DNA from: Planctomycetota bacterium
GTDB taxonomy: Bacteria; Planctomycetota; Phycisphaerae; Phycisphaerales; SM1A02
Direction of reading: 5' to 3'
Assembly: GCA_016873115.1 (NCBI GenBank)
Contig: VGYB01000002.1
Location: 1-64,000, forward strand
DNA: 64,000 nt
Part shown: piece after piece, positions 1 through 64,000 of the stretch
Layout: every line of letters starts with the position of its first letter
Position numbering within the stretch: position 1 is the first letter of the stretch
Notes under the pieces: model-generated
Told to the model about the DNA's origin: nothing
The model's input: the letters and a program-made list of their open reading frames with translations, nothing else
Databases searched by the model: none
Position numbers and translations under genes: made by a program

Positions 1-26
1 GGACGGCGTGGTTTGACCCGGTGTGC

Positions 27-52
27 ATGGTGTGTTCCTACACACACACCAT
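27..52. repeat. inverted repeat (hairpin)
   Basis: ATGGTGTGT (27-35) pairs perfectly with ACACACCAT (44-52) around an 8-base loop. It lies about 120 bases past the 3' end of the minus-strand tRNA-Gly. There is no T-run on either side, so a terminator role is only possible. I see no gene in the rest of 1-175. Confidence 0.4.
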
Positions 53-175
53 AGCCCACGACCGGGAGGGCTCCAAGGGCGGGGGCTGCTGATCAGGGGT
101 TCTATCTAGGCTCCTGGCCGGCGGACGGGGGGGCCGGAGGCCGTTCCCGGCGGGTTCTGAGATGGCCGGGAGAAA

Positions 176-246
176 GCGGGCGACGAGATTCGAACTCGCG
201 ACATTCGGCATGGAAGGCCGACGCTCTACCGCTGAGCTACGCCCGC
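176..246 (-). tRNA. tRNA-Gly (anticodon UCC)
   Basis: On the minus strand the 71-base sequence folds as a cloverleaf. The acceptor GCGGGCG pairs with CGCCCGC, the D stem is GCTC/GAGC, the anticodon stem TCGGC/GCCGA encloses the loop CTTCCAT, and the T arm carries TTCGAAT. The anticodon TCC reads GGA glycine codons. No CCA is encoded. A -10-like TATCAT lies upstream at 282-287 on the minus strand. Confidence 0.95.
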
Positions 247-254
247 AAGCGCAT

Positions 255-291
255 GTGCCATCTGGCACGGTGCTGAACCCGATGATAGCGT
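255..291. promoter_or_regulatory. divergent -10 elements and palindrome
   Basis: The stretch between tRNA-Gly and the Pmp3-type gene holds overlapping hexamers on the two strands: TATCAT on minus (282-287) and TAGCGT on plus (286-291). A perfect palindrome, GTGCCA-TC-TGGCAC (255-268), sits in the transcribed leader of the tRNA. I see no clear -35. The promoter roles are inferred from position. Confidence 0.4.
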
Positions 292-316
292 GACCCCGCG
301 CTCACGCGCACACACC

Positions 317-469
317 ATGAGCCTGCTTCGAGTCTTCGTCTGCATCCTCTTGCCACCTGCGGCTGTGCTCGACAAGGGCTGTGGTCCCATCGTGCTGACG
401 ACGGTGCTCACGCTCGTGGGCTGGGTGCCCGGCGTCATCGCCGCGATCATCTTCTGCACGCGGCGGTAA
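317..469 (+). CDS. Pmp3/YqaE (UPF0057) family membrane peptide
   Basis: This 50-residue protein fits the Pmp3/YqaE family: two hydrophobic helices (about 5-18 and 25-46), with LLPPAAVLDKGCG at the end of the first and GWVPGVIAAI in the second. Those are the family's hallmark PP and GxxPGxI(H/A)A positions. Family members are plasma-membrane peptides linked to membrane potential and salt or cold stress; the molecular role is not well defined. The start ATG has no obvious Shine-Dalgarno. It stands alone between tRNA-Gly and a convergent rhodanese gene that ends 7 bases away. Its length matches the family (about 50-55 aa). Confidence 0.85.
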   Translation: MSLLRVFVCILLPPAAVLDKGCGPIVLTTVLTLVGWVPGVIAAIIFCTRR

Positions 470-475
470 GCCCCG

Positions 476-853
476 TCAGTACACCGGCACTGATGGATCG
501 ATGTCGAGGCTCCAGAGATGGATGCCGCCAGCCATGCTGTGCACATCGCTGAAGCCCTCGTGACGGAGTGCCGCCGTGAACTGCAGGCCGCGCGCGCCAT
601 GATGGCAGAAGACCACCACACGCTGGTCCTCGTGCTCGCGCAGCGAGGCGATGCGTTCGCTGAACTCCTGCAGCGGCACCAGCAGGGCGCCCTCGATGCG
701 CGCCGTCTCGTACTCAAGCGGCGTCCGGCAATCGATCAGGATCATCGGCTCGCCAGCCGTGCGCGCCTGCCGCACCTGGCGTGGCGTCACCTCCCACTCG
801 GGCTGGAACGGATAGCCGTGGGGCAGCCCACGGTTGTCGAGTTCAGTCGCCAT
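476..853 (-). CDS. rhodanese-like domain protein
   Basis: A 125-residue single-domain rhodanese. It shows the entry motif LIDCRTPLEYETARIEGA (about 39-56) and the active-site loop CHHGARG with catalytic Cys83, followed by a GGIHLW segment typical of the C-terminal end. Such proteins carry persulfide sulfur on the loop cysteine; the acceptor here is unknown. The start ATG overlaps the end of recX by 11 bases, so the two are probably translated from one message. No signal peptide, so cytoplasmic. Upstream in-frame codons are rejected as starts because they lie inside recX. Confidence 0.9.
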   Translation of the reverse strand: MATELDNRGLPHGYPFQPEWEVTPRQVRQARTAGEPMILIDCRTPLEYETARIEGALLVPLQEFSERIASLREHEDQRVVVFCHHGARGLQFTAALRHEGFSDVHSMAGGIHLWSLDIDPSVPVY

Positions 854-1496
854 CGCGATCCTCGTGGCGCACGGCGAGTTCCTCAAGGAGTTCGGGCGCG
901 AAGCCTCGGCGGTAGAGGGCAGCCAACGCCGCCCGCAGCGACTTGCCCGCCGTGAGCGCGGTGGCCAGCGCTTCCTCGGCGCTGCGGCATTCGGTTGCCG
1001 ACGACATGCCGCGCGCCACGCACTGCTCGGCGAGATCGACTTCGATCCCCGCCGTGACGAGCTCGGCCACCATCCAGGTGGCGCTGCGGGGCTTGCGGGC
1101 GGTGGTCGTGCGCTCCCATTGCGCCACACGCGCGGCCGCGCACTGCGCATCGTCGATCCAGCCGTCACGCTCCAAGGCATCGAGCGTGCCCGTCACGCAG
1201 GCCGTGGGGTACTTGAGCTTGCGCAATCCGCGCTGGAGTTCATCGCGCGTGTGTGCGCGTCGCGCCATCATGCGCAACGCTGCCTCGCGAGCGCGACCGT
1301 GCTGCACGAGTGCCGTGACGCGAGCCTTGAGCTGTGCGGTCCAGCGAGGCCTGGCGCCCAGGCGGAGCGCGCGCACCTCGTCATGCCCGAGGACAGCCAC
1401 CGTGCGGCCGCCCACGATCAGCGCGACCATGTTGGGATTGCGGTCAAGGACGCGCGTGGTCACGGCGCCGGTCGCTCGAGCCTGGGTTGTCGCCAT
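843..1496 (-). CDS. recX: regulatory protein RecX
   Basis: A 217-residue protein with RecX-type three-helix repeats: ALRMMARRAHTRDELQRGL, then LERDGWIDDAQCAAARVAQW, then a third, more divergent repeat. RecX proteins bind RecA filaments and limit recombinase activity. Two ATGs are possible. The one at 1496 has GGAGG six bases upstream, while the one at 1502 would abut the same GGAGG, so I chose 1496. The preceding TPR gene ends at 1499, making a coupled operon of TPR protein, recX and rhodanese. No recA is in the window. Confidence 0.85.
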   Translation of the reverse strand: MATTQARATGAVTTRVLDRNPNMVALIVGGRTVAVLGHDEVRALRLGARPRWTAQLKARVTALVQHGRAREAALRMMARRAHTRDELQRGLRKLKYPTACVTGTLDALERDGWIDDAQCAAARVAQWERTTTARKPRSATWMVAELVTAGIEVDLAEQCVARGMSSATECRSAEEALATALTAGKSLRAALAALYRRGFAPELLEELAVRHEDRDGD

Positions 1497-1498
1497 GG

Positions 1499-1816
1499 TC
1501 ATCCTCCGAGTTCCGCGAGGAGTCCGCTGATTTCCCCGGCCGCGTGGCCATCGCCGCTCGCGCGCGCACGATCAAGGCCGTTGCGCAGCGTGGCGATCGC
1601 ATCGTCCAATCGACCTGCCGCCTGCAGCACCTTGGCCTTGTGGAAGAAGGCGTAGCAGTAGTCGGCATCGGCCTCGAGCGTGGCATCGAACCAGTGCAGC
1701 GCTTCGTCGGTGCGGCCCGCCTTGGCGTGCTCCTGCGCAATGGCGTATCGGCAGAAGGCGTCGGCAGGGTCCTGCGCGTGCATGCGCGTGAGGAGTTCGA
1801 GTCGCGTTCCGGTCAC
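1499..1816 (-). CDS. small tetratricopeptide repeat protein
   Basis: This 105-residue protein holds about two TPR units. FCRYAIAQEHAKAGRTDEAL and FHKAKVLQAAGRLDDAIATL show the A/G-x-A spacing of the repeat. TPRs bind partner proteins; the partner is unknown. The start is a GTG with no Shine-Dalgarno, but TAGGCT lies exactly six bases before it (1823-1828 on the minus strand), suggesting a leaderless message. It is the first gene of the operon with recX. Confidence 0.75.
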   Translation of the reverse strand: MTGTRLELLTRMHAQDPADAFCRYAIAQEHAKAGRTDEALHWFDATLEADADYCYAFFHKAKVLQAAGRLDDAIATLRNGLDRARASGDGHAAGEISGLLAELGG

Positions 1817-1822
1817 TCCGGG

Positions 1823-1845
1823 AGCCTACACCGCTCGGGTACGCT
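1823..1845. promoter_or_regulatory. divergent leaderless-type promoters
   Basis: Two -10-like hexamers face apart in a 35-base gap. TAGGCT on the minus strand (1823-1828) is six bases from the GTG of the TPR gene. TACGCT on the plus strand (1840-1845) is six bases from the ATG at 1852. Neither start has a Shine-Dalgarno. The symmetry supports leaderless transcription both ways. Confidence 0.6.
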
Positions 1846-1851
1846 CCCGGC

Positions 1852-3315
1852 ATGGTGCGTCACTGGATCATGCTGGCGGTACTGGCCCTGGCGGGCTGTG
1901 GGGATCCCTACAAGTACGACCGCGAGGATCGGACCGACCGTCGTCCGCGCGAACTCAAGGTCACCCACACCGTGGGTGGCGTGCACTGGTGCGCACTGGG
2001 CTACGCCGGCGGCTGGTACCAAGGCTTCGGGCATCGACTCCTGAGCCTCGGCACCCGGTCGGGTGATGTCCTGAGCACCATCGAGCCCATGCCGGCCGGC
2101 TCGTGCGGCGCCATCAGGTCGCTGGCGGCTTGGCGCGGGGACCTGTATGCGGTCCTGGAGCGCACCGCCCTGGTCCGGATCGATGTGCGCGATCCCAAGG
2201 ATCTTGCCGTCATCGAGACGAGCGACGCCGCTGCGCTGGGCCTCGAGCCCGAAGCAATCGCGGTCATCGATGACCGGCTCTTCGTGAGCGGCATCGGTGG
2301 CGTGCTTGAGCTGCCCTCGGGCAAGCGGTACCTGAACGGGCTCGATGCATCGAGTGAGGTCGTCAAGGTCGGCAACGAACTCGTGATCCTCGTGGGCAAC
2401 GACCTGCGCACCCTCGATGGAGCCGATCTGGGCATCAAGGCAAGCGCGATCCTCCCACTGCAGCCGGGCCAGGGTCCCGAGGGCGGAGCACTCCTCTTGG
2501 AGCAGGGTCGCCGCGGCTCGGCCGTCGTGCTCATCGATCCCGCCTTCGCTGAAGTCTCGCGGGTCGCCCTCGGCAGGGGCATCCTGGGCCTCTCGACGGC
2601 CGGCGGCCGTGCGTGGGCCTTCACGCCCGATGCCATGTTCACCTGGTCGCTCGGAACCACCGGGCTGACCGATGAACTCGAGATCAAGATCAAGGGTGCG
2701 GTGGGCATCGAACTCCTGGGCAAGAATCGCTACGGCGTCTATGGCGCCTTCGGTCGATCGCTCTTCCGGCTTGAGACCGATGAAGAGGGCCCCGGCGACA
2801 CTTTCTATCGCAGCCACCGTGAACCCGGCAACATCGTCATCGCGCTCAGCGACCAGCGCCGGATCCTCGCGGGAACGCCCACCGAAGTGTGGAACTACAA
2901 TGTCGGTGGCGAGTGCGAACTCGTGCAGCGCACGCTGCAGGTCGGCGAGATGCCGCGCGACAGACTCACCTTGGATGGGGGTGAAGCCCGCATCGAGGGA
3001 GAGGACCGTGGAAGCCTGGTCGTGGAACTGAAGGGATCGCGACAGGAGTTCACCATGCCGGGCATGGCGACGATGGCCATCGTCGAGACCGACCTGTGGG
3101 TCGTGTACCGGGATGGACTGAAGGTCTATCGGCGGAGCGAGCCCCCGGCGGTTGGGGTGGCCGAGGTGGCCTCGCTGCGGCTGCCCGGTCCGGTCACGCA
3201 CGTCTTCCCACGCCGCGCGGGGCAGGGCGCTTCGTATGTGAGCGCGCTGGGCGGGATGGGGACGACGGAGTGGAGGCCGATCGGCGAGCTTCCGAGCACC
3301 AACGCTGGCAGATAG
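1852..3315 (+). CDS. secreted lipoprotein of unknown function
   Basis: A 487-residue protein that starts with a lipoprotein signal, LAVLALAGC, with the lipid-acceptor Cys at residue 16. The rest is rich in short beta-strand patterns with repeated GxVxxxP and xxLRTLDG-like turns, compatible with a beta-propeller, but I recognise no family. It should be anchored in the envelope. The final 122 bases overlap the convergent nth gene. The ATG is preceded by TACGCT-N6 rather than a Shine-Dalgarno. Confidence 0.7.
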   Translation: MVRHWIMLAVLALAGCGDPYKYDREDRTDRRPRELKVTHTVGGVHWCALGYAGGWYQGFGHRLLSLGTRSGDVLSTIEPMPAGSCGAIRSLAAWRGDLYAVLERTALVRIDVRDPKDLAVIETSDAAALGLEPEAIAVIDDRLFVSGIGGVLELPSGKRYLNGLDASSEVVKVGNELVILVGNDLRTLDGADLGIKASAILPLQPGQGPEGGALLLEQGRRGSAVVLIDPAFAEVSRVALGRGILGLSTAGGRAWAFTPDAMFTWSLGTTGLTDELEIKIKGAVGIELLGKNRYGVYGAFGRSLFRLETDEEGPGDTFYRSHREPGNIVIALSDQRRILAGTPTEVWNYNVGGECELVQRTLQVGEMPRDRLTLDGGEARIEGEDRGSLVVELKGSRQEFTMPGMATMAIVETDLWVVYRDGLKVYRRSEPPAVGVAEVASLRLPGPVTHVFPRRAGQGASYVSALGGMGTTEWRPIGELPSTNAGR

Positions 3316-3940
3316 CGTCGTCGGCACAGAGGTTGCCGCGCGCCTTGCAGACCCGACGACCGTGGACGATCAGGAGGTGGCTCACGATGCACCAGTCTTC
3401 CTGGGGGATGAGTGCCATCAGGTCGCGTTCGACCTTGACCGGATCATCGTGCCTGGTCAGGCCGAATCGCTTGGCAAGCCGACCGACATGCGTATCGACG
3501 ACCACGCCATCGTTGATGGCGAAGCAGTTCCCGAGCACCACATTGGCCGTCTTGCGCGCCACGCCGCGCAGCGTGAGGAGTTCCTCCATCGTGCGCGGTA
3601 CCTCGCCGCCGAAGCGCTCGCAGACGGCCGTCATCGATTCATGCACGGCGCGCGCCTTGTTGCGCCAGAAATTCAGGCTCTTCACGAAGGGCTCGATCTG
3701 GCACGCCGTGGCGCGTGCGTAGTCGCACGGCAGGGGAAAGCGCTTGAAGAGCGCCGGCGTGGCCTTGTTCACGCCCACATCGGTCGACTGCGCCGACAGG
3801 ATCGTGGCCACGAGCAGTTCGTGCGGCTGGGCCCATGTCAGCTCACACACGGCATCGGGGTAGCGCTCCTTGAGCGCAGCGAGCAGCTCAAGCGCACGGG
3901 TGCGCGTGGCGGAACCAGGTCGAGGAAGCCGCTGCGTCAT
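3194..3940 (-). CDS. nth: endonuclease III (DNA glycosylase/AP lyase)
   Basis: A 248-residue member of the HhH-GPD superfamily that removes oxidised pyrimidines. The helix-hairpin-helix LRGVARKTANVVL carries the catalytic Lys, and VVVDTHVGRL carries the catalytic Asp. Four C-terminal cysteines should hold a 4Fe-4S cluster, but they are spaced C-x6-C-x5-C-x3-C rather than the usual C-x6-C-x2-C-x5-C. A basic Ser/Pro/Arg-rich tail of about 33 residues follows, encoded opposite the lipoprotein gene. The start ATG overlaps the stop of the upstream membrane-protein gene (ATGA). Usual length is about 211 residues. Confidence 0.92.
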   Translation of the reverse strand: MTQRLPRPGSATRTRALELLAALKERYPDAVCELTWAQPHELLVATILSAQSTDVGVNKATPALFKRFPLPCDYARATACQIEPFVKSLNFWRNKARAVHESMTAVCERFGGEVPRTMEELLTLRGVARKTANVVLGNCFAINDGVVVDTHVGRLAKRFGLTRHDDPVKVERDLMALIPQEDWCIVSHLLIVHGRRVCKARGNLCADDAICQRWCSEARRSASTPSSPSRPARSHTKRPAPRGVGRRA

Positions 3941-4476
3941 GGACCGGCGCGCCGGGGCGCGGCATGGGCGAGCGCCACGACACCGGCAGCGATCGCGGTC
4001 AGGCTGGCGGCGCCGTTGAAGCGCTCCGCCCAGGGGTGCAGGGCATCCATCGTCGACGCATGGACCGATGCTCCCTCGTGCTGGCCAGCATGCACGGCGG
4101 CCTGCCAGGCCTCGCCGACGGATGCGGTGCGCACATCGAGCACATGGCTGGCCGCCGTGATCACGCCTGCGGCAACCAGCAGCACGATCGCCCACCGGGG
4201 CCTGCGAAGCATGGACTTGGCCAGAAGCACGAGCGCCACGGGCGCGACGGCCAGCTTCACCCACGCCATGGCCCTGAACGCCGTACCCGCAACCTGACCG
4301 GCCACGAAACTCCCCGAGGCAGCGGCGTTGTCGGCGAACCAAGCGCCCGCAGCGGGATCGACTGCCCCCATGCGCTTGAGCACCGTGAACGCCGCGATCG
4401 CGACCAGGGTCGGCGCGGCGCACGCCAAGCACCAGATGCACCACGCCAGGCTCGCGGCCAGCACCGTTCGGTTCAT
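3937..4476 (-). CDS. four-helix membrane protein of unknown function
   Basis: A 179-residue protein with hydrophobic segments at about 5-30, 55-85, 92-112 and 152-172, consistent with an integral inner-membrane protein. The overall look resembles TMEM205/DUF4149-type proteins, but I cannot confirm that by eye. It is the first gene of a two-gene unit with nth (4-base overlap). TAGGCT (4483-4488 on the minus strand) lies six bases before the ATG, without a Shine-Dalgarno. No catalytic motif is visible. Confidence 0.65.
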   Translation of the reverse strand: MNRTVLAASLAWCIWCLACAAPTLVAIAAFTVLKRMGAVDPAAGAWFADNAAASGSFVAGQVAGTAFRAMAWVKLAVAPVALVLLAKSMLRRPRWAIVLLVAAGVITAASHVLDVRTASVGEAWQAAVHAGQHEGASVHASTMDALHPWAERFNGAASLTAIAAGVVALAHAAPRRAGP

Positions 4477-4482
4477 GCTCCA

Positions 4483-4500
4483 AGCCTACGCCGCTACGCT
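4483..4500. promoter_or_regulatory. divergent leaderless-type promoters
   Basis: The 30-base gap between divergent genes contains TAGGCT on minus (4483-4488) and TACGCT on plus (4495-4500). Each is exactly six bases from its start codon (ATG at 4476, GTG at 4507). Neither gene has a Shine-Dalgarno. Confidence 0.6.
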
Positions 4501-4506
4501 TCCCGC

Positions 4507-5286
4507 GTGCTGACCCGGCTCACCAGCGCAATCCCTGAACCCAGCGTGGCCATCGAGCATCTTGGCCTGCCCTTCACCGAGGCGCTTGAGTGGTGCTCGA
4601 CGGTTGGCACGCATGCGATCCAGCTCTCGGTTGCCATGCCACAAACCCGTGTGCGCACCATGGACCGGAGCGAACGCCGCGGCATCGGTGATGCGGTCCG
4701 CGCCTCGAGTGCTGCGGCGACGGGGATCGACTGCATCCTTCCGCCGGAGCATCTCTCCGATCCCGCCCGTGCCGACACGGCGGCGCACGCGCTGATGGCA
4801 GCGATCGAATGGGCTGAACTGCTCGGTCGGCTCACGGTGACGACATGGCTGCCGGCACCTGATGGCCACGCCACCGCGCTCGCCGTGCGCACGGCGGTGA
4901 TCGCCGAAGCACAGCGTCGCGGCGTGACGCTGGCGGTGCTTGGTGGAGGCCACGACGCCGATGGCGCTGCCGCGATCGCGATCGATCCACCGGTCCTGTT
5001 GGCTGCCGGGGAGTCGGTGGATGCTGCCTGCGCGCGCGCCGGGTCGCGTCTGGCGGGGCTTCGACTGGTCGATCTCCTGCGCAGTGGTCACCGCGGACCT
5101 GTTCTCCAACCCGGTGATGCACGGCTCGACGCGCTGGCCCTGGCCGCCACCCTCGCCACGATCGGGTTCAGGGCGCATGCCGTCATCGACGCGCGCGGAT
5201 GGGCTGACGCGCCCGGCGGCATCCGCTCCACGCTGGATCGCTGGCTGGATCGACCGCTCACGGCTCGAGGATCCGCGCATGCATGA
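4507..5286 (+). CDS. putative TIM-barrel (sugar-phosphate isomerase/epimerase-like) protein
   Basis: A 259-residue protein read from a GTG start six bases after TACGCT. The pattern of alternating strands and helices, such as IEHLGLPFTEALEWCSTVG and AHALMAAIEWAELLGRLTVT, resembles xylose-isomerase-like TIM barrels (AP_endonuc_2 family). The assignment is tentative and no metal ligands are clear. Its end overlaps acpS by 8 bases. Although pdxJ often precedes acpS in bacteria, this sequence does not show PdxJ motifs. Confidence 0.5.
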   Translation: MLTRLTSAIPEPSVAIEHLGLPFTEALEWCSTVGTHAIQLSVAMPQTRVRTMDRSERRGIGDAVRASSAAATGIDCILPPEHLSDPARADTAAHALMAAIEWAELLGRLTVTTWLPAPDGHATALAVRTAVIAEAQRRGVTLAVLGGGHDADGAAAIAIDPPVLLAAGESVDAACARAGSRLAGLRLVDLLRSGHRGPVLQPGDARLDALALAATLATIGFRAHAVIDARGWADAPGGIRSTLDRWLDRPLTARGSAHA

Positions 5287-5677
5287 GGTGATCGGGATTG
5301 GCATCGACCTGGTCGAGTGCGCTCGAATCGAGCGCATGCTTGGTGAACACGGGCAGGCGTTCCTCGACCGGGTCTACACCGGGGCGGAGCAGGCCTCTTG
5401 CGCGCGTTCGCGCAATCGCGTCGAGCGGCTCGCGGGCCGCTACGCCGCCAAGGAAGCCGTGCTCAAGGCGATCGGGACGGGCATGCGGGATGGGATGTGC
5501 TGGACCGAGATCGAGGTGAGCAACGACCTGCTCGGCGCACCCTCGGTCCGCCTGGCAGGGGCCGTGGCGCGGACGGCAGCCGAGCGGGGTGTGGTACGGC
5601 TTCACCTGTCGCTGACGCATGATGGCGGGGTAGCCATGGCCCAGGTCATGGCGATGGGCCCCTTCAGACCAGCCTGA
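5279..5677 (+). CDS. acpS: holo-[acyl-carrier-protein] synthase
   Basis: A 132-residue AcpS that moves phosphopantetheine from CoA to the serine of acyl carrier protein. The two signature segments are present: GIGIDLVECARIERM with the metal-binding Asp near residue 9, and GRYAAKEAVLKAIGTG with the conserved Glu and Lys. HLSLTHDGG near the C-terminus is also typical. Length is close to the family norm (about 120-130). The ATG overlaps the upstream gene, so translation is coupled. Confidence 0.93.
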   Translation: MHEVIGIGIDLVECARIERMLGEHGQAFLDRVYTGAEQASCARSRNRVERLAGRYAAKEAVLKAIGTGMRDGMCWTEIEVSNDLLGAPSVRLAGAVARTAAERGVVRLHLSLTHDGGVAMAQVMAMGPFRPA

Positions 5678-5682
5678 ATCGC

Positions 5683-5688
5683 TACGAT
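5683..5688 (+). promoter_or_regulatory. -10-like TACGAT
   Basis: TACGAT ends seven bases before the ATG at 5696, with no Shine-Dalgarno between. It is one of the leaderless-type starts of this window. Confidence 0.5.
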
Positions 5689-5695
5689 TCCCCAT

Positions 5696-6334
5696 ATGCA
5701 GCGCCGAGGCAAAGCGACCCTCTATGAACTCATGCGCAAGGGCGTTGGAGATCCCGCGCCATCCCGACCGGCAGGACCGGGGTTCTCGCTCGGGAGCGGT
5801 GCCATCGAACCCCGCCGGCCGTGGAAGGCATGGGCGATCCTTGGCGTGCTTGTGGCCGTTGCGGTGGTCGTCGTAGGCATCGTGCTCCTGCGCGATGGCG
5901 CATCGAACGATGGGGGCGCGCGCGCGGTGCCGACGCCTCCACAAGGCACCGCGACGCCGACCACGCCGCCGGCGGCACGGGGTTCACCTGCGTCCACGCC
6001 AGCGTTATCCCAGGCAAGGCCCGCGCTTCCTGCAGCCGCAGGCGGCGATCCGCGCCAAGTCGGGCTCAATTATCTGGTGGTCATGACTGGCGTGGCCGCG
6101 CCGGCGGGCGAGCTCGCCGCGTACCTGCGCAGCAAGGGGCTTGATGCGTGGCAGGTTTCCGGCAATAATGCCGGACTCTCCAAAGTCATCGTCCTGCCCG
6201 CGTCCACGACCGGGTCGGACCAGGCGGCGGAGGCGCTGAAGAATGAGGTCAAGGCCGTTGGTCGCCTGTGGAAGGCAGCCAAGGCGGGCAACCCGGACTT
6301 GAGCGACTGCTACTACGAAAAGCACAAGGGTTGA
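5696..6334 (+). CDS. single-pass membrane protein with extracytoplasmic domain
   Basis: A 212-residue protein with a short basic cytoplasmic N-terminus, one transmembrane helix (about 45-66), a Pro/Ala/Thr-rich linker (about 75-110) and a small alpha/beta domain (about 120-205) beginning NYLVVMTGV. The domain loosely recalls SPOR-like folds in its strand-helix order, but the motif is not convincing. The start is leaderless-like. It is followed 33 bases later by the small basic protein gene, possibly on the same message. Confidence 0.6.
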   Translation: MQRRGKATLYELMRKGVGDPAPSRPAGPGFSLGSGAIEPRRPWKAWAILGVLVAVAVVVVGIVLLRDGASNDGGARAVPTPPQGTATPTTPPAARGSPASTPALSQARPALPAAAGGDPRQVGLNYLVVMTGVAAPAGELAAYLRSKGLDAWQVSGNNAGLSKVIVLPASTTGSDQAAEALKNEVKAVGRLWKAAKAGNPDLSDCYYEKHKG

Positions 6335-6367
6335 GCCCCGCGCGCGAACGACTGAAGGAACACGACC

Positions 6368-6625
6368 ATGAGCATCCACCCGAGCCTCAAGACCAAGTCC
6401 GGCGCCCTCGCGCAGCACCGCAATGTGCTCACGCGCACCGAGCGCATCGCGAAGCTGACGGCCGAGGAGCGTTTCAGCATGGAGAAGAACTGCGCGCTCG
6501 GCCTGGTCAAGGTGCGCAGCATCAAGGCCGCTGCGGGCAAGAAGAAGGCCAAGGAGGCCGGCGAGACGGCTGCCGTCGATCCGAAGGCCACGGCAGTTGC
6601 AGCTCCGGTCGACAAGAAGAAGTGA
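6368..6625 (+). CDS. small basic protein (Chlamydia/Verrucomicrobia type, possibly ribosome-associated)
   Basis: An 85-residue lysine-rich protein. It begins with SIHPSLKTKSGALAQHRNVL followed by TRTERIAKL and a GLVKVRSIK segment, matching from memory the TIGR04137 small basic protein family of the PVC superphylum. That family is suspected to associate with the ribosome; its function is unproven. The last third is a Lys/Ala-rich low-complexity tail. A GAAGGA Shine-Dalgarno lies about 8 bases before the ATG. Confidence 0.75.
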   Translation: MSIHPSLKTKSGALAQHRNVLTRTERIAKLTAEERFSMEKNCALGLVKVRSIKAAAGKKKAKEAGETAAVDPKATAVAAPVDKKK

Positions 6626-6642
6626 GCCACGGCTCCCATCGC

Positions 6643-6678
6643 TAGACTCGCCGCGCCCCCGGCATCTCCCGGGGGTGC
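6643..6678 (+). promoter_or_regulatory. promoter and 5' leader hairpin of the aminotransferase gene
   Basis: TAGACT (6643-6648) is a -10-like element. Starting at the expected transcript start is a 10-pair hairpin (6653-6662 with 6669-6678, loop CATCTC, one G-U pair). A CGGAG Shine-Dalgarno follows before the ATG at 6696. A stem at the very 5' end could protect the message or affect translation. Confidence 0.5.
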
Positions 6679-6695
6679 TGCGTTTCGGAGACCCC

Positions 6696-7838
6696 ATGAG
6701 CCACCCACTTGAACACCTGATCTCTGACCGCGCCCGCGGCATGCAGCCCAGCGGCATCCGACGCATTCTCGAATCGGGGCTCAAGCTCAAGAACCCCATC
6801 AACCTCAGCATCGGCCAGCCGGACTTCCCGGTGCCCGAACGGATGAAGCAGGCCGCGATCGATGCGATCCGCAATGATCGCAATGGCTACTCGCTCACGG
6901 TTGGCGTGCCCGAACTCCTCGAGTCGGCGTGGGCGCAGGTGGGGCGTGAATTCGGTTGGCACAACGATGGCTCGCTGGGCCTCTTCATCAACTCAGGGAC
7001 GAGTGGCGCGTTGCTGCTGATGGCGATGGCGCTGCTCGATCCGGGCGATGAGTTCGTGATGCCCGATCCCTTCTTTCTTCACTATCCGCAGCTGTGCCAC
7101 ATGACCAACAGCGTGCCGGTGTTCTGCGATACATACCCGGACTTCCGCATGACGGCTGACCGCATCGAGCGGTGCATCACGCCCAGGACCAAGGCCGTGC
7201 TCATCTGCAGCCCGAGCAACCCTTGCGGCACCGTGCTGGCCGAGGCTGAGTTGCGCGACATCGTCGATCTGTGCCGAGGACGGAACCTGCAGCTCGTCAG
7301 CGACGAGATCTACGACCAGTTTGTCTATGGCATGCCCGGAGCGCCGAGTCCGGCGCGGTGCTCGAGGGATGTGCTCGTCATCCGCGGCTTCGGCAAGACC
7401 TATGGCTGCACGGGCTGGCGCCTGGGCTACTCCGCGGGGCCGATCCACCTCATTCAGCAGATGACCAAGCTCCAGCAGTACACCTATGTCTGTGCGCCAA
7501 CGCCGCTGCAGGTGGCGGCGGCCCACGCGCATCGCTGCGACCTTTCGGATGCTCTCTCGGGCTATGAGCGCCGCCGTGACATGGTGCTCAAGGCATTCGA
7601 CGGCGTGGTCGACCTGCCCAAGCCCGAGGGTGCGTTCTACGCCTTCGTGCCTGTGCCTGAGCGGCTGGGCATGACGGGCACGCAGTTTTGCGAGAGAGCG
7701 CTCGAGCGGCGTGTGCTCGTGGTTCCCGGCGGCGTGTTCAGTGCGCGCGACACGCACTTCCGCATCTCGTACGCGGTGAACGATGCGCAGTTGGCCGAGG
7801 GGTTGGCGATCCTGCGCGACCTGATGCTGGGGACCTGA
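6696..7838 (+). CDS. class I/II PLP-dependent aminotransferase
   Basis: A 380-residue fold-type I aminotransferase. Key features are INLSIGQPDFPVPERM at the substrate end, CSPSNPCGTV with the Asn that contacts PLP, VSDEIYDQFVYG with the Asp for the pyridine nitrogen, and GFGKTYGCTGWRLGY with the Schiff-base Lys. It belongs with aspartate aminotransferase-like enzymes; the substrate cannot be read from sequence. It has its own promoter with a leader hairpin. Confidence 0.88.
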   Translation: MSHPLEHLISDRARGMQPSGIRRILESGLKLKNPINLSIGQPDFPVPERMKQAAIDAIRNDRNGYSLTVGVPELLESAWAQVGREFGWHNDGSLGLFINSGTSGALLLMAMALLDPGDEFVMPDPFFLHYPQLCHMTNSVPVFCDTYPDFRMTADRIERCITPRTKAVLICSPSNPCGTVLAEAELRDIVDLCRGRNLQLVSDEIYDQFVYGMPGAPSPARCSRDVLVIRGFGKTYGCTGWRLGYSAGPIHLIQQMTKLQQYTYVCAPTPLQVAAAHAHRCDLSDALSGYERRRDMVLKAFDGVVDLPKPEGAFYAFVPVPERLGMTGTQFCERALERRVLVVPGGVFSARDTHFRISYAVNDAQLAEGLAILRDLMLGT

Positions 7839-7965
7839 TCGGTCCAGTTGCCGCAGCCGCGGCGGCCCGTTCCACGATGGCCCCACGAACGACCACGCCC
7901 GAATTCGAGGCCGGGGCGTTGCCGTCGGTTGGAACTCTCGCAGGCCCGCTCCGTCGGGCGATCGA

Positions 7966-8178
7966 TCAATCCTTCTTCGGGGGCTCGACGCCTCGCGCAG
8001 TGTCAGATGACTGGAGCTTGCGGTTGGCGTTGAAGGCATCGTCGGGCGCCTGGACGGGTACTGCAGGCGGCTTGCGCTTCTGATCTTCACGGATTGCCGT
8101 ACTCGACGAGCCGCCGCCACCGCAGGCGGTCAGCAGGGATGCTCCGAGGATGCTGCACAGGGTCAGTGTCTTCTTCAT
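7966..8178 (-). CDS. small lipoprotein
   Basis: A 70-residue protein with a lipoprotein signal, LGASLLTAC, Cys19 followed by a Gly/Ser spacer. The mature part is short, polar and without a recognisable domain. AAGGAG lies 7 bases before the ATG. The 127 bases between it and the convergent aminotransferase gene hold nothing I recognise. Confidence 0.7.
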   Translation of the reverse strand: MKKTLTLCSILGASLLTACGGGGSSSTAIREDQKRKPPAVPVQAPDDAFNANRKLQSSDTARGVEPPKKD

Positions 8179-8223
8179 CGGTAAACTCCTTGCGGGACAT
8201 GATACCAGAAAGACGACGCGGGG

Positions 8224-10014
8224 TCAGCGATGGTTCACGCCAAGAGCCGCAGGAAGTTCGTTTGGCGACAGCCACCTCCACTGGGTGTGGAAGGTGTCAT
8301 CGTTGTCGGCCACACCGATGTTGATCCCACGGATGCCCTTGAGGAGCCCGGGGGGGATCGTGCATCGTGCCGACCAGCCATCGGTTGATGGCACGCGCTC
8401 GAAGGTCGGACCGCTTGTCATCCCAAGCACCGAGCCGGTCGAGGGCTCCCAGGTCCACGATGCGGGCTCGCCTGCGCCGTAGAGGCGGATCGCGAGGGCA
8501 TCGACCAGGGGGTTCGTGGCCCGGTCGCGGCGCTTGGTGGCCGCGGGGAAGGACTCGGCAACACGGTCGTCGGGGACCCGCACCGTCAGGATCAGCGACT
8601 CGCCGGCCCGTTCGGCGACGATCGTCGGCGGCGCGTCGTCGGTGGCATACGGGGTCCACTCCCACTCCTCGAGCGGCATGGGAACGCCGGGGATGAGCGT
8701 GCGGGCGATCGGCAACCGGCGTCGAACGGCAACCGGGACCGTGCGTCCCTTCGAGTCGGTGAACGAGAGCTCGATCACGGCTTCGGGGGCCCGAAGCGGA
8801 TCCTTGAGCGCCGGGCAGTCGATGGACAGCGGAATCGTGGCCTTGCTGCGCGGAGCGATCGTGACCGGCGCCATCGAGTCGAGCGTGATCGGGGTGTCCA
8901 GGTCGGTCACCGCGGGGTTGTGCGTGTCTCGGGGCGTCCGGCTGACGGCCGGCTCGCCGGGCACGATCCACTCCTCGCCGCTGCCGTCACGCAGCCGGAC
9001 CACGGCCGTGATCGGTTGATCGATCGGATTGCTGACGGTGACCGTGAGCGGTGCATCCTCCAGGCCGCGAAGGCCGGGCTCCGCCAGCGAACCGGCGATC
9101 GTGACCGTCTTCGCGTCGCGCTTGAGGTTGAAGGCGCGCTCCTGGTCCTCGGCCACGATGAAGTCGCCCGGCAGCGTGGCGCCGGCGAATTGGTGCCAGA
9201 CCTCGGCGGCTCCATCCTTGAGGTCGAGCATCGAGATGTGCTGGAGCTGGCCAGTGAGCGGGTGCTGGTCGATCGCGCCGCCGCATGTGCCGAGGATGTG
9301 GTACTGCACGCCGTCGCGGTCTGGATCGCGTTGCATGCTGTGGAAGTGGCCCGCGATCACGGCGATGGTGCCGGACGGTGCGAGCAGCGGGTGCACGCGC
9401 TCGTCCCAGCCCACCTCACGGTAGCGCCACAGCGGCCGGTGCATGAGCAGGATCGTCGGCACACCGCGCGACTTGGCGCGATCGAGCTGTCCCTTGAGCC
9501 AGGTGAACTGCTCATCGCCGAGCTGGATTGAACGGTCGTCCAGGTTCTCGTCGGAGTAGAGAATGATCGTCGTCAGCCGGTCAAGATCGACCGCGTACCA
9601 GAGTGGGCCGACCTCGCGTCGATAGAGCTCGGCGAAACGGCGGTCGTTGGGATCGCGCGTTCCTGCAATCACATCGTGATTGCCCGCAGTCGGATACCAC
9701 GGCATGTCGAGCGCCTTCACGCGCGAGAGGTAGGCATCCATCTGCGACTGCCACACCTCGGGTCGGCGCGTGTAGCCCTGGATCAGGTCGCCTACGCAGA
9801 AGACGACATCGGGCTTGAGCCGGTTCAGGTCCTCGACCGCGGCGTCGAGGTAGGGCAGTCCCCAGTCGCGGCCCGTGGTGCGATCGGGCAGGATCGCGAG
9901 GCGCAGGTCACGCTTCGGTGACGGTGCCTGCACCACCTGGCCTTCGCGCGCCCCGCCATCCGGGGCGTTGGTGAAGGGTGGCACGCAGATCCACGCCAAG
10001 AGGAGTGCAAGCAT
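8224..10014 (-). CDS. secreted calcineurin-like metallophosphoesterase
   Basis: A 596-residue protein with metallophosphatase motifs in order: VVFCVGDLIQGY, PTAGNHDV and VIAGHFHSM, which supply the metal-binding Asp, Asn and His residues. The enzyme should hydrolyse phosphate esters outside the cytoplasm. The N-terminus MLALLLAWICVPPF looks like a short signal peptide. An in-frame ATG at 10083 would give a longer but less signal-like start, so the start is uncertain. The C-terminal about 300 residues form beta-rich domains, the last resembling CBM9-like modules of secreted enzymes. Confidence 0.8.
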   Translation of the reverse strand: MLALLLAWICVPPFTNAPDGGAREGQVVQAPSPKRDLRLAILPDRTTGRDWGLPYLDAAVEDLNRLKPDVVFCVGDLIQGYTRRPEVWQSQMDAYLSRVKALDMPWYPTAGNHDVIAGTRDPNDRRFAELYRREVGPLWYAVDLDRLTTIILYSDENLDDRSIQLGDEQFTWLKGQLDRAKSRGVPTILLMHRPLWRYREVGWDERVHPLLAPSGTIAVIAGHFHSMQRDPDRDGVQYHILGTCGGAIDQHPLTGQLQHISMLDLKDGAAEVWHQFAGATLPGDFIVAEDQERAFNLKRDAKTVTIAGSLAEPGLRGLEDAPLTVTVSNPIDQPITAVVRLRDGSGEEWIVPGEPAVSRTPRDTHNPAVTDLDTPITLDSMAPVTIAPRSKATIPLSIDCPALKDPLRAPEAVIELSFTDSKGRTVPVAVRRRLPIARTLIPGVPMPLEEWEWTPYATDDAPPTIVAERAGESLILTVRVPDDRVAESFPAATKRRDRATNPLVDALAIRLYGAGEPASWTWEPSTGSVLGMTSGPTFERVPSTDGWSARCTIPPGLLKGIRGINIGVADNDDTFHTQWRWLSPNELPAALGVNHR

Positions 10015-10070
10015 GGGTGGATGATCCGTGCGGGGTCGCGTGTCGGCAACCCGGTCGGCCAACGAAATAC

Positions 10071-10100
10071 TCCGCTGACCCAACGGATCGGGTCAGCGGA
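10071..10100 (-). terminator. possible terminator hairpin
   Basis: TCCGCTGACCC (10071-10081) pairs perfectly with GGGTCAGCGGA (10090-10100) across an 8-base loop. Read on the minus strand it is followed by GTATTTCGTT, a weak T-rich tail. It lies between the pyrF operon, which ends at 10215, and the phosphoesterase gene. It could end that operon or act in the phosphoesterase leader. Confidence 0.45.
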
Positions 10101-10214
10101 GCGGAGGGGAGAAAGATGCTTGGTTGGGCAGCGCGCACCTTGGCTGCACGGTGTTATTCGTCAGCACTCCCTCCCAACCTTCAAATTTGCGCCCCCCCGG
10201 CACCCCAGGTCCGG

Positions 10215-10670
10215 TCATGGTGTGGCGATTGCACCCCTGATTGAGCGCAGCGGTACGGGGCGGCGTGAGGCGAGATCCACCAGAGCCCACGCTGTAAGTG
10301 CAGTCAGCACAATCTGTTCCGTTGGCCTCCAGATTGCCGTTCGACGCCAGGCGCGCGCGCCATCGACTCGCTCGATCCAGGTGGCTGCGTGCAGGTGGTC
10401 GCCCGCGAAGCACTCGGCTCGGAAATCGAGTTCGTGCCGAGCCACGAACCACATGCGGCCGGTGTGGAGCATCTCCGGCCGTCCATGGCCGAGCTCGACG
10501 GCGTGGAGCGCGGCGAGTTCATCGACCCATCGCACATACTCGGCGTTGTTCACATGCGCGACTCCCGAACTCAGCCGAACGCCATCGACCGTGGCGTGGG
10601 CGGTGCACGCGCCTGCTGGGAGTCCAAGCCGGCTCGGTCGCGGCAGGGCTGGATTGAGGAGCCACTCCAT
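10215..10670 (-). CDS. acyl-CoA thioesterase (4HBT hotdog fold)
   Basis: A 151-residue hotdog protein. AHVNNAEYVRWVDEL near residues 38-52 is the typical 4-hydroxybenzoyl-CoA thioesterase-like motif (HVNNxxY), and a later stretch, FRAECFAGDHLHAATWIERV, fits the long strand region. It probably cleaves acyl-CoA esters; the substrate is unknown. The start overlaps the DUF971 stop by one base (TGATG), so it is the last gene of a coupled operon. Confidence 0.8.
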   Translation of the reverse strand: MEWLLNPALPRPSRLGLPAGACTAHATVDGVRLSSGVAHVNNAEYVRWVDELAALHAVELGHGRPEMLHTGRMWFVARHELDFRAECFAGDHLHAATWIERVDGARAWRRTAIWRPTEQIVLTALTAWALVDLASRRPVPLRSIRGAIATP

Positions 10671-11002
10671 CAGCCGATCGGTCCCTGGGGATCAAGGCTC
10701 CGCAGGTACCGCCATGAGTAGATGCCGGTGTCGTGACCGTCGATGAAGCGGATCCTGAGTGCATAGTTGCCCACGAGCTCGATCGATTCGGCACGGATCG
10801 GCGCGTCGAAGGTCCGCGAGGGCAGCACCGTGAGCGGGTTCGAGGCCATCTCCTCGCGCAACTGGCGCTGGTCGGCGCTGGGGGACATGCGTCGGAGCAG
10901 GGCGACAGGCAGCCGGCTCAGGTGACCGTCGTCCCAGGTGATCGAGAGTGCCTCGTCGCGGACCAGGTCCAGATGCACCGGGCGCGGATCCATTGCCGTC
11001 AT
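10670..11002 (-). CDS. DUF971 domain protein
   Basis: A 110-residue protein matching DUF971, related to the N-terminal zinc-binding domain of gamma-butyrobetaine hydroxylase. LSITWDDGHLSRLPVALLRR and IRFIDGHDTGIYSWRYLRSL are the family hallmarks. DUF971 proteins often occur near iron-sulfur or apbC-type genes; the role is unclear. The ATG at 11002 overlaps the stop of the binding-protein gene (ATGA). A second ATG at 10993 is possible. Confidence 0.8.
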   Translation of the reverse strand: MTAMDPRPVHLDLVRDEALSITWDDGHLSRLPVALLRRMSPSADQRQLREEMASNPLTVLPSRTFDAPIRAESIELVGNYALRIRFIDGHDTGIYSWRYLRSLDPQGPIG

Positions 11003-12570
11003 GGCACGGCTGCCTGCGCCACCCAGCGTGCCTGCTCGGCCACCAACGCTGCACAGCGTCGGCGCAGGTCGATCGCCGGCGAAGCGCCAGCGGGCCACAG
11101 ACCGTCGTCCTTCCACTCGCCCTTCAGCCAACCGGTCCGCAGCGTGGCGATGTTGGCGGGATCCCACAGTGCCATGGTGGTGCCGCCGGGTGCGGGGAGC
11201 ACCGGCATGGCATCGAAGGCGGTCAGCATGGCCTTGAGTTCAGGATCGCTCACCTCCTCCGCGCGAACCAGTTCGGCGTGCTCACCCGGCTTGGGCTTGG
11301 GGTACGCGGGATGCTCGATGATCCGGCGCCACATCGCACGCAGCGCCTTGTGATGATCGATGCACAGGCCGCTGAAGAGCGGCCCGATGAAGCTGCGCAT
11401 GTTCGAGTCCTTCGAGAGCGGTGCAGCGACCTCGAAGGGATCGATGCCATCGATCGTCTCGGTCACGAATCGGCCGATGAAGCGCCGGGTGGCTGGCAGC
11501 CGACGGAGCTCATACTGCTCCGGTCCGTCGATGCGGCCCGAGTATCCGCGCGGCAGTTGCCAGAGTGCCTGCGCCTCGTCGCTGATGCAGAACTCGATGA
11601 AGCGGCGGGAGAGTTGAGGGTTCGGCGCACCACGCAGCATCGCGACCGGGTCGGCATCGATGGCCGTCTCGCCAACCGGATCGACGAAGGCCAGGCGGCC
11701 GTCAGGCTCCTTGCCGGCCAAGCGGGCGTCATCGATCAGTGCCTGGGCCTCGAAGCGACCGTAGAAGTCGATGCAGACGCCGACCGCGGCCTCGCCATCG
11801 GCCACATCGATGGGGATGCGGCTGCTCGATGCAGCGATGGTGCGCGCGTTGGCGGCGGCTCGACGCAGGATCCGCCAGCCATCCTGCCAACCGCACCGAC
11901 GCAGGATCGTTTCGAAGGCCGTCGCCACCGAACCTGACTGCGAGGGGTTCACCATCGCCACCCAGCCGGTCAGGCGCGGATCGGCCAGATCTTGCCAGCG
12001 CGAAGGAACCGGTACCCCGAGCGGCTCGAGCAGCCGAGCGTTGTAGACCATGCCGAAACTCGAGAGCGCTGCGCCGTACCACGCTCCGTTCGGTGCATAG
12101 AGTTGATTGCCCGCGATGTCGTTGTCGCCGTAGGCCATGTTGAGGAAGCCCTCGGGGAGCACCACGGGTTCAAGCACGGTCGCGGAACGCACTTCGCCAT
12201 CCACCGTCACGCTGACCGGCTTGGACAGGAGATCGAACTCGTAACTGCCGCCACCGAAGAGCAGGTCGGCATCGCCACCCACGGGCTTGCCGGTGAGCAG
12301 GTCGTTTTCAACGCTTGCCAGGAGCATTCGGCGGATCTCGCTCGTCCCGCCGGGGGTGCTCCAGACCACGGCTGCCGGCGTGCCATGCACGCGCTCGTGC
12401 CAGCGTGCGAATGCGCGGCCGAACTCATGGCGGATCTGCTCGTTGTGGGGTGTGATGACCACGATGCTCGGCACGCCCTTGGCGACGCCTGGTGCGCTGC
12501 GCCGAAGTGCCAAGGGCAGCGTCACCAGCGTCACGATGAAGGCGCCGATCAGGAGCCGTGGAAGGTTCAT
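10999..12570 (-). CDS. ABC transporter substrate-binding protein, ferric-iron type
   Basis: A 523-residue extracytoplasmic protein with an N-terminal signal or anchor (LLIGAFIVTLVTLPLAL). The periplasmic binding fold is seen in IVVITPHNEQIRHEFGRAF, DADLLFGGG and RWQDLADPRLTGWVAMVNPS, the last being characteristic of AfuA/FbpA-like iron-binding proteins. No permease or ATPase gene is in the window. It is coupled on both sides (ATGA with pyrF and with DUF971). The protein is long for the family (usually about 340-450), with an extra C-terminal region. Confidence 0.8.
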   Translation of the reverse strand: MNLPRLLIGAFIVTLVTLPLALRRSAPGVAKGVPSIVVITPHNEQIRHEFGRAFARWHERVHGTPAAVVWSTPGGTSEIRRMLLASVENDLLTGKPVGGDADLLFGGGSYEFDLLSKPVSVTVDGEVRSATVLEPVVLPEGFLNMAYGDNDIAGNQLYAPNGAWYGAALSSFGMVYNARLLEPLGVPVPSRWQDLADPRLTGWVAMVNPSQSGSVATAFETILRRCGWQDGWRILRRAAANARTIAASSSRIPIDVADGEAAVGVCIDFYGRFEAQALIDDARLAGKEPDGRLAFVDPVGETAIDADPVAMLRGAPNPQLSRRFIEFCISDEAQALWQLPRGYSGRIDGPEQYELRRLPATRRFIGRFVTETIDGIDPFEVAAPLSKDSNMRSFIGPLFSGLCIDHHKALRAMWRRIIEHPAYPKPKPGEHAELVRAEEVSDPELKAMLTAFDAMPVLPAPGGTTMALWDPANIATLRTGWLKGEWKDDGLWPAGASPAIDLRRRCAALVAEQARWVAQAAVP

Positions 12571-13424
12571 GCGCGCAGCCCTTCTGCGAGCTCGCGGTGC
12601 GTGGATTCGGCGGCACGACGGATCGAGCCTGCCCAGTCATCCCCGCCGTTCGAGAACGCGTAGATGATGCTTCGGCTTGCGGTGATGATCGCGCCACGCC
12701 CATCGGCGTTGAAGCACGGCTTGATGTCGGCGATGCCGCCACCCTGTGCTCCGTAGCCAGGAACCAGAAACAGCGTGTGCGGCATGCGGCCTCGAAGTCG
12801 CGCGGCATCGGCCGGCTTGGTGGCGGCCACGACGGCCCCGAGGGAGTTGTAGCCCGCACCACCGATGGTGTGCTTGCCCGCGTCGGCCACGAGGTCAGCC
12901 ACGGCTTCGGCGACCGAGCGGCCATCGCCAAGCCGCAGCGACTGCAGCGCGTCGCCGCCGGGATTGCTCGTGCGGACGAGCGCGAAGGCTCCGTGATCAT
13001 GCTTGACGAAGGGAGCCAAGCCGTCGGCGCCGAGATAGGAGTTGACCGTGACCCAGTCGGCGTGAGCGGCTTCGAAGGCTGCAGCCGCGTAGTGCTCTGC
13101 GCTGATGCCGATGTCACCGCGCTTGGCATCGAGGATCACCTCGTAGCCATGCTCACGGGCCGCGGCAAGCGTGGCCGCAAGCGCCTTCATGCCATCGACG
13201 CCGTAGCGCTCGTAGCAGGCGCTCTGGATCTTCACGACCGGGGCCACACGCACGCAGGCCGCGAGGACCGCGAGCGAGAACGACTCGATCGCCGAGGCCG
13301 GGCGGGTGGCGCCCCGCGTCTGGAGCGCCGCGGGCAACTTGCCCAGCACCGGGTCAAGCCCCACGCACAGGGGTGCGCCGCAGCGCTGGACCGCGGAGAG
13401 CAATCGATCGGCCACGTGCGTCAT
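12567..13424 (-). CDS. pyrF: orotidine 5'-phosphate decarboxylase (type 2)
   Basis: A 285-residue enzyme for the last step of UMP synthesis. The catalytic signature DAKRGDIG is present, as are LCVGLDPVLGKLP at the N-terminus and GAQGGG near the C-terminal phosphate site. Length and ASAIESFSLAV place it in the longer PyrF subfamily 2. TACACT lies seven bases before the ATG on the minus strand, with no Shine-Dalgarno. It is the first gene of a four-gene coupled operon. Confidence 0.93.
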   Translation of the reverse strand: MTHVADRLLSAVQRCGAPLCVGLDPVLGKLPAALQTRGATRPASAIESFSLAVLAACVRVAPVVKIQSACYERYGVDGMKALAATLAAAREHGYEVILDAKRGDIGISAEHYAAAAFEAAHADWVTVNSYLGADGLAPFVKHDHGAFALVRTSNPGGDALQSLRLGDGRSVAEAVADLVADAGKHTIGGAGYNSLGAVVAATKPADAARLRGRMPHTLFLVPGYGAQGGGIADIKPCFNADGRGAIITASRSIIYAFSNGGDDWAGSIRRAAESTHRELAEGLRA

Positions 13425-13431
13425 GTGGAAG

Positions 13432-13475
13432 AGTGTACGGAGCCTCGGCACGATCGGGCGGTTGCGCCCTACGCT
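13432..13475. promoter_or_regulatory. divergent leaderless-type promoters for pyrF and cinA
   Basis: TACACT on minus (13432-13437) lies seven bases from the pyrF ATG, and TACGCT on plus (13470-13475) lies six bases from the cinA ATG at 13482. Neither start has a Shine-Dalgarno. Confidence 0.55.
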
Positions 13476-13481
13476 TGCCGC

Positions 13482-14747
13482 ATGGCCACGGCTGCCATCT
13501 TCTCGGTTGGTGACGAACTCTCGCTCGGCCAGTCGCTTGACACGCATGCGCAGTGGCTGTCGCAGCGGCTGGTGGAGCTTGGCGTGGTCCCGATCCTGCA
13601 CGCGACCGTGGGTGACGATGAGCGGGGGCTGGTCGATGCACTCGCCAGCGCCATGGTTCGCGCCGAGGTGATCGTGATCACCGGCGGGCTCGGGCCGACC
13701 GCCGACGACCTGACGCGTGAAGCCCTCGCGGCACTGGCCGGCCCGGGGCTGGTGCACGATCCCGAGGCCGAGGTGGCGATCCGAGCGCGCTTCGAGGCGC
13801 GAGGGCGTCCTCTGCCCGACAGCAACCTGAAGCAGGCCCTGCGTCCACCCTGGATGCGCATGATCCCAAATCCGCTCGGGACAGCCCCAGGTCTCCTGGG
13901 CACGCTCGATGGCGTGCTCGTGGCAAGCCTGCCGGGCCCCCCCGACGAGATGCACCCCATGTGGCGCGATCATGTCGCTAGAGCGGTGAGTGCGCACATC
14001 GGTCAGGTGCCGGTGCGGTGTGAAACGGTGCTCGCCTGCGGCCTGCCCGAGAGCGTTGCTGCCGAGCGGCTCGGAGCGATGATGGATCGCGGCCGCAATC
14101 CGATGGTGGGGATCACGGTGAGCGGCACCACGCTCGCGGCGCGCATCCGTGCGACCGGTGAGGCATGCACTGATGGCTCGGTCGAGTCGACCATCGCTGC
14201 GGTCGAGGCGGCGTGGGGGCCGCTCTGCTTCGGCCGCGATGCCGACACGCTGGCAGGATCGATCGGTGCCTTGCTCACCGAGAGGAAGGCCTCCGTCGCC
14301 ACCTGCGAGAGCTGCACCGGTGGCGGGGTGGCCCGAGCGCTGACGGCCGTCTCCGGGTCGAGCTCGTGGTTCGGGTCGGGCTGGATTACCTACGCCAACG
14401 AGGCCAAGGTGCAGCTCGGCATCGATCCGACACTCATCGAGCGTCACGGTGCCGTGTCGTCCGAGGTCGCCGAAGCGATGGCGCGTTCGGCAGCGCGTGC
14501 GGCGGGCGCACGGTTCGGGGTGGCCACGACCGGTGTGGCGGGGCCGACGGGCGGCAGCGAAGCGAAGCCTGTCGGCACCGTCTGGATCCAGGTGCACGAT
14601 GAGACGGTGTCGTTGCGACCTCGGCGCTTCCTCATCACCGGCGATCGGACCATGATCCGTGATCGGGCCACCGCGCTTGCCCAAGTCATGCTGCGGCTGG
14701 CCATCATCGGTCGCGAGGAGCGAACGCTGCTGTGGGAGGTCGGATGA
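13482..14747 (+). CDS. cinA: CinA-like protein / nicotinamide-nucleotide amidase
   Basis: A 421-residue two-domain CinA. The N-terminal molybdopterin-binding-like domain shows SVGDELSLGQSLDTHAQWL and ITGGLGPTADDLTREALA. The C-terminal amidase domain shows ATCESCTGGGVARALTAVSG, with the catalytic Ser, and GVAGPTGGSEAKPVGTVW. CinA recycles NMN to nicotinate mononucleotide, and the N-terminal domain can act on ADP-ribose. The start is leaderless-like. Its stop overlaps the folK ATG. Confidence 0.92.
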   Translation: MATAAIFSVGDELSLGQSLDTHAQWLSQRLVELGVVPILHATVGDDERGLVDALASAMVRAEVIVITGGLGPTADDLTREALAALAGPGLVHDPEAEVAIRARFEARGRPLPDSNLKQALRPPWMRMIPNPLGTAPGLLGTLDGVLVASLPGPPDEMHPMWRDHVARAVSAHIGQVPVRCETVLACGLPESVAAERLGAMMDRGRNPMVGITVSGTTLAARIRATGEACTDGSVESTIAAVEAAWGPLCFGRDADTLAGSIGALLTERKASVATCESCTGGGVARALTAVSGSSSWFGSGWITYANEAKVQLGIDPTLIERHGAVSSEVAEAMARSAARAAGARFGVATTGVAGPTGGSEAKPVGTVWIQVHDETVSLRPRRFLITGDRTMIRDRATALAQVMLRLAIIGREERTLLWEVG

Positions 14748-15271
14748 CGGCGACGACCGCCTGCATTGCCCTCGGCAGCAATCTCGATCTTCCCGAAGGT
14801 GACAGCGCGTGGATTCTTGCTGAAGCGGTGCGTCGCTTGAACTCTGCATCGGGCGTCCGTGTGGTGACGGCGAGCTCGATCTACCGCACTGCGCCGGTGG
14901 GGGGGCCGGCTGGGCAGCGTGAGTACTTGAATGCCGTCGCGGTCATCGAGACCACGCACGCGCCCCGCGCACTCCTTGACCTGCTCCTGGCGATCGAGGA
15001 AGGGCTTGGGCGGGTCCGGGATCCAGCGATCCGCAACGGCCCGCGGACCCTGGATCTCGATCTGGTCCTCTTTGCCGATCAGATCATCGATGAGCCCGGT
15101 CTTCATGTGCCGCACCAGCGGTTCGAGGAGCGGCCCTTCGTGCTCCGGCCCTTGCTCGAGGTCCTGCCTCATGCGGTCAACCCTCGCACGGGAAGGGCGT
15201 TAGCATCCGCGCTCCGATCATGTTCGCCTTTGGCAGTGTCGGTGTGCGGCAACCTTGGCGTTCCCCCTTGA
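14744..15271 (+). CDS. folK: 2-amino-4-hydroxy-6-hydroxymethyldihydropteridine diphosphokinase
   Basis: A 175-residue HPPK of folate synthesis, which pyrophosphorylates 6-hydroxymethyl-7,8-dihydropterin. CIALGSNLDLPEGD, IYRTAPVGG and NGPRTLDLDLVLFADQ are the family signature, with the two metal-binding Asp in the last; LHVPHQRFEERPFVL matches the closing motif. ATG 14744 has GGGAGG five bases upstream and overlaps the cinA stop, so it is preferred over the in-frame GTG at 14732. Confidence 0.92.
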   Translation: MTATTACIALGSNLDLPEGDSAWILAEAVRRLNSASGVRVVTASSIYRTAPVGGPAGQREYLNAVAVIETTHAPRALLDLLLAIEEGLGRVRDPAIRNGPRTLDLDLVLFADQIIDEPGLHVPHQRFEERPFVLRPLLEVLPHAVNPRTGRALASALRSCSPLAVSVCGNLGVPP

Positions 15272-15299
15272 GCGGCAATGCGCCGCGATGGAGCCTCAG

Positions 15300-16583
15300 A
15301 TGATGTTGACCACTGCCCGTGTCGCTGCCACGGTCCTTGCGTTCGGCCTGGCCATGCCGTGCCTTGCGCAGGACGGCGCACCCGATCCCAACGCCCCCAT
15401 GGCCGATCCGCTCGGCGCGCTCGCCGGACAGATGCCGGCCACCAACGCGTCCGGCTTCAACGACACCCAGAAGGATGCCGCCTCGGTCGCCAAGGGCCAG
15501 GCTGCGTTCGACGCGATGGTGAAGGCCTTCCGTGATGCGCCGTGGGTGACCGACACCTTCTCGTACACCGTGAAGACGCCCATGGGCGAGCAGAATGATT
15601 CGTTTGATCTCGTGGTCGGCCCCGAGGGCACGATGCAGATCAAGAACGAGCAGATGGGGATCTACGCCGTCGATGGCAAGCTCAACATGGTCGTTCCGTC
15701 CAATGAGAAGAAGTACCTCTCGCAGCCGATCGATGGTTCCGTGGCCAAGACGCTTTCGGGCATGGGGCTTGAACTGCCCATGCCGCATGTCAAGCTCCGC
15801 GACACTTCAGTTCCTCCGATCAGCGCGATGAAGCTCATGGTGCTCGTGGAGCCCAAGATCGCTGGCTTCCGCTCGAGCGACGCCGGCAACGAGATCCTGT
15901 TCACTGATGAGCGTGGTGATGTGCTCGTGGTCACGGATGCCAAGACCAACCTGCCGTCGGCGATGAAGCTCGTCTTCACGCCCGAGGGCGCCCCTCCGGG
16001 CTTCACGATGGGCATCGATTTCGCCATGGCTCCCAAGTCGGCTGAGTCCGGCACCGTTTCGTTCAACCCAGGGGAACGCAAGGCCGTGACCAGCATGGGC
16101 GAGCTCGAAACGCTCGTCGGCACCGGCGACGCCGCTCCGGCGTTCTCGCTCAAGGACTTCGACGGCACGTCCGTCGAGCTCGCGTCCTTGAAGGGACGCG
16201 TGGTCGTGATCGACTTCTGGGCGACATGGTGCGGTCCGTGCCGCAAGGGCCTGCCGCTGATCGAGAAGGTCGCCCAGTGGGCCGGCGAGAAGAAGTTCCC
16301 CGTGACGGTGCTCGGGATCAACACCTGGGAAGAGCAAGGCCCCCAGGATCCGCAGGAAGCCGTTCTCGCCAAGGTCAAGGACTTCTGGGCCAAGCAGGCC
16401 TTCACCTTCCCCTCGCTGCGCGATGTGAATGGTGAGTACATCAAGCAATACGGCTTCAACGGCATCCCAGCGACCGTCGTGATCGGAACCGATGGCGTGG
16501 TCGCGAAGATCCACTCGGGCTTCGCCCCGACGCTCGATGCCGACTTGCAGAAGGAGATCGAGGCGCTGCTCGCCAAGAAGTGA
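15300..16583 (+). CDS. secreted TlpA-type thioredoxin with N-terminal LolA-like domain
   Basis: A 427-residue exported protein. A signal peptide ends near AMPCLA; about 50-250 is a LolA/DUF2092-like beta domain; about 280-427 is a TlpA/ResA-like thioredoxin with the redox motif WATWCGPCRK and the cis-Pro segment FNGIPATVV. It should act as a thiol-disulfide reductase outside the cytoplasm. GGAG lies six bases before ATG 15300. The next gene encodes a paralogue of the middle domain without the thioredoxin. Confidence 0.85.
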   Translation: MMLTTARVAATVLAFGLAMPCLAQDGAPDPNAPMADPLGALAGQMPATNASGFNDTQKDAASVAKGQAAFDAMVKAFRDAPWVTDTFSYTVKTPMGEQNDSFDLVVGPEGTMQIKNEQMGIYAVDGKLNMVVPSNEKKYLSQPIDGSVAKTLSGMGLELPMPHVKLRDTSVPPISAMKLMVLVEPKIAGFRSSDAGNEILFTDERGDVLVVTDAKTNLPSAMKLVFTPEGAPPGFTMGIDFAMAPKSAESGTVSFNPGERKAVTSMGELETLVGTGDAAPAFSLKDFDGTSVELASLKGRVVVIDFWATWCGPCRKGLPLIEKVAQWAGEKKFPVTVLGINTWEEQGPQDPQEAVLAKVKDFWAKQAFTFPSLRDVNGEYIKQYGFNGIPATVVIGTDGVVAKIHSGFAPTLDADLQKEIEALLAKK

Positions 16584-16615
16584 GCGCATCGATCGCACGA
16601 CTCAGGCGGGCGGCC

Positions 16616-16652
16616 TAGACTCTGGTCTGGACCGCCCGCTGTCGTTGGAGGA
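16616..16652 (+). promoter_or_regulatory. promoter and ribosome-binding site
   Basis: TAGACT (16616-16621) is a -10-like element, and GGAGGA (16647-16652) is a strong Shine-Dalgarno five bases before the ATG at 16658. The gene therefore has a normal leader of about 30 bases. Confidence 0.5.
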
Positions 16653-16657
16653 ACACC

Positions 16658-17446
16658 ATGCTTGCCGCCGTTGCCGCATCGCTTGTCGTCGTGATCCCAC
16701 CGCCCGCGATGAACGCGGATGGCTGGGATGCATCGGTCCGCACCCCGGAGTCGATTGCCGCGGCCACCAAGGCCATCGAGCGCGCCGAGTCCGCGTGCCG
16801 CGCGCTCGGTGATGCCGTCATCACCGAGACCAACGCCGCTCGCGAAGGCAGCGAGACGGTGCGCTGGGAATCCCGCGCTGCCGCCCGCGCCTGGTCCTTT
16901 CGCGGCGAGCGGGGCATCGAGGTCGTGGGGGTTGATGACACGGCCTTCGTGACCATCGATGCGCTCCCCGGGCAGATGGCGCTCGTCGAGTGCGCGAAGG
17001 GATGCCGCGAATCGTTCGCGGAAGCAGGGATCATCCTGCCCGTCATGGCCTCGGTTCGATTGGGCAGTTCCCTTGCCGACGCGGCCTGGAAGGATGAGCT
17101 TCCTGATGCCGTGGTGGCCGGATCGCGAACCACCGATGCGGGGACCGAGGTCTTGCTCATCGATGCCGCTGGCGGCGGCGATGTGCTCGTGCAGTTCGAC
17201 GGCGTGACCGGCCTGCCGGTTCGAGTCCGTGTGGCGCGACGGCTCCCCGAGGGGATCTCGCATCCGGCGCTGAAGGCATCGCAGGTCATCGAGTGGTCGT
17301 GGACGGGCAAGGTTCGCCCCGTCGAGGCCAAGCCCGTGGCCATCACGAAGCCCAATCGCACCATGGCGGCCTCGCTGAAGGCGTTGCTCGACCAACTCGA
17401 CCCTGCCCCGCGCCGCGTTCCGCTGCCTGCGGACCACAAGCCGTGA
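16658..17446 (+). CDS. secreted LolA-like domain protein, paralogue of the upstream TlpA N-terminal domain
   Basis: A 262-residue protein with a short hydrophobic N-terminus (LAAVAASLVVVIPP) suggesting export. Its core AGSRTTDAGTEVLL ... GLPVRVRVARRLPEG aligns by eye with AGFRSSDAGNEILF ... NLPSAMKLVFTPEG in the preceding gene product, so the two look like tandem relatives. No thioredoxin motif is present. Function unknown; lipid or hydrophobic-ligand binding is a guess from the fold. Its stop overlaps the GTG start of the FAD/Fe-S gene (GTGA). Confidence 0.65.
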   Translation: MLAAVAASLVVVIPPPAMNADGWDASVRTPESIAAATKAIERAESACRALGDAVITETNAAREGSETVRWESRAAARAWSFRGERGIEVVGVDDTAFVTIDALPGQMALVECAKGCRESFAEAGIILPVMASVRLGSSLADAAWKDELPDAVVAGSRTTDAGTEVLLIDAAGGGDVLVQFDGVTGLPVRVRVARRLPEGISHPALKASQVIEWSWTGKVRPVEAKPVAITKPNRTMAASLKALLDQLDPAPRRVPLPADHKP

Positions 17447-20400
17447 CCGCTGTCCCGGCGTCGCTCACGATCCACGGTGCGCCCGCTCCCGAGGGTGAAC
17501 AGCTCGCGCAGCTCGCCGGCCAGGTCCCGGGCATCGAGGTGCTCACCTCGCGCCACGATCGCATGCTCTATGCGACGGATGCGAGCATCTACCAGGTCGA
17601 GCCGCTGGGCGTGGTCCTGCCGCGGACCACGGAAGCGGGCGCCGAGGCGGCATGCTGGCTCGTGGAGCGGGGCATCCCGCTGCTGCCGCGCGGGGGCGGG
17701 ACGGCGCTGGCTGGGCAGACCGTCAATCGAGCGGTCGTGATTGATTTCAGCAAGCACTGCCGCACCATCGAGTCGATCGACATCGAGTCCCGCCGCGCGA
17801 TCGTGCAGGCGGGTGTGGTGCTCGACCAGCTCAATGCAGCGCTCGCCCCGCATGGGCTCATGTTCGGTCCCGATGTCGCGACCTCGAGCCACGCCACGAT
17901 CGGTGGCATGGTCGGCAACAACTCGGCGGGGGCCAACAGCATCCTCTACGGCCGGACCGTCGAGAACCTGATCGCGCTGCACGTCGCGCTGCCCGATGGG
18001 AGCGTGACCTGGCTGCGGGAAGGCGGTTCCGTGGACGATCCGATCCAGGCAGAACTCGCTGCGCGGCTCTGGTCGATCATCGAGCCGGTGGCCGCGGAGA
18101 TCGAGGCGCGGATTCCCACCATCATTCGGCATGTCGATGGCTACAACCTTGACCTCTTCCTCAAGCAGGTCCGTGCGAGCACGCCTGGCACCTTCGATCG
18201 CGTGAACCTGGCGCACATCGTGTGCGGGTCCGAGGGAACGCTCTGCACCGTCCTTCGTGCGGAGCTGGCGCTCGTGCCTCGGCCGGCCCATCGCGGCCTG
18301 GCGATCCTCGGCTTCCCCTCGATCGATGACGCCCTGGCCAGTCTCAGCGCGCTGCTCGCGACGGGGCCATCGGCGGTCGAACTGGTCGATGAGGTCATCC
18401 TCAAGATGGCCCTGCGCAATCGTGAGTACGCGGGCTATGTGCATGTGATGCCGCAGCCCAGGGCGGGTGAACTCGGCGCGGTGCTCTATGTGCAGTACTT
18501 CGGGGACGACTTGGATGCGGTTCGAAGGCGTTGCGATGCGGTAGCCAGCCTCGTTCCCGCCGCCGCGCACCGGACCTGCGTCGATGCAGCATCGATGGAG
18601 CAGGCTTGGAAGCTGCGCAAGGCAGGGGAGCCGCTTCTGCATGGCGTACCGGGTGCGCGCAAGCCAGTCACCTTCGTCGAGGACACGGCCGTCGACCCCT
18701 CACGATTGCCCGCCTTCGTGAGGGAGTTCAGGGCGATCGTCGAGCGGCACGGCACCACGGCGGCCTACTACGCGCACGCCTCGGTGGGGTGCCTGCACAT
18801 CAGGCCGCTCATCGCGCTCGATGACGAGGCGGACCTTGCGGTCATGCGCGCCATCGCCGTCGAGGTGGCCGAGCTCGTGGCGCGTCACCACGGTGCGCTC
18901 AGCGGGGAGCATGGCGATGGCCGTGTGCGTACCCCACTCCTCCGGATCGTGCTGGGCGATGCCGTGTGCTCGGCACTGGTTTCGGCGAAGGCGGTGTTCG
19001 ACCCGGATGGCCTGATGAATCCGGGCAACATCGTGGACCATGCCGATCCTGCCCGGATCACCACGCATCTGCGTGTCCGTCCGCATGATGCCTTCGTCGG
19101 GGTCCCTCCCCGTGCGACCTTCTTCAGGTTCACGGCCGAGGAGGGGCTGGAGCATGCAGCCTCGCAGTGCAACGGTGCGGGGATCTGCCGGCGCACCACT
19201 CCGGGCGGCACCATGTGCCCCTCGTACCGAGTCCTCCTGGACGAGCGCCACACCACGCGCGGCCGTGGCAATGCGCTGCGCCTGGCGATCACGGGCCAGC
19301 TCGGTGATGGACGCGCCTCATGGTCCGACCCGGCGACGCAGGAAACACTCTCGCTCTGCCTCTCCTGCAAGGCGTGCGCAAGCGAGTGCCCAAGCAATGT
19401 CGACCTGGCCAAGATCAAGGCGGAGTACACCGCGCAAGGGTTTGCCGAGCGCGGCACGATTCCTTGGCGCATTCGGCTCCGTGGCCGCGTACGCGGGCTG
19501 CAGCGGCTCGGCAGCCGCATGGCGCCCATCGCCAACGCCATGGCCGGCATCGTGCCGCTCAGGCGACTCCTGCAGTCGGTGCTCGGTCTGACCACCGATC
19601 GGCCGCTGCCGCTGTTCGGCAAGGATGCGGCGCTGCGCATGCGCGGCGTGCCGCAACCGACCGACGCTCCGACGGTGCTGCTCTTCGGTGACTGCTTCAC
19701 GCAGTACGGCGAGAGCGATGTGGCGATGGATGCCGTCGCCGTGCTCAACGCCTTCGGCTACCGCGTGGTGCTTGCCGATGCCGGGTGCTGCGCCCGGTCG
19801 CTCATCTCGACCGGCATGCTCGCCGAGGCGCTCTCGACGGTGCCACGCACCGCCCGTGCGCTGCGCGAATCGATCGAGCGCGAGCGCGCCGTCGCGGTCC
19901 TCATGCTCGAGCCGTCGTGCATGAGCGCAGTCATCGATGATTGGCAGGATCTGTCGCTGCCGCCTGCGTCGACCGACGATGCCCGAGCCGTTGCGTCGCT
20001 CGTCGATTCGGTCGAGGGCTTCCTCGAGCGCCGATGGTCCGACCACCCGCAGCGTCCGTTGCCTGCACCTGGCATCGACGAGTCGATCGCCGTGCACCTG
20101 CACTGCCACCAGAAGGCCCTCTGGGGCGGTGCCACCACGATGGGGCTCCTGCGTCGCTTCTATCCGCGCACGGAGCAATTGGGAACCGGATGCTGTGGGA
20201 TGGCGGGGGCGTTCGGTTACGACGCCGACACGGCGGGCCTGTCGGTTCGCATCGCCGAGCAGGACCTGCTTCCGGCCGTGGCGGCGCGGCCAGCGTCCCT
20301 CGTGTGCGCACCCGGCACCAGCTGCCGCCATCAGGTCCTGGACCTTGCCGGACGCAGCGCGTCGCACCCCATCAGCCTCGTGCGCCGGGCGTTGCGCTAG
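17443..20400 (+). CDS. FAD-binding and 4Fe-4S oxidoreductase (GlcD/D-lactate dehydrogenase type fusion)
   Basis: A 985-residue fusion. Residues about 45-250 form the FAD-binding PCMH domain (PRGGGTALAGQ, NNSAGANSILYG), about 260-535 the FAD-oxidase C domain ending SGEHGDGRVR and DPDGLMNPGNIV, about 570-655 two Fe-S motifs (CNGAGIC from Cys576, CLSCKACASECP from Cys639), and about 740-985 the CCG-type domain with GCCGMAGAFGYD. Such proteins, like YdiJ, oxidise 2-hydroxy acids such as D-lactate or 2-hydroxyglutarate and pass electrons to the chain; the exact substrate is unknown. GTG start coupled to the upstream stop. Confidence 0.88.
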   Translation: MTAVPASLTIHGAPAPEGEQLAQLAGQVPGIEVLTSRHDRMLYATDASIYQVEPLGVVLPRTTEAGAEAACWLVERGIPLLPRGGGTALAGQTVNRAVVIDFSKHCRTIESIDIESRRAIVQAGVVLDQLNAALAPHGLMFGPDVATSSHATIGGMVGNNSAGANSILYGRTVENLIALHVALPDGSVTWLREGGSVDDPIQAELAARLWSIIEPVAAEIEARIPTIIRHVDGYNLDLFLKQVRASTPGTFDRVNLAHIVCGSEGTLCTVLRAELALVPRPAHRGLAILGFPSIDDALASLSALLATGPSAVELVDEVILKMALRNREYAGYVHVMPQPRAGELGAVLYVQYFGDDLDAVRRRCDAVASLVPAAAHRTCVDAASMEQAWKLRKAGEPLLHGVPGARKPVTFVEDTAVDPSRLPAFVREFRAIVERHGTTAAYYAHASVGCLHIRPLIALDDEADLAVMRAIAVEVAELVARHHGALSGEHGDGRVRTPLLRIVLGDAVCSALVSAKAVFDPDGLMNPGNIVDHADPARITTHLRVRPHDAFVGVPPRATFFRFTAEEGLEHAASQCNGAGICRRTTPGGTMCPSYRVLLDERHTTRGRGNALRLAITGQLGDGRASWSDPATQETLSLCLSCKACASECPSNVDLAKIKAEYTAQGFAERGTIPWRIRLRGRVRGLQRLGSRMAPIANAMAGIVPLRRLLQSVLGLTTDRPLPLFGKDAALRMRGVPQPTDAPTVLLFGDCFTQYGESDVAMDAVAVLNAFGYRVVLADAGCCARSLISTGMLAEALSTVPRTARALRESIERERAVAVLMLEPSCMSAVIDDWQDLSLPPASTDDARAVASLVDSVEGFLERRWSDHPQRPLPAPGIDESIAVHLHCHQKALWGGATTMGLLRRFYPRTEQLGTGCCGMAGAFGYDADTAGLSVRIAEQDLLPAVAARPASLVCAPGTSCRHQVLDLAGRSASHPISLVRRALR

Positions 20401-20403
20401 GAT
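20398..20403 (+). promoter_or_regulatory. -10-like TAGGAT overlapping a stop codon
   Basis: TAGGAT begins at the TAG stop of the oxidoreductase gene and ends six bases before the response-regulator ATG at 20410. There is no Shine-Dalgarno. It looks like a leaderless promoter embedded at the gene junction. Confidence 0.55.
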
Positions 20404-20409
20404 CGCCGC

Positions 20410-20892
20410 ATGGCTTCCGAAGGATCCGACGCTCTTGACCTGGGCCTCGACCCGTCCGCGGCGGGGGTGGACCTGGCTGCCGGCAAGGTGCTCATCGTCG
20501 ACGACAACCAGCAGAACCTCGAGTTGATCCAGGCCTACATGGAGTCGCTCCCGTGCCGCCTCGAAGTCGCCACCGACGGTGCAGAAGCCATGGCCTCGAT
20601 CGGGCGCGAGCAGCCCGACCTGGTGTTGCTGGATGTCATGATGCCGCGCATGTCCGGCTTCGAGGTCTGCCAGAAGCTCAAGGGGAATCCCGCGACGCGC
20701 GACATCGTGGTCATCATGGTCACCGCGCTCCACGAGGTCTCGGACATGGAGCGTGCGGTCGAGTGCGGCTGCGACGACTTCGTGAGCAAGCCCGTCAACA
20801 AGGTCGAGCTGCTGGCCCGGGTGAAGGGCCTGCTGGCGCTGCGGCTCTTGAAGAAGCGCCTGGCCGACTACATGCGCGACCAGCGCACCTGA
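20410..20892 (+). CDS. single-domain response regulator (CheY-like)
   Basis: A 160-residue receiver protein: acidic pocket Asp31-Asp32 (VLIVDDNQQN), phospho-acceptor Asp75 (LVLLDVMMPRMSGFEV), Thr105 (IMVTAL) and Lys127 (FVSKPVN). A 25-residue N-terminal extension precedes the domain and a basic helix follows it. No output domain is present, and no histidine kinase gene lies in the window, so it must act through a partner encoded elsewhere. Confidence 0.9.
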   Translation: MASEGSDALDLGLDPSAAGVDLAAGKVLIVDDNQQNLELIQAYMESLPCRLEVATDGAEAMASIGREQPDLVLLDVMMPRMSGFEVCQKLKGNPATRDIVVIMVTALHEVSDMERAVECGCDDFVSKPVNKVELLARVKGLLALRLLKKRLADYMRDQRT

Positions 20893-20935
20893 CGCGACGC
20901 CCCTTCGGGGGGAACCATCGATCCACCGTACGACA

Positions 20936-20960
20936 GCGGCCCGCCATGGTGGCGGGCCGC
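20936..20960. terminator. strong GC-rich hairpin between convergent genes
   Basis: GCGGCCCGCC (20936-20945) pairs perfectly with GGCGGGCCGC (20951-20960) around ATGGT. No T-run follows on either strand. Its place between two convergent stop codons suggests a bidirectional termination or mRNA-stabilising stem. A smaller CCCC-TTCG-GGGG tetraloop hairpin lies at 20900-20911. Confidence 0.6.
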
Positions 20961-20986
20961 GTTCGTTGCGGGGTTGTCGGTAGGTC

Positions 20987-21187
20987 TCAGGCTGCGATGC
21001 GCATCACGACCGGCGGGGTGTCGCCTTCGCGTAGCCAGACGCTGTCGGCGCCGCGAGGCGTGCAGGCATGGTGCAGGTGGTCGAGGTAGCGCCGGAGATC
21101 CTCACTGTCGAACAGTTCGAGCCAGTCGCGGCCTGCGCTCGGGTTCAGGTCGGTGATCTCGTCGATGAGGTAGTCCTTGTCGAGCAT
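20987..21187 (-). CDS. small hypothetical protein
   Basis: A 66-residue acidic protein starting LDKDYLIDEITDLNPSAGRD. AGGAGG lies four bases before ATG 21187, which fixes the start. The helical stretch RDWLELFDSEDLRRYLDHLHH suggests an amphipathic helix. I do not recognise a family. It is a monocistronic gene: the POT transporter upstream ends in its own terminator. Confidence 0.6.
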   Translation of the reverse strand: MLDKDYLIDEITDLNPSAGRDWLELFDSEDLRRYLDHLHHACTPRGADSVWLREGDTPPVVMRIAA

Positions 21188-21239
21188 GGTGCCTCCTGTG
21201 GCGTGCCCGTTGCATCGGTCGCGCAAAACGGGCGTGTTG

Positions 21240-21260
21240 AAAAAACGGCGCGTTTCGCCG
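21240..21260 (-). terminator. intrinsic terminator of the POT transporter gene
   Basis: On the minus strand CGGCG and CGCCG form a 5-bp stem with a 5-base loop, immediately followed by TTTTTT (21240-21245). It lies 66 bases after the POT gene stop. This is the only textbook stem plus T-run I found in the window. Confidence 0.75.
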
Positions 21261-21325
21261 GGGATTCCGTTCAATCGGATCGATGGATGGGTGGTCGCTT
21301 CGGCGCACCCACTACAGGTTGTGGA

Positions 21326-22972
21326 TCAGCCGTCGGCGGCCTCGGGATGGCTGGTTGCAGGCAGCACATCGCGGTACCGGTAGAAGCGGCTCGCCACCAT
21401 GAACACCAGCGTCGCGCCGAGCATGAGTGCCGAGAAGAACCAGTAGTAGTCGGCTCCCACCAGTGTGCTGTTGCCGTCGGCGTCCTTCGTGAGCCGGTTG
21501 ACGAGCGCGGTCAGCACATTGCCGGCGGAGACCGAGAGCAGCCACAGGCTCATCACGATCGACTTCATCGATGCCGACGCCTGCGTGTAACTGAATTCGA
21601 GGCCCGTGATCGACACCATGACCTCGGCAGCGGTAATCACGAGGTAGGCCAGCAGCTGCCAGGCGATGCTCGGCCACTGTGCGTCCAGACGGGACCCATC
21701 CTTCCCAATGACGATGCCTCCCGAGGCGATCGTGTCGGCCATCCTGGCATCGCGTTCGGTGCCTGCGGGCTGGGTTCCCAATGCTTCCAGTGCCGCGGCT
21801 GCGGCGTTGCGCTCGACTTCCCGGAGCGCGACGGTGGTCTTGGCCAGGTCGATGCCATCGGCGGCAACGATCGGCGCGACGCTCGCCCGGAAGGCGACCT
21901 CCTCCTGGTCGATCAGGCGCTGCGCATGGGCCGAGATGGCGAATGCGCCGACCGTCAGGGCGAATCCCATGCCGATCTTGCGCAGCGGCGTCAGCGTCAC
22001 CACCTTGCCCATGGCGGGGTAGATGACATACGCGAAGAGCGGCACGAAGATGAGGATCAGGAGGGGGTTCACGGCCTGAATCTGGCTCTCGAGCCAACGG
22101 CGGCCCAGGAAGTTGCAGTCCATCTGGCTGGCCTGGAGCACCCACGCGCTGCCGGTCTGGTCGTAGAGCGACCAGAAGACAGCGACGAAGGCATAGACCA
22201 TCACCAATCGGAGGATGGCCGAGCGCCCCTCGGGCGCGGTGGCTTCATGCAGGAAGGCGAAGCCCTGCGGAGGCAGGTGCGCATAGCGCTTGCGGCCGAG
22301 CCAGAAGACGAATGTGGCGATCGCCATGAGCACGCCCGGAATGCCGAAGGCCCAGCCCGGACCGTGGTTCTTCAGCAGCCAGGGCGTGAGCAGCGTGCTG
22401 AAGAACGATCCGAAATTGATCGAGAAGTAGAACCATCCGAAGACCCGGCTCATCAAGTGGCCGTTGCGGCGGCAGAACTGGTCACCCACATGGGCCGATA
22501 CGCAGGGCTTGATCCCGCCCGACCCGCAGGCGACCAGGAAGAGGCCTGCCATGAGCCAGCCACGGGGGTCGAGCGTGGCTTGCAGCGCTGCCGAGGGCAG
22601 GTCGATGCACGCCAGGGCGGCGTGGCCCAGGCAATACACCATCGACAGGATCATGATGGTGCGGTACTTGCCCAGCAGCGCATCGGCGATGAGTGCACCA
22701 AGCACCGGGAAGAAGTAGGCGCTCGCCACGAACCAGGCGACCCACTCGCGGGCCTCCGTTTCGGTCATGTAGTTCGGGGTACCCGTTGCGCTCAGCATGT
22801 ACTGCGTCATGAAGACCGCGAGGATCGTCTTCATGCCGTAGAAGCTGAAGCGCTCCGCGGCCTCGTTCCCGATGATGAACGGGATGCCCGGCGGCATGCG
22901 GTCCGTGTCGAGCGGGGCGGTGCGGTACGCACCGCTGGCGGCTGGTGCAGGACTGTTCGTGAGGTTGGGCAT
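21326..22972 (-). CDS. POT/PTR family proton-dependent oligopeptide transporter
   Basis: A 548-residue integral membrane protein with about 12-14 helices. The POT hallmarks are GNEAAERFSFYGMKTIL in the first helix (ExxERFxYYG type), GGIKPCVSAHVGDQF and the FYFSINFGS segment (FYxxINxG motif). It should import di- and tripeptides with protons. A hydrophilic stretch of about 80 residues (about 365-445) lies between two helices in the C-terminal half. TACGCT sits six bases before the ATG. A terminator follows. Confidence 0.88.
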   Translation of the reverse strand: MPNLTNSPAPAASGAYRTAPLDTDRMPPGIPFIIGNEAAERFSFYGMKTILAVFMTQYMLSATGTPNYMTETEAREWVAWFVASAYFFPVLGALIADALLGKYRTIMILSMVYCLGHAALACIDLPSAALQATLDPRGWLMAGLFLVACGSGGIKPCVSAHVGDQFCRRNGHLMSRVFGWFYFSINFGSFFSTLLTPWLLKNHGPGWAFGIPGVLMAIATFVFWLGRKRYAHLPPQGFAFLHEATAPEGRSAILRLVMVYAFVAVFWSLYDQTGSAWVLQASQMDCNFLGRRWLESQIQAVNPLLILIFVPLFAYVIYPAMGKVVTLTPLRKIGMGFALTVGAFAISAHAQRLIDQEEVAFRASVAPIVAADGIDLAKTTVALREVERNAAAAALEALGTQPAGTERDARMADTIASGGIVIGKDGSRLDAQWPSIAWQLLAYLVITAAEVMVSITGLEFSYTQASASMKSIVMSLWLLSVSAGNVLTALVNRLTKDADGNSTLVGADYYWFFSALMLGATLVFMVASRFYRYRDVLPATSHPEAADG

Positions 22973-22978
22973 TCCCGC

Positions 22979-22984
22979 AGCGTA
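22979..22984 (-). promoter_or_regulatory. -10-like TACGCT of the POT transporter gene
   Basis: On the minus strand TACGCT ends six bases before the ATG at 22972, without a Shine-Dalgarno: another leaderless-type start. It lies in the short gap after the stop of the upstream lipoprotein gene. Confidence 0.5.
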
Positions 22985-22990
22985 GCGGGA

Positions 22991-23608
22991 TCAGTCCCGG
23001 GCGTCGGTGGCAGCGAGTTCGACGCCGGCAGGCAGATCGGTCCCCGCATCGACCCATCGGATCGCACCGAGCGCATTGGTCACGCGCTGCGTGGCAGCCC
23101 GACGCATGCGACGGGCCTGCGCCTCGTTGCGATCGACGGAGAACTCGCCGAGCAGCTCTGCGGGGGTGAGCCGATCGACGAATCCCCTCGTGCGCGCAAT
23201 CAGTCGCAGGTCCGAGCCCTCGACCTCGAGCGACATCGAGCCGGATTCAGGGCTGCCTGAGACCGCTGCGAATCCGCCGCCGCCGTACAGGCCCGCTTCG
23301 CCATCGCTCAGCACCAGGAGCCGCAATGAGACATTGGTGCTCGTGGGATCGATGGCGGTTCGACCGGGCAGCGGACTCCAGAGGAATCCAACATGAAGAA
23401 CCTGCCCGCTGACGGCATCATCGGATTCCAGGCGTGACGGTTCGATGTCCGTGAGCACGATCGAAGCTCCGGCTTCCTCGACGCTGAATGAGGCGGCGAC
23501 TGGCGAGAGGCCGAGGACTTCAGGGGCCCCGCCCAGTCGATGGACCTGGATCGGTGCCGCCGTTCCACACCCAGCAGCAAGCAGGGCGATCCACGCGAAG
23601 CGCTTCAT
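22991..23608 (-). CDS. lipoprotein of unknown function
   Basis: A 205-residue protein with a lipoprotein signal, WIALLAAGC, lipid-acceptor Cys14. The mature part is beta-strand-rich with a Gly-rich loop (GLYGGGGFAAVSG) and a basic helix near RRMRRAATQRVTNAL. No family is recognised. The ATG overlaps the stop of the amidohydrolase-like gene, making it the last gene of an operon beginning with dxs. Confidence 0.65.
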   Translation of the reverse strand: MKRFAWIALLAAGCGTAAPIQVHRLGGAPEVLGLSPVAASFSVEEAGASIVLTDIEPSRLESDDAVSGQVLHVGFLWSPLPGRTAIDPTSTNVSLRLLVLSDGEAGLYGGGGFAAVSGSPESGSMSLEVEGSDLRLIARTRGFVDRLTPAELLGEFSVDRNEAQARRMRRAATQRVTNALGAIRWVDAGTDLPAGVELAATDARD

Positions 23609-24516
23609 CGCGTTGCTCCCGGGGTGCGAGAGAGGAATCCAAAGCGTGCGTCGGCTGGGCGCCGGATGAGTGACGCTGGATCGGGGATGCCGAGATCGCT
23701 GTAGGCGTCGCGCTCCACGATCTCGCGCAGCACAACGCGCTGGATGCGAGGCAGCTGCGTGGCGAGTGCGAAGGACCCGAGCCCGTACACCGCCTCGGCA
23801 GCTGCCTTGGGGCTGGCGTACGGCCAGCCCGACGCAAACAGCACGCGATTGGCCACGCCGTGCTGTACGGCGCCGAGCATGGCGTTGTAGAGCATCCATG
23901 GTTGGCTCACGATGCCGCTCGTGTCGGTCCACGCGTTCTCGAAGGCTGTCAGCATCGCGATGCACTCATCGATCCACGGCCAGCCCATGCCGGAGAACAC
24001 GACCTTCAGCCTTGGCAACTGGCGCATCGTGTCGGTCCACGCCGTTGGGCGATCGTTGCCGATGGCGGCGTTGCGGGTGTAGGGAGCAGGTCGACTGACG
24101 AAGACCGGCAGGCCGTCCGCGGCGCACCGCTCGAAGAGCCGCATCACGGGGGCATCGGTGGGCAGGAAGCCCTGCATCGCAGGACTCACGCAGATCCCGA
24201 ACAGCCCAAGGTCGGTGCACCGCCGGAACTCATCCCAAGCATCGTCGCTGGTCGGGTCGATGCCGGCAATCCCGACATAGCGGCCGTTGCCCTGGCGAAC
24301 CGCATCGATCACTGCATCGTTGGGAATGTTCGCCCCCAGGCGATCAGCACGAAAGCCGTGGATGATGGCGCCCGCGAGTGGTTCCGTCGCGCGCTCCAGC
24401 GCGGCGGGCGAGGCATCCAAGGGCAGGGAACCCGGCAGATCCCGCAGGGAGGCCGACAGTTCGATGCCGAGCTTGTCCAGGCTGGGCCAAGTGCGCGTGT
24501 GCGCGTCGATGATCAT
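23605..24516 (-). CDS. amidohydrolase-2 family-like protein
   Basis: A 303-residue protein whose order of strands fits an amidohydrolase TIM barrel. It starts IIDAHTRTWPS, includes GIAGIDP and VVFSGMGWPWIDE, and ends with LFASGWPYASPKAAAEAV, matching the usual late FGTDxP region. The metal-binding HxH is replaced by HTR and the late Asp by Gly-Trp, so a classical metal site seems incomplete. Catalytic activity is doubtful. Coupled by 4-base overlaps to dxs upstream and the lipoprotein downstream. Confidence 0.65.
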   Translation of the reverse strand: MIIDAHTRTWPSLDKLGIELSASLRDLPGSLPLDASPAALERATEPLAGAIIHGFRADRLGANIPNDAVIDAVRQGNGRYVGIAGIDPTSDDAWDEFRRCTDLGLFGICVSPAMQGFLPTDAPVMRLFERCAADGLPVFVSRPAPYTRNAAIGNDRPTAWTDTMRQLPRLKVVFSGMGWPWIDECIAMLTAFENAWTDTSGIVSQPWMLYNAMLGAVQHGVANRVLFASGWPYASPKAAAEAVYGLGSFALATQLPRIQRVVLREIVERDAYSDLGIPDPASLIRRPADARFGFLSRTPGATR

Positions 24517-26513
24517 CGCGGGGCGATTGTACGGACGGACGCCGTGGCCTGCGCACTGCCCGCAGCGGGTTCAGCCCGGCGTGGAGCGCCGCAACCACGC
24601 GAGTCGATCAGGCTGCGGACCGTGCGGGCGATGCTGGCACTGTCGATGCCGGCATCGGCCATCTGCTCGGCGCGCTCACCGTGACCGATCCACGCGTCGG
24701 GCAGTCCCATGCGCACGATGCGGGATGAATCCAGGCCCATCTCGTTGCACGCCTCGAGCACGCACGAGCCGAAGCCGCCGCGCACCGAGTGGTCCTCGAC
24801 GGTCACGATCGGGGTACCCGCCTGGATCAGGCGGCGCAGGAGGCCTGCGTCAACCGGCTTGGCGAAGCGGGCGTCGTAGACGGCCACGCGGTACTCCGGC
24901 AGCATCGGGAGCGCATCGAGCGCATCGAAGGCCACCGTGCCGTACGCGATGATGGCCACATCCGTGCCGGTCGGCTCGACCAGCGGTCGAGCCACTCCAA
25001 GCTGGAAAGCCGGGCAGGGGTCGTTGGCCAGGCGCATGTCGACATTGGCGCGCGGGTAACGCATGGCTGATAGGCCTTGGTCGTAGCCGGCCATGAACTC
25101 GATCGCGGCCTTCATGCTGGCTTCGTCGATCGGTGCGAGGAGTACCGCCTTGGGCAGCGTGGCCAACAGCGACACATCGCAGAACCCGTGGTGGACCGGG
25201 CCATCACCGCCGACGAGCCCGGCGCGATCGAGGCACAGGCGCACGGCGAGTCCCTGCAACGCGACTTCCTGGAACGCCTGGTCGAAGGCGCGCTGCAGGA
25301 AGGTGCTGTAGACCGCGAAGAAGGGCTTCCAGCCGGTCTTCGCGAGCCCAGCCATCATGTCGAGCGCGTGGCTCTCGCAGATCCCCGTGTCCCAGGTGCG
25401 GTCGGGGAACTTGGCAAGCGGCTTCGAGATGCCCGTGCCATCCGGCATGGCGGCGGTCGCGGCGCAGACCTTCGGGTCACGCGCCATCAGGTCGACCATG
25501 GCGTCGCCGAAGGCGGCCGTGAAGGAGCGTCCGCCCTTCTTGATCTCGACGCGGCAGCCTTCGTTCTCAAGATCGCCTTCCGCGACCGTGAAGGGGCTGG
25601 GCGAGTGGAAGGTGCAGGAGTCCTGCTCCGCAAAGCGGAAGCCCTTGCCCTTGATGGTCTTCACATGCAGCACGATCGGGCGGTCGGTGTGCTTGGCTTC
25701 GTTGAGGAACTCGATGAGCGTGGGCAGATCATGGCCATCGATCGGGCCGACCGTCAGCAGGCCGAAGTGCTCGAACCATGCATCGTCGCTGAGGAAGCTC
25801 TTGCTGCTCTCGCCAAGGCGGTGATAGAGATCGCGTGCAAGGTGTCCGCCCGGGATGTTCTCCGTGAGCTGCTTCGCGGCCTTCTTGAACTCGCCGTAGG
25901 TGTGCGACAGGCGCACGCGGTCGAAGTACTGCGCGATCGCGCCCTGCGGCTTGGCGATGCTCATGCCGTTGTCGTTGAGCACGACGAGGAACTGCCTGGA
26001 GAGCGTGCCAGCGCCGTTGAGGCCTTCCATCGCCAGCCCGTTGACGATCGACGCATCGCCGACCACGGTCGCCACTCGGCGGCCGGTGGGGTTCTCGTGC
26101 GACCAGCCCTCGCCGTTGAGCGAGTCGCCGCGCGCCAGGCCCACGGCCGTGCTGATGGCGGTGCCTGCGTGCCCCACACTGAAGAGGTCGTACGGGCTCT
26201 CGACTGGTGCGGGGAAGCCCGCCATGCCGCCGCGCTGGCGCAGCTTGGGAAGCAGGTGCTGGCGGCCGGTCAGCAACTTGTGGGTGTAGCACTGGTGGCC
26301 GACATCGAACAGCAGGCGATCGTGCCCGAAGTCGAAGACATAGTGCATGGCCACGGTCAGTTCGACCACGCCGAGATTGGGCGCCAAGTGGCCGCCGCTG
26401 CGGGCGACCTGGTCGCCGATGGCGGTACGGATCTCCCCACAAAGTTCCTGCAGCTGGGCGATGCTCAGGCGTCGGAGGTCGGCAGGGGATTGGATGGTTG
26501 GGAGATGGGCCAT
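24513..26513 (-). CDS. dxs: 1-deoxy-D-xylulose-5-phosphate synthase
   Basis: A 666-residue thiamine-diphosphate enzyme, the first step of the MEP isoprenoid pathway. Motifs: GGHLAPNLGVVELT, FDVGHQCYTHKLLTGR, the ThDP-binding segment GDASIVNGLAMEGLN ending LNDN, and DRAGLVGGDGPVHHG in the pyrimidine domain. The start ATG at 26513 has TAGACT 20 bases upstream. Usual length is about 620-640; here the C-terminus is extended by an Ala/Pro/Arg-rich tail. GGPP synthase lies immediately upstream on the same strand. Confidence 0.93.
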   Translation of the reverse strand: MAHLPTIQSPADLRRLSIAQLQELCGEIRTAIGDQVARSGGHLAPNLGVVELTVAMHYVFDFGHDRLLFDVGHQCYTHKLLTGRQHLLPKLRQRGGMAGFPAPVESPYDLFSVGHAGTAISTAVGLARGDSLNGEGWSHENPTGRRVATVVGDASIVNGLAMEGLNGAGTLSRQFLVVLNDNGMSIAKPQGAIAQYFDRVRLSHTYGEFKKAAKQLTENIPGGHLARDLYHRLGESSKSFLSDDAWFEHFGLLTVGPIDGHDLPTLIEFLNEAKHTDRPIVLHVKTIKGKGFRFAEQDSCTFHSPSPFTVAEGDLENEGCRVEIKKGGRSFTAAFGDAMVDLMARDPKVCAATAAMPDGTGISKPLAKFPDRTWDTGICESHALDMMAGLAKTGWKPFFAVYSTFLQRAFDQAFQEVALQGLAVRLCLDRAGLVGGDGPVHHGFCDVSLLATLPKAVLLAPIDEASMKAAIEFMAGYDQGLSAMRYPRANVDMRLANDPCPAFQLGVARPLVEPTGTDVAIIAYGTVAFDALDALPMLPEYRVAVYDARFAKPVDAGLLRRLIQAGTPIVTVEDHSVRGGFGSCVLEACNEMGLDSSRIVRMGLPDAWIGHGERAEQMADAGIDSASIARTVRSLIDSRGCGAPRRAEPAAGSAQATASVRTIAPR

Positions 26514-26595
26514 GGGGGACTTGGGAACAATGAAGTCTAGTGGCCTTCGCCGCGCGGACACCGCTGGATTGGGCCCATTGGCGCGATTCCCGCGC

Positions 26596-27474
26596 TCAGC
26601 GCGTGCGACCAGCGAGGTAGTCGGTCAGTCGCGCCAGCGGTTCGCCGGCCGGTCCGAGCGGGGCCAGGGCCGAAAGCGCCTCCGAGCGCAGGCGCTCGAT
26701 CTCGCTTCGGGTGCGATCCAGCCCATGCACGGAGGGGTAGGTGAGCTTGCCCGCGTCGCGGTCCTTCCCAACCGCCTTGCCGGCGTGCTCGGCCGACTGC
26801 GTCTCGTCGATCAGGTCATCCACCGCTTGGAACATCACGCCGTTCAGGGTCCCCCAATGCGTCAGCAACCCAAGGAGGGGTTCCGGTGCATCCGCACTCA
26901 GCGCACCCATCCGACAGGAGCAGACCATCAGCGCCCCGGTCTTGTTCGCGTGGATCCGTTCAAGCCGATCCACGGCACTCATGCCCGAAGGGAAGCCACC
27001 GAGTGTGTCGTGCACCTGTCCGGTGATCATGGCGTTGGTGGCGCGGCTGAGCTCCATCACGATCCGGAGTGCGCCGCGTGGCGAGGCCGACGCGGCCTGG
27101 AAGGCCAACGCCAGGAGCGCGTCGCCGGCCAGGATCGCCATGACCTCGCCCATCGCTCGGTGGAGGGTCGGCCGCCCGCGCCTGAGGTCATCGTTGTCGA
27201 GCGCCGGCAGGTCGTCGTGCACGAGGCTGAAGGCGTGGACCATCTCGATGGCCGCGGCGGCATCGAGGGCATGGTCGATCGAACCTCCGGCTGCGCGGGC
27301 GCAGGCCAGCACCAAGGTCGGGCGCAGGCGCTTGCCGCCGCCCAGGAGCGCATACTCGACGGCACTTCGCAGGTTCGGGGCATAGTCGGCGTGGGTCACA
27401 TGGTGGGCCAGCCGGGCCTCGATGGCGGCCAGGTCCCGGTGGTCGAACACATCCGACTGCGTGGTCGTGGTCAC
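26596..27474 (-). CDS. polyprenyl (farnesyl/geranylgeranyl) diphosphate synthase
   Basis: A 292-residue trans-prenyltransferase. The first Asp-rich motif HDDLPALDNDDLRRG (Asp87-88 onward) and the second FQAVDDLIDE bind Mg-diphosphate, and GGGKRLRP carries the basic residues for IPP. It condenses IPP with allylic diphosphates; product length cannot be fixed by eye. It starts at a GTG, six bases after TACACT on the minus strand. It lies upstream of dxs, so both isoprenoid genes can be co-expressed. Confidence 0.9.
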   Translation of the reverse strand: MTTTTQSDVFDHRDLAAIEARLAHHVTHADYAPNLRSAVEYALLGGGKRLRPTLVLACARAAGGSIDHALDAAAAIEMVHAFSLVHDDLPALDNDDLRRGRPTLHRAMGEVMAILAGDALLALAFQAASASPRGALRIVMELSRATNAMITGQVHDTLGGFPSGMSAVDRLERIHANKTGALMVCSCRMGALSADAPEPLLGLLTHWGTLNGVMFQAVDDLIDETQSAEHAGKAVGKDRDAGKLTYPSVHGLDRTRSEIERLRSEALSALAPLGPAGEPLARLTDYLAGRTR

Positions 27475-27480
27475 GCTTCG

Positions 27481-27507
27481 AGTGTAACGCGACCCTGTCC
27501 CTATGAT
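27481..27507. promoter_or_regulatory. divergent -10 elements
   Basis: TACACT on minus (27481-27486) is six bases from the GTG of the prenyltransferase gene. TATGAT on plus (27502-27507) is ten bases from the ATG at 27518 of the MotA/TolQ gene. No Shine-Dalgarno is seen for either. Confidence 0.55.
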
Positions 27508-27517
27508 GCCGCACCGA

Positions 27518-28180
27518 ATGGGACCTGCAGAGCACTTCCTGAAGTTCATGGACCACGGCGGCTTCGTCATGTGGCCACTGCTCGTGCTGAGCATCATCAG
27601 CGTGACCGTCACCGTGGAGCGCACGCTCTTCTGGATCAGGCTGCACGGCCGCCGCGGCATCCGTGAGTACGACGCCGTCGTCATGCGCCTGCGCAACGCC
27701 GACGAGGAGGGCGTGCGCAGCATGGACCGCGCGGGCGACAACCTCTACGCCGACGTGGCAGGCGGACTGCTCGACCAGGGGACCGACGATGCCCATGCGC
27801 TGGCGGTCGTCGAGGCGCAGCGGCCCCGGCTCGAGCGCTTCAGCATCCTCATGAGCACCATCATCACGGGCGCGCCCATGTTCGGCATCCTCGGAACCGT
27901 GCTGGGCATCATCGACAGTTTCGGCGTGCTGGGCAGCGAGGACAGCCTTGCCGATCCGCGCCTGGTGAGCAACGGCATCTCCGTCGCACTGATCGCCACC
28001 GCGAGCGGACTGGTCGTCGCGCTTGTCACGCTCTTCCCCTACATGGTGTTCAAGGCACAGTCCGATCGTGCGATGGGCCGACTCGAAGTGCTGATCGCCG
28101 CGGCCAAGACAGGCTTCCCGACGCGCCGTGCGCGGGGGGTGAAGCCGACCGAAGTTCCCTCGCAGGCCTTCAGCGCATGA
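27518..28180 (+). CDS. MotA/TolQ/ExbB proton channel family protein
   Basis: A 220-residue membrane protein with three helices (about 16-34, 112-135, 150-175). MSTIITGAPMFGILGTVLGIIDSF and ISVALIATASGLVVAL are the family's pore motifs (GLxGTVxGI and ALxxTAxGL). Such channels energise TolR/ExbD-type partners or flagella, yet no ExbD/TolR gene follows; the next genes are TraB-like and a phosphatase. ATG 27518 is chosen because ATG 27503 lies inside the -10. The stop overlaps the next ATG. Confidence 0.85.
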   Translation: MGPAEHFLKFMDHGGFVMWPLLVLSIISVTVTVERTLFWIRLHGRRGIREYDAVVMRLRNADEEGVRSMDRAGDNLYADVAGGLLDQGTDDAHALAVVEAQRPRLERFSILMSTIITGAPMFGILGTVLGIIDSFGVLGSEDSLADPRLVSNGISVALIATASGLVVALVTLFPYMVFKAQSDRAMGRLEVLIAAAKTGFPTRRARGVKPTEVPSQAFSA

Positions 28181-29505
28181 TCGGCATGCCCACCGTCAGA
28201 ACTGTCCTGGGGGCAATGGCCGTCACCTGCTCGATGGGTTGTCCCGTCCGTGGGCACGATGCGGCTGCACGCCATCCGACGGCAGCGGACCAGCCTTGGA
28301 CCGCATCCCGCGCCGAAGCGGACGGGAGGTTGGTGCTGGAGACGGCGACTCGAACCTTCACCCGAGATGGTGCCCCATCGATCACGCTCGTGGGCGTCGC
28401 GCACATCGGTACCGCTGACTACTACAAGGGATTGCAGGCGATCCTCGACGCGCACGACCTCGTGCTCTACGAGTCCGTGTATCCGACGGGGGCTGCGGCG
28501 CCGGGTGGCCATGATGCTGCTGCCCGGGTGGCCTCCACGCGGGCGAGCATGCTTTGGTTGCGTGACCTCATCGACGCCACCTGGCGCGCTGATGGCGCGG
28601 TTCCCACCATTGATCGTGTGGCGGAGTACGCAAGACAGGATGACTCCCGCTGCCCGGCGTGGATCAAGGCCGCGTCCGTCGATGCCTGGGGGCGACCGCT
28701 GACGATCATCGCGCTGGACAACGGGTTCTCGCTGGTTTCCTTGGGTGCCGACGGCCGCATCGGCGGCAGCGGCGAGGAGGCCGACCTGCGGCTCCTGCAG
28801 CGTTCGCGCCAACCCAAGCCGGATGGCGATGGCCTTCAGCGTGAGCTGGCCCGCATGCTGGCTCTTGAGTTCCAGCTCGACCGCATCGACTATGCGCAGC
28901 CGGGCTGGGTCGTGAGCGACATGACCTTCGGCCAGCTTGAAGAGGCCTTCAAGCGGCGCGGCGTGACCGGCGGCATGGTGCAGGGAAGCCTGCGCGGCGG
29001 CGGCCTCAGCGCTGATGCCATCGGTGCCGTCGTGGCGATCCTGAAGTTCATGGACGCGGCCTCGGGCGGCAGTGCGAGCGAAGCCGTGAAGGTGCTCATG
29101 GTGCAGGTCCTCGGCAGTTCCGTGGCGACCGACGGAGCCATGCTCGGCGAGGAGGGCAAGGTCATCCTCGATGATCGCAACGCGGTGGTCTGGGCGGATC
29201 TGGAGCAACGCCTTGGCAAGGCACCTCCGCAGCGCATCGCCATCTTCTACGGCGCGGCGCACATGGCGGACTTCGCTCGTCGACTCCATGGCATGGGCTA
29301 CACCACCGGCGAAGCAACCTGGTCGATCACGCTCTCCGCCGATCCCCGTCGGGCCGGGGTCGATGAGGCCACGATGCGGGGATTGCGGAGTGCGATGGAG
29401 CAGGCGGGCCGCCGATCGGCCAAGTCGCCGAGGTCGGCGGGGGAACGGCAGGGTGCCCCATCGGATGCGCCAGCGGTGGATCCGGCTCCCGCTCTTGTCC
29501 CATGA
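28177..29505 (+). CDS. TraB/GumN (Tiki-like) family protein, exported
   Basis: A 442-residue protein. The two GxxH motifs of the TraB/PrgY/GumN family are present, GVAHIGTADYY near residue 75 and FYGAAHMADF near 360, together with the conserved Glu in VLYESVYP. These residues correspond to the metal site proposed for Tiki-type proteases. An N-terminal hydrophobic stretch ending SMGC could be a lipoprotein or secretion signal. It is coupled by 4-base overlaps to the MotA/TolQ gene before it and the FHA/phosphatase gene after it. Confidence 0.78.
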   Translation: MIGMPTVRTVLGAMAVTCSMGCPVRGHDAAARHPTAADQPWTASRAEADGRLVLETATRTFTRDGAPSITLVGVAHIGTADYYKGLQAILDAHDLVLYESVYPTGAAAPGGHDAAARVASTRASMLWLRDLIDATWRADGAVPTIDRVAEYARQDDSRCPAWIKAASVDAWGRPLTIIALDNGFSLVSLGADGRIGGSGEEADLRLLQRSRQPKPDGDGLQRELARMLALEFQLDRIDYAQPGWVVSDMTFGQLEEAFKRRGVTGGMVQGSLRGGGLSADAIGAVVAILKFMDAASGGSASEAVKVLMVQVLGSSVATDGAMLGEEGKVILDDRNAVVWADLEQRLGKAPPQRIAIFYGAAHMADFARRLHGMGYTTGEATWSITLSADPRRAGVDEATMRGLRSAMEQAGRRSAKSPRSAGERQGAPSDAPAVDPAPALVP

Positions 29506-31109
29506 GTTCGGGAGAGCTCCAGCTTCGTGTGCTCTCGGGCCTGCCAGCAGGCACCCCACCGCTCGTGCTCGATCCGCAGGCTGGGGCCGTGCTTGGGCGC
29601 GGCGGCGATTGCTCGCTGGTCATCGATCATCCCGCGGTCAGTCGGCGCCATGCGCGCATCGAGGCGGTGGCCGGCACCTGGACGGTGCGTGACCTCAGCA
29701 GCCGTCACGGCACGAAGGTCGATGGTGCGGTGCTTGCGCCCAATGAGCCGGTGCACTTGCGACCGGGTTCGCGCATTGATCTCGGCCCCGTGGCGTTGCG
29801 CGTGGAGCGACAGGGTGCATCGTCGGCACCGTCGATCAGCTCGACCCTTCACGATGGTGCAAGCCAGGCGCGTGCACGCATCGTGCATGGCGGCGGCGCC
29901 ATGGCGGCCCGGCGGCTCGATGCGCTCATCGCGATCGTGGGCATGCTGCAGCGTGCGGGCACCGAGGATGCCGTGGTTGCGGCGGTGCTGCCTGAACTCG
30001 TCAAGGCCACCGGTTTCGCCCGGTGCGTCCTCGTCCGGGGCCTCGATGGCTCGGGCAGGGTCGATGTGCGCGCAGCCCATCCGGAGGGGTCGGCGGCGAG
30101 ACCGCTCAGTCGCACGCTCCTCAACGCTGCCGCCGGCGGCCAGACGGTCGAACTCGCTGAGCAGCCGGACCTTGCCGGTGCGGCGAGCCTGATCATGGCC
30201 GAGGTCGTTGGTGCCGTCTGCGCACCGGTGGTCATTGATGGCGTCGTGGAGTCGTTCCTCTACCTCGATGCATCGGGTGACCAGACTCCGGCATCCGATG
30301 CCGGGCCGTTCTGCCGCGCCATTGCGGAGATCGTCTCGATGTGCGTCTCGAACCTCCGGCGCGAGGCAGCCGAGGCGGAGCGTCGGGCGCTGGTGGAGGA
30401 TCTCGGTGCGGCTCGGAGCGCGCAGGAACGCCTGATGCCCGCGGTCGAGGGTGAACTCGGCGGATTCCGCTATCGGCTTGCCAGCGTGCCGGGTCGGTTC
30501 GTCGCCGGCGACATCGTTGGGATGCACGGTTCCGAAGAGCGTCTCATGGCCTATCTCGGCGATGTCAGCGGCAAGGGGGCCGGTGCGGCCATGCTCATGA
30601 GTGCGATCCAGGCGCACATGGCGGCGCAACTCTCCTGCGGTCGCGCGCTGCAGGAGTCAGTGAACGGGTTGGGGGAGTTCGTCAGCCTCCATGCCGGCGC
30701 CGGACGATTCGCCACCATGTTCTTCGCGTCCTTCGATGCGATCTCCGGCAGTGTGACCGTGATCGATGCTGGACATGGTTACGCGGTGTTCGTCGATCCG
30801 GTCCACGGTCCGCGGGCGGTGACCTGTGAGGGTGGGCCTCCGATCGGTGCCGTGGCAGGTTGGTCCTACGACCGCAGCGATGTGGCGTGGCCCATCGGTG
30901 CTCGGCTCGTCGTCTTCTCAGACGGCGTGGCCGAGCAACTCGATGGCGATGGACAGCAACTCGGCCTCGACCGGATCGTCGAGGTCCTCTCGCGCAGCGA
31001 GACGGTCGAAGGTGATGTGTCGGGAATCCTGACCACGCTCGAAGCCCACGCAGGCGGCACCCAGTACGCCGATGACGTGACGGTGATCAGCATCGAGCGC
31101 ATGCGCTGA
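29502..31109 (+). CDS. FHA-GAF-PP2C (SpoIIE/RsbU-type) serine phosphatase
   Basis: A 535-residue signalling protein. About 25-95 is a forkhead-associated domain (LGRGGDC, SRRHARIE, SSRHGTKVDG) that binds phosphothreonine peptides; about 135-290 is a GAF-like domain; about 310-535 is a SpoIIE-type PP2C domain with VAGDIVGMHG, LGDVSGKGAGAAMLM, FSDGVAEQ and YADDVTVI holding the metal Asp residues. It should dephosphorylate a protein such as an anti-sigma antagonist. Nothing suggests a membrane anchor. Last gene of the coupled MotA/TraB operon. Confidence 0.9.
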   Translation: MSSGELQLRVLSGLPAGTPPLVLDPQAGAVLGRGGDCSLVIDHPAVSRRHARIEAVAGTWTVRDLSSRHGTKVDGAVLAPNEPVHLRPGSRIDLGPVALRVERQGASSAPSISSTLHDGASQARARIVHGGGAMAARRLDALIAIVGMLQRAGTEDAVVAAVLPELVKATGFARCVLVRGLDGSGRVDVRAAHPEGSAARPLSRTLLNAAAGGQTVELAEQPDLAGAASLIMAEVVGAVCAPVVIDGVVESFLYLDASGDQTPASDAGPFCRAIAEIVSMCVSNLRREAAEAERRALVEDLGAARSAQERLMPAVEGELGGFRYRLASVPGRFVAGDIVGMHGSEERLMAYLGDVSGKGAGAAMLMSAIQAHMAAQLSCGRALQESVNGLGEFVSLHAGAGRFATMFFASFDAISGSVTVIDAGHGYAVFVDPVHGPRAVTCEGGPPIGAVAGWSYDRSDVAWPIGARLVVFSDGVAEQLDGDGQQLGLDRIVEVLSRSETVEGDVSGILTTLEAHAGGTQYADDVTVISIERMR

Positions 31110-31183
31110 GCCAGACCGTCGGGCAACGCGCGCCGCGGAAGACCCTGTCGATCGCGCCGTGCTGTGGCGCAAGCATGGTCACT

Positions 31184-32224
31184 TCAATCGCCGTGCGCCC
31201 AGTTGGGGGTTGTCGCCCCGTTGACCCAGCGGCGCATGTCCATCAGTTCGCGCAGGGTGACGAGTCCGGTGCTGCCGTCGGCGTTGGAGATCGTCGCGTT
31301 GGCGCCGAAGCGCAGCAGGGGTGCCGCCTCCTGAACGAAGATCTCGAGTCCGCCCGCCTGCATCGGCGCGGGAGCTGGTGCTGCTGCAAGCATCGCCGAA
31401 AGCGCGTCCTGCTCGCCGAACATGGACAGGTCGATGCCTTGCAGATTCCCTCCACCGATGCGCCAGATCTCCGTGGTGCCCAGGTGCGGCGGCACCGACC
31501 ACGCAGCGCCGGGGTAACTGTCGTGGTCTTCGATGTAGATCCCCGCAGGTCGAAGTGCCGAGCTTGAGAAGACGATCATCTCGCTGCTGCGGGCGATCTG
31601 CCCGATCGATCGAGCGACGATCTTGCCGCGAACATTGACTCCGTTCTCTTGATAGATCGAATCCCGGAAGCGATAGGCCGGGATCCCGATGGTCGAGGGG
31701 AGCGTCCACCATCCACCGAGGTAGTAGGCGTTGTAACCAAAGCCCGGTTGCAGGGCGAGCCCAGCACCATTCGCTCCAGTGATCGTCGCGAACTCCGCCG
31801 GCAGCGCGGGCTCGTACTCCATGTCGTTGTAATAGAGCGACTCATCAAGGTTGGTCTCGGCCGTGTCGCGATAGCCCAGGAACGGGTCGTACTCGTAGCC
31901 GAGAAAGGCCGCCAGCCGCCAGCCGTAGGTCTGGGCGAGCTCCGGGGAGAGCTGGTTGCCGTTCTGGTTCTGGTACTTGACCTTCCACGCGGTCTGCACC
32001 TCAGGGCTCAGGTACCCGGGCAGGCACTGATCGCCGTTGTTGTTGCCGTACTGCTGCCACGCCATGATGAGCTGGCGGGCCCGCGACTGGTCCTTCGACG
32101 CCTTGGCGGTCTCGATGGCCTTCTGGATGCCCACCGTGAGCAGGCTGATCAGGATGCCGATGATCGAGATGACGACGAGGATCTCGACGATCGTGAAGGC
32201 GGGACCGGTGGTGCGTCGCTTCAT
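31184..32224 (-). CDS. type II secretion/pseudopilin-like protein
   Basis: A 346-residue protein with a prepilin N-terminus: basic MKRRTTGPA, then FTIVEILVVISIIGIL with the conserved Glu5 after the cleavage site, and a following amphipathic helix. The residue before the cleavage site is Ala rather than the usual Gly. The large globular C-terminus, rich in Tyr, Gly and Asn, resembles planctomycete pseudopilins. No other secretion gene is adjacent. TAGGCT lies six bases before the ATG (32231-32236). Confidence 0.8.
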   Translation of the reverse strand: MKRRTTGPAFTIVEILVVISIIGILISLLTVGIQKAIETAKASKDQSRARQLIMAWQQYGNNNGDQCLPGYLSPEVQTAWKVKYQNQNGNQLSPELAQTYGWRLAAFLGYEYDPFLGYRDTAETNLDESLYYNDMEYEPALPAEFATITGANGAGLALQPGFGYNAYYLGGWWTLPSTIGIPAYRFRDSIYQENGVNVRGKIVARSIGQIARSSEMIVFSSSALRPAGIYIEDHDSYPGAAWSVPPHLGTTEIWRIGGGNLQGIDLSMFGEQDALSAMLAAAPAPAPMQAGGLEIFVQEAAPLLRFGANATISNADGSTGLVTLRELMDMRRWVNGATTPNWAHGD

Positions 32225-32230
32225 GCCTGC

Positions 32231-32236
32231 AGCCTA
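32231..32236 (-). promoter_or_regulatory. -10-like TAGGCT of the pseudopilin gene
   Basis: TAGGCT on the minus strand ends six bases before the ATG at 32224, without a Shine-Dalgarno. The remaining 158 bases up to the ispG stop hold no gene that I can see. Confidence 0.5.
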
Positions 32237-32394
32237 CGCCAAACGCCAGCCACCGCCATCCGAGAAGTCGCAAATCCGCAACGCACGACCATCCCACGGG
32301 TCAGGTCGATGTCCGGATCACCTGCCGCGGATGCGAAGAACGGTCAGGACCGCGACGCAGGCAGGACGCTCACGCCCGACGGGATGCCGGCCGA

Positions 32395-33651
32395 TCAGCC
32401 CGTCCGACCCACCGAGACCTGCGCGACCTGTCCCGCAGCGATCTTGGCGGCACCGCTGCCGAGTTCGCCGATCGGATCCGGCGGCTTGATCTCGACGAGC
32501 TTCTCGCCCAGGCGCGCCTCGCCCGCCTTGACCTTGGCTTCGAACGCCTTGCACTCCTGCAGCAGGCGAGGAAGGATCTCCTCCTCGGTCACATTGGCGA
32601 CCTTCTGGCCCTGCACATAGATGATCCCTCGCCGGTCACCGGCGAACACCGCCACATCCGCACCCTCGGCCTCGCCCGGGCCGTTCACGATGCAGCCCAT
32701 GACAGCGACCTTCACGGGCAGCTCGAGCTCGGGCATCAGCACCTTCTCCACTTCCTTCACCAGCGTGAAGAGATCGACCTGGATGCGGCCGCAGGTCGGG
32801 CACGCGATCAGTTCGACGCCCTTGCGCTCACGCATCCCGAGGCAGCAGAGCATCTCGATGGCGTCCTTGACTTCGTCGATGTGATCGCTCGCGTACGAGA
32901 TGCGCACCGTGTCGCCGATGCCGTTGGCCAGAAGCGTGCTGAGCGCAGCAATCGAGCGGATGCAACCGGAATCGCGTGTGCCGGCGTGCGTCACGCCCAG
33001 GTGCAGCGGGTAGTCGAAGCGCTTGGAGATCTCGGTGTAGATGTCGATCACGAGCGCGGCATCCATGCTCTTGGCGCTGATGCACACATCATGGAAGTCG
33101 CGCTCGGCGAAGATGTCGAGGTACTCCTCGAGCTTGGCGATCATGAGCGCCAGCAGGTGGCCGGACTTGTGGCCGGCGAAGAACTTGCCGAGTTCCTCGG
33201 CGCGACGAGCCTTGTCGCGGCGTTCGATGATCGAGCCCTCGTTGACGCCGATCCGGATCGGGATGCCTCGCTCCTTGCAGGCATCGATCACCTTGTTGAC
33301 CTGGTCGCGGTCGCTGATGTTGCCGGGGTTGAGGCGGATCTTGTGGACCCCGGCCTCGACGGCCTCGAGTGCGCGCTGGTAGTGGAAATGCACATCCGCC
33401 ACGACCGGCACGCTCACCTGGCGCATGATCTCCTTGAGCGCCTCGGTGTCCTTGCGCTCGGGCACCGCCACCCGCACGATGTCGGCGCCCGCCTTGGCAT
33501 ACCGGTTGATCTCGGCGACGCAGGCGTCGATGTCGTGCGTATAGCCCGCATTCATGGTCTGCACGATGACGGGGGCACCGCCGCCGATGCGGAGGCGCCC
33601 GACGCGGTCGTCACCGACGATGACCTGACGGGTGAGCTTGCGCGGTGTCAT
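32395..33651 (-). CDS. ispG: 4-hydroxy-3-methylbut-2-enyl diphosphate synthase
   Basis: A 418-residue MEP-pathway enzyme that reduces the cyclic diphosphate MEcPP. QTMNAGYTHD and VADVHFHYQRAL mark the TIM barrel; ACPTCGRIQVDL and MGCIVNGPGEAEGAD supply the three cysteines and the Glu that bind the 4Fe-4S cluster. About 30 residues extend past the usual end. The start ATG at 33651 follows TACACT by nine bases. This completes a local set with dxs and GGPP synthase, though not in one operon. Confidence 0.94.
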   Translation of the reverse strand: MTPRKLTRQVIVGDDRVGRLRIGGGAPVIVQTMNAGYTHDIDACVAEINRYAKAGADIVRVAVPERKDTEALKEIMRQVSVPVVADVHFHYQRALEAVEAGVHKIRLNPGNISDRDQVNKVIDACKERGIPIRIGVNEGSIIERRDKARRAEELGKFFAGHKSGHLLALMIAKLEEYLDIFAERDFHDVCISAKSMDAALVIDIYTEISKRFDYPLHLGVTHAGTRDSGCIRSIAALSTLLANGIGDTVRISYASDHIDEVKDAIEMLCCLGMRERKGVELIACPTCGRIQVDLFTLVKEVEKVLMPELELPVKVAVMGCIVNGPGEAEGADVAVFAGDRRGIIYVQGQKVANVTEEEILPRLLQECKAFEAKVKAGEARLGEKLVEIKPPDPIGELGSGAAKIAAGQVAQVSVGRTG

Positions 33652-33697
33652 GGGCCGGAGAGTGTAGCCCCACACGGCGGCCCGGTTCCATAACCGC

Positions 33698-33719
33698 TAT
33701 CTTCGCTTGCCTCAGGAGA
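33698..33719 (+). promoter_or_regulatory. promoter and Shine-Dalgarno of the MFS gene
   Basis: TATCTT (33698-33703) is a -10-like element. AGGAGA sits about 7-8 bases before ATG 33726, so this gene uses a normal leader, unlike its divergent neighbour ispG. Confidence 0.45.
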
Positions 33720-33725
33720 CCCAGC

Positions 33726-35072
33726 ATGACCACCCCAGCGAACGGCTCGGCCAACGGACGGCTCTCGATCATGATGTTCCTGCAATACGCCATCTGGGGT
33801 GCATGGCTGCCGCTGCTCTGGCCGTACCTCTCCAACCACCTGAAGTTCTCCGGTGCCGACATCGGCAACGCGTTCGCCCTCGGGGCGCTCGGTGCGATCT
33901 TCGCACCATGGATTGCCGGCCAGATCGCCGACCGGTACTTCAACACCGAGAAGTTCCTGGGCCTGGCGCACATCGTCGGCGGCGTGCTGGTGTGGATGCT
34001 TGCCTCGATCGAGACCGTGGACCAGTTCCTCTGGTTCAGCTTCTTCTACAGCGTCGTCTACGCGCCCACGCTGCCGCTGACGAACTCGCTCGCGCTGAGC
34101 CACTGCGACCGGGATCGCGATTTCGGCAAGGTTCGCCTCTGGGGCACCGTCGGATGGATCGTGGTCGGCATCGCCATCGGCCAATGGCTGCTGCGCATGC
34201 ATACTCCGGGTGCCGAGGCGATCGCCGGGCTCGACGCCGCCGCCGCCAAGGCCACGACCGATGCCGCGCACTACGCGGGCATGGCGGATGCGTTCAGACT
34301 CTCCGGCATCCTTGGGGTGGCGATGGGGCTCTACTGCCTGCTCGTCCTTCCCAGCACCCCGCCGCAGCCGGGCCTGCAGAAAAGTGCCATCCGCGAGGCG
34401 ATCCAGCAGGTTCGTCTGGCGCCGCTCGTCACCCTGTTCATGCTCGCGGTCCCCGTGAGCTGCATCCACCAGTTCTACTTCGTGCACACCAGCGGTTTCG
34501 TCGGCGGCTTGCAGGGTGATGCCGAGGATGGCTTCAGCACGATCGTGAACTCGATCTTCGGCGTCGGTGGCGGCGGCCTCATGACGATCGGCCAGATGAG
34601 CGAGATCGTCGTGCTCGCCTTCATCCCGGCCCTCGCGGCGACTTACAGCCGCAAGACGCTCCTGTCGATCGGTCTGGCGTCGTACGCCGTGCGCATGTTC
34701 CTGTTTGCGTACGGTCCGGGCATGGCCGAAGGTGCCGGCATGAGCCCGATGGCCTTCGTGATCCCCGGGATCGCGCTGCACGGCCTCTGCTTTGGCTGCT
34801 TCATCTTCGTCGCCTTCATGATCGTCGACGAGGAAACCAGCGGCGATGTCCGGGCCAGTGCGCAGAGTCTCTTCAACCTCGTCATCATCGGGATCGGCAT
34901 CATCGTCGGCAGCAAGATCGCCAGCGCGGTCTCGGACATCACCAAGGTCAACGGCGTGCAGGACTACAAGGCCATGTTCACGGTGCCCATGTGGGCCGCG
35001 CTCTTCTGCCTGATGATGCTCTTGATGTTCTATCTGCCCAAGAGCCCGCGCCAGGGAACCGCGGCGAACTGA
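33726..35072 (+). CDS. MFS transporter, nucleoside:H+ symporter-like
   Basis: A 448-residue protein with about 12 helices. The N-terminus SIMMFLQYAIWGAWLPLLWP and the following IADRYFNTEKFLGLAHIVGG strongly recall the NupG/XapB-type nucleoside symporter family. KVRLWGTVGWIVVGI fits the helix 4-5 loop. It probably imports nucleosides or related small solutes with protons; the substrate is inferred from the family only. Monocistronic, convergent with topA across 115 bases. Confidence 0.78.
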   Translation: MTTPANGSANGRLSIMMFLQYAIWGAWLPLLWPYLSNHLKFSGADIGNAFALGALGAIFAPWIAGQIADRYFNTEKFLGLAHIVGGVLVWMLASIETVDQFLWFSFFYSVVYAPTLPLTNSLALSHCDRDRDFGKVRLWGTVGWIVVGIAIGQWLLRMHTPGAEAIAGLDAAAAKATTDAAHYAGMADAFRLSGILGVAMGLYCLLVLPSTPPQPGLQKSAIREAIQQVRLAPLVTLFMLAVPVSCIHQFYFVHTSGFVGGLQGDAEDGFSTIVNSIFGVGGGGLMTIGQMSEIVVLAFIPALAATYSRKTLLSIGLASYAVRMFLFAYGPGMAEGAGMSPMAFVIPGIALHGLCFGCFIFVAFMIVDEETSGDVRASAQSLFNLVIIGIGIIVGSKIASAVSDITKVNGVQDYKAMFTVPMWAALFCLMMLLMFYLPKSPRQGTAAN

Positions 35073-35187
35073 CCGCGAGCGCGGGGCGATCTCGTGTCGC
35101 GCGCGTCCGCGCAGCAAGGACCCCAGGGGGAGGACGAGCGCGAGTGAGCGTTGTGGACGCGTGCCGAGGCGGCCGGAGGGCGCGTGC

Positions 35188-37956
35188 TTACCCGGTCCAG
35201 GCCGGCAGCGTGGCGACGCCGCCATCCATGGCGAGTGCCGACAGTGGCGTTCCCTCGGGGACTGGGGTCACGCCATCGCGACGCGTCAGCGAGAGCTTGG
35301 TCTGGCCACGCATGTGCTCCTCGAGCGCGATCTCGAGCGCCTTGCGCTTCTCATCGGGCAGCTTCGCGAAGGCTTCGCGGCCACGGCACTTGGGGAAGTT
35401 GCTGCAGCCCAGCCACGGACCACGCTTGCCATCACGCAGGTTCATGACGGCGCCGCACTTGGGGCAGGGGATGTCGGTCACAACAGGAGGTGGCGAGGGG
35501 AACTTCAGTCCACCCTTGCGATCGAGGTTCAGGATGAAGGGCGGCGGCTCGGTCGGAAGCTCGGCTGCCTTCTTGCCCTTGCGCTTGACCGGTCGCGGCT
35601 TGTCCTCGACCAGGAAGTCGCCAAACCGCCCCGTGCGCTTGACCATGGGTACGCCCGCCGGAGAGAGCAGGTCGAGTTGCTCGGCCAAGATCGGTTCGCC
35701 TCGGCGATTGCAGGGTGAGGCGAACGAGCACGCTGGCACCAGCTTCGGCGGTCTCCGCTTGGCCTTCGACGAGGCCTTCTTCGCTGGCTTGGCGGCCGCG
35801 GCGGGGTCTCGGATCCTCTCGTTGTAGCCGCTGCAGGAGAGGAACTCACCCGTGCGGCCAAGGCGGTACTCGAGCCGACGACTGCACACCGGGCAGGCAT
35901 ACGGCGAAGGGCGCGTTGCGGCCTTCACATGGTCGGCCTTCGCTGCGGTCCTCAGGAGCGGCTTGAGCTCATCGTGGAAGCGGTGGAGGAGGTCCGTCCA
36001 GTGTTCGTTCCCCTGCGCCACCTCGTCGAGTTCGCGCTCGATGCCCCGGGTGTAGCCGAGTTCGATGAACTGGTCCTTGAAGCCTGCCTTCAGGAACTCG
36101 GTGACCGCCTCGCCGAGCGCCGTCGCGTAGAAGCGCCGGTCCTGCTGCTCCACATAGCCGCGATCCTCGATCGTGTTGATCGTGCTGGCGTAGGTCGAAG
36201 GCCGGCCGATGCCTTCCTCTTCGAGCTTCTTGACGAGCGTCGCTTCCGAATAGCGCGGCGGCAGCGCCTGGAAGCGCTGGCGTGGCTCGATGTCGAACGG
36301 GGCAAGCATCGCGCCCTTCTCGAAGGGCGGCAGGACCTGATCGCCGTCGTCCTTCGGCAGTCCGTTGATCCTGTAGAAGCCGTCGAAGCGAAGGACGCGT
36401 CCGTTGGCCTTGAAGACCGCACCGGTGTCGCGGTCGGATCGGCGCATGCGCACCGCCGTCGAGTCCCACTCGGCATCGGTCGATTGGCATGCGACGAAGC
36501 ACGACCAGATCAGCCGGTAGAGCTTGAGCTGCTCGTCAGTCAGCGCGCCCGCGATGCGATCGGGCTCCCGGAAGGCATCGGTCGGACGGATCGCCTCGTG
36601 GGCCTCCTGCGCCCCCTCGTTGCTGCTGGCATAGAAGCGCGGTGTATCGGGGACATAGCGATCACCATGACGATCCTTGAGGTATCGGCGGGCCATGTCG
36701 ATCGCTTCGCGCGACAGATGCGTCGAGTCGGTACGCATGTAGGTGATCAGGCCGACGCGGCCCTCGCCGGGAAGATCGATGCCCTCATAGAGTTGCTGGG
36801 CAACGCGCATGGTGCGATCGGTCGACATGCCCAGTCGGCCACTCGCTGCTTGTTGCAGGGTGCTGGTGATGAAGGGTGGGTATGGCTTGGAGCGCGTGCG
36901 GGTGACATCGATCGACTCGACGCGGTAGCGCGCTGCCGGATCGGGCTGACCCACGATGCGAACGAGCTTCTGGGCGCGTCCCTTGGCCGCGTCCTCGCTG
37001 GAGCGGTCGATGCGCAGATCGATCAAGCCGGCGGCCTCGGCCGCCGCGCGGGCATCGGGCGCAAGATCGGCATCGCTCGTGTTCGGGGCTTCGATGCGCA
37101 GCGGCTTGCCACCGACCTCGATGAGCTCGCACGACAGCGCCGTGTGCTCCGCGAGCCATGCCATGCGGTCACGGACGAGCGGCGCACGGCCGCGTTCATC
37201 CCGGCGAGCCAGGAAGGTGGCCCATTCACCGTGCAGGCCGACGGCCGACTCGACCTCGAAGGTCATGCAGGCTGAAAGTTCCCACGATTCACTCGGGGTG
37301 AAGGCCCGGATCTCCTGTTCACGCTCGACCACGATGCGGGTGGCCACGCTCTGGACCCGGCCGGCACTCAGGCCGCCGGCGACCTTCTTCCAGAGGATCG
37401 GCGAGACCTGGTATCCCACGATGCGGTCGACGATGCGACGCGCCTGCTGCGCATCGACGCGATCCATGTTGATCGCGCGTGGAGACTGGAAGGCGCGCTG
37501 CACCTCGCTCCTGGTGATGGCATCGAAGACGACACGCTTGGCTTGGGCAGGCTCGACGCCGAGCACCTGCGTGAGGTGCCACGCGATGGCCTCGCCCTCG
37601 CGGTCCAGGTCGGTGGCGAACCAGACTTCGGTGGCACTCTTGGCCAGCCGCCGCAGTTCCGACACGGTGCGGGTCTTGTCGTCATCGATCTCGTAGGTGG
37701 GGGCGAAGTCATGGTCGAGATCGACCCCGGGTACGGGCTGCTTCTCGCCCTTGGGTGGCTTCTTGGGCAGGTCGCGGATGTGGCCGATGGACGCCTTCAC
37801 CACGAAGCCGGGACCGAGGTACTTCTCGATGGTCTTGGCCTTCGCGGGGCTCTCGACGATCACCAGCTGGTACGCGCCCTTGGGGGTCGGCGTGGGCCCG
37901 GCATCCCGGCGGCGGGAACCGGTGCGCTTCGATGAGGAGGTGCGTGCTCTGGCCAT
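35188..37956 (-). CDS. topA: DNA topoisomerase I
   Basis: A 922-residue type IA topoisomerase that relaxes negative supercoils. The Toprim domain opens with LVIVESPAKAKTIEKYLG, and LDREGEAIAWHL holds the acidic triad region; the active-site Tyr406 lies in GLITYMRTDSTHLS. The C-terminus carries zinc-ribbon repeats: CPVCSRRLEYRLGRTGEFLSC, a partial unit around CSFASPC, and CPKCGAVMNLRDGKRGPWLGC. The N-terminus has a basic Ser/Arg/Pro tail before the domain. Length is typical of Gram-negative enzymes (about 860-900). Confidence 0.95.
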   Translation of the reverse strand: MARARTSSSKRTGSRRRDAGPTPTPKGAYQLVIVESPAKAKTIEKYLGPGFVVKASIGHIRDLPKKPPKGEKQPVPGVDLDHDFAPTYEIDDDKTRTVSELRRLAKSATEVWFATDLDREGEAIAWHLTQVLGVEPAQAKRVVFDAITRSEVQRAFQSPRAINMDRVDAQQARRIVDRIVGYQVSPILWKKVAGGLSAGRVQSVATRIVVEREQEIRAFTPSESWELSACMTFEVESAVGLHGEWATFLARRDERGRAPLVRDRMAWLAEHTALSCELIEVGGKPLRIEAPNTSDADLAPDARAAAEAAGLIDLRIDRSSEDAAKGRAQKLVRIVGQPDPAARYRVESIDVTRTRSKPYPPFITSTLQQAASGRLGMSTDRTMRVAQQLYEGIDLPGEGRVGLITYMRTDSTHLSREAIDMARRYLKDRHGDRYVPDTPRFYASSNEGAQEAHEAIRPTDAFREPDRIAGALTDEQLKLYRLIWSCFVACQSTDAEWDSTAVRMRRSDRDTGAVFKANGRVLRFDGFYRINGLPKDDGDQVLPPFEKGAMLAPFDIEPRQRFQALPPRYSEATLVKKLEEEGIGRPSTYASTINTIEDRGYVEQQDRRFYATALGEAVTEFLKAGFKDQFIELGYTRGIERELDEVAQGNEHWTDLLHRFHDELKPLLRTAAKADHVKAATRPSPYACPVCSRRLEYRLGRTGEFLSCSGYNERIRDPAAAAKPAKKASSKAKRRPPKLVPACSFASPCNRRGEPILAEQLDLLSPAGVPMVKRTGRFGDFLVEDKPRPVKRKGKKAAELPTEPPPFILNLDRKGGLKFPSPPPVVTDIPCPKCGAVMNLRDGKRGPWLGCSNFPKCRGREAFAKLPDEKRKALEIALEEHMRGQTKLSLTRRDGVTPVPEGTPLSALAMDGGVATLPAWTG

Positions 37957-38069
37957 CGTTGGGGGCGGAGTGATACGGAGAACATGAAGGCGGTGTCAAC
38001 GACCAACGGCTCGGGGAGTGACCGTGTTGCAGGGGCCGTCGGCCATTTGCGCCCTGTTTCTCCAGCGTT

Positions 38070-39005
38070 TCACGCGAAAGATATTTTTGCGATCTCGGCC
38101 ATGCGCTCCTCCGTGAGCCCATCGCCGGCATCGATCCAGGTCGATCCGGGCGTGTCCACGAAGCGTTTCAGCCAGGTCCGTTGCTGCTTTGCCAGCTGGC
38201 GCGTGGCGATCTTGATGGCCTCGAAGGCATCGTCCTCGCTCGATGCTCCACGCAGGTGCGCGAGGAGTTCTCGGTATCCCACGGCCGTGGCGGCCTGCGC
38301 ACCGAACCCCCCGGAGGCGACCAGCGAGCGGACCTCGTCGACCAGGCCCATCGCTCGCATGCTGCGCACCCGGGCATTGATGCGGCGGTTGTTGGCCTCG
38401 ACGCCCATGGTCAGGCCGATGAGCGACCACCCCGCCGGCAGGGCGGTCGGTCGATCACGCCACTGTGCCTGCAGCACGCTGATGGGCGTACCGGTCGCCC
38501 GCTGGACCTCGATCGCGCGGATCGTGCGGCGACGATCGTTGCGATGAATCCGCCCTGCAGCGACGGGATCGATGCGCATGAGTTCGTTGCGCAGGGCATC
38601 GAGATCCCACGAGGCGAGTTCCTCACGCAGCGCAGGATCGGCCGGAGGACCGTCAAACAGGCCCTCCAGCAGTGCCTTCACATAGAGATTCGTGCCACCG
38701 ACCACGATGGCCACGCCGCGCTGGGCGTGGAGCCCGGTGAGCGCATCCTTGGCGTGCTCGATCCAGTCCTCGACCGTGAATCCGTCGTGCGAGGGATCGA
38801 CGAGGTCCAGCCCATGGTGGACCACCTCGGCCCGCTCGGCGGCGGTCGGCTTGGCCGTGCCGATGTCCATGCCACGGTAGACCTGCATGCTGTCGGCGCT
38901 GATGAGTTGGGCGCTCGAGCCGGCGGCGCGGGCCAGCGCGAGCGCCAGCGCGCTCTTGCCGCTGGCAGTCGGACCCATCACCACGATGACGCGGCCTTCA
39001 GCCAT
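38070..39005 (-). CDS. miaA: tRNA dimethylallyltransferase
   Basis: A 311-residue enzyme that adds a dimethylallyl group to A37 of tRNAs reading UNN codons. VVMGPTASGKSALALAL is the P-loop, and SADSMQVYRGMDIGTAKP and VVGGTNLYVKALLEGLFDG are family signatures. TACCGT lies six bases before the ATG, with no Shine-Dalgarno. Divergent from pgk. The 113 bases between its stop and the topA start contain nothing clear. Confidence 0.94.
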   Translation of the reverse strand: MAEGRVIVVMGPTASGKSALALALARAAGSSAQLISADSMQVYRGMDIGTAKPTAAERAEVVHHGLDLVDPSHDGFTVEDWIEHAKDALTGLHAQRGVAIVVGGTNLYVKALLEGLFDGPPADPALREELASWDLDALRNELMRIDPVAAGRIHRNDRRRTIRAIEVQRATGTPISVLQAQWRDRPTALPAGWSLIGLTMGVEANNRRINARVRSMRAMGLVDEVRSLVASGGFGAQAATAVGYRELLAHLRGASSEDDAFEAIKIATRQLAKQQRTWLKRFVDTPGSTWIDAGDGLTEERMAEIAKISFA

Positions 39006-39011
39006 TCGCGG

Positions 39012-39021
39012 ACGGTACCTT
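39012..39021. promoter_or_regulatory. overlapping divergent -10 elements (miaA/pgk)
   Basis: TACCGT on minus (39012-39017) and TACCTT on plus (39016-39021) share two bases around GGTACC. The minus element is six bases from the miaA ATG; the plus element is 21 bases from the pgk ATG, which has a CGGAG site. RNA polymerase could not use both at once. Confidence 0.5.
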
Positions 39022-39042
39022 CTGTTGCCCGGAGCCAAGCCA

Positions 39043-40260
39043 ATGCCAAAGAAGACCATCCGTGACCTTGATGTGACCGGCAAGCGCGTGTTCATCCGCG
39101 CCGACTTCAATGTGCCCATGGACGACGATGGACACATCACCGACGACCGCCGCGTGCGACTGACCGTGCCCACCATCCTGAGCGTGCTCGATCGAGGCGG
39201 TTCGGTCGTGGTGGCCAGTCACCTCGGTCGTCCGGATGGCACGGGGTTTGAGGCATCGGACAGTGCACGCCCCGTGCGCGACCTGCTCGACCGGCTGCTC
39301 GCTGGGCACATGGATGGCCCGGTCCAGATGGCGGGCTTGCTCCCGACCTCGCCCGAGTCGGCCGCCGCCGCCGCTGCGCTCAAGCCTCGGCAGGTCCTGC
39401 TGCTGGAGAACCTACGGTTCGAGAAGGGCGAGAAGAAGGGCGACCCTGCGTTTGCTGCCAAGCTCGCGGCGTATGCGGATGCCTATGTCAACGATGCCTT
39501 CGGTTGCTCCCATCGCACCGATGCCAGCATGGATGCATTGCCCCGCGCCATGGCCCCCAAGCCGTGCGTGGCGGGCCTCCTCCTTGAGCGGGAGTTGAAC
39601 TACCTGCAGGGTGTCCTCGAGCATCCGAAGCGGCCGTTCGTCGCGATCATCGGGGGCGCCAAGGTGAGCGACAAGATCGCTGCGCTCACCAACCTGTGCG
39701 GGCGCGTCGACACGATCCTGGTTGGTGGAGCGATGGCCTACACATTCCTGCTCGCGCAAGGGGTCGGTGTCGGCCGAAGCCTGGTCCAACAGGACATGGT
39801 CGGGCAAGCACGAACCATCCTTGGCCTGGCGAAGGAGCGTGGCACCGCGTTGCTCCTGCCGATCGATCATGTCTGTGGCGCGGAACTCAAGGCAGGCACC
39901 GCGACCAAGGTCGTCACGGGCGCGATCCCCGAGGACCTCATGGGCCTGGACATCGGTCCCGCGACGCTCGCGTCATACGCTGCTGCGGTGCGGTCTGCCA
40001 AGACCATCGTCTGGAATGGTCCCATGGGTGCCTTCGAGACCGAGCCGTTCAACACGGGCACCTTCGGGCTGGCGAACGCGGTCGCGCAAGCCACGAAGAA
40101 CGGCTGCACATCGGTGGCGGGGGGTGGCGACACCGCCAGTGCCGTGGATCAGGCGGGGCTGGCCGACGCATTCACCCACATCTCGACCGGTGGGGGGGCC
40201 AGCCTCGAGATGCTCGAAGGAAAGCCATTTGCTTGCCTCGCTGCACTTCAGGATGCCTGA
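39043..40260 (+). CDS. pgk: phosphoglycerate kinase
   Basis: A 405-residue glycolytic enzyme that makes ATP from 1,3-bisphosphoglycerate. RVFIRADFNVPMDDDG is the N-terminal signature, and SHLGRPDG, LENLRFEKGEKKGD, IGGAKVSDKI, WNGPMGAFE and GGGDTASAV follow in the expected order. The loop TDASMDALPRAM is normal for the family. Located apart from other glycolytic genes. Confidence 0.96.
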   Translation: MPKKTIRDLDVTGKRVFIRADFNVPMDDDGHITDDRRVRLTVPTILSVLDRGGSVVVASHLGRPDGTGFEASDSARPVRDLLDRLLAGHMDGPVQMAGLLPTSPESAAAAAALKPRQVLLLENLRFEKGEKKGDPAFAAKLAAYADAYVNDAFGCSHRTDASMDALPRAMAPKPCVAGLLLERELNYLQGVLEHPKRPFVAIIGGAKVSDKIAALTNLCGRVDTILVGGAMAYTFLLAQGVGVGRSLVQQDMVGQARTILGLAKERGTALLLPIDHVCGAELKAGTATKVVTGAIPEDLMGLDIGPATLASYAAAVRSAKTIVWNGPMGAFETEPFNTGTFGLANAVAQATKNGCTSVAGGGDTASAVDQAGLADAFTHISTGGGASLEMLEGKPFACLAALQDA

Positions 40261-40278
40261 CTTCGCCCGACTCCGGTC

Positions 40279-40296
40279 TATACTCAACGCAAAGGA
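40279..40296 (+). promoter_or_regulatory. promoter and Shine-Dalgarno of the TlpA-type gene
   Basis: TATACT (40279-40284) is a near-consensus -10. AAAGGA (40291-40296) lies nine bases before ATG 40306. It drives the gene with a short normal leader and probably rpe, which overlaps. Confidence 0.55.
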
Positions 40297-40305
40297 TCTG
40301 TCGCC

Positions 40306-41343
40306 ATGCTGACCCACACGATTGCCGCGTTCACCTGTGTCGCAACCTTGTTCGCTGCTGCACAGGAACCCGAGAAGCTCACGGTCGGCTCGGCCATGCC
40401 CAGTCTCGACAACATCGAGATGATGCAGGGCTCCATGGCCAACCTCACCGACGCCAAGGTCACCGTCGTCGAGTTCTGGGCCACCTGGTGCGGTCCGTGC
40501 GTGAAGGCGATCCCCCACATCAACGAGGTCGCCAAGGCCAACGCCTGGCGTGGTCTTCGGGTGCTCGGGGTCAGCATCGATTCCACCGAGGACAAGGGCA
40601 AGGTCGACCCGTTCATCAAGAAGATGGGCTCGCGCATGACCTACAACGTGGGCTGGGCGGGTGACGGCGTCAGCCGGAGGTGGATGGAGGCTTCCGGCCA
40701 GAAGGGCATCCCGACTGCATTCGTCTGCACCAACGGGAAGGTCGCGTGGATCGGCCACCCGACGGACGACGGCTTCGAATCCGCCGTCCGCAAGTGCCTG
40801 TCCGGGCGTTTCGACCCTGAGCTGTCGCCCAAGGGCGAGCAATATCTCGAGGCCGCCCGCAACGCCGCCAAGAAGAAGAACTGGCGCGAAGCATCCAGGC
40901 ACATCGACGATTGCATCGCGCTGAAGCCCGAGATCTTCGTCGATGCGATGGAAGCCAAGTACCGAATGCTCGCCGACCAGCAGATGGATGCCGCTGCCGC
41001 GAAGGCTTGGGCTTCCGAAGCCGCCGGCAAGCTCTCCTCGAGCCCGGTCGCGCTCGCGGAGTTCGCTGTGTTCATCGCGCAGGATCCTCGCCTGCAGCAG
41101 CACGATCTCGAGTCCGCCCAAGTGATGATCGATGGTGCGATGGCCTCGGGTGGTACCAAGACCGATGTGCTCGTGTCCGCTGCACGCGTGGCCGCCGCTG
41201 CCGGCAAGTTCGAGGTTGCGGTGGACCTGCAGAACAAGGCGTGGCGCCAGGCCTCGCCCGAGCAGAAACCGTTCTTGAAGACCGACCTCGATGCGTACAA
41301 GCAGTCGCAGGCCAAGGGCGCGTCGGCCAAGGTTGGCCAGTGA
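40306..41343 (+). CDS. exported TlpA-type redoxin with C-terminal helical repeats
   Basis: A 345-residue protein: signal peptide (IAAFTCVATLFAAAQ), then a thioredoxin domain with WATWCGPCVKAIP and the cis-Pro loop QKGIPTAFV, and from about residue 175 an all-helical, TPR-like region (KKKNWREASRHIDDCIALKP). It probably reduces or shuffles disulfides in envelope proteins. Its stop overlaps the GTG start of rpe. It differs from the other TlpA gene at 15300 by lacking the LolA-like domain. Confidence 0.82.
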   Translation: MLTHTIAAFTCVATLFAAAQEPEKLTVGSAMPSLDNIEMMQGSMANLTDAKVTVVEFWATWCGPCVKAIPHINEVAKANAWRGLRVLGVSIDSTEDKGKVDPFIKKMGSRMTYNVGWAGDGVSRRWMEASGQKGIPTAFVCTNGKVAWIGHPTDDGFESAVRKCLSGRFDPELSPKGEQYLEAARNAAKKKNWREASRHIDDCIALKPEIFVDAMEAKYRMLADQQMDAAAAKAWASEAAGKLSSSPVALAEFAVFIAQDPRLQQHDLESAQVMIDGAMASGGTKTDVLVSAARVAAAAGKFEVAVDLQNKAWRQASPEQKPFLKTDLDAYKQSQAKGASAKVGQ

Positions 41344-42011
41344 GCCCCGGCCGGCTCGCGTTCCCCTCCGGGGTCGCGGTCGGAGCCTCGATCCTCAGTG
41401 CTGACTTCGCCGAGCTGGGCAAGGAGATCGCCGCTGCGCTCGGTGCAGGTGCTGGGTTCGTCCATGTCGATGTGATGGACGGCCACTTCGTGCCAAACCT
41501 GTCCATGGGGCCCGCGGTCTGCGCTGCGGTCCGACGTGCGGCGCCACGGGCACCCGTTGATGTGCACCTCATGGTGCAGCGCCCGCTCTCGTTCATCGAG
41601 CCCTTCGCCAAGGCCGGTGCCGATTGGTGCACGGTCCATGTGGAGGCCCGGGACGACCCGCGCGAGTGCGCCGAGCGCTCGCGATCGCTGGGCATGAAGG
41701 CCGGGCTGGCCTTCAATCCCGCAACACCCGTCGAGCATGCGCTCGATGCCGGCTTGCTCGAGGCAGCCGACTTCATCCTGATCATGAGTGTCCATCCGGG
41801 ATACAGCGGCCAGGCGTTCATTCCCGAGGTGCTCGACAAGGTCAGGCTGCTGCGCCGGGCGGGCTGGCAGGGGCCGATCGAGATCGATGGCGGCGTCTCA
41901 CCCCTGAACGCCGATGCATGTCGTGCGGCCGGCTGCACGCTGCTGGTCTCCGCGAGCGCGATCTTCGGCAGCAACGACTACGCCACCGCCATCGGTGCCA
42001 TGCTGGACTGA
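41340..42011 (+). CDS. rpe: ribulose-phosphate 3-epimerase
   Basis: A 223-residue TIM-barrel enzyme of the pentose-phosphate pathway. GASILSADFAELGKEI, FVHVDVMDGHFVPNLSMGP and PVDVHLMV supply the catalytic Asp and metal ligands; LIMSVHPGYSGQAFIPEVLDKV and EIDGGVSPLNA complete the signature. The start is a GTG overlapping the upstream stop (GTGA). Confidence 0.95.
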   Translation: MSPGRLAFPSGVAVGASILSADFAELGKEIAAALGAGAGFVHVDVMDGHFVPNLSMGPAVCAAVRRAAPRAPVDVHLMVQRPLSFIEPFAKAGADWCTVHVEARDDPRECAERSRSLGMKAGLAFNPATPVEHALDAGLLEAADFILIMSVHPGYSGQAFIPEVLDKVRLLRRAGWQGPIEIDGGVSPLNADACRAAGCTLLVSASAIFGSNDYATAIGAMLD

Positions 42012-42046
42012 GCGGTCGTCGCAACCGGGAGACGGTCGGTCCACGC

Positions 42047-42068
42047 TAGAATCCGGGCCACACGGAGG
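42047..42068 (+). promoter_or_regulatory. promoter and Shine-Dalgarno of accD
   Basis: TAGAAT (42047-42052) is a -10-like element and GGAGG (42064-42068) a strong ribosome site five bases before the GTG start at 42074. Confidence 0.5.
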
Positions 42069-42073
42069 TCATC

Positions 42074-42928
42074 GTGGCAGAGCAGTCGACATCCGCATCG
42101 CGTGAACGCACCTGGGAGGAAGAGGGTCTTGGCGACAAGCGCGCCGTGCCCGAGGGCCTCTGGACCCAGTGCGATGGCTGCGGCGAGACGCTCTTCCGCA
42201 AGGCACTCGAGGCGAACCTGATGGTCTGCCCCAAGTGCGATCTGCACATGCGCATCTCCGGCAGCCAGCGCGTCGCGCAACTGCTCGACGAAGGCAGTTT
42301 CGAGCCCATGGATGCCGACCTCACGGCAAACGACCCGCTGGGGTTCGTTGACATGAAGCCCTACCCGGACCGCATCAAGGCGGCGCAGCACTCAAGCGGC
42401 CAGCCGGAGGGCCTGATCTCGGGAACCGGCTTCGTGAAGGGCCGCAAGGTCGTGGTCTGCGTCATGGACTTCTCGTTCCTCGCGGGCAGCATGGGCAGTG
42501 TGGTCGGCGAGAAGATCACCCGAGCCACGCTTCACGCGCTCGAGCACGGTCTGCCGCTGATCATCGTGTCATGTTCTGGTGGCGCGCGCATGCAGGAGTC
42601 CGGCCTCTCGCTCATGCAGATGGCCAAGACGAGCGCCGCACTCGCCCGCCTCGACGAGGCCGGTGGGCTCTTCATCAGCGTGTTGACCGATCCGACCACC
42701 GGGGGCGTGACCGCGAGCTTTGCCATGCTCGGCGATGTCATCATCGCCGAGCCCAAGGCGCTCATCGGCTTTGCAGGCCCGCGCGTGATCAAGCAGACGA
42801 TCCGTCAGGACCTGCCCGACGGCTTCCAGACCTCGGAATTCCTCCTGAACGCCGGCTTCATCGACCGGATCGTGCATCGCAGCACGCTCCGCAGCGAGAT
42901 CGCCCGCCTCATCGACTTTGCCGGCTGA
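42074..42928 (+). CDS. accD: acetyl-CoA carboxylase carboxyltransferase subunit beta
   Basis: A 284-residue AccD. The N-terminal zinc ribbon uses Cys33, Cys36, Cys52 and Cys55; the crotonase-like body shows GSMGSVVGEKITRA, SCSGGARMQESGLSLMQMAK, DPTTGGVTASFAMLGD and IGFAGPRVIKQTI. With AccA it transfers carboxyl from biotin to acetyl-CoA to make malonyl-CoA. Starts at GTG with GGAGG. Its stop overlaps a 13-codon reading frame that leads into lnt. Confidence 0.95.
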   Translation: MAEQSTSASRERTWEEEGLGDKRAVPEGLWTQCDGCGETLFRKALEANLMVCPKCDLHMRISGSQRVAQLLDEGSFEPMDADLTANDPLGFVDMKPYPDRIKAAQHSSGQPEGLISGTGFVKGRKVVVCVMDFSFLAGSMGSVVGEKITRATLHALEHGLPLIIVSCSGGARMQESGLSLMQMAKTSAALARLDEAGGLFISVLTDPTTGGVTASFAMLGDVIIAEPKALIGFAGPRVIKQTIRQDLPDGFQTSEFLLNAGFIDRIVHRSTLRSEIARLIDFAG

Positions 42929-42969
42929 TGCGCACGCTGCGCACGCCAAGGCTGGAACTCCGCGCATGA
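42928..42969 (+). other. 13-codon coupling ORF or GNAT remnant
   Basis: Between accD and lnt lies ATG-start ORF MRTLRTPRLELRA. It overlaps the accD stop (TGATG) and ends in the TGA that overlaps the lnt ATG (ATGA). RTPRLELR is just how many RimJ/RimL-type GNAT acetyltransferases begin, but the rest is absent. It may be a deletion remnant or merely a coupling leader. Confidence 0.4.
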
Positions 42970-45701
42970 GCACCCCACGTCCGATGGTTGCCGTGGCATG
43001 CTGGTCGCTCGCAGCCGGGCTCCTCTTCGCCTTGCCCTTCTCCCAGATGGGATGGTGGTGGTCCATCCCCGCGCTGGCCTGCCACGCTCATGCAGCCACC
43101 GGATCCATGCGGTGGTGGAAGAGACTGGTGGCCGGCTGGATCGGCTGGCTGCCATGCTGGATCATCCTCGAGGGCTGGCTGCACCAAGTCACCACCGTCG
43201 GCTGCGTCGTGCTCATCGCGTACATGGCCATGTGGTCGGCACTCGTGCCCGTCCTGGCCGCCCGGCTGCGCACCAGCCTTGGCGAACGCCTGACTTGGCT
43301 TGGCTTCCCGCTTGCCCTCGTTGGCATCGAGTGGGCCAGATCACGGCCGATCTGGGATGGCTACGCCTGGTTCCAGTCAGGCCATGCGTGGATCGATGCC
43401 ACGCTCCCGGCACAATCGGCCGACCTTCTCGGCGTAGGCCTCATCAGCCTCATGCTGGCCATCGTTGGGGAGACCATCGTCCGCGGGTGCGCAGGTCGGG
43501 GCGCCAACGGTGCTCCGGTTGCCGGTTTCTGGCGGATGCCGGCCGCGATCTCCATTGCGCTCGTCAGCCTGACGACGGTGTGGGGCGCCTATCGCGTCGC
43601 CACCACGCCTGATGCATCCCGGGTGCGCATCGCGGCCGTCCAGACCGATGTCCTGACGAGCAACAAGATCCGCTGGACTCCTGAGCAGCAGGTCAAGGAC
43701 ATGCAGCAGGCGCTGGACCTCTCGGCGCAGGCCGTCCTGGCACTTCGATCGAAGGCCTCATCGGCCACCGAGCCGCCCACGCTGCTCGTTTGGCCGGAGA
43801 CTTCGGTGCCGGGCTTCGGACTCGATCCAGAGACCGTGGCGACCGTGGCGCGTGCCCAGGCATGGCCCGGCGACCGGTTCGTCGAGCCGGTCCTCGAACT
43901 CAGTCGGGTGGCAGGGCCGATCCTCGTGGGGAGCCCGGCGTTCGATGGGCTTCGCGAGGATGGAACCCGCTGGGGTTGGGATCGTCAATTCAACGCCGCG
44001 TACATGGTCGACGATGGCGCCGTGAAGGACCGCTACGACAAGGCCTACCTCACGCCGTTCGGCGAACGCATGCCCTACATCAGCGCCTGGGACTGGCTTG
44101 AGGATCGGTTGCTCGCGCTGGGGGCCGCCGGCATGAGCTTCGACATGCAGGCCGGTGATCGGCCCCGGAACATGGCATGGCCGGGGACCGATCTCCGCAT
44201 CGCGACGCCCATCTGTTTCGAGGACACGGTCTCCCATGTGGTCCGGCGCATGGTGCGCGATCCGGTTCCGGCAGCGTGCATCGTCAATCTCTCCAACGAT
44301 GGCTGGTTCGGCACGAGCGATGCGGGACGACGGCATCACGAGATGATGGCGCGCTGGCGATGCATCGAGTGCAGGATGCCCATGGTCCGTGTCGCGAACA
44401 CCGGCGAGTCGTCGTGGATCGACTCCTGCGGCCGCGTGATCGATCGGCTGGCACCGCAGTCCGCGGGCATGCTCGTCGCGACGCCAACGCTCGATGGACG
44501 CAGCACGCTCGTCATGACGGTGGGGGATATCCTCCCGGCCATGAGCCTCGTCCTGATGTGCGTGCTTGCCGCTCCTGTGGAGCGTCGCTGGGTTGGACTG
44601 GCGGCGTCCATGATGCTCATCGCCTTGGCTGGTTGCAGCAGCGGCGCCGAGGAGTCGAGCGCCGTCTCCGGCACCTGGAGCACCCGATCGCTCAGCGTCA
44701 CGCCGGATCCGACCATGCCCAGCACGGTGCACGCGGCACAGCCGGCCTTCACCGCCCCGGAGGGCACGAGCATTCGTGATGCGGCGCTCGTGATCCTCAC
44801 CTCCGCGTGTGCCGCTGACTACCCACAGTTCCGTTCCAACGCGGTCGAGGCGCTGACCCTTGATCCAGCCACGCTGAAGAAGCAGGTCGGTGCGCTCCTG
44901 GCCGACCCGAATCCCGCGGTGCGCTTTTCCGCGTGCATGTCGGTGGGCCGAGCGCGCCTGGCCCTGTTCGCGCCGGCCGTCAAGCCACTGCTGCAGGACA
45001 ACAACCTTGCCGTCCGCGCCGGTGCGATCTTCGCGCTGCAGCGGCTCGGCCAGCAACCCGACCAATCCCCACTCGCCGGCATGTCGGGCGCGAAGGACCT
45101 GACGATCCGCGGCATCGCCATCTTCGTTCTTGGGGAACTCGGCAATCCGAGTGCGATCCAGGTCCTTCGAGACGCCTTGCAGCGACCCACCGACGACTCC
45201 AATCCAATGCGCGCGCGCATCGTCGACCTCCAGACGGCCGAGGCGCTCGCCAAGCTCGGCGACCGATCGCAACTTGATCCCGTGCGTGCCGCCTTGCTGG
45301 CGCCCGGTGAGCAGGCGGAACTGTCGTGCTTGGGGGCGCAGATCCTTGGCAATGTGAAGGACCAGTCATCCGAGGCGATGCTCCTTGGCATCGTTGCCGC
45401 GCGCGGTCGAACCGAGCGCCCGGCCGAAGTGCGACTCCTGGCCGGGGAGGCCGCGATCAAGATGGGTTCGGCACGAACCCCCGAGATCCTGGCCATGGCC
45501 CGCATGCTCCTGACCAGCCGCATGCCGATGGTCCGAGCGCAGGCCGCAGCCACCCTGGGGACCGGGGGGCTGCCCTCCGATGCGGCATCGATCGCTCCCT
45601 TGCTGCGCGATCCCAACGCGCTTGTCCAGCTCGCTGCGGCACAGGCGATCCTGCGCTGCACGCCCCAAGATTCGACTTCTGGTGGGCTCGCGACCGATTG
45701 A
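42966..45701 (+). CDS. lnt: apolipoprotein N-acyltransferase fused to a HEAT-repeat lipoprotein-like domain
   Basis: A 911-residue open frame. Residues 1-537 form Lnt: five N-terminal helices, a nitrilase domain with Glu278 (WPETSVPG), Lys359 (YDKAYLTPFGE) and Cys417 (ICFED) as the catalytic triad, and a closing helix. Lnt adds the third acyl chain to lipoproteins. Without a stop, Val538 (a GTG codon) begins a lipoprotein-like signal, WVGLAASMMLIALAGC with Cys557, followed by HEAT-like repeats (about 600-905). Either a true fusion or an internal GTG start gives a second product. Confidence 0.85.
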   Translation: MSTPRPMVAVACWSLAAGLLFALPFSQMGWWWSIPALACHAHAATGSMRWWKRLVAGWIGWLPCWIILEGWLHQVTTVGCVVLIAYMAMWSALVPVLAARLRTSLGERLTWLGFPLALVGIEWARSRPIWDGYAWFQSGHAWIDATLPAQSADLLGVGLISLMLAIVGETIVRGCAGRGANGAPVAGFWRMPAAISIALVSLTTVWGAYRVATTPDASRVRIAAVQTDVLTSNKIRWTPEQQVKDMQQALDLSAQAVLALRSKASSATEPPTLLVWPETSVPGFGLDPETVATVARAQAWPGDRFVEPVLELSRVAGPILVGSPAFDGLREDGTRWGWDRQFNAAYMVDDGAVKDRYDKAYLTPFGERMPYISAWDWLEDRLLALGAAGMSFDMQAGDRPRNMAWPGTDLRIATPICFEDTVSHVVRRMVRDPVPAACIVNLSNDGWFGTSDAGRRHHEMMARWRCIECRMPMVRVANTGESSWIDSCGRVIDRLAPQSAGMLVATPTLDGRSTLVMTVGDILPAMSLVLMCVLAAPVERRWVGLAASMMLIALAGCSSGAEESSAVSGTWSTRSLSVTPDPTMPSTVHAAQPAFTAPEGTSIRDAALVILTSACAADYPQFRSNAVEALTLDPATLKKQVGALLADPNPAVRFSACMSVGRARLALFAPAVKPLLQDNNLAVRAGAIFALQRLGQQPDQSPLAGMSGAKDLTIRGIAIFVLGELGNPSAIQVLRDALQRPTDDSNPMRARIVDLQTAEALAKLGDRSQLDPVRAALLAPGEQAELSCLGAQILGNVKDQSSEAMLLGIVAARGRTERPAEVRLLAGEAAIKMGSARTPEILAMARMLLTSRMPMVRAQAAATLGTGGLPSDAASIAPLLRDPNALVQLAAAQAILRCTPQDSTSGGLATD

Positions 45702-45787
45702 CACGAAGCCGTGCGGTGGCGTACCCTCACCGGGTTCCGCGGCAGCCAAGTTGCCCCGTTCGCCCCACGCACCCCAGAGACGCCCCC

Positions 45788-46681
45788 GTGCACATCCTTT
45801 CCAAAGTGTTCGTCGTCCTCGTCGCGCTGCTCTCGGTGGCTCTGGTGCCGCTGGTCGTGACCCAGAGTGCCAACCAGGCCACCTACAAGGGCGAGGCTGA
45901 GTCAGCCAAGTCGGAGTTGGCTTCGGTGAATGCCTCGCTGCAGACCGCGCAGAGCGCAGCGGCGCGCCTGGAGACCGACCTCCAAGTCCGGATCAAGGAG
46001 CTCGAGGGCGAGCGTTCGGCGATGCAGTCCGAACTCGCAGACAAGGTTGCCCGCGTCCGAACGCTCGAGACCGAAATCGCCAACTCCCAAGTCGCCCAGG
46101 CCAGGTTCCAGGCTGGATTGGACCTCCTTTCATCAAGCGACAAGGAGAAGGTCGAGCTGGTCAAGAAGCTCACCGACCAGCTCACGGATGCCCGGTCCAA
46201 GGAAGTCCAGGCTCGCAGTGAACTGGCGGCAGCCGAGGGCGAGCTCGCCTCGCTGACCAGCAAGTACGAGAATGCCGTCCAGGCCCGCCGCGACCTTGAG
46301 GAAGAGGTCCAGAAGCTGATGGAACTCAAGAGCCAAGCCGATGTCCGCGCCGCCTCGCCAGCCGCCCAAGCCGGTCCGGCTGCCGCCTTGGGTGCCGCCG
46401 GAGAGGCCGAGCGCGTTGTCGCCGACCGCAACCTCGTGGCCCGCATCATCGATGTTCGTCGGACCGAAGAGGCCATTTATGCCGAAATCGACGCTGGGTC
46501 GTCCAGCGGCGTCCGCCAAGGCTGGACCCTGATGATCGGCGACGGCGCGACCTTCGTGGGCAATCTGCGCATCATCCGGGTCGATGTGAACCGGGCCGTG
46601 GGCATCGTCGAGCTCGAGGATGCCTCAGGCCGAGGTGAGGTCCGCGCCGGTCAGCGCGCCGTGGCGCGCAAGGGGGAGTGA
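45788..46681 (+). CDS. membrane-anchored coiled-coil protein
   Basis: A 297-residue protein. The N-terminal helix LSKVFVVLVALLSVALVPLVV anchors it; about 26-180 is a long coiled coil rich in Ala, Glu, Lys and Gln; the C-terminal about 90 residues (VARIIDVRRTEEAIYAEIDAG onward) form a beta-rich domain with a VGIVEL segment that recalls the MreC outer domain. It starts at GTG, with a weak AGAGA upstream. It directly precedes a 48-aa membrane peptide and mreB, so a cell-shape or envelope role is likely. Confidence 0.72.
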   Translation: MHILSKVFVVLVALLSVALVPLVVTQSANQATYKGEAESAKSELASVNASLQTAQSAAARLETDLQVRIKELEGERSAMQSELADKVARVRTLETEIANSQVAQARFQAGLDLLSSSDKEKVELVKKLTDQLTDARSKEVQARSELAAAEGELASLTSKYENAVQARRDLEEEVQKLMELKSQADVRAASPAAQAGPAAALGAAGEAERVVADRNLVARIIDVRRTEEAIYAEIDAGSSSGVRQGWTLMIGDGATFVGNLRIIRVDVNRAVGIVELEDASGRGEVRAGQRAVARKGE

Positions 46682-46685
46682 AGCC

Positions 46686-46832
46686 ATGGCGAACCCCAAG
46701 GCAACCCGACCAGCCGGCTTGAACATCTACACCGTCCTGATGGCGACCGCGGTGCTTGCATTGCTTGCAGGGGTCGTTATCATCGCGATGCGCAATCAGG
46801 AGACCTCAGGCTCGTTCATGCTCGGGCTCTGA
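46686..46832 (+). CDS. 48-residue single-helix membrane peptide
   Basis: A short protein with one transmembrane segment (about 16-36, YTVLMATAVLALLAGVVIIAM) and a polar tail ending SGSFMLGL. It begins 4 bases after the stop of the coiled-coil gene and 73 bases before mreB. No family is recognised. The location suggests it works with the coiled-coil or Mre proteins. The gap to mreB holds a small CCGCCA/TGGCGG hairpin (46833-46848). Confidence 0.65.
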   Translation: MANPKATRPAGLNIYTVLMATAVLALLAGVVIIAMRNQETSGSFMLGL

Positions 46833-46904
46833 CCGCCACGGCTGGCGGTAGCGAAAGCGCAGCACCGGTGCACGACAGCGTGCATCGCATTCAAGGAGGA
46901 AGTC

Positions 46905-47957
46905 ATGCTGCTCGAAAAGTTCCTAGGCCTGTTCAGCGTCGATATGGGGATCGACCTCGGTACCTGCAACACGCTCGTCTGCGTGAAGGGCCAGGGAATC
47001 GTCCTGAATGAACCCTCCGTCGTGGCCGTTCGAAAGGGCACCAACAAGGTGCTCAACGATGGTCGCGCCGTGGGCTTCGCCGCCAAGGAGATGCTGGGCA
47101 AGACGCCGGGAACCATCTCTGCGATCCGACCGCTGAAGGAGGGCGTCATCAGTGACTTCGAGATCACCGAGGCGATGCTCGCGTACTTCATCCGCAAGGT
47201 GAACGGGCCCAATCGCTTCTTCGGTCCACGGGTGGTCATCTCGATCCCCTCAGGCATCACCGCCGTCGAGAAGCGCGCGGTGCTCGACAGCGCCGAGCGT
47301 GCGGGTGCCCGCCGCGTCTACCTCGTCGAGGAACCGATGGCTGCCGGCATCGGTGCAGGCCTGCCCATCGGTGATCCAACCGCGAGCATGATCGTGGACA
47401 TCGGCGGTGGTACGACCGATGTGGCCATCATGAGCCTTGCTGACATTGCGCACTGCGTCAGCGTGCGCGTGGCCGGCGACGACTTCGATGAGGCAATCGT
47501 CGATCACATGCGCAATGTCCACGGCCTGATCATCGGTGAACAATCAGCCGAGCGCGTCAAGATCGAGATCGGTTCCGCCGGAACGCTTGCGCAGGAACTC
47601 GAAATGGAAGTCCGCGGTCGCGACACGGTCACGGGCATGCCGCGCAGGGCGACCATCAACAGCGTCGAGATTCGCCAAGCACTCACGCCGCCAGTCACGG
47701 CGATCATCAAGGCCTGCAAGGACACGCTCGAGCAGGCGGCACCTGAACTCGCGGCCGACCTGGTGAACAACGGCATCGTGCTGGCTGGCGGTGGCGCGCT
47801 CCTGCGCAACATCGATCGCGTGATCAGTCAGTCCACCGGCCTTGAGACCCGTGTCGCCAACGATCCGCTGACCTGCGTGGCGCAGGGGACCAGCATCTAC
47901 CTGGAGAACCTCGAGGCATACAAGGACACGCTCGAGAGCGACGTCGTCGACTTCTGA
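46905..47957 (+). CDS. mreB: rod shape-determining protein MreB
   Basis: A 350-residue actin homologue. VDMGIDLGTCNTLVCVKG is the phosphate-1 loop, IVDIGGGTTDVAIMSL the phosphate-2 loop, and VLAGGGALLRNIDRVI the adenosine motif. MreB filaments guide peptidoglycan synthesis. A strong AAGGAGG lies five bases before the ATG. The gene is followed by mreC and mreD after a structured 92-base gap. Confidence 0.96.
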   Translation: MLLEKFLGLFSVDMGIDLGTCNTLVCVKGQGIVLNEPSVVAVRKGTNKVLNDGRAVGFAAKEMLGKTPGTISAIRPLKEGVISDFEITEAMLAYFIRKVNGPNRFFGPRVVISIPSGITAVEKRAVLDSAERAGARRVYLVEEPMAAGIGAGLPIGDPTASMIVDIGGGTTDVAIMSLADIAHCVSVRVAGDDFDEAIVDHMRNVHGLIIGEQSAERVKIEIGSAGTLAQELEMEVRGRDTVTGMPRRATINSVEIRQALTPPVTAIIKACKDTLEQAAPELAADLVNNGIVLAGGGALLRNIDRVISQSTGLETRVANDPLTCVAQGTSIYLENLEAYKDTLESDVVDF

Positions 47958-47959
47958 TC

Positions 47960-48014
47960 GGTTGGCTCGCGCCAGTGCCGGCCTCGGTACGGCCCGGCAC
48001 TGCCTCACCCAACC
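47960..48014 (+). promoter_or_regulatory. nested stem-loop between mreB and mreC
   Basis: CAGTGCCGG (47973-47981) pairs perfectly with CCGGCACTG (47994-48002), and GGTTGG (47960-47965) with CCAACC (48009-48014) forms an outer stem. No T-run follows. It starts two bases after the mreB stop. It may lower mreC expression relative to mreB or protect the mreB message. Confidence 0.5.
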
Positions 48015-48049
48015 AGTCCATGCCGGCATGATCACGGATGGGAGGCTCG

Positions 48050-48898
48050 ATGAGGATCGCTGATCGCCCCTTCACCATCGCGGTGGTCCTGGCCTTGGTC
48101 GTGTCGGTTCTGCCGACCAGGATCATGGGTGGGGTGCTGGGTGATGTGTCCAGCGTGATGACGGCCCTCCTGAATCCTCCGGCGCATGTGCTCCAAGTCG
48201 TGCGAGAGTGGCTTCGGCCACCCCATCATGCTCGGGGGCCTCTCGATCCGGTGATGCGCGAGCTCCTTCGCGAGCGTGATACCTACCGCAGCCAGTGGCA
48301 CGCCGCCCGTCAGGAAGTCGTCGAACTGGAGCGCAAGCTCGATCAGTTTGGTGCCATTCGCCGTGCCGATCCCTCCGGCGCGTGGCGTCTGGTGGACGCT
48401 GCTGTGGGCATGTCCGTTCCCGCCTCGAGCCAGGGTGTTGTGCAACTCATGACCGGCACGGCGCTCGGCGTGGCAGCCGGTGATGTCGCCATGGTGCGGG
48501 GCGATCTGCTCGCCGGTCGGGTCGGCCCAGCCCCCGGTCGGCTGACCTGCACGCTCGTGCCGATCGGTCATGGCGGGCTTGGACGCATCGACGCCTCGAT
48601 CGTGATCGATGAGGCTGGAAAGGGCCGCCGCCTGCCCGTGCAGTTGGAGGCGATCGGCGGCCAGCGGTTGGCCTGCGATGTGCCCCTGGATGGTGGCGTC
48701 CTGCCGGGCATGCTCGTTCGGCTTCGTGACTCAAGTTGGCCCAAGGGCGCGCAGGGCATGGTGCTCGGCTCGGTGGTCGAGGTGGTCCGCAAGGACCAGC
48801 AGCCCCTGCGCGGGCGGGCCATCGTCTTGCCGGCGATCGATGTGGGGACCTTGGCCGAGGTCACGATCAAGGCGACGGGGCAGGACAACGATGCGTAG
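48050..48898 (+). CDS. mreC: rod shape-determining protein MreC
   Basis: A 282-residue protein with an N-terminal membrane helix (FTIAVVLALVVSVLP), a coiled-coil stretch near LRERDTYRSQWHAARQEVVELERKL and a C-terminal beta domain with DVAMVRGDLLAGRVG and IDAS. This fits MreC, although the sequence is diverged from enterobacterial MreC. GGGAGG lies about four bases before ATG 48050, so it is preferred over ATG 48038. Overlaps mreD by 8 bases. Confidence 0.8.
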   Translation: MRIADRPFTIAVVLALVVSVLPTRIMGGVLGDVSSVMTALLNPPAHVLQVVREWLRPPHHARGPLDPVMRELLRERDTYRSQWHAARQEVVELERKLDQFGAIRRADPSGAWRLVDAAVGMSVPASSQGVVQLMTGTALGVAAGDVAMVRGDLLAGRVGPAPGRLTCTLVPIGHGGLGRIDASIVIDEAGKGRRLPVQLEAIGGQRLACDVPLDGGVLPGMLVRLRDSSWPKGAQGMVLGSVVEVVRKDQQPLRGRAIVLPAIDVGTLAEVTIKATGQDNDA

Positions 48899-49454
48899 CC
48901 CGGTCTTCATCGCCGCGTTGCTCGTGGCCGTGCTCCTGGATAGCGCGTTCCTGCAGGTGCTCACGATCGGTGGCGCCCGGCCCTGGCTCTTCCCTGTGGT
49001 CCTGGCGTTCGTCTGCTTCAACGCCAGCAAGTTGGCGGCATGGTGGGGTGCGCTTGGCATGGGCTTGCTCTATGACCTGGTCTCGCCGACGCCCGTGCCA
49101 GGCGGCGCCACGATCGTGGTGGTTGGCCCCAACACCCTTGGTTGCCTCCTTGCGGCTTCTGCCGCCATTCCGCTTCGGGGTGTGGTGTTCAAGCGCAATC
49201 CCGTGGCGGTTGGCGTGCTGGCTGGCGTGTTGCTGCTCATCCATCAAGTCGGTTGGTTCGCCAGTTGGACGGTCCGTGGGTGGCTGGGCGACCCCGTGCC
49301 CTGGATCGTGGGCAAGGTGGGGGCCGCCATGCTGGGCTCGTTCTGGGCAGCGTGTGCTACGGCACTCCTCGGCATTCCAGTGAGTCTCTTGCTGGATCGA
49401 GTCGAACGATGGTGGGGTTTCCCGCCCGTCGGCAGTGTCGCGCGACGGGTCTAG
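48891..49454 (+). CDS. mreD: rod shape-determining protein MreD
   Basis: A 187-residue membrane protein with about five helices, in the place and size expected for MreD. The identification rests mainly on gene order (mreBCD) and topology. The motif AWWGALGMGLLYDLVSPTPVPGG matches the GLxxDL region found in MreD. No mrdA (PBP2) or rodA gene follows here, unlike in many bacteria. Confidence 0.75.
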   Translation: MRSPVFIAALLVAVLLDSAFLQVLTIGGARPWLFPVVLAFVCFNASKLAAWWGALGMGLLYDLVSPTPVPGGATIVVVGPNTLGCLLAASAAIPLRGVVFKRNPVAVGVLAGVLLLIHQVGWFASWTVRGWLGDPVPWIVGKVGAAMLGSFWAACATALLGIPVSLLLDRVERWWGFPPVGSVARRV

Positions 49455-49460
49455 TCGCCA

Positions 49461-49466
49461 TACAGT
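49461..49466 (+). promoter_or_regulatory. -10-like TACAGT
   Basis: TACAGT ends six bases before the ATG at 49473, just after the mreD stop, with no Shine-Dalgarno. It suggests a separate leaderless start downstream of the mre operon. Confidence 0.5.
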
Positions 49467-49472
49467 GCACCA

Positions 49473-50693
49473 ATGCAATTCGATGGATCCACCTGGCGCG
49501 GCCCGGCGGTGGCGTTGTTCGATGCGCCGGTCCGTGGCATGGGGCCCCTGGACGACCTGCGTTCGAGCGCCGAGCACAGACTTGGCGCGATGACCGGTGT
49601 CGAGCGGATCCGACTGGCGTGGGGCGTGGAGCCGTCGATCGTGGCGGCGCCGGCTGTGCGAGATGTGGTCAAGGAGCAGTCGAAGTCCCATGGTCCCGTG
49701 GATGGTGACCTTCTGGCGATCAACGGCTGCTGCACGCTGTCGCGCGCAGTGCAGCGAGCGGTCGGGGAGCTTTCGTCAGGCGAGGCCATCACCCAGGATG
49801 GTGTGGTGGTTGCGGCCCGCTGCACGGCTTCTGAGTTGCTCGATCACGTCAACGGTGCAGGGGCGCTGGGTTCGCGATCGACTGAACTGGATGGCCGTGC
49901 GCTGGCCAGCACGCCGTGGGCCACGCTCGATCTCTTGCCGAGCAGCCTGGCGAGCGATCTTGAGCTCCTGATTGCACACGGTGCCGCGAGCACGGGCGGT
50001 CGGCGTGCTGACCTCGGCGACCATCCGGTGCAGATTGCGCCAAGCGCAACGGTATGCCCCGGTGTGGTCATCGATGCCACCCAAGGTGCCGTCGTGGTCG
50101 CCGGTGGCGCCACGGTGCGCCCAGGAGCGGTGCTCGTCGGGCCGTGCGCGGTGCTGGAAGGTGCGTGGGTGGCCGAGCGCGCCGTCATCAAGGCCAACTC
50201 CGTGATCGGCCCGCGATGCAAGGTCGGCGGCGAGGTCGGTTCGGTGATCTTCCACGGCAACAGCAACAAGGTGCACGATGGCCATCTCGGTGACTGCCTG
50301 GTTGGCGAGTGGGTCAACATCGGCGCCGGTGCAACGGGCAGCAACCTCCTCAACACCTACGGCGAAGTCACCACGCGGCTCGAGGCCTCGTCCTCGGTCG
50401 AGCGGACGGGGCGCATGTTCTACGGGGGCATCGTGGCCGACCATGCCAAGGTCGGGATCATGGTCGCGATCCCGACTGGTTCGTCGTTCGGGACCGGGGC
50501 CATGATCGCGTGCGATCGTCCGCCAGCCTGCGTGGATCGCTTCGCGTGGCTCACCCCGGAACGCATGGCCCGCTACCGATGGGACCGTTTCGAACAGACC
50601 GTACGAGCCGTGATGGCACGTCGAGGTGCCGAGCCTGGTCCGGCGCTGCTTGGCCGCCTGCGTGAACTGCACGCTGCCGGCGAGGCAGGCTGA
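49473..50693 (+). CDS. putative sugar-nucleotidyltransferase (NTP_transf_4/GlmU-like)
   Basis: A 406-residue protein. The N-terminal half lacks a clear GlmU Rossmann signature but fits NTP_transf_4, with LLAINGCCTLSRAV. The C-terminal half is a left-handed beta helix of hexapeptide repeats, such as GVVIDATQGAVVVAGGATV, ending with NIGAGATGSNLLNTYGEVTTR, close to GlmU's acetyltransferase loop. It likely modifies or activates a sugar for envelope building. Substrate unknown. Next to mreBCD and just before polA. Confidence 0.75.
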   Translation: MQFDGSTWRGPAVALFDAPVRGMGPLDDLRSSAEHRLGAMTGVERIRLAWGVEPSIVAAPAVRDVVKEQSKSHGPVDGDLLAINGCCTLSRAVQRAVGELSSGEAITQDGVVVAARCTASELLDHVNGAGALGSRSTELDGRALASTPWATLDLLPSSLASDLELLIAHGAASTGGRRADLGDHPVQIAPSATVCPGVVIDATQGAVVVAGGATVRPGAVLVGPCAVLEGAWVAERAVIKANSVIGPRCKVGGEVGSVIFHGNSNKVHDGHLGDCLVGEWVNIGAGATGSNLLNTYGEVTTRLEASSSVERTGRMFYGGIVADHAKVGIMVAIPTGSSFGTGAMIACDRPPACVDRFAWLTPERMARYRWDRFEQTVRAVMARRGAEPGPALLGRLRELHAAGEAG

Positions 50694-50694
50694 C

Positions 50695-53586
50695 GTGGCC
50701 GACCGACTCTGCATCATCGATGGCCACGCCCAGTTCTTCCGTGCGTACTACGCGATCCGTGGGGGGCTCAACAGTCCGGTCACGAACGAGCCGACCAACA
50801 TGGTCTATGGCTTCTGCCAGATGCTGCTCAAGCTCGTGCGGGATGGCGGCTGCTCGCATGTTGCCCTGGTGATCGATGCCAGCGGCGACACCGAGACGTT
50901 CCGTTCCGAGCTCTACCCGGAGTACAAGGCGCATCGGGAGCCACCCCCCGAGGACTTCGACGGCCAGGTCGAGCGGTGTCTTGAGTTGGCGCGGCTCCTG
51001 CGCATACCGGTGCTCGCTCAAGAGCGCGTCGAGGCCGACGATGTCATCGCCACGCTCGTGCGATCGGTCCGCAGGGGGCATCCTGGGGTGGCGATCCGCA
51101 TCGCGAGCAAGGACAAGGATCTGGCGCAGTTGCTCGATGGCTCCACCGTGTTGTACGACGTCCAGACGGCCACGGAGCTCACGGCCGATGGCCTCTTCGA
51201 CAGCAAGGGCGTGCGGCCCGAGCATGTCGTGGACATGCTCGCCCTGATGGGGGACTCGGTCGACAATGTGCCCGGCGTTCCCGGCATCGGACCCAAGACC
51301 GCGGCGCAGCTCGTGGTCCAGTACGGATCGATCGAGGGTGTGCTCGCCCACCTTGACGAGCTCACGCCCAAGCGGCGGGAGTCGATCCAGGCGAATCGCG
51401 ACCAGCTTGGGCTGGCGCGCGCGTTGGTTCGGCTCAAGGATGACTGCTCGCTCGACTGGTCGTTGGATCGGAGCCGCTTCGACCCGATCGCGGTCGATGC
51501 CGCCGCACTCGGAGCCTTGCTTGAACTGCTCGGATTTGGGCGCCTGCGCCAGGAGTGGATGGCGTGGCTGCGTGAGCATGGTGCGGCAGTTCCCCCGGGT
51601 GGCCATGCTGCGCCGGCACCGGCTCCAGGACCTGCTCGTCCCGCTGCGCATGCCAGGGCGCACGAAGACAGCGCGGAAGGCACGCTCTTCGCGGGCCTCT
51701 CCGGCGATCCACCGCCTGCGCCGGTGCAGCAACAGGCGAGTTGCTCATGGACGATGCTGCTCGACTCGCCGTCGCTTGCGTCCTGGGTCGATGCTGCGCG
51801 ATCGTCATGCTTGAAGGGTGCCGTGCTCGCCTTCGATACAGAGACCGACGAAGAGCCGCCCCGGACCCCGTGCATGGTGGGCTTCAGCGCAAGCGTGGAG
51901 CAGGGCACCGCCGTCTATGTGCCCACCCGCAGCACTGATCCCTCGGCACACCTGGACAACCATGGGGCGATCGCGATCCTGCGCCCCTTGCTCGAGGATC
52001 CGGCAGTCCGGAAGGTCGCGCACAACGCCAAGTTCGACTTGCAGGTGCTGCGTTCGCATGGGGTGGATGTACGCGGACTGGTGGCCGACACCATGGTCGA
52101 GAGCTTCCTGCTCGAGCCCGAGCGTTCCACCCATGGTCTGGGTGATGTGGCGATGCAGCGCCTGGGCCAGGGCAAGCTCTCGATGGAAGCGATCACCGGC
52201 ACCGGGCCGCACCGCCGCACGCTGGACCGGGTGGAGGCTTCGCTGACGGCGCCGTACGCAGCCACCGATGCCGACCTCACCCTCAGGCTCCATCAGGCCA
52301 TGGCGCCTGAACTGGATGCGCAAGGGCTTCGCCGCTTGCACGACGAGGTGGAGCTCCCGCTCGTGGCCGTCCTTGCCGAGATGGAGTGGAACGGGATCCG
52401 CGTGGAGGGTGCGGAACTCCAGCGACAGCGCGCCCGCCTCGAGGCACTGATCCTCGACCTGCGTGCGCGCATCGCGACCGCAGCACCGTGGCCATTCAAT
52501 CCGGACAGCCCCAAGCAACTTGCTGCGGTGCTCTTCAATGCCCCCGATGCTGCGACGCCCGGGCTCGGCCTTCCGATCGTCAAGCGCACCAAGACAGGTG
52601 CCAGCACGGATGCCGAGGTGCTCGAGACGCTCGCTGAGGATCCATCGGTCACCAGCCCGCTGCCCCAGCTGATCGTGGAGCATCGTCAGCTCACCAAGCT
52701 CGTCGGGACGTATCTCGTTGCCCTCGAGCAGGCGATCGATCCCCGCGATGGCCGCGTCCATGCGTCGTTCCACCAGACCGGCGCAGCGACCGGCAGGCTC
52801 TCGAGTTCCGATCCCAACCTGCAGAACATCCCGATCCGGACGCCGGTGGGGCGCGAGATCCGGGCCGCCTTCGTGGCGAGCCCCGGGCATGTCCTCCTGG
52901 CCTGCGACTATTCGCAAGTCGAGCTCCGTGTGCTTGCGCACCTCTCGGGTGATCCTGCACTCTGCGCCGCCTTCGCCAGTGGCCAGGACATCCACACGGC
53001 CGTCGCTGCCGAGGTCAACGGCATTGACCCATCGCAGGTTTCGCCAGAGCAGCGCAACGCAGCCAAGATGGTGAATTTCGGCATCGTGTACGGCATCACG
53101 CCGCACGGCCTGGCGCGGCGCATGGGGAGCGGCACCAGTCAGGCGCGTGCCAAGGAGATCATTCAGGACTACAAGGCCCGCTTTGCCGGCCTCGAGTCGT
53201 TCCTGCAGCAATGCATCGACGATGCTCGCACGCGAGGCTGGTCGACCACCATCCTCGGTCGGCGCCGACCGGTTCCCCAGCTTCAATCTCGCAACGGCAA
53301 CGAGCGCGCACTCGGTCAGCGCATCGCCGTGAACACCGTGGTGCAGGGGAGCGCGGCCGACCTCATCAAGGTCGCCATGGTTGCAGTGCATCGTGGGCTG
53401 CCTGCGATCTCGGCAGGCTCACGCCTCTTGCTGCAGATTCATGACGAGCTGGTGCTCGAGGTGCCCGAGGCCGATGTCCCCGCGGTCGAGCCTTGGATCC
53501 GGGAGTGCATGCAGCAGGCGATTCCCATGCGAGTCCCGATCCTGGTCTCGAGTCACTGGGGGCCTCGTTGGCTCGATGCCAAGTGA
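50695..53586 (+). CDS. polA: DNA polymerase I
   Basis: A 963-residue three-domain enzyme. About 1-290 is the 5'-3' exonuclease (IDGHAQFFRAYYA, EADDVIATL, GDSVDNVPGVPGIGPKTA). After a Pro/Ala-rich linker, about 370-550 is a 3'-5' exonuclease with the DTETD motif (Asp381), so proofreading should work. The polymerase shows motif A LLACDYSQVELR (about 735), motif B KMVNFGIVYGI with the Phe that discriminates dNTPs, and motif C LQIHDELVLEV (about 914). The GTG start follows the upstream stop by one base. Confidence 0.96.
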   Translation: MADRLCIIDGHAQFFRAYYAIRGGLNSPVTNEPTNMVYGFCQMLLKLVRDGGCSHVALVIDASGDTETFRSELYPEYKAHREPPPEDFDGQVERCLELARLLRIPVLAQERVEADDVIATLVRSVRRGHPGVAIRIASKDKDLAQLLDGSTVLYDVQTATELTADGLFDSKGVRPEHVVDMLALMGDSVDNVPGVPGIGPKTAAQLVVQYGSIEGVLAHLDELTPKRRESIQANRDQLGLARALVRLKDDCSLDWSLDRSRFDPIAVDAAALGALLELLGFGRLRQEWMAWLREHGAAVPPGGHAAPAPAPGPARPAAHARAHEDSAEGTLFAGLSGDPPPAPVQQQASCSWTMLLDSPSLASWVDAARSSCLKGAVLAFDTETDEEPPRTPCMVGFSASVEQGTAVYVPTRSTDPSAHLDNHGAIAILRPLLEDPAVRKVAHNAKFDLQVLRSHGVDVRGLVADTMVESFLLEPERSTHGLGDVAMQRLGQGKLSMEAITGTGPHRRTLDRVEASLTAPYAATDADLTLRLHQAMAPELDAQGLRRLHDEVELPLVAVLAEMEWNGIRVEGAELQRQRARLEALILDLRARIATAAPWPFNPDSPKQLAAVLFNAPDAATPGLGLPIVKRTKTGASTDAEVLETLAEDPSVTSPLPQLIVEHRQLTKLVGTYLVALEQAIDPRDGRVHASFHQTGAATGRLSSSDPNLQNIPIRTPVGREIRAAFVASPGHVLLACDYSQVELRVLAHLSGDPALCAAFASGQDIHTAVAAEVNGIDPSQVSPEQRNAAKMVNFGIVYGITPHGLARRMGSGTSQARAKEIIQDYKARFAGLESFLQQCIDDARTRGWSTTILGRRRPVPQLQSRNGNERALGQRIAVNTVVQGSAADLIKVAMVAVHRGLPAISAGSRLLLQIHDELVLEVPEADVPAVEPWIRECMQQAIPMRVPILVSSHWGPRWLDAK

Positions 53587-53641
53587 CCTGCCGACCCAGA
53601 TGGATGCCATCGGCATGGTCGCGTCGATCGGCATGGTGAGG

Positions 53642-53698
53642 TTGACGAACCGACGGGAGCCGCTACACTTCTCCGTCCACGGCCAGCCATGGTCGTGG
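53642..53698 (+). promoter_or_regulatory. sigma-70-like promoter of tRNA-Asp and leader hairpin
   Basis: TTGACG (53642-53647), 16 bases, TACACT (53664-53669): a good -35/-10 pair. Downstream CCACGGCCA (53677-53685) and TGGTCGTGG (53690-53698) form a 9-bp hairpin before the tRNA. The rest of the 131-base polA-tRNA gap shows nothing else. Confidence 0.65.
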
Positions 53699-53717
53699 GG
53701 CGCTTCGGCGCTGGTTA

Positions 53718-53791
53718 GGGGTGGTAGCTCAATTGGTTAGAGTACCGGCCTGTCACGCCGGTGGTTGCGGGTTCGAGTCCCGTCCGCCTCG
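53718..53791 (+). tRNA. tRNA-Asp (anticodon GUC)
   Basis: A 74-base cloverleaf: acceptor GGGGTGG with CCGCCTC (two G-U pairs), D arm GCTC/GAGT, anticodon stem CCGGC/GCCGG around CTGTCAC, T arm GCGGG-TTCGAGT-CCCGT, discriminator G. The anticodon GTC reads aspartate codons. No CCA is encoded. Confidence 0.93.
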
Positions 53792-53848
53792 TTCAAACGC
53801 CCTCGATCGTTCAACCGGTTGGGGGCGTTGTCGTACCCGGAGCGCTGC

Positions 53849-54112
53849 ATGGCACATCGCATCGATCCCGACGAGGGGCCGTCACACGAGGACATCCGAC
53901 GGCTCGGACGGCCGCGGCCGGGATTCTGCCCTGACTGCGGACGGGCGGTGGCGGAGAACGCCGACATCTGCCCGGGATGCGGACATTGGATTGCCGGGAG
54001 TCCCCTCCGCGAGCCGCCGGTGGCGCACCATGTGCGACGCCAGCACCGTGTGCTGCTGGCGCTGGTGCTTCTGGCCGTGATGATGTTGCCGGTGCTGCGA
54101 GCCTGCTCATGA
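53849..54112 (+). CDS. zinc-ribbon protein with C-terminal membrane helix
   Basis: An 87-residue protein. A zinc ribbon of two CxxC pairs (FCPDCGRAVAENADICPGCGH, about 34-54) precedes a C-terminal transmembrane helix (VLLALVLLAVMMLPVL). ATG 53849 has CGGAG about nine bases upstream. A longer frame that starts inside the tRNA is rejected. Function unknown; zinc-ribbon membrane proteins of this size are common and variable. Confidence 0.7.
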   Translation: MAHRIDPDEGPSHEDIRRLGRPRPGFCPDCGRAVAENADICPGCGHWIAGSPLREPPVAHHVRRQHRVLLALVLLAVMMLPVLRACS

Positions 54113-54128
54113 GCGGCGCGCGCGGAAT

Positions 54129-54200
<72 letters not shown>

Positions 54201-54212
54201 GTTGGGGCGGGG

Positions 54213-54241
54213 AGTATAGGAACCGTCCGCACCATTGGCAA
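54213..54241 (-). promoter_or_regulatory. sigma-70-like promoter of tRNA-Lys
   Basis: On the minus strand TTGCCA (54236-54241), a 17-base spacer and TATACT (54213-54218) make a near-consensus promoter. The expected start is 6-7 bases before the tRNA at 54200. It begins 14 bases past the secA stop. Confidence 0.7.
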
Positions 54242-54254
54242 CCCGTGCGCGCGT

Positions 54255-57200
54255 TCAGGCCTCGGTCTTCTGTCGGGTACCGCAGCACTTGCCGTACTTC
54301 TTGCCGCTGCCGCACGGGCAAGGTTCGTTGCGACCGACGATCGCTGCACCTTCGACGGGCTTTCGCGATACGGAATGGATCGGTGCAGATGGGATCTGCG
54401 GCGCCGTCGCCTGCGCGGTTGCATCGGTTGCTGCGGGTTCCGCCTGCGCCGGGCGTGGCGTCGCCAACTGCAGTCGGCCCTTGAAGACCAGGTCGGTGAC
54501 CCGGTCGCGAGCAGCGAGTTCCATCTCGGCGTAGAGCCGGCTCGACTCTCGCTTGAACTCGATGCGTGGGTCCTTCTGGCTGAAGCTGCGGAAGCCGATC
54601 GCGTCGCGCAGCTGATCCATGGCGTGCAGGTGGTCCTTCCAGGTCGCATCGAGGACCTGCACGAGCACCATCTGTTCGAAGTTCGTCAGTTCCTCGCGAT
54701 GCTTCGGATCCGTTGAAGTGCGCTCTCTCGCGATCGTGACCAGCCGCTCGCGGATCTCGCGTGGGTCGGTGGAAGGCAGCGTTGCAGGCGTCCAGTCCAC
54801 GCCATACCTCTCTTGCGCCCAAGCGCAGAAGTGCTCGAGTGCCCCCGGCTGCTGTGCTGCAAGCATGGCTGCCGTACGGTCGATCCATGCATCGATGGCG
54901 AAGCTCACTTCGCGCTCGGCATGGATCGAGCGGGCCAGCCGCTGCAGGGTCGCCGAGACTTCCTTCGGGTCCGGGGATGTGCCCAGATCCGACGCGGTCA
55001 CCGGGCGGTTCCACTTCGCGCTGCACCAGCGTGCGAGTTCGGCGCGGCTCCAGTCGTTGGCCACCATCGGTTCGAGCGCCGCGGTGTCGATCGCATCGAA
55101 TCGCGCACGCATCGCTGCCTCGAGCTCGGTGCGGACCTCGCGCCGCCCACCGTTGAGGGAGGCTTCCGTCAGGTCGCAGTCCCAGGTCTTCTTGGCCCAT
55201 TCCCGAAGGAGGGCAGGGTCGAGGTGTTCCGCGTCCTCATCGGGCAGGAACTCGTTGAGCGCCGTGTCGATCGACGCAAGTGCCTCCTCATGCGTGTCGG
55301 TCCGGACCGCTCGGAGCATGCCGTCGCGGTCCTTGCCGCGGAAGCGGTCGGGCTCGATGTGGACACCGTAGTGCTCCCGGACCCATTCGCTCACGCATCG
55401 CGGTGCGTGCAGTGGATCGAGGTAGGTGACCACGGCATCGGTGACCGATGCGTCAACCGACTCGAGCACGATCGACCGGAGGTCCTTGCCCTCGAGGATG
55501 CGCTGGCGCAGGCCGTAGAACTTGCCGCGCTGGACATTCAGCGGTTCGTCATACTCGAGGATGCTCTTGCGCATCTGGAAGTTGCGCTCTTCGACCTTCT
55601 TCTGTGCACGGGCGACCGCGCGGGTCAGCATGGGTGCCTCGATGGCATCGCCTTCGCGCATGCCGAGCACGCTCAACGCCCGCAGGGTGGCCGGACCGGC
55701 GAACATCTTCATGAGGTCGTCCTCGAGCGAGAGCAGGAAGCGGCTCGAGCCGGCATCGCCCTGACGCCCGGAACGGCCGCGCAACTGGTTGTCGATGCGA
55801 CGGCTCTCGTGGCGCTCGGTGCCGACGATGTGGAGCCCGCCCATCGCTTCCACGGTGGCATGGAAGCCAAGGCGATGGAGTTGGAACGCCCCCGTGCCGT
55901 CGAGTGCCCGCATGAGCATCGAGGGTTTGGCCTTGCCGGCATCGCCCTCGGCCATGCCGGCATGCTCGATGGCCCACGCGCGCAGCGTGCGCAGTTGGAT
56001 CTCGTCCATCGGGAGTGATGCCGCCTCGGCACGCTCGACGCCGGCCTGCGTCACGGCAAGGTGGCGCCAGCACAGGTCCAGGACGGCCTCGTCCGTCTGT
56101 TCGGCCGTGGCTTCACGCGGGCAGATGTTGCGGCGCTTCCAATGCTCGATGAGGTCGGCGCGCGCGATGCGACCGAGCTTGATGTCGGTGCCGCGGCCTG
56201 CCATGTTGGTGGCGATCATGACGGCACCCAGCTGGCCGGCGCCGGCGATGATCTCGGCTTCGCGCTCGTGCTGCTTGGCGTTGAGCACCTCGTGCCGGAT
56301 CCCGTGACGCTTGCGGAGCTCAGCAGCGAGATACTCGCTCTTCTCCACGCTGGTCGTGCCCACCAGGACGGGGCGACCGAGGTCATGGTGATGGCGGATC
56401 TCCTCGATCACCGCGCTCCACTTGTCCTTCACGCTGACATAGACCTGGTCATCACGGTCATCGCGGGCGATCGGCAGGTTGGTCGGGATGCTCACGACAT
56501 CGAGCCGGTAGATCTCATGGAACTCCTCGGCCTCGGTGTCGGCGGTCCCGGTCATGCCTGCACGATGGCTGTAGAGCTTGAAGTAGTTCTGCACCGTGAT
56601 CGTGGCCATGGTCTGCGTTTCCTGCTTGATGGACACGCCTTCCTTCGCCTCGACCGCCTGGTGCAGGCCGTCGGACCACTGGCGGCCCACCATCTTGCGG
56701 CCGGTGTTCTGGTCGACGATCACCACACCCAGTTGACCGCCATCCTCCGGGGCGATCACGTAGTCCCGGTCGCGCTGATAGACCGTGTGCGCACGAACGG
56801 ACTGCTCCAGCAGGTGCGGCATGTCCATGTTCTCGCCGACATAGAAGGAACCGATCCCCGAGACGCGCTGTGCCTCGGCGATGCCTGCACTGGTGATCGT
56901 GGCGCGCTTCTTGTCGAGCTCGACCTCGTAGTACTGGGCATGGCGTTCGCGCTCAGCCTCGAGTTGTGGGATCGAGCGCCGAGTCTCGTCGAGCCGCTTG
57001 CGCAGTTCGGGTTTCTGCGATGCGTCACGCACGTTGCGAAGGTCACCCTCGAGGCCGGCGGCCAGGGATCGAGCCTTCGACACGGCCTCGTCAGCTTCGT
57101 TCCAGGCCTGCTGGCGCTCCACGAGGTGTCGTGCGAGCCGATTGGCCAAGTCGTACCGGGGGGTCTTGTTGTAGGCAGGACCACTGATGATGAGCGGGGT

Positions 57201-58112
57201 GCGCGCCTCATCGATGAGGATCGAGTCGACTTCGTCGACGATCACGAAGTCGCGCCGCTTCTGCACCTGATCCTCGGTGCGCTGCTTCATGTTGTCGCGC
57301 AGGTAGTCAAAGCCGAACTCGGCGGTGGTGCCGTAGACGACATCGCACCGGTAGGCGTCCTGCTTCCCGTCAGTCGACTGCATGTGAACGGGGTGGATCG
57401 CGCCAGCCCTCAGGCCAAGTGCCCGGAAGAAGGGGAAGGTCCAGTCGCGGTCGCGCTGCACCAGGTAATCGTTGACCGTGACGACATGGACCTGATGACC
57501 GCTCACGGCGGCGAGATAGCTCGCCAAGGGGGCGACGATCGTCTTGCCTTCACCGGTCTTCATCTCGGCGATCTTGCCCTCGGAGAGGACGATGGCACCG
57601 ACGATCTGCACATCGAACGGGCGTGCCCGGAAGGGCGGCTTGGACATCGGCAGCACCGCGCGCACGGCCTCGTAGAGCGCAACGGGCAGGTCCATCGTCA
57701 GCCACGCCGGTGTCGGGGTCGCGCAGCCGAGCAGGTCACCCTCGGCCGGTGCATCGGGAAGGTGCGCGGCCTCTGAGCGCGCCGCCTCGAGCATCGCACG
57801 GGCCTCGTCGGGCAAGGTCGATGCATCGAAGCCAAGCTCAGGATTCAGGATGTTCCGGATCCCCACCGAGCGGTCCATGACCTCGCGTGCTACGGCAAAG
57901 ACCTCGTGACGGAAGGACATGGCATGCTCACCCTTGGCCACACGCGCACGGAACTGCGCGGTGCGCTCGCGCAACTCCGCATCGGTCAGGGCACGGATGG
58001 AGGGTTCAAGCGCGTTCACTTGGTCGACGATGCGCAGGTAGCGCTTGACCATGCGCTGGTTGCGGGTGCCGAAGAGCGAACGCATGAGGGAGCTGATGAC
58101 GGGAACGGCCAT
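54255..58112 (-). CDS. secA: preprotein translocase ATPase SecA (long form)
   Basis: A 1285-residue SecA, about 380 longer than the E. coli protein. Walker A GEGKT is at 187-191, DEVDS at 293-297 and NMAGRGTDIKLG marks the second nucleotide fold. A C-terminal SEC-C zinc motif, CPCGSGKKYGKCCG, ends the protein. Extra segments lie at about 95-165, in the preprotein cross-linking region (about 340-420, coiled-coil-like), and between GRGTDIKLG and GGLHIVG. SecA drives protein export through SecYEG. AAGGA precedes ATG 58112. The flanking genes are unrelated. Confidence 0.95.
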   Translation of the reverse strand: MAVPVISSLMRSLFGTRNQRMVKRYLRIVDQVNALEPSIRALTDAELRERTAQFRARVAKGEHAMSFRHEVFAVAREVMDRSVGIRNILNPELGFDASTLPDEARAMLEAARSEAAHLPDAPAEGDLLGCATPTPAWLTMDLPVALYEAVRAVLPMSKPPFRARPFDVQIVGAIVLSEGKIAEMKTGEGKTIVAPLASYLAAVSGHQVHVVTVNDYLVQRDRDWTFPFFRALGLRAGAIHPVHMQSTDGKQDAYRCDVVYGTTAEFGFDYLRDNMKQRTEDQVQKRRDFVIVDEVDSILIDEARTPLIISGPAYNKTPRYDLANRLARHLVERQQAWNEADEAVSKARSLAAGLEGDLRNVRDASQKPELRKRLDETRRSIPQLEAERERHAQYYEVELDKKRATITSAGIAEAQRVSGIGSFYVGENMDMPHLLEQSVRAHTVYQRDRDYVIAPEDGGQLGVVIVDQNTGRKMVGRQWSDGLHQAVEAKEGVSIKQETQTMATITVQNYFKLYSHRAGMTGTADTEAEEFHEIYRLDVVSIPTNLPIARDDRDDQVYVSVKDKWSAVIEEIRHHHDLGRPVLVGTTSVEKSEYLAAELRKRHGIRHEVLNAKQHEREAEIIAGAGQLGAVMIATNMAGRGTDIKLGRIARADLIEHWKRRNICPREATAEQTDEAVLDLCWRHLAVTQAGVERAEAASLPMDEIQLRTLRAWAIEHAGMAEGDAGKAKPSMLMRALDGTGAFQLHRLGFHATVEAMGGLHIVGTERHESRRIDNQLRGRSGRQGDAGSSRFLLSLEDDLMKMFAGPATLRALSVLGMREGDAIEAPMLTRAVARAQKKVEERNFQMRKSILEYDEPLNVQRGKFYGLRQRILEGKDLRSIVLESVDASVTDAVVTYLDPLHAPRCVSEWVREHYGVHIEPDRFRGKDRDGMLRAVRTDTHEEALASIDTALNEFLPDEDAEHLDPALLREWAKKTWDCDLTEASLNGGRREVRTELEAAMRARFDAIDTAALEPMVANDWSRAELARWCSAKWNRPVTASDLGTSPDPKEVSATLQRLARSIHAEREVSFAIDAWIDRTAAMLAAQQPGALEHFCAWAQERYGVDWTPATLPSTDPREIRERLVTIARERTSTDPKHREELTNFEQMVLVQVLDATWKDHLHAMDQLRDAIGFRSFSQKDPRIEFKRESSRLYAEMELAARDRVTDLVFKGRLQLATPRPAQAEPAATDATAQATAPQIPSAPIHSVSRKPVEGAAIVGRNEPCPCGSGKKYGKCCGTRQKTEA

Positions 58113-58209
58113 GATGGATCCTTTGCGGTGATCGTGGACCACGCCGCGTAGCGACGGATGCACGGGCTCGTGATGACGGACGGTGCGGGGACTCGACGCG
58201 CGACGGCAC

Positions 58210-58476
58210 TCAGGCCATCGGCGGAGGCATCGGCCCGCGACCTTGGTCAATCCAACCGACGACGCGCCCAGCCGTCAGGCTCCGGCAGGCCGCTCGGGGG
58301 GCAACCGGCGCCGTGGCGCAGAGTCGGTACGCACGGCTTGACGGCACCAGCGCGGACCCATCCGACTCGACCATCGCACTCGAGTCGAATCGCTCGCTGG
58401 CCATGGGCATGGCCCCGCTCGCCGCAGCGAGCGTGAGCACAAACACCAGAACCTGGATGAGGACAGCGGAAAGCAC
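58210..58476 (-). CDS. possible small secreted protein
   Basis: An 88-residue frame with a GTG start and a hydrophobic N-terminus (VLIQVLVFVLTLAAASGA) that resembles a signal peptide. Third codon positions are G or C rich, as in real genes here. The mature part has no motif and four cysteines at most. GGAGG lies about 17 bases upstream, too far for a normal site. I keep it as a doubtful gene. Confidence 0.4.
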   Translation of the reverse strand: MLSAVLIQVLVFVLTLAAASGAMPMASERFDSSAMVESDGSALVPSSRAYRLCATAPVAPRAACRSLTAGRVVGWIDQGRGPMPPPMA

Positions 58477-58527
58477 GCATCCGTAGTGTGGCGCCTCCTG
58501 CCGAGTCTTGCAACCGCCCGGCCGGGG

Positions 58528-59475
58528 TTATGTCGCGGCCGCTTCGACCATGCTGCCGTAGTCCGGACGATCGCCCGCGCTGCGGTGGCGGAACTCGGCC
58601 TCGATCCGGCCACGATGGACCACGAACACTCCCGGCATCTGCAGGGGATCGCCGACAGGCTGACCTGCGCCATGGCCCTTGGCCAACGCCTGGGTACCTC
58701 GCCACCACACCATGGGGCCGAAGAGCCCGGCGAAGGAACCGCGGGTGAGTCCGAACGCTGCATGGATGCGGCGACGCGGGTCGCTCACCCTGTGCCAGTC
58801 ACCCGCCCCGTTCGCCGCAAGGAAGCCTGCGGCCTCTGGCTCGCTCGCCATATGAACGACCACGATCGTCACACCGCGGCGTCGCAGATCACTCTCGCCT
58901 CGGACAAGATCGGCAATCGCTTCTCGGCAGAAGGTGCAGCCGAAGTGACGCAGGAACACGACCAGCAGGCGCCGCGATCGACTGAGCTCGATCAGGTCCG
59001 TCCCATGCTGGTCGACCGCGATCGCCATCGCCTCGCCACGGGTCAGGACAGGCAGGTGGACATCGTCCTGGGTCGAGCTGCGCCATGCATCGCGCAGCAC
59101 AAGCCCAAAGGGGATCCACCAGAGCAGATCGTTGGTCAGGATCGTCCATCCGAAGCTCCAAGGGATCTCGCCGCGGGCAGCGCACCAGACGAAACCGATG
59201 GGCCCGAAGACCTTCCCCAGGAGTCCAACGAGGGTGATCGGCCAGTGGCGGACCGGATCGAGGCTCGCGCAGAGGTAACCGACACCGAAGACGCCGATCA
59301 CCATGCCCAAGCACTGCCAGATCCCCCGGGCCGGGCCAACGAAGGGTTCCAGACCGGCCAGGCGCGGGATGAGGTCGGGCAGCAGCACCACCACGGCACC
59401 CCAGACCAGGTTGTAGAGCCCCGCGGCAAGGAGCCAGCGGCGGTGGCCAGCCGAGTCGACGGTGGGGAAGTCCAC
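58528..59475 (-). CDS. membrane domain fused to peroxiredoxin-like (PRXL2/AhpC-TSA type) domain
   Basis: A 315-residue protein. About 15-130 holds four hydrophobic helices. From about 150 a thioredoxin-fold domain follows, with FLRHFGCTFCREAIADL where Cys180 and Cys183 form CxxC, and VVVHMASEPEAAGFLAANG fits the PRXL2/AhpC-TSA_2 pattern. It may reduce thiols or peroxides at the membrane. The start is a GTG with no Shine-Dalgarno, nine bases after TAGCGA. Divergent from the CAU tRNA. Confidence 0.72.
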   Translation of the reverse strand: MDFPTVDSAGHRRWLLAAGLYNLVWGAVVVLLPDLIPRLAGLEPFVGPARGIWQCLGMVIGVFGVGYLCASLDPVRHWPITLVGLLGKVFGPIGFVWCAARGEIPWSFGWTILTNDLLWWIPFGLVLRDAWRSSTQDDVHLPVLTRGEAMAIAVDQHGTDLIELSRSRRLLVVFLRHFGCTFCREAIADLVRGESDLRRRGVTIVVVHMASEPEAAGFLAANGAGDWHRVSDPRRRIHAAFGLTRGSFAGLFGPMVWWRGTQALAKGHGAGQPVGDPLQMPGVFVVHRGRIEAEFRHRSAGDRPDYGSMVEAAAT

Positions 59476-59488
59476 GCTAGGGGTTCGC

Positions 59489-59494
59489 TAGGAT
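59489..59494 (+). promoter_or_regulatory. -10-like TAGGAT of the CAU tRNA
   Basis: TAGGAT lies 16 bases before the tRNA start at 59511. It overlaps the divergent TAGCGA (59485-59490, minus) of the gene ending at 58528. No clear -35. Confidence 0.45.
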
Positions 59495-59510
59495 GGCCTT
59501 GTTGGATTCC

Positions 59511-59584
59511 GGCCCAGTAGCTCAGCGGTCCAGAGCAGTCGACTCATAATCGATACGACCTCGGTTCGAATCCGAGCTGGGCTA
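59511..59584 (+). tRNA. tRNA with anticodon CAU (probably Ile2, possibly elongator Met)
   Basis: A 74-base cloverleaf: acceptor GGCCCAG with CTGGGCT (G1-U72 wobble), D arm GCTC/GAGC, anticodon stem GTCGA/TCGAT around CTCATAA, T arm CTCGG-TTCGAAT-CCGAG, discriminator A. The CGACTCATAATCG arm matches tRNA-Ile2, whose CAU is modified to lysidine to read AUA. It is not the initiator, as the GGG/CCC anticodon stem is absent. trpA starts 13 bases later. Confidence 0.85.
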
Positions 59585-59585
59585 C

Positions 59586-59591
59586 TACCCT
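59586..59591 (+). promoter_or_regulatory. -10-like TACCCT of trpA
   Basis: TACCCT begins two bases after the tRNA and ends six bases before the trpA ATG at 59598. No Shine-Dalgarno. Either trpA has its own leaderless promoter or it is read through from the tRNA. Confidence 0.5.
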
Positions 59592-59597
59592 TGCCCC

Positions 59598-60395
59598 ATG
59601 CAGCGCATCACGCAACGCCTTCAGCGGGATCGAGCGGCCAGCCAGGGCAGCCTGATGCCGTTCGTAACGGCCGGCTCCCCGTCCATCGAGGCCACCGTGG
59701 CCACGATCGTGGCCCTTGATGGGCTTGGGGTAGCCGCCATCGAGGTCGGCTTTCCCTTCAGCGATCCCATCGCTGACGGTCCGGTCATCGCCGCCAGCAT
59801 GGATCGGGCGCTTCGGTCGGGGACGACCGTTGGGAGCACCATGCAGGCCATCGGGAGGATTCGACCCAGCGTGGGCTGCGGACTCATCGCCATGGTGTCG
59901 ATGAGCATCGTCCACCGCCACGGCGGAACTGAGTTCGTGCGGCACGCCCACGACGCGGGGTTCGACGCGCTGATCGTCCCGGACATGGATGTCGACGCAG
60001 CCGATCAGCTGCTTCACGAGGTGGATCGGCTGGGCATGGGCCTTGCACTGCTGGTGGCACCGACCTCGACGCCTGAGCGGATTCGGGCCATCACGGGTCG
60101 CTGCCGAGGCTTTGTCTACGCGCTGGCGCGTGCGGGGCTGACGGGGGCCAGCGACGCGCCGCCCGATGTCGCTGGTACGGTGGCCGCGCTCCGAGCGGCG
60201 ACGGACCTACCCATTGCAGTGGGCTTCGGCATCTCCACGGCCGAGCATGTGCGCCTGGTGACCCGTCATGCGGAGGCCGCCATTGTGGGCAGCGCCCTGG
60301 TTCGGGCCATGGATGGTGACGCCGCCACAGCGCATGAGCGGGCACGCGCCTTCATCCATCCCATGATGGCAGCGTGCCGGTCGGTGCGGGACTGA
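59598..60395 (+). CDS. trpA: tryptophan synthase alpha subunit
   Basis: A 265-residue TIM-barrel enzyme that cleaves indole-3-glycerol phosphate. AIEVGFPFSDPIADGPVI holds both catalytic acidic residues (Glu of IEVGFP, Asp of FSDP), and SLMPFVTAGSPS, YALARAGLTG and VGFGIST are the expected loops. It stands alone: no trpB or other trp gene is in the window. The start is leaderless-like, right after a tRNA. Confidence 0.95.
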   Translation: MQRITQRLQRDRAASQGSLMPFVTAGSPSIEATVATIVALDGLGVAAIEVGFPFSDPIADGPVIAASMDRALRSGTTVGSTMQAIGRIRPSVGCGLIAMVSMSIVHRHGGTEFVRHAHDAGFDALIVPDMDVDAADQLLHEVDRLGMGLALLVAPTSTPERIRAITGRCRGFVYALARAGLTGASDAPPDVAGTVAALRAATDLPIAVGFGISTAEHVRLVTRHAEAAIVGSALVRAMDGDAATAHERARAFIHPMMAACRSVRD

Positions 60396-60481
60396 TCGTT
60401 CGGCTCGGGCAGGCTGCCGCTCGCCACTCGCCCTTGGGGTCGTGCAGCGTCGGCCGGGGCGTCGCCAGTCGTCGACGATGC

Positions 60482-61114
60482 TCAGTAACGACGCATGACG
60501 CCGATCACGATGCCCTGCACCTGGCACTCGTCGACGATGATCGGCTCGAACTCAGGATTGGCAGGCTGGAGCCGGATGCGACCATCCCGCTCGCGGAAGA
60601 AGGTCTTGAGCGTGGTCTCGCCGTTGGGAAGCAGGGCAACCACCCGATCGCCGTTGCGCGCCGTCGAACGGCGCTCGACGATCACATAGTCGCCGTCGAG
60701 GATGCTTTCGTCCTTCATGCTCATGCCTTCGACCTGCAGGGCGAACATCTCATTGTGCCGGCCGCGCGCCGGCCCGAAGACCTGGCCAAGACTGAGGGTC
60801 TCATCCTGTTCGAACTTCTCGACCGGGTGACCCGCGGCGATGCGCCCGAGCAGCGGGAGGGTCAACGCATCAGTGGAAGGAGCGCTGCGAATCGATGGCA
60901 AACCATCATCGACCGTCAGGGCCAAAGAGCGCGCCTTGTTCGGATTGCGGGAAAGCACGCCCTTCTCCACGAGTGCCTGCACATGCTCGAACACCGTGAC
61001 CTTGCTGACGCCGAGCTCGTCGGCCAACTCCTGCATCGTTGGGGAATAGCCCCGGTCGTTCCGCCATTGTCGGACCAGTTCGTAGATGCGCAGTTGCTTG
61101 GGAGTGAGGTTCAT
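60482..61114 (-). CDS. lexA: LexA repressor
   Basis: A 210-residue SOS repressor. The N-terminal winged helix has LTPKQLRIYELVRQW and GYSPTMQELADELGVSKVTV. The self-cleavage Ala-Gly lies in IAAGHPVE; the catalytic Ser is in EGMSMKDESI and the Lys in NGETTLKTFF. ATG 61114 has AGGAA upstream and is chosen over ATG 61132. The region before it encodes an unknown protein in another frame, under a LexA-type operator, so lexA is probably autoregulated in that operon. Confidence 0.94.
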   Translation of the reverse strand: MNLTPKQLRIYELVRQWRNDRGYSPTMQELADELGVSKVTVFEHVQALVEKGVLSRNPNKARSLALTVDDGLPSIRSAPSTDALTLPLLGRIAAGHPVEKFEQDETLSLGQVFGPARGRHNEMFALQVEGMSMKDESILDGDYVIVERRSTARNGDRVVALLPNGETTLKTFFRERDGRIRLQPANPEFEPIIVDECQVQGIVIGVMRRY

Positions 61115-61565
61115 GGTGGGTTCCTGGGGCATGCGTTCGAGTGGAGATGAGGACGGGAATCGATCGGAGTGGGAGTTCGATGCGCGTGAGGCCGAGAAGT
61201 TCGTCGAGCCAGTCGAGGGGCTGGAGCGCCACACGCAGGGCGCCGCGCCAGCCACGCAGCGGACCGGGCGCGGCGTCGATGTTGGGGGTGGGTGCCGGGG
61301 CACCAAAGATGGCGTTGACCACGGCTGCGCCGCGACGAAGTCCAAGGCCCACGCAGGGTTCATCGAGCAGCGACGGTTGCTCGACCGACTCGGCTGCCTG
61401 CGCGAGTGGAGCCCGACGGTGGCTGATGACGGCAAGGCCATCATCTTGCTCGACCACATAGCGCGTGAAGTCCCCTCCAGGGCCCAGCTGCACCAGGGGT
61501 GCGGTTGCGCGACTGCGCATGGCCTGAACTTCGTCGGGGGTGAGGATGGTCATGGAGGAGTGCAT
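60906..61565 (-). CDS. unknown protein of the lexA operon (3' end uncertain)
   Basis: An open frame of 219 residues; the first about 145 look truly coding (TILTPDEVQAMRSRATAP, RVALQPLDWLDELLGLTRI), while the last about 70 lie out of frame inside lexA. A frameshift near the end would let it stop at the TGA overlapping the lexA ATG, the usual coupling here. No family is recognised. AAAGGGA lies about eight bases before ATG 61565 and a perfect LexA-type palindrome lies just upstream, so it should be SOS-induced. It could be a division inhibitor or mutagenesis factor, by position only. Confidence 0.55.
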   Translation of the reverse strand: MHSSMTILTPDEVQAMRSRATAPLVQLGPGGDFTRYVVEQDDGLAVISHRRAPLAQAAESVEQPSLLDEPCVGLGLRRGAAVVNAIFGAPAPTPNIDAAPGPLRGWRGALRVALQPLDWLDELLGLTRIELPLRSIPVLISTRTHAPGTHHEPHSQATAHLRTGPTMAERPGLFPNDAGVGRRARRQQGHGVRACAGTRGEGRAFPQSEQGALFGPDGR

Positions 61566-61585
61566 CGGCCAGGTCCCTTTGAGGA

Positions 61586-61603
61586 CCCGAACTTTTGTTC
61601 GGG
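61586..61603. promoter_or_regulatory. LexA-type operator (SOS box)
   Basis: CCCGAACTTTTGTTCGGG is an 18-base palindrome around a TTTT centre and fits the Gram-positive-type LexA site CGAAC-N4-GTTCG. TACCAT (61606-61611, minus) upstream of it is a plausible -10, placing the operator over the transcription start of the unknown gene and lexA. Confidence 0.8.
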
Positions 61604-61665
61604 ATATGGTAGGGAACGATCTCGCCCCCGGGGTGTGACAGGCCTTGCGGTAGGTTTCCCGCTGT

Positions 61666-62850
61666 ATGGGTCACACCACCCCAGTTCCACCCACGCCGCT
61701 TCCCGGAAGTGACAGGGGGTGGCTTTGGGACCCCTCGGTCGTCCTTCTGAACCACGGGTCGTTCGGCAGCCTTCCCCTGGCGGTCGCGGAGGCCGCTGAG
61801 CGGCATCGGCGCTACATCGAGGCCCAACCCATTGCGAGGCTGGGTCGGGGCGTGGCGGACCTCCTGAGGGCCCCCAAGGAGGCGCTGGCGCGCCTGCTCG
61901 GTGCACCGCCTGACCGGATTGGCCTCATGGAGAACGCGACGGCGGGCATCGCCGCGGTCCTGCGGAACATCGCGTGGCAACCCGGCGACGAAGTCGTGAC
62001 GACCAGCCATGTCTACGGGGCGGTCCGGCAAGCCCTCTTGCGGGAGCGCGATCTGCATGGCGTCGTGATTCATGAAGTTCCCCTTCCGCTTCCCGTCCCG
62101 TCCGGGGCGGACCTCGTCGAGCGCGTGACCACGGCATTGTCCACGCGCACACGCCTCGTCCTGGTCGATCATGTGACGAGCCCCACCGCACTGGTCGTCC
62201 CGGTCAAGGCGATCGTCAAGGCGTGCCACGCCCGAGGCATCGCCGTCATGATCGACGGCGCGCATGCACCGGGGATGGTGCCGCTTGAACTCGATGCGTT
62301 GGGCGCCGATTGGTACACCGGCAACCTCCACAAGTGGGCGTACGCACCGAAGGGCTGTGCGTTCCTTCATGCCTCCGCCGAGCGGGCGAGCCAGACGCAT
62401 CCGGCCTCGATCAGCCACCACTACGGCGCGGGCATGGACCTCGAGTTCGGCTGGCAGGGGACCCGCGATGTGGGTGCGTGGATGGCGATCACCGATGCCA
62501 TCGCGTGGATGGACGCCTTCGGCGATGGCGTCGTGATGGACCACAACAGGCGGCTCGCTGCGTGGGCGCACCAACTCATGGTTGACTCGGGATTCTTCGA
62601 GCCCATCTCGCCGGCCGATGGATCGATGCGCGGCTCCATGGCCTCGTGCAGGCTCGGTGCTCGCTGGCGCACACGATTCGATTCGGTCGACGCGCTGCAG
62701 GCCGCCATCCTCTCGTCCGGCTCGGTCGAAGTACCGTGCATGGAGTTGCACGGCGACTGGCTGCTGCGGGTCAGCGCCGCTCCGCACAACCGCCCGTGGC
62801 AGTACGAACGACTGGTCGACACGATGCGTGCGCTCGACCGGGCCTCGTGA
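61666..62850 (+). CDS. class V aminotransferase (isopenicillin-N-epimerase-like)
   Basis: A 394-residue PLP enzyme. LLNHGSFGSLP and ENATAGIAAVLRN form the N-terminal and PLP contacts, VMIDGAHAPGMVPLEL supplies the Asp and His, and TGNLHKWAYAPKG has the Schiff-base Lys. These fit the isopenicillin-N-epimerase/CefD-like branch of class V. The substrate is unknown. TAGGTT lies about nine bases before the ATG. It is divergent from the SOS operon across 100 bases, so the LexA box could affect it too. Confidence 0.87.
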   Translation: MGHTTPVPPTPLPGSDRGWLWDPSVVLLNHGSFGSLPLAVAEAAERHRRYIEAQPIARLGRGVADLLRAPKEALARLLGAPPDRIGLMENATAGIAAVLRNIAWQPGDEVVTTSHVYGAVRQALLRERDLHGVVIHEVPLPLPVPSGADLVERVTTALSTRTRLVLVDHVTSPTALVVPVKAIVKACHARGIAVMIDGAHAPGMVPLELDALGADWYTGNLHKWAYAPKGCAFLHASAERASQTHPASISHHYGAGMDLEFGWQGTRDVGAWMAITDAIAWMDAFGDGVVMDHNRRLAAWAHQLMVDSGFFEPISPADGSMRGSMASCRLGARWRTRFDSVDALQAAILSSGSVEVPCMELHGDWLLRVSAAPHNRPWQYERLVDTMRALDRAS

Positions 62851-62880
62851 GCGCTGCTCGCGCCATCACGCCCTTGGGGA

Positions 62881-63849
62881 TCACTTGGGTTCGCGGGCGG
62901 GATCCGACTCGGCTGCGCGTGCGGCCAGGATCGGGCGGTAGGTGTCGTTGTACCAACCCACCCATGCGTTCAGATCCCAGCCAAGGTGTGCGGTGCTCTG
63001 GCCGGAGTCGAGCGTGGCCAGAGCCATGAGCGACTGGTGCACGCCAGGACGATAGGTCGTCGCTACGGCAGCTGCATCGTCGATCGCCATGACGACGCCT
63101 TCATAAATCTGACCGATCACGGGCTGGAAGCCTGCCGAGGAGTTCCCGGTGATCGGTATGAGATTGGCCACGTAACTGCGTTGCGTGCCGATCGCAATCC
63201 ACGCCAGATCGGACTGGTCCCGGACCGGATCCTGTGCAAACTGCGCCGCGATGAGCAGGGGAATCGCCTTGACGGCGTTGATCTGCCCGGCGAGCAGGCC
63301 GGCTTGGTTCACGACCATGTGGTTGGGGCTCCGCAGCGCTCCCTCCAGGACCGACAGGGCAGCACCCGATGCGGGCTGTTCGATGCGCACCGCTGCCTCA
63401 TTGCGGATGGCCGCGTCTGGGTCATGGATCGCGATCCAGGTCAGTCCAGCCTGCCCGGATGCACCAAGCAAGGCAAGATGCTCGAGGACCTGCAACTTGA
63501 TCGGTCCCTCGGCGCCTCGGCTGGCGTGGTAGATCGCCCACTGTCCTTCGGGCGCCGTGAAGGTCCGCAGCATGCGCAGGCCTTCTTCGCGAAGAGCAGG
63601 CTTCGGCGAGGACAGCCGCTGGATCGCCTTGCGGGCCTCCGCATCGCTCACCCCGGGTGGACTCGGGACATCCTTGTCGGTTGCCTTGGCAGGATGCAGC
63701 GTGGTGAAGAGGCTCGAATCCCCATCCGGCACGCAGGCGGGGATCGGCTTGTTCTGCTCAAGGCGCGGCGGCACCGCTTCGCTGGACGGTGTGGTCACAG
63801 CGGGGGGATCGAGCGTCAGGCCGAGCGCAAGCGCCAGCATCGGGAGCAT
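62881..63849 (-). CDS. exported HEAT-repeat protein
   Basis: A 322-residue protein with a short signal peptide (LPMLALALGLTLD) and HEAT-like helical repeats through about 60-200 (ALREEGLRMLRTF, LQVLEHLALLGASGQAGL, AAVRIEQPASGAALSVLEGALRS). The C-terminal third is not recognisable. The repeats suggest protein binding in the envelope. TAGGGT lies six bases before the ATG (63856-63861), a leaderless-type start. Confidence 0.65.
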   Translation of the reverse strand: MLPMLALALGLTLDPPAVTTPSSEAVPPRLEQNKPIPACVPDGDSSLFTTLHPAKATDKDVPSPPGVSDAEARKAIQRLSSPKPALREEGLRMLRTFTAPEGQWAIYHASRGAEGPIKLQVLEHLALLGASGQAGLTWIAIHDPDAAIRNEAAVRIEQPASGAALSVLEGALRSPNHMVVNQAGLLAGQINAVKAIPLLIAAQFAQDPVRDQSDLAWIAIGTQRSYVANLIPITGNSSAGFQPVIGQIYEGVVMAIDDAAAVATTYRPGVHQSLMALATLDSGQSTAHLGWDLNAWVGWYNDTYRPILAARAAESDPAREPK

Positions 63850-63855
63850 TCGTGC

Positions 63856-63865
63856 ACCCTACCAT
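63856..63865. promoter_or_regulatory. divergent -10 elements
   Basis: TAGGGT on minus (63856-63861) is six bases from the ATG of the HEAT gene, and TACCAT on plus (63860-63865) is ten bases from the globin ATG. They share two bases. Confidence 0.45.
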
Positions 63866-63875
63866 CGTGTTGACC

Positions 63876-64000
63876 ATGAACGATGCACCGAACGGAGGAA
63901 CCCGCGAAGGAACCCTCTACGACCGACTTGGGCCGGAACCGTTCTGGGCGATCGCCCGCGCGTTCTACGCGCGCATCGAACGCCACCCTCGATTGCGGCC
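63876..64000 (+). CDS. truncated haemoglobin (5' part, cut by the window end)
   Basis: The first 41 codons of a globin. LYDRLGPEPFWAIARAFYARI fits the N-terminal helices of group II truncated haemoglobins (usual length about 125-135 aa). A 14-residue polar extension precedes this. The frame is open to the last base. The haem-binding His is beyond the window, so the call rests on the N-terminal pattern. Confidence 0.7.
   Translation, partial: MNDAPNGGTREGTLYDRLGPEPFWAIARAFYARIERHPRLR

Follow-up and report, generated by a model that had tools for sequence, protein, structure and literature searches.

In Phycisphaerae, a gene for a MotA/TolQ/ExbB-type channel subunit is conserved together with a gene for an exported TraB/GumN protein, to which it is translationally coupled. 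The TraB fold of the second protein contains an entire GspG pseudopilin globular domain, which had gone unnoticed in the original prediction made for this DNA. On balance, we lean towards reading the channel subunit as the ExbB/TolQ half of a split, proton-driven Ton/Tol-like motor of the cell envelope, with the ExbD/TolR half and a force transducer encoded at a distant locus and the TraB-fold protein acting as periplasmic partner. The phosphatase gene that completes the operon is a later and looser companion of ExbB, confined to one subclade.

The exbB-traB locus

The window analysed here is a stretch of 64,000 nucleotides, positions 1 to 64,000 (forward strand) of contig VGYB01000002.1 from the Planctomycetota bacterium assembly GCA_016873115.1, a draft genome of 2.36 Mb that is 95.9% complete. 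Three plus-strand genes joined by ATGA overlaps had been predicted in this window, and the sequence bears them out. The features of the locus are the following:

24513..27480, minus strand: dxs and ispA, divergent neighbours, part of the background synteny and outside the unit (conserved synteny)
27518..28180, plus strand: gene 1, channel subunit of the MotA/TolQ/ExbB type (220 aa) with three hydrophobic segments (Pfam PF01618)
28177..28180, plus strand: ATGA shared by the stop of gene 1 and the start of gene 2 (from the sequence; for its exact recurrence in relatives, see below)
28177..29505, plus strand: gene 2, exported protein of 442 aa with the TraB/GumN (TIKI) fold and a pseudopilin domain inserted in it (profile, Pfam, AlphaFold2)
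28393..28404, plus strand: first GxxH motif of gene 2, GVAH, residues 73-76 (H76 invariant in 61 homologues)
28510..28797, plus strand: GspG globular domain of gene 2, residues 112-207, with calcium-loop consensus (PDB profile search, VIA-align, T2SSG)
29251..29262, plus strand: second GxxH motif of gene 2, GAAH, residues 359-362 (all 61 homologues keep G359 and H362)
29502..29505, plus strand: ATGA shared by the stop of gene 2 and the start of gene 3 (from the sequence; kept in the genus)
29502..31109, plus strand: gene 3, FHA - (GAF-like) - SpoIIE/RsbU-type PP2C phosphatase, 535 aa (Pfam, VIA-align)
29589..29786, plus strand: FHA domain of gene 3 (Pfam; G32, R33, S47, R48 and H50 invariant in nine homologues)
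30534..31100, plus strand: SpoIIE-type PP2C domain of gene 3 (Pfam; Asp 337, 354, 474 and 525 invariant in nine homologues)
31184..32224, minus strand: prepilin-like gene with N-terminal FTIVEILVVISIIGILISLL, convergent neighbour (similar gene in relatives)

The MotA/TolQ/ExbB identity proposed for gene 1 was confirmed by its match to Pfam MotA_ExbB (PF01618, E 9.6e-24) and by two threonines, T127 and T161, that are invariant in an alignment of 23 relatives. We take these residues to correspond to Thr148 and Thr181 of E. coli ExbB, the conserved threonines of the two pore helices.

Conservation of the gene pair

Across 61 related genomes, the gene 1 family is widespread and gene 2 is present in most of the family. 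Named relatives are for the most part labelled Phycisphaerae, Phycisphaerales or Planctomycetota. Among the 80 named loci fetched by the gene 2 profile, 62 have an ExbB gene directly upstream of the TraB gene on the same strand, and 40 of these 62 pairs display the exact four-base overlap, a recurrence that is more than expected by chance. In one genome, which is 99% complete, ExbB and TraB are a single open frame (G026, locus L095), with an internal hydrophobic segment preceding the TraB part.

The three genes could also be unrelated neighbours, held together by slow rearrangement. The entire neighbourhood is conserved in the family of the window (f1), with the order dxs-ispA, exbB-traB, prepilin-like gene and ispG, and each of genes 1, 2 and 3 is absent somewhere. 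Against this explanation, a second family keeps the exbB-traB pair, often with the overlap, in loci without dxs and ispA (L070, L073, L076, L106 and L107, and the matching L163, L180 and L190), so that the pairing goes beyond inherited position. The fusion of the two genes also argues against mere proximity, as does a linkage between the phosphatase and ExbB that survives the loss of the middle gene. We consider it unlikely that these genes are unrelated.

The pairing has its exceptions. Gene 2 occurs without ExbB in G011, G033 and G036 and in other Phycisphaerae families, and ExbB occurs without gene 2 at loci L058, L103, L056, L059, L090 and L100; since each of them is found alone, there is no strict mutual need between the two. 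The prepilin-like gene lies convergent and 3' of gene 2 in 58 of the 75 relatives with room for it. We regard this gene as context.

A pseudopilin domain inside the TraB fold

Taken alone, gene 2 falls below the curated cut-off of Pfam TraB_PrgY_gumN (E 0.0026), and 53 of the 61 homologues of this gene match the same family at E 0.01 or better, the best at 1.8e-10. Residues H76, E99, R334 and H362, which make up the TraB/TIKI signature, are invariant in all 61 sequences. The claim of a TraB/Tiki-like protein with both GxxH motifs is thus upheld, as GVAH and GAAH are both in place and their histidines do not vary. Gene 2, in which these are the candidate catalytic residues, is a periplasmic TraB-fold protein and probably a hydrolase.

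Several lines of evidence revealed the GspG domain. Gene 2 alone matches Pfam T2SSG, the type II secretion pseudopilin G family, at 7.4e-4, and this Pfam family matches 55 of the 61 members of the gene 2 family. When the family profile was searched against the PDB (hmmsearch), it hit EpsG and other GspG pseudopilins at 3.5e-9, with the whole globular domain aligned. In the AlphaFold2 model of gene 2 (pLDDT 85, pTM 0.82), the stretch 112-207 superimposes on EpsG (3fu1) at 2.5 A for 90 residues, with a Z of 9.6 (VIA-align), while the remainder of the model matched a chain of Tetrahymena complex IV (Z 8.7, at most 182 residues, about 5 A). The domain begins 13 residues past the conserved Glu and retains the calcium-loop consensus SLGADGxxGGxGxxAD. 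A pseudopilin loop of this kind has Ca2+ bound in structure 3G20 (PMC3396595), and the consensus suggests that the gene 2 domain probably binds Ca2+ as well.

Like the TIKI/TraB/PrgY/GumN proteins, gene 2 is exported and has two GxxH motifs and a conserved Glu and Arg; unlike them, it holds the full GspG globular domain between that Glu and the remaining fold. With GspG/EpsG/PulG, the major pseudopilin of type II secretion, it shares the whole globular domain and the calcium-loop consensus. It differs from these pseudopilins in that the domain is internal, without the N-terminal prepilin methylation helix, and is embedded in another protein, which makes the usual polymerisation impossible.

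A search of 342 genomes of the phylum revealed many relatives that match the profile on either side of residues ~106-215 and not inside this region. We read 40 such loci: in 28 of the proteins the two halves follow each other almost directly, and 12 carry the domain. The pseudopilin domain was thus inserted as a discrete element, and precisely this part is missing from most relatives elsewhere in the phylum. ExbB lies beside three of the 12 inserted copies and none of the 28 uninserted ones; all three linked copies belong to the family of the window, so this comparison shows only that the coupling to ExbB occurs within the inserted lineage.

A distant exbD operon that co-varies with exbB

The original prediction held that the channel subunit has no ExbD partner. 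This is correct for the neighbourhood of gene 1, where no ExbD gene is found, and incorrect for the rest of the genome, in which the proposed search for ExbD recovered three genes: contig C4 has two of them, next to a further ExbB, and contig C10 has the third. The C10 gene belongs to a conserved ExbB-less operon whose exbD co-varies with the ExbB of the window. In the window genome (G000), this operon is compact and has the order gyrA, STAS gene, exbD and a tonB/tolA-like gene. The STAS protein matches PF13466 (6.2e-8) and the ExbD matches PF02472 (2e-13). The protein encoded after ExbD displays an N-terminal membrane helix with an SxxxH motif and a proline-rich linker, and its C-terminus, which has no Pfam match, is TonB-like by eye. 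The SxxxH form of the transmembrane motif is a motor-binding signature of TonB/TolA. The conserved His has been described as part of this signature (PMC12204202).

This arrangement is recurrent among the 30 loci with a C10-type ExbD, the window genome included. The Asp of the ExbD membrane helix is present in 30/30, gyrA adjoins in 29/30, the STAS gene in 28/30, and the SxxxH motif is found in the gene 3' of exbD in 25/30. No ExbB lies within 1.5 kb of the C10-type ExbD in any of the 30, in contrast to the control ExbD loci, all five of which have one.

Co-occurrence was counted in 54 genomes that are at least 85% complete. Both window-type ExbB and C10-type ExbD were present in 49 of them, ExbB only in none, ExbD only in two (G029, G036) and neither in three (G011, G033, G054); the association is significant (Fisher p 4e-4) in a test that ignores phylogeny, depends on three joint absences of which two fall within one family, and uses ortholog calls made by E-value and context, a few of which could shift. 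The evolutionary distances of ExbB and ExbD, controlled for DXS-IspA, show a modest partial correlation (r 0.33), for which the label-shuffle p is no strict test and which carries no weight in our reading. Read most simply, the covariation reflects a single motor whose genes are divided between two operons. Against a split motor, the C4 ExbB with its two ExbDs could serve the C10 transducer.

Under the split-motor reading, the ExbB of gene 1 would assemble with the distant ExbD/TolR of C10 and its TonB/TolA-like force transducer, and the TraB-GspG protein would probably act with this motor in the envelope. The components resemble those of the Ton (ExbB-ExbD-TonB) and Tol (TolQ-TolR-TolA) systems: an ExbB/TolQ family protein, an ExbD/TolR family protein with an Asp in the membrane helix, and a transducer-like protein with an SxxxH membrane helix and a proline-rich linker. 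Unlike in those systems, the genes are at two loci, ExbB is coupled to a TraB-fold protein, and ExbD to gyrA and a STAS gene. The genome (95.9% complete) also differs in having no TonB-dependent receptor plug domain (PF07715), which makes classical TonB import unlikely and favours some other function in the envelope, for example a Tol-like one.

It is improbable that gene 1 works as an ExbD-less channel with TraB alone, gene 2 replacing ExbD as periplasmic arm: the tight coupling of genes 1 and 2, their one fusion and the absence of an adjacent ExbD would fit such a scheme, but some genomes keep ExbB although they have no gene 2, and there is a fitting orphan ExbD that co-varies with it. Moreover, the signal-peptide-like start of gene 2, unlike ExbD, has no conserved acidic residue in its hydrophobic stretch, which led us to reject the idea that the GumN protein stands in for ExbD by means of a membrane Asp.

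The phosphatase as a subclade companion

Gene 3 had been described as an FHA-GAF-PP2C protein. Its FHA (Pfam, 2.6e-18) and SpoIIE-type PP2C (1.6e-35) domains are well supported, and the GAF domain only weakly, as Pfam GAF was matched in two of nine homologues with a best E of 0.017. The model of gene 3 (pLDDT 63, eight usable sequences) places GAF-like elements in order between FHA and PP2C at low confidence, and no GAF chain appeared among its fold matches, which were filled by the PP2C domain. The fold of this domain most resembles that of RsbU, SpoIIE and RssB-type phosphatases, and the domain aligns with the RsbU-RsbW structure of Rv1364c at a Z of 25.5 and 2.4 A over 219 residues (VIA-align). 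All metal-binding Asp of the PP2C domain are invariant in the nine homologues, and so are the phosphopeptide-binding Arg and Ser and the structural His of the FHA domain (R33, S47, R48 and H50). Like the RsbU/SpoIIE/RssB-type enzymes, gene 3 combines a PP2C domain bearing all metal-binding Asp with a regulatory N-terminal region; it is unlike them in that it has an N-terminal FHA domain and the gene sits in an exbB operon.

The three genes were originally predicted to form one set. Part of this stands: genes 1 and 2 are linked in two families of Phycisphaerae, and the full set stays together in the genus and in three other genera (G009, G014 and G023). The refuting condition set for the prediction, a separation of the three genes in every relative, therefore does not hold. 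We rejected the three-gene unit as a conserved object, as the PP2C gene is in the operon in only eight of the 80 named loci, where it follows gene 2; seven of these are close relatives, with gene 2 identities of 75-82%, and the eighth is more distant (L121). PP2C and ExbB also persist together without gene 2 (G010, G013, G021, G032). On the DXS-IspA tree, the PP2C-bearing genomes group in a single, modestly supported region, which is consistent with one recruitment of PP2C followed by losses of either gene.

A possible link to STAS signalling

Phospho-STAS proteins are common substrates of SpoIIE/RsbU-class enzymes. In the STAS protein encoded next to the C10-type ExbD, the motif in which SpoIIAA is phosphorylated has retained a serine, and the window genome has one strong gene for an RsbW-type kinase. 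Gene 3, which joined the ExbB operon within a single subclade, may have a phospho-STAS protein as its likeliest class of substrate, such as the one encoded beside exbD. A link from the envelope motor to the phosphatase is possible, and is made more specific by that STAS gene.

The class of the phosphatase, the STAS serine and the kinase gene make a PP2C-to-STAS link attractive. We nevertheless hold it to be doubtful, because PP2C and STAS show no clear strict covariation, with STAS present in G024, G027 and others that have no full-length PP2C homologue. An extension compatible with the split motor, in which the FHA-GAF-PP2C protein would read the state of the motor, dephosphorylate STAS and control a sigma-factor partner switch, draws on the same three observations and appears unlikely, as several genomes have STAS without the phosphatase and PP2C adjoins exbB in one subclade only. 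Slightly less likely again is that each of the two operons holds half of a partner-switching pair, ExbB with the SpoIIE-type phosphatase and ExbD with the STAS substrate.

Implications

Our literature searches on TraB with a pseudopilin, on STAS with ExbD and SpoIIE, and on TraB/GumN in Planctomycetes returned nothing relevant, and no paper was found on the combination of a motor ExbB with an inserted-pseudopilin TraB. With the present results, an ExbB that seemed to have no partner is likely to belong to a split Ton/Tol-like motor, although no TonB receptor domain was found in the genome, and a TraB/TIKI family with an inserted pseudopilin domain is identified as the coupled partner of an ExbB motor. 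These results provide testable pairs in Planctomycetota, namely ExbB and the C10 ExbD, ExbB and TraB-GspG, and PP2C and STAS. If the two operons do hold the halves of a partner-switching pair, envelope force or the calcium or substrate state of TraB-GspG would lead to the dephosphorylation of a STAS regulator.

Genes around the operon

The operon encoding ExbB, TraB-GspG (a TraB/GumN-fold protein with an inserted GspG pseudopilin domain) and an FHA/PP2C phosphatase is set among other genes in the window:

24513-27480, isoprenoid genes dxs and ispA, on one side of the operon
32395-33675, isoprenoid gene ispG, on the other side
31184-32224, minus strand, prepilin-like gene, convergent to the operon

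The positions of dxs, ispA and ispG around the operon are retained in most of the family. The prepilin-like gene matched no Pfam family at E 0.01. A similar gene lies downstream of TraB-GspG, also convergent, in 58 of the 75 relatives with room for it, and in six of those it is found about 1.7 kb away, past the phosphatase gene.

ExbB and ExbD genes elsewhere

Three further loci carry related genes, two of them in the genome of the window (G000):

L095 (genome G026), 7178-9178, ExbB and TraB-GspG in a single open reading frame
L086 (G000 contig C4), 31171-32404, a second ExbB gene accompanied by a tandem pair of ExbD genes
L267 (G000 contig C10), 6406-7291, STAS gene between gyrA and exbD

The exbD on C10 encodes the proposed distant partner of the window ExbB. 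The gyrA/STAS/exbD order is kept across the family, with STAS wedged there in 28/30 loci; it is unusual to see an envelope motor linked with gyrase and a STAS regulator.

Spread of the inserted domain

Outside Phycisphaerae, the class of the window, the inserted domain is likewise present in TraB proteins at L206, L213-L219 and L242-L246, which belong to families f36, f42 and f56. The domain insertion is therefore either older than the class or was transferred beyond it.
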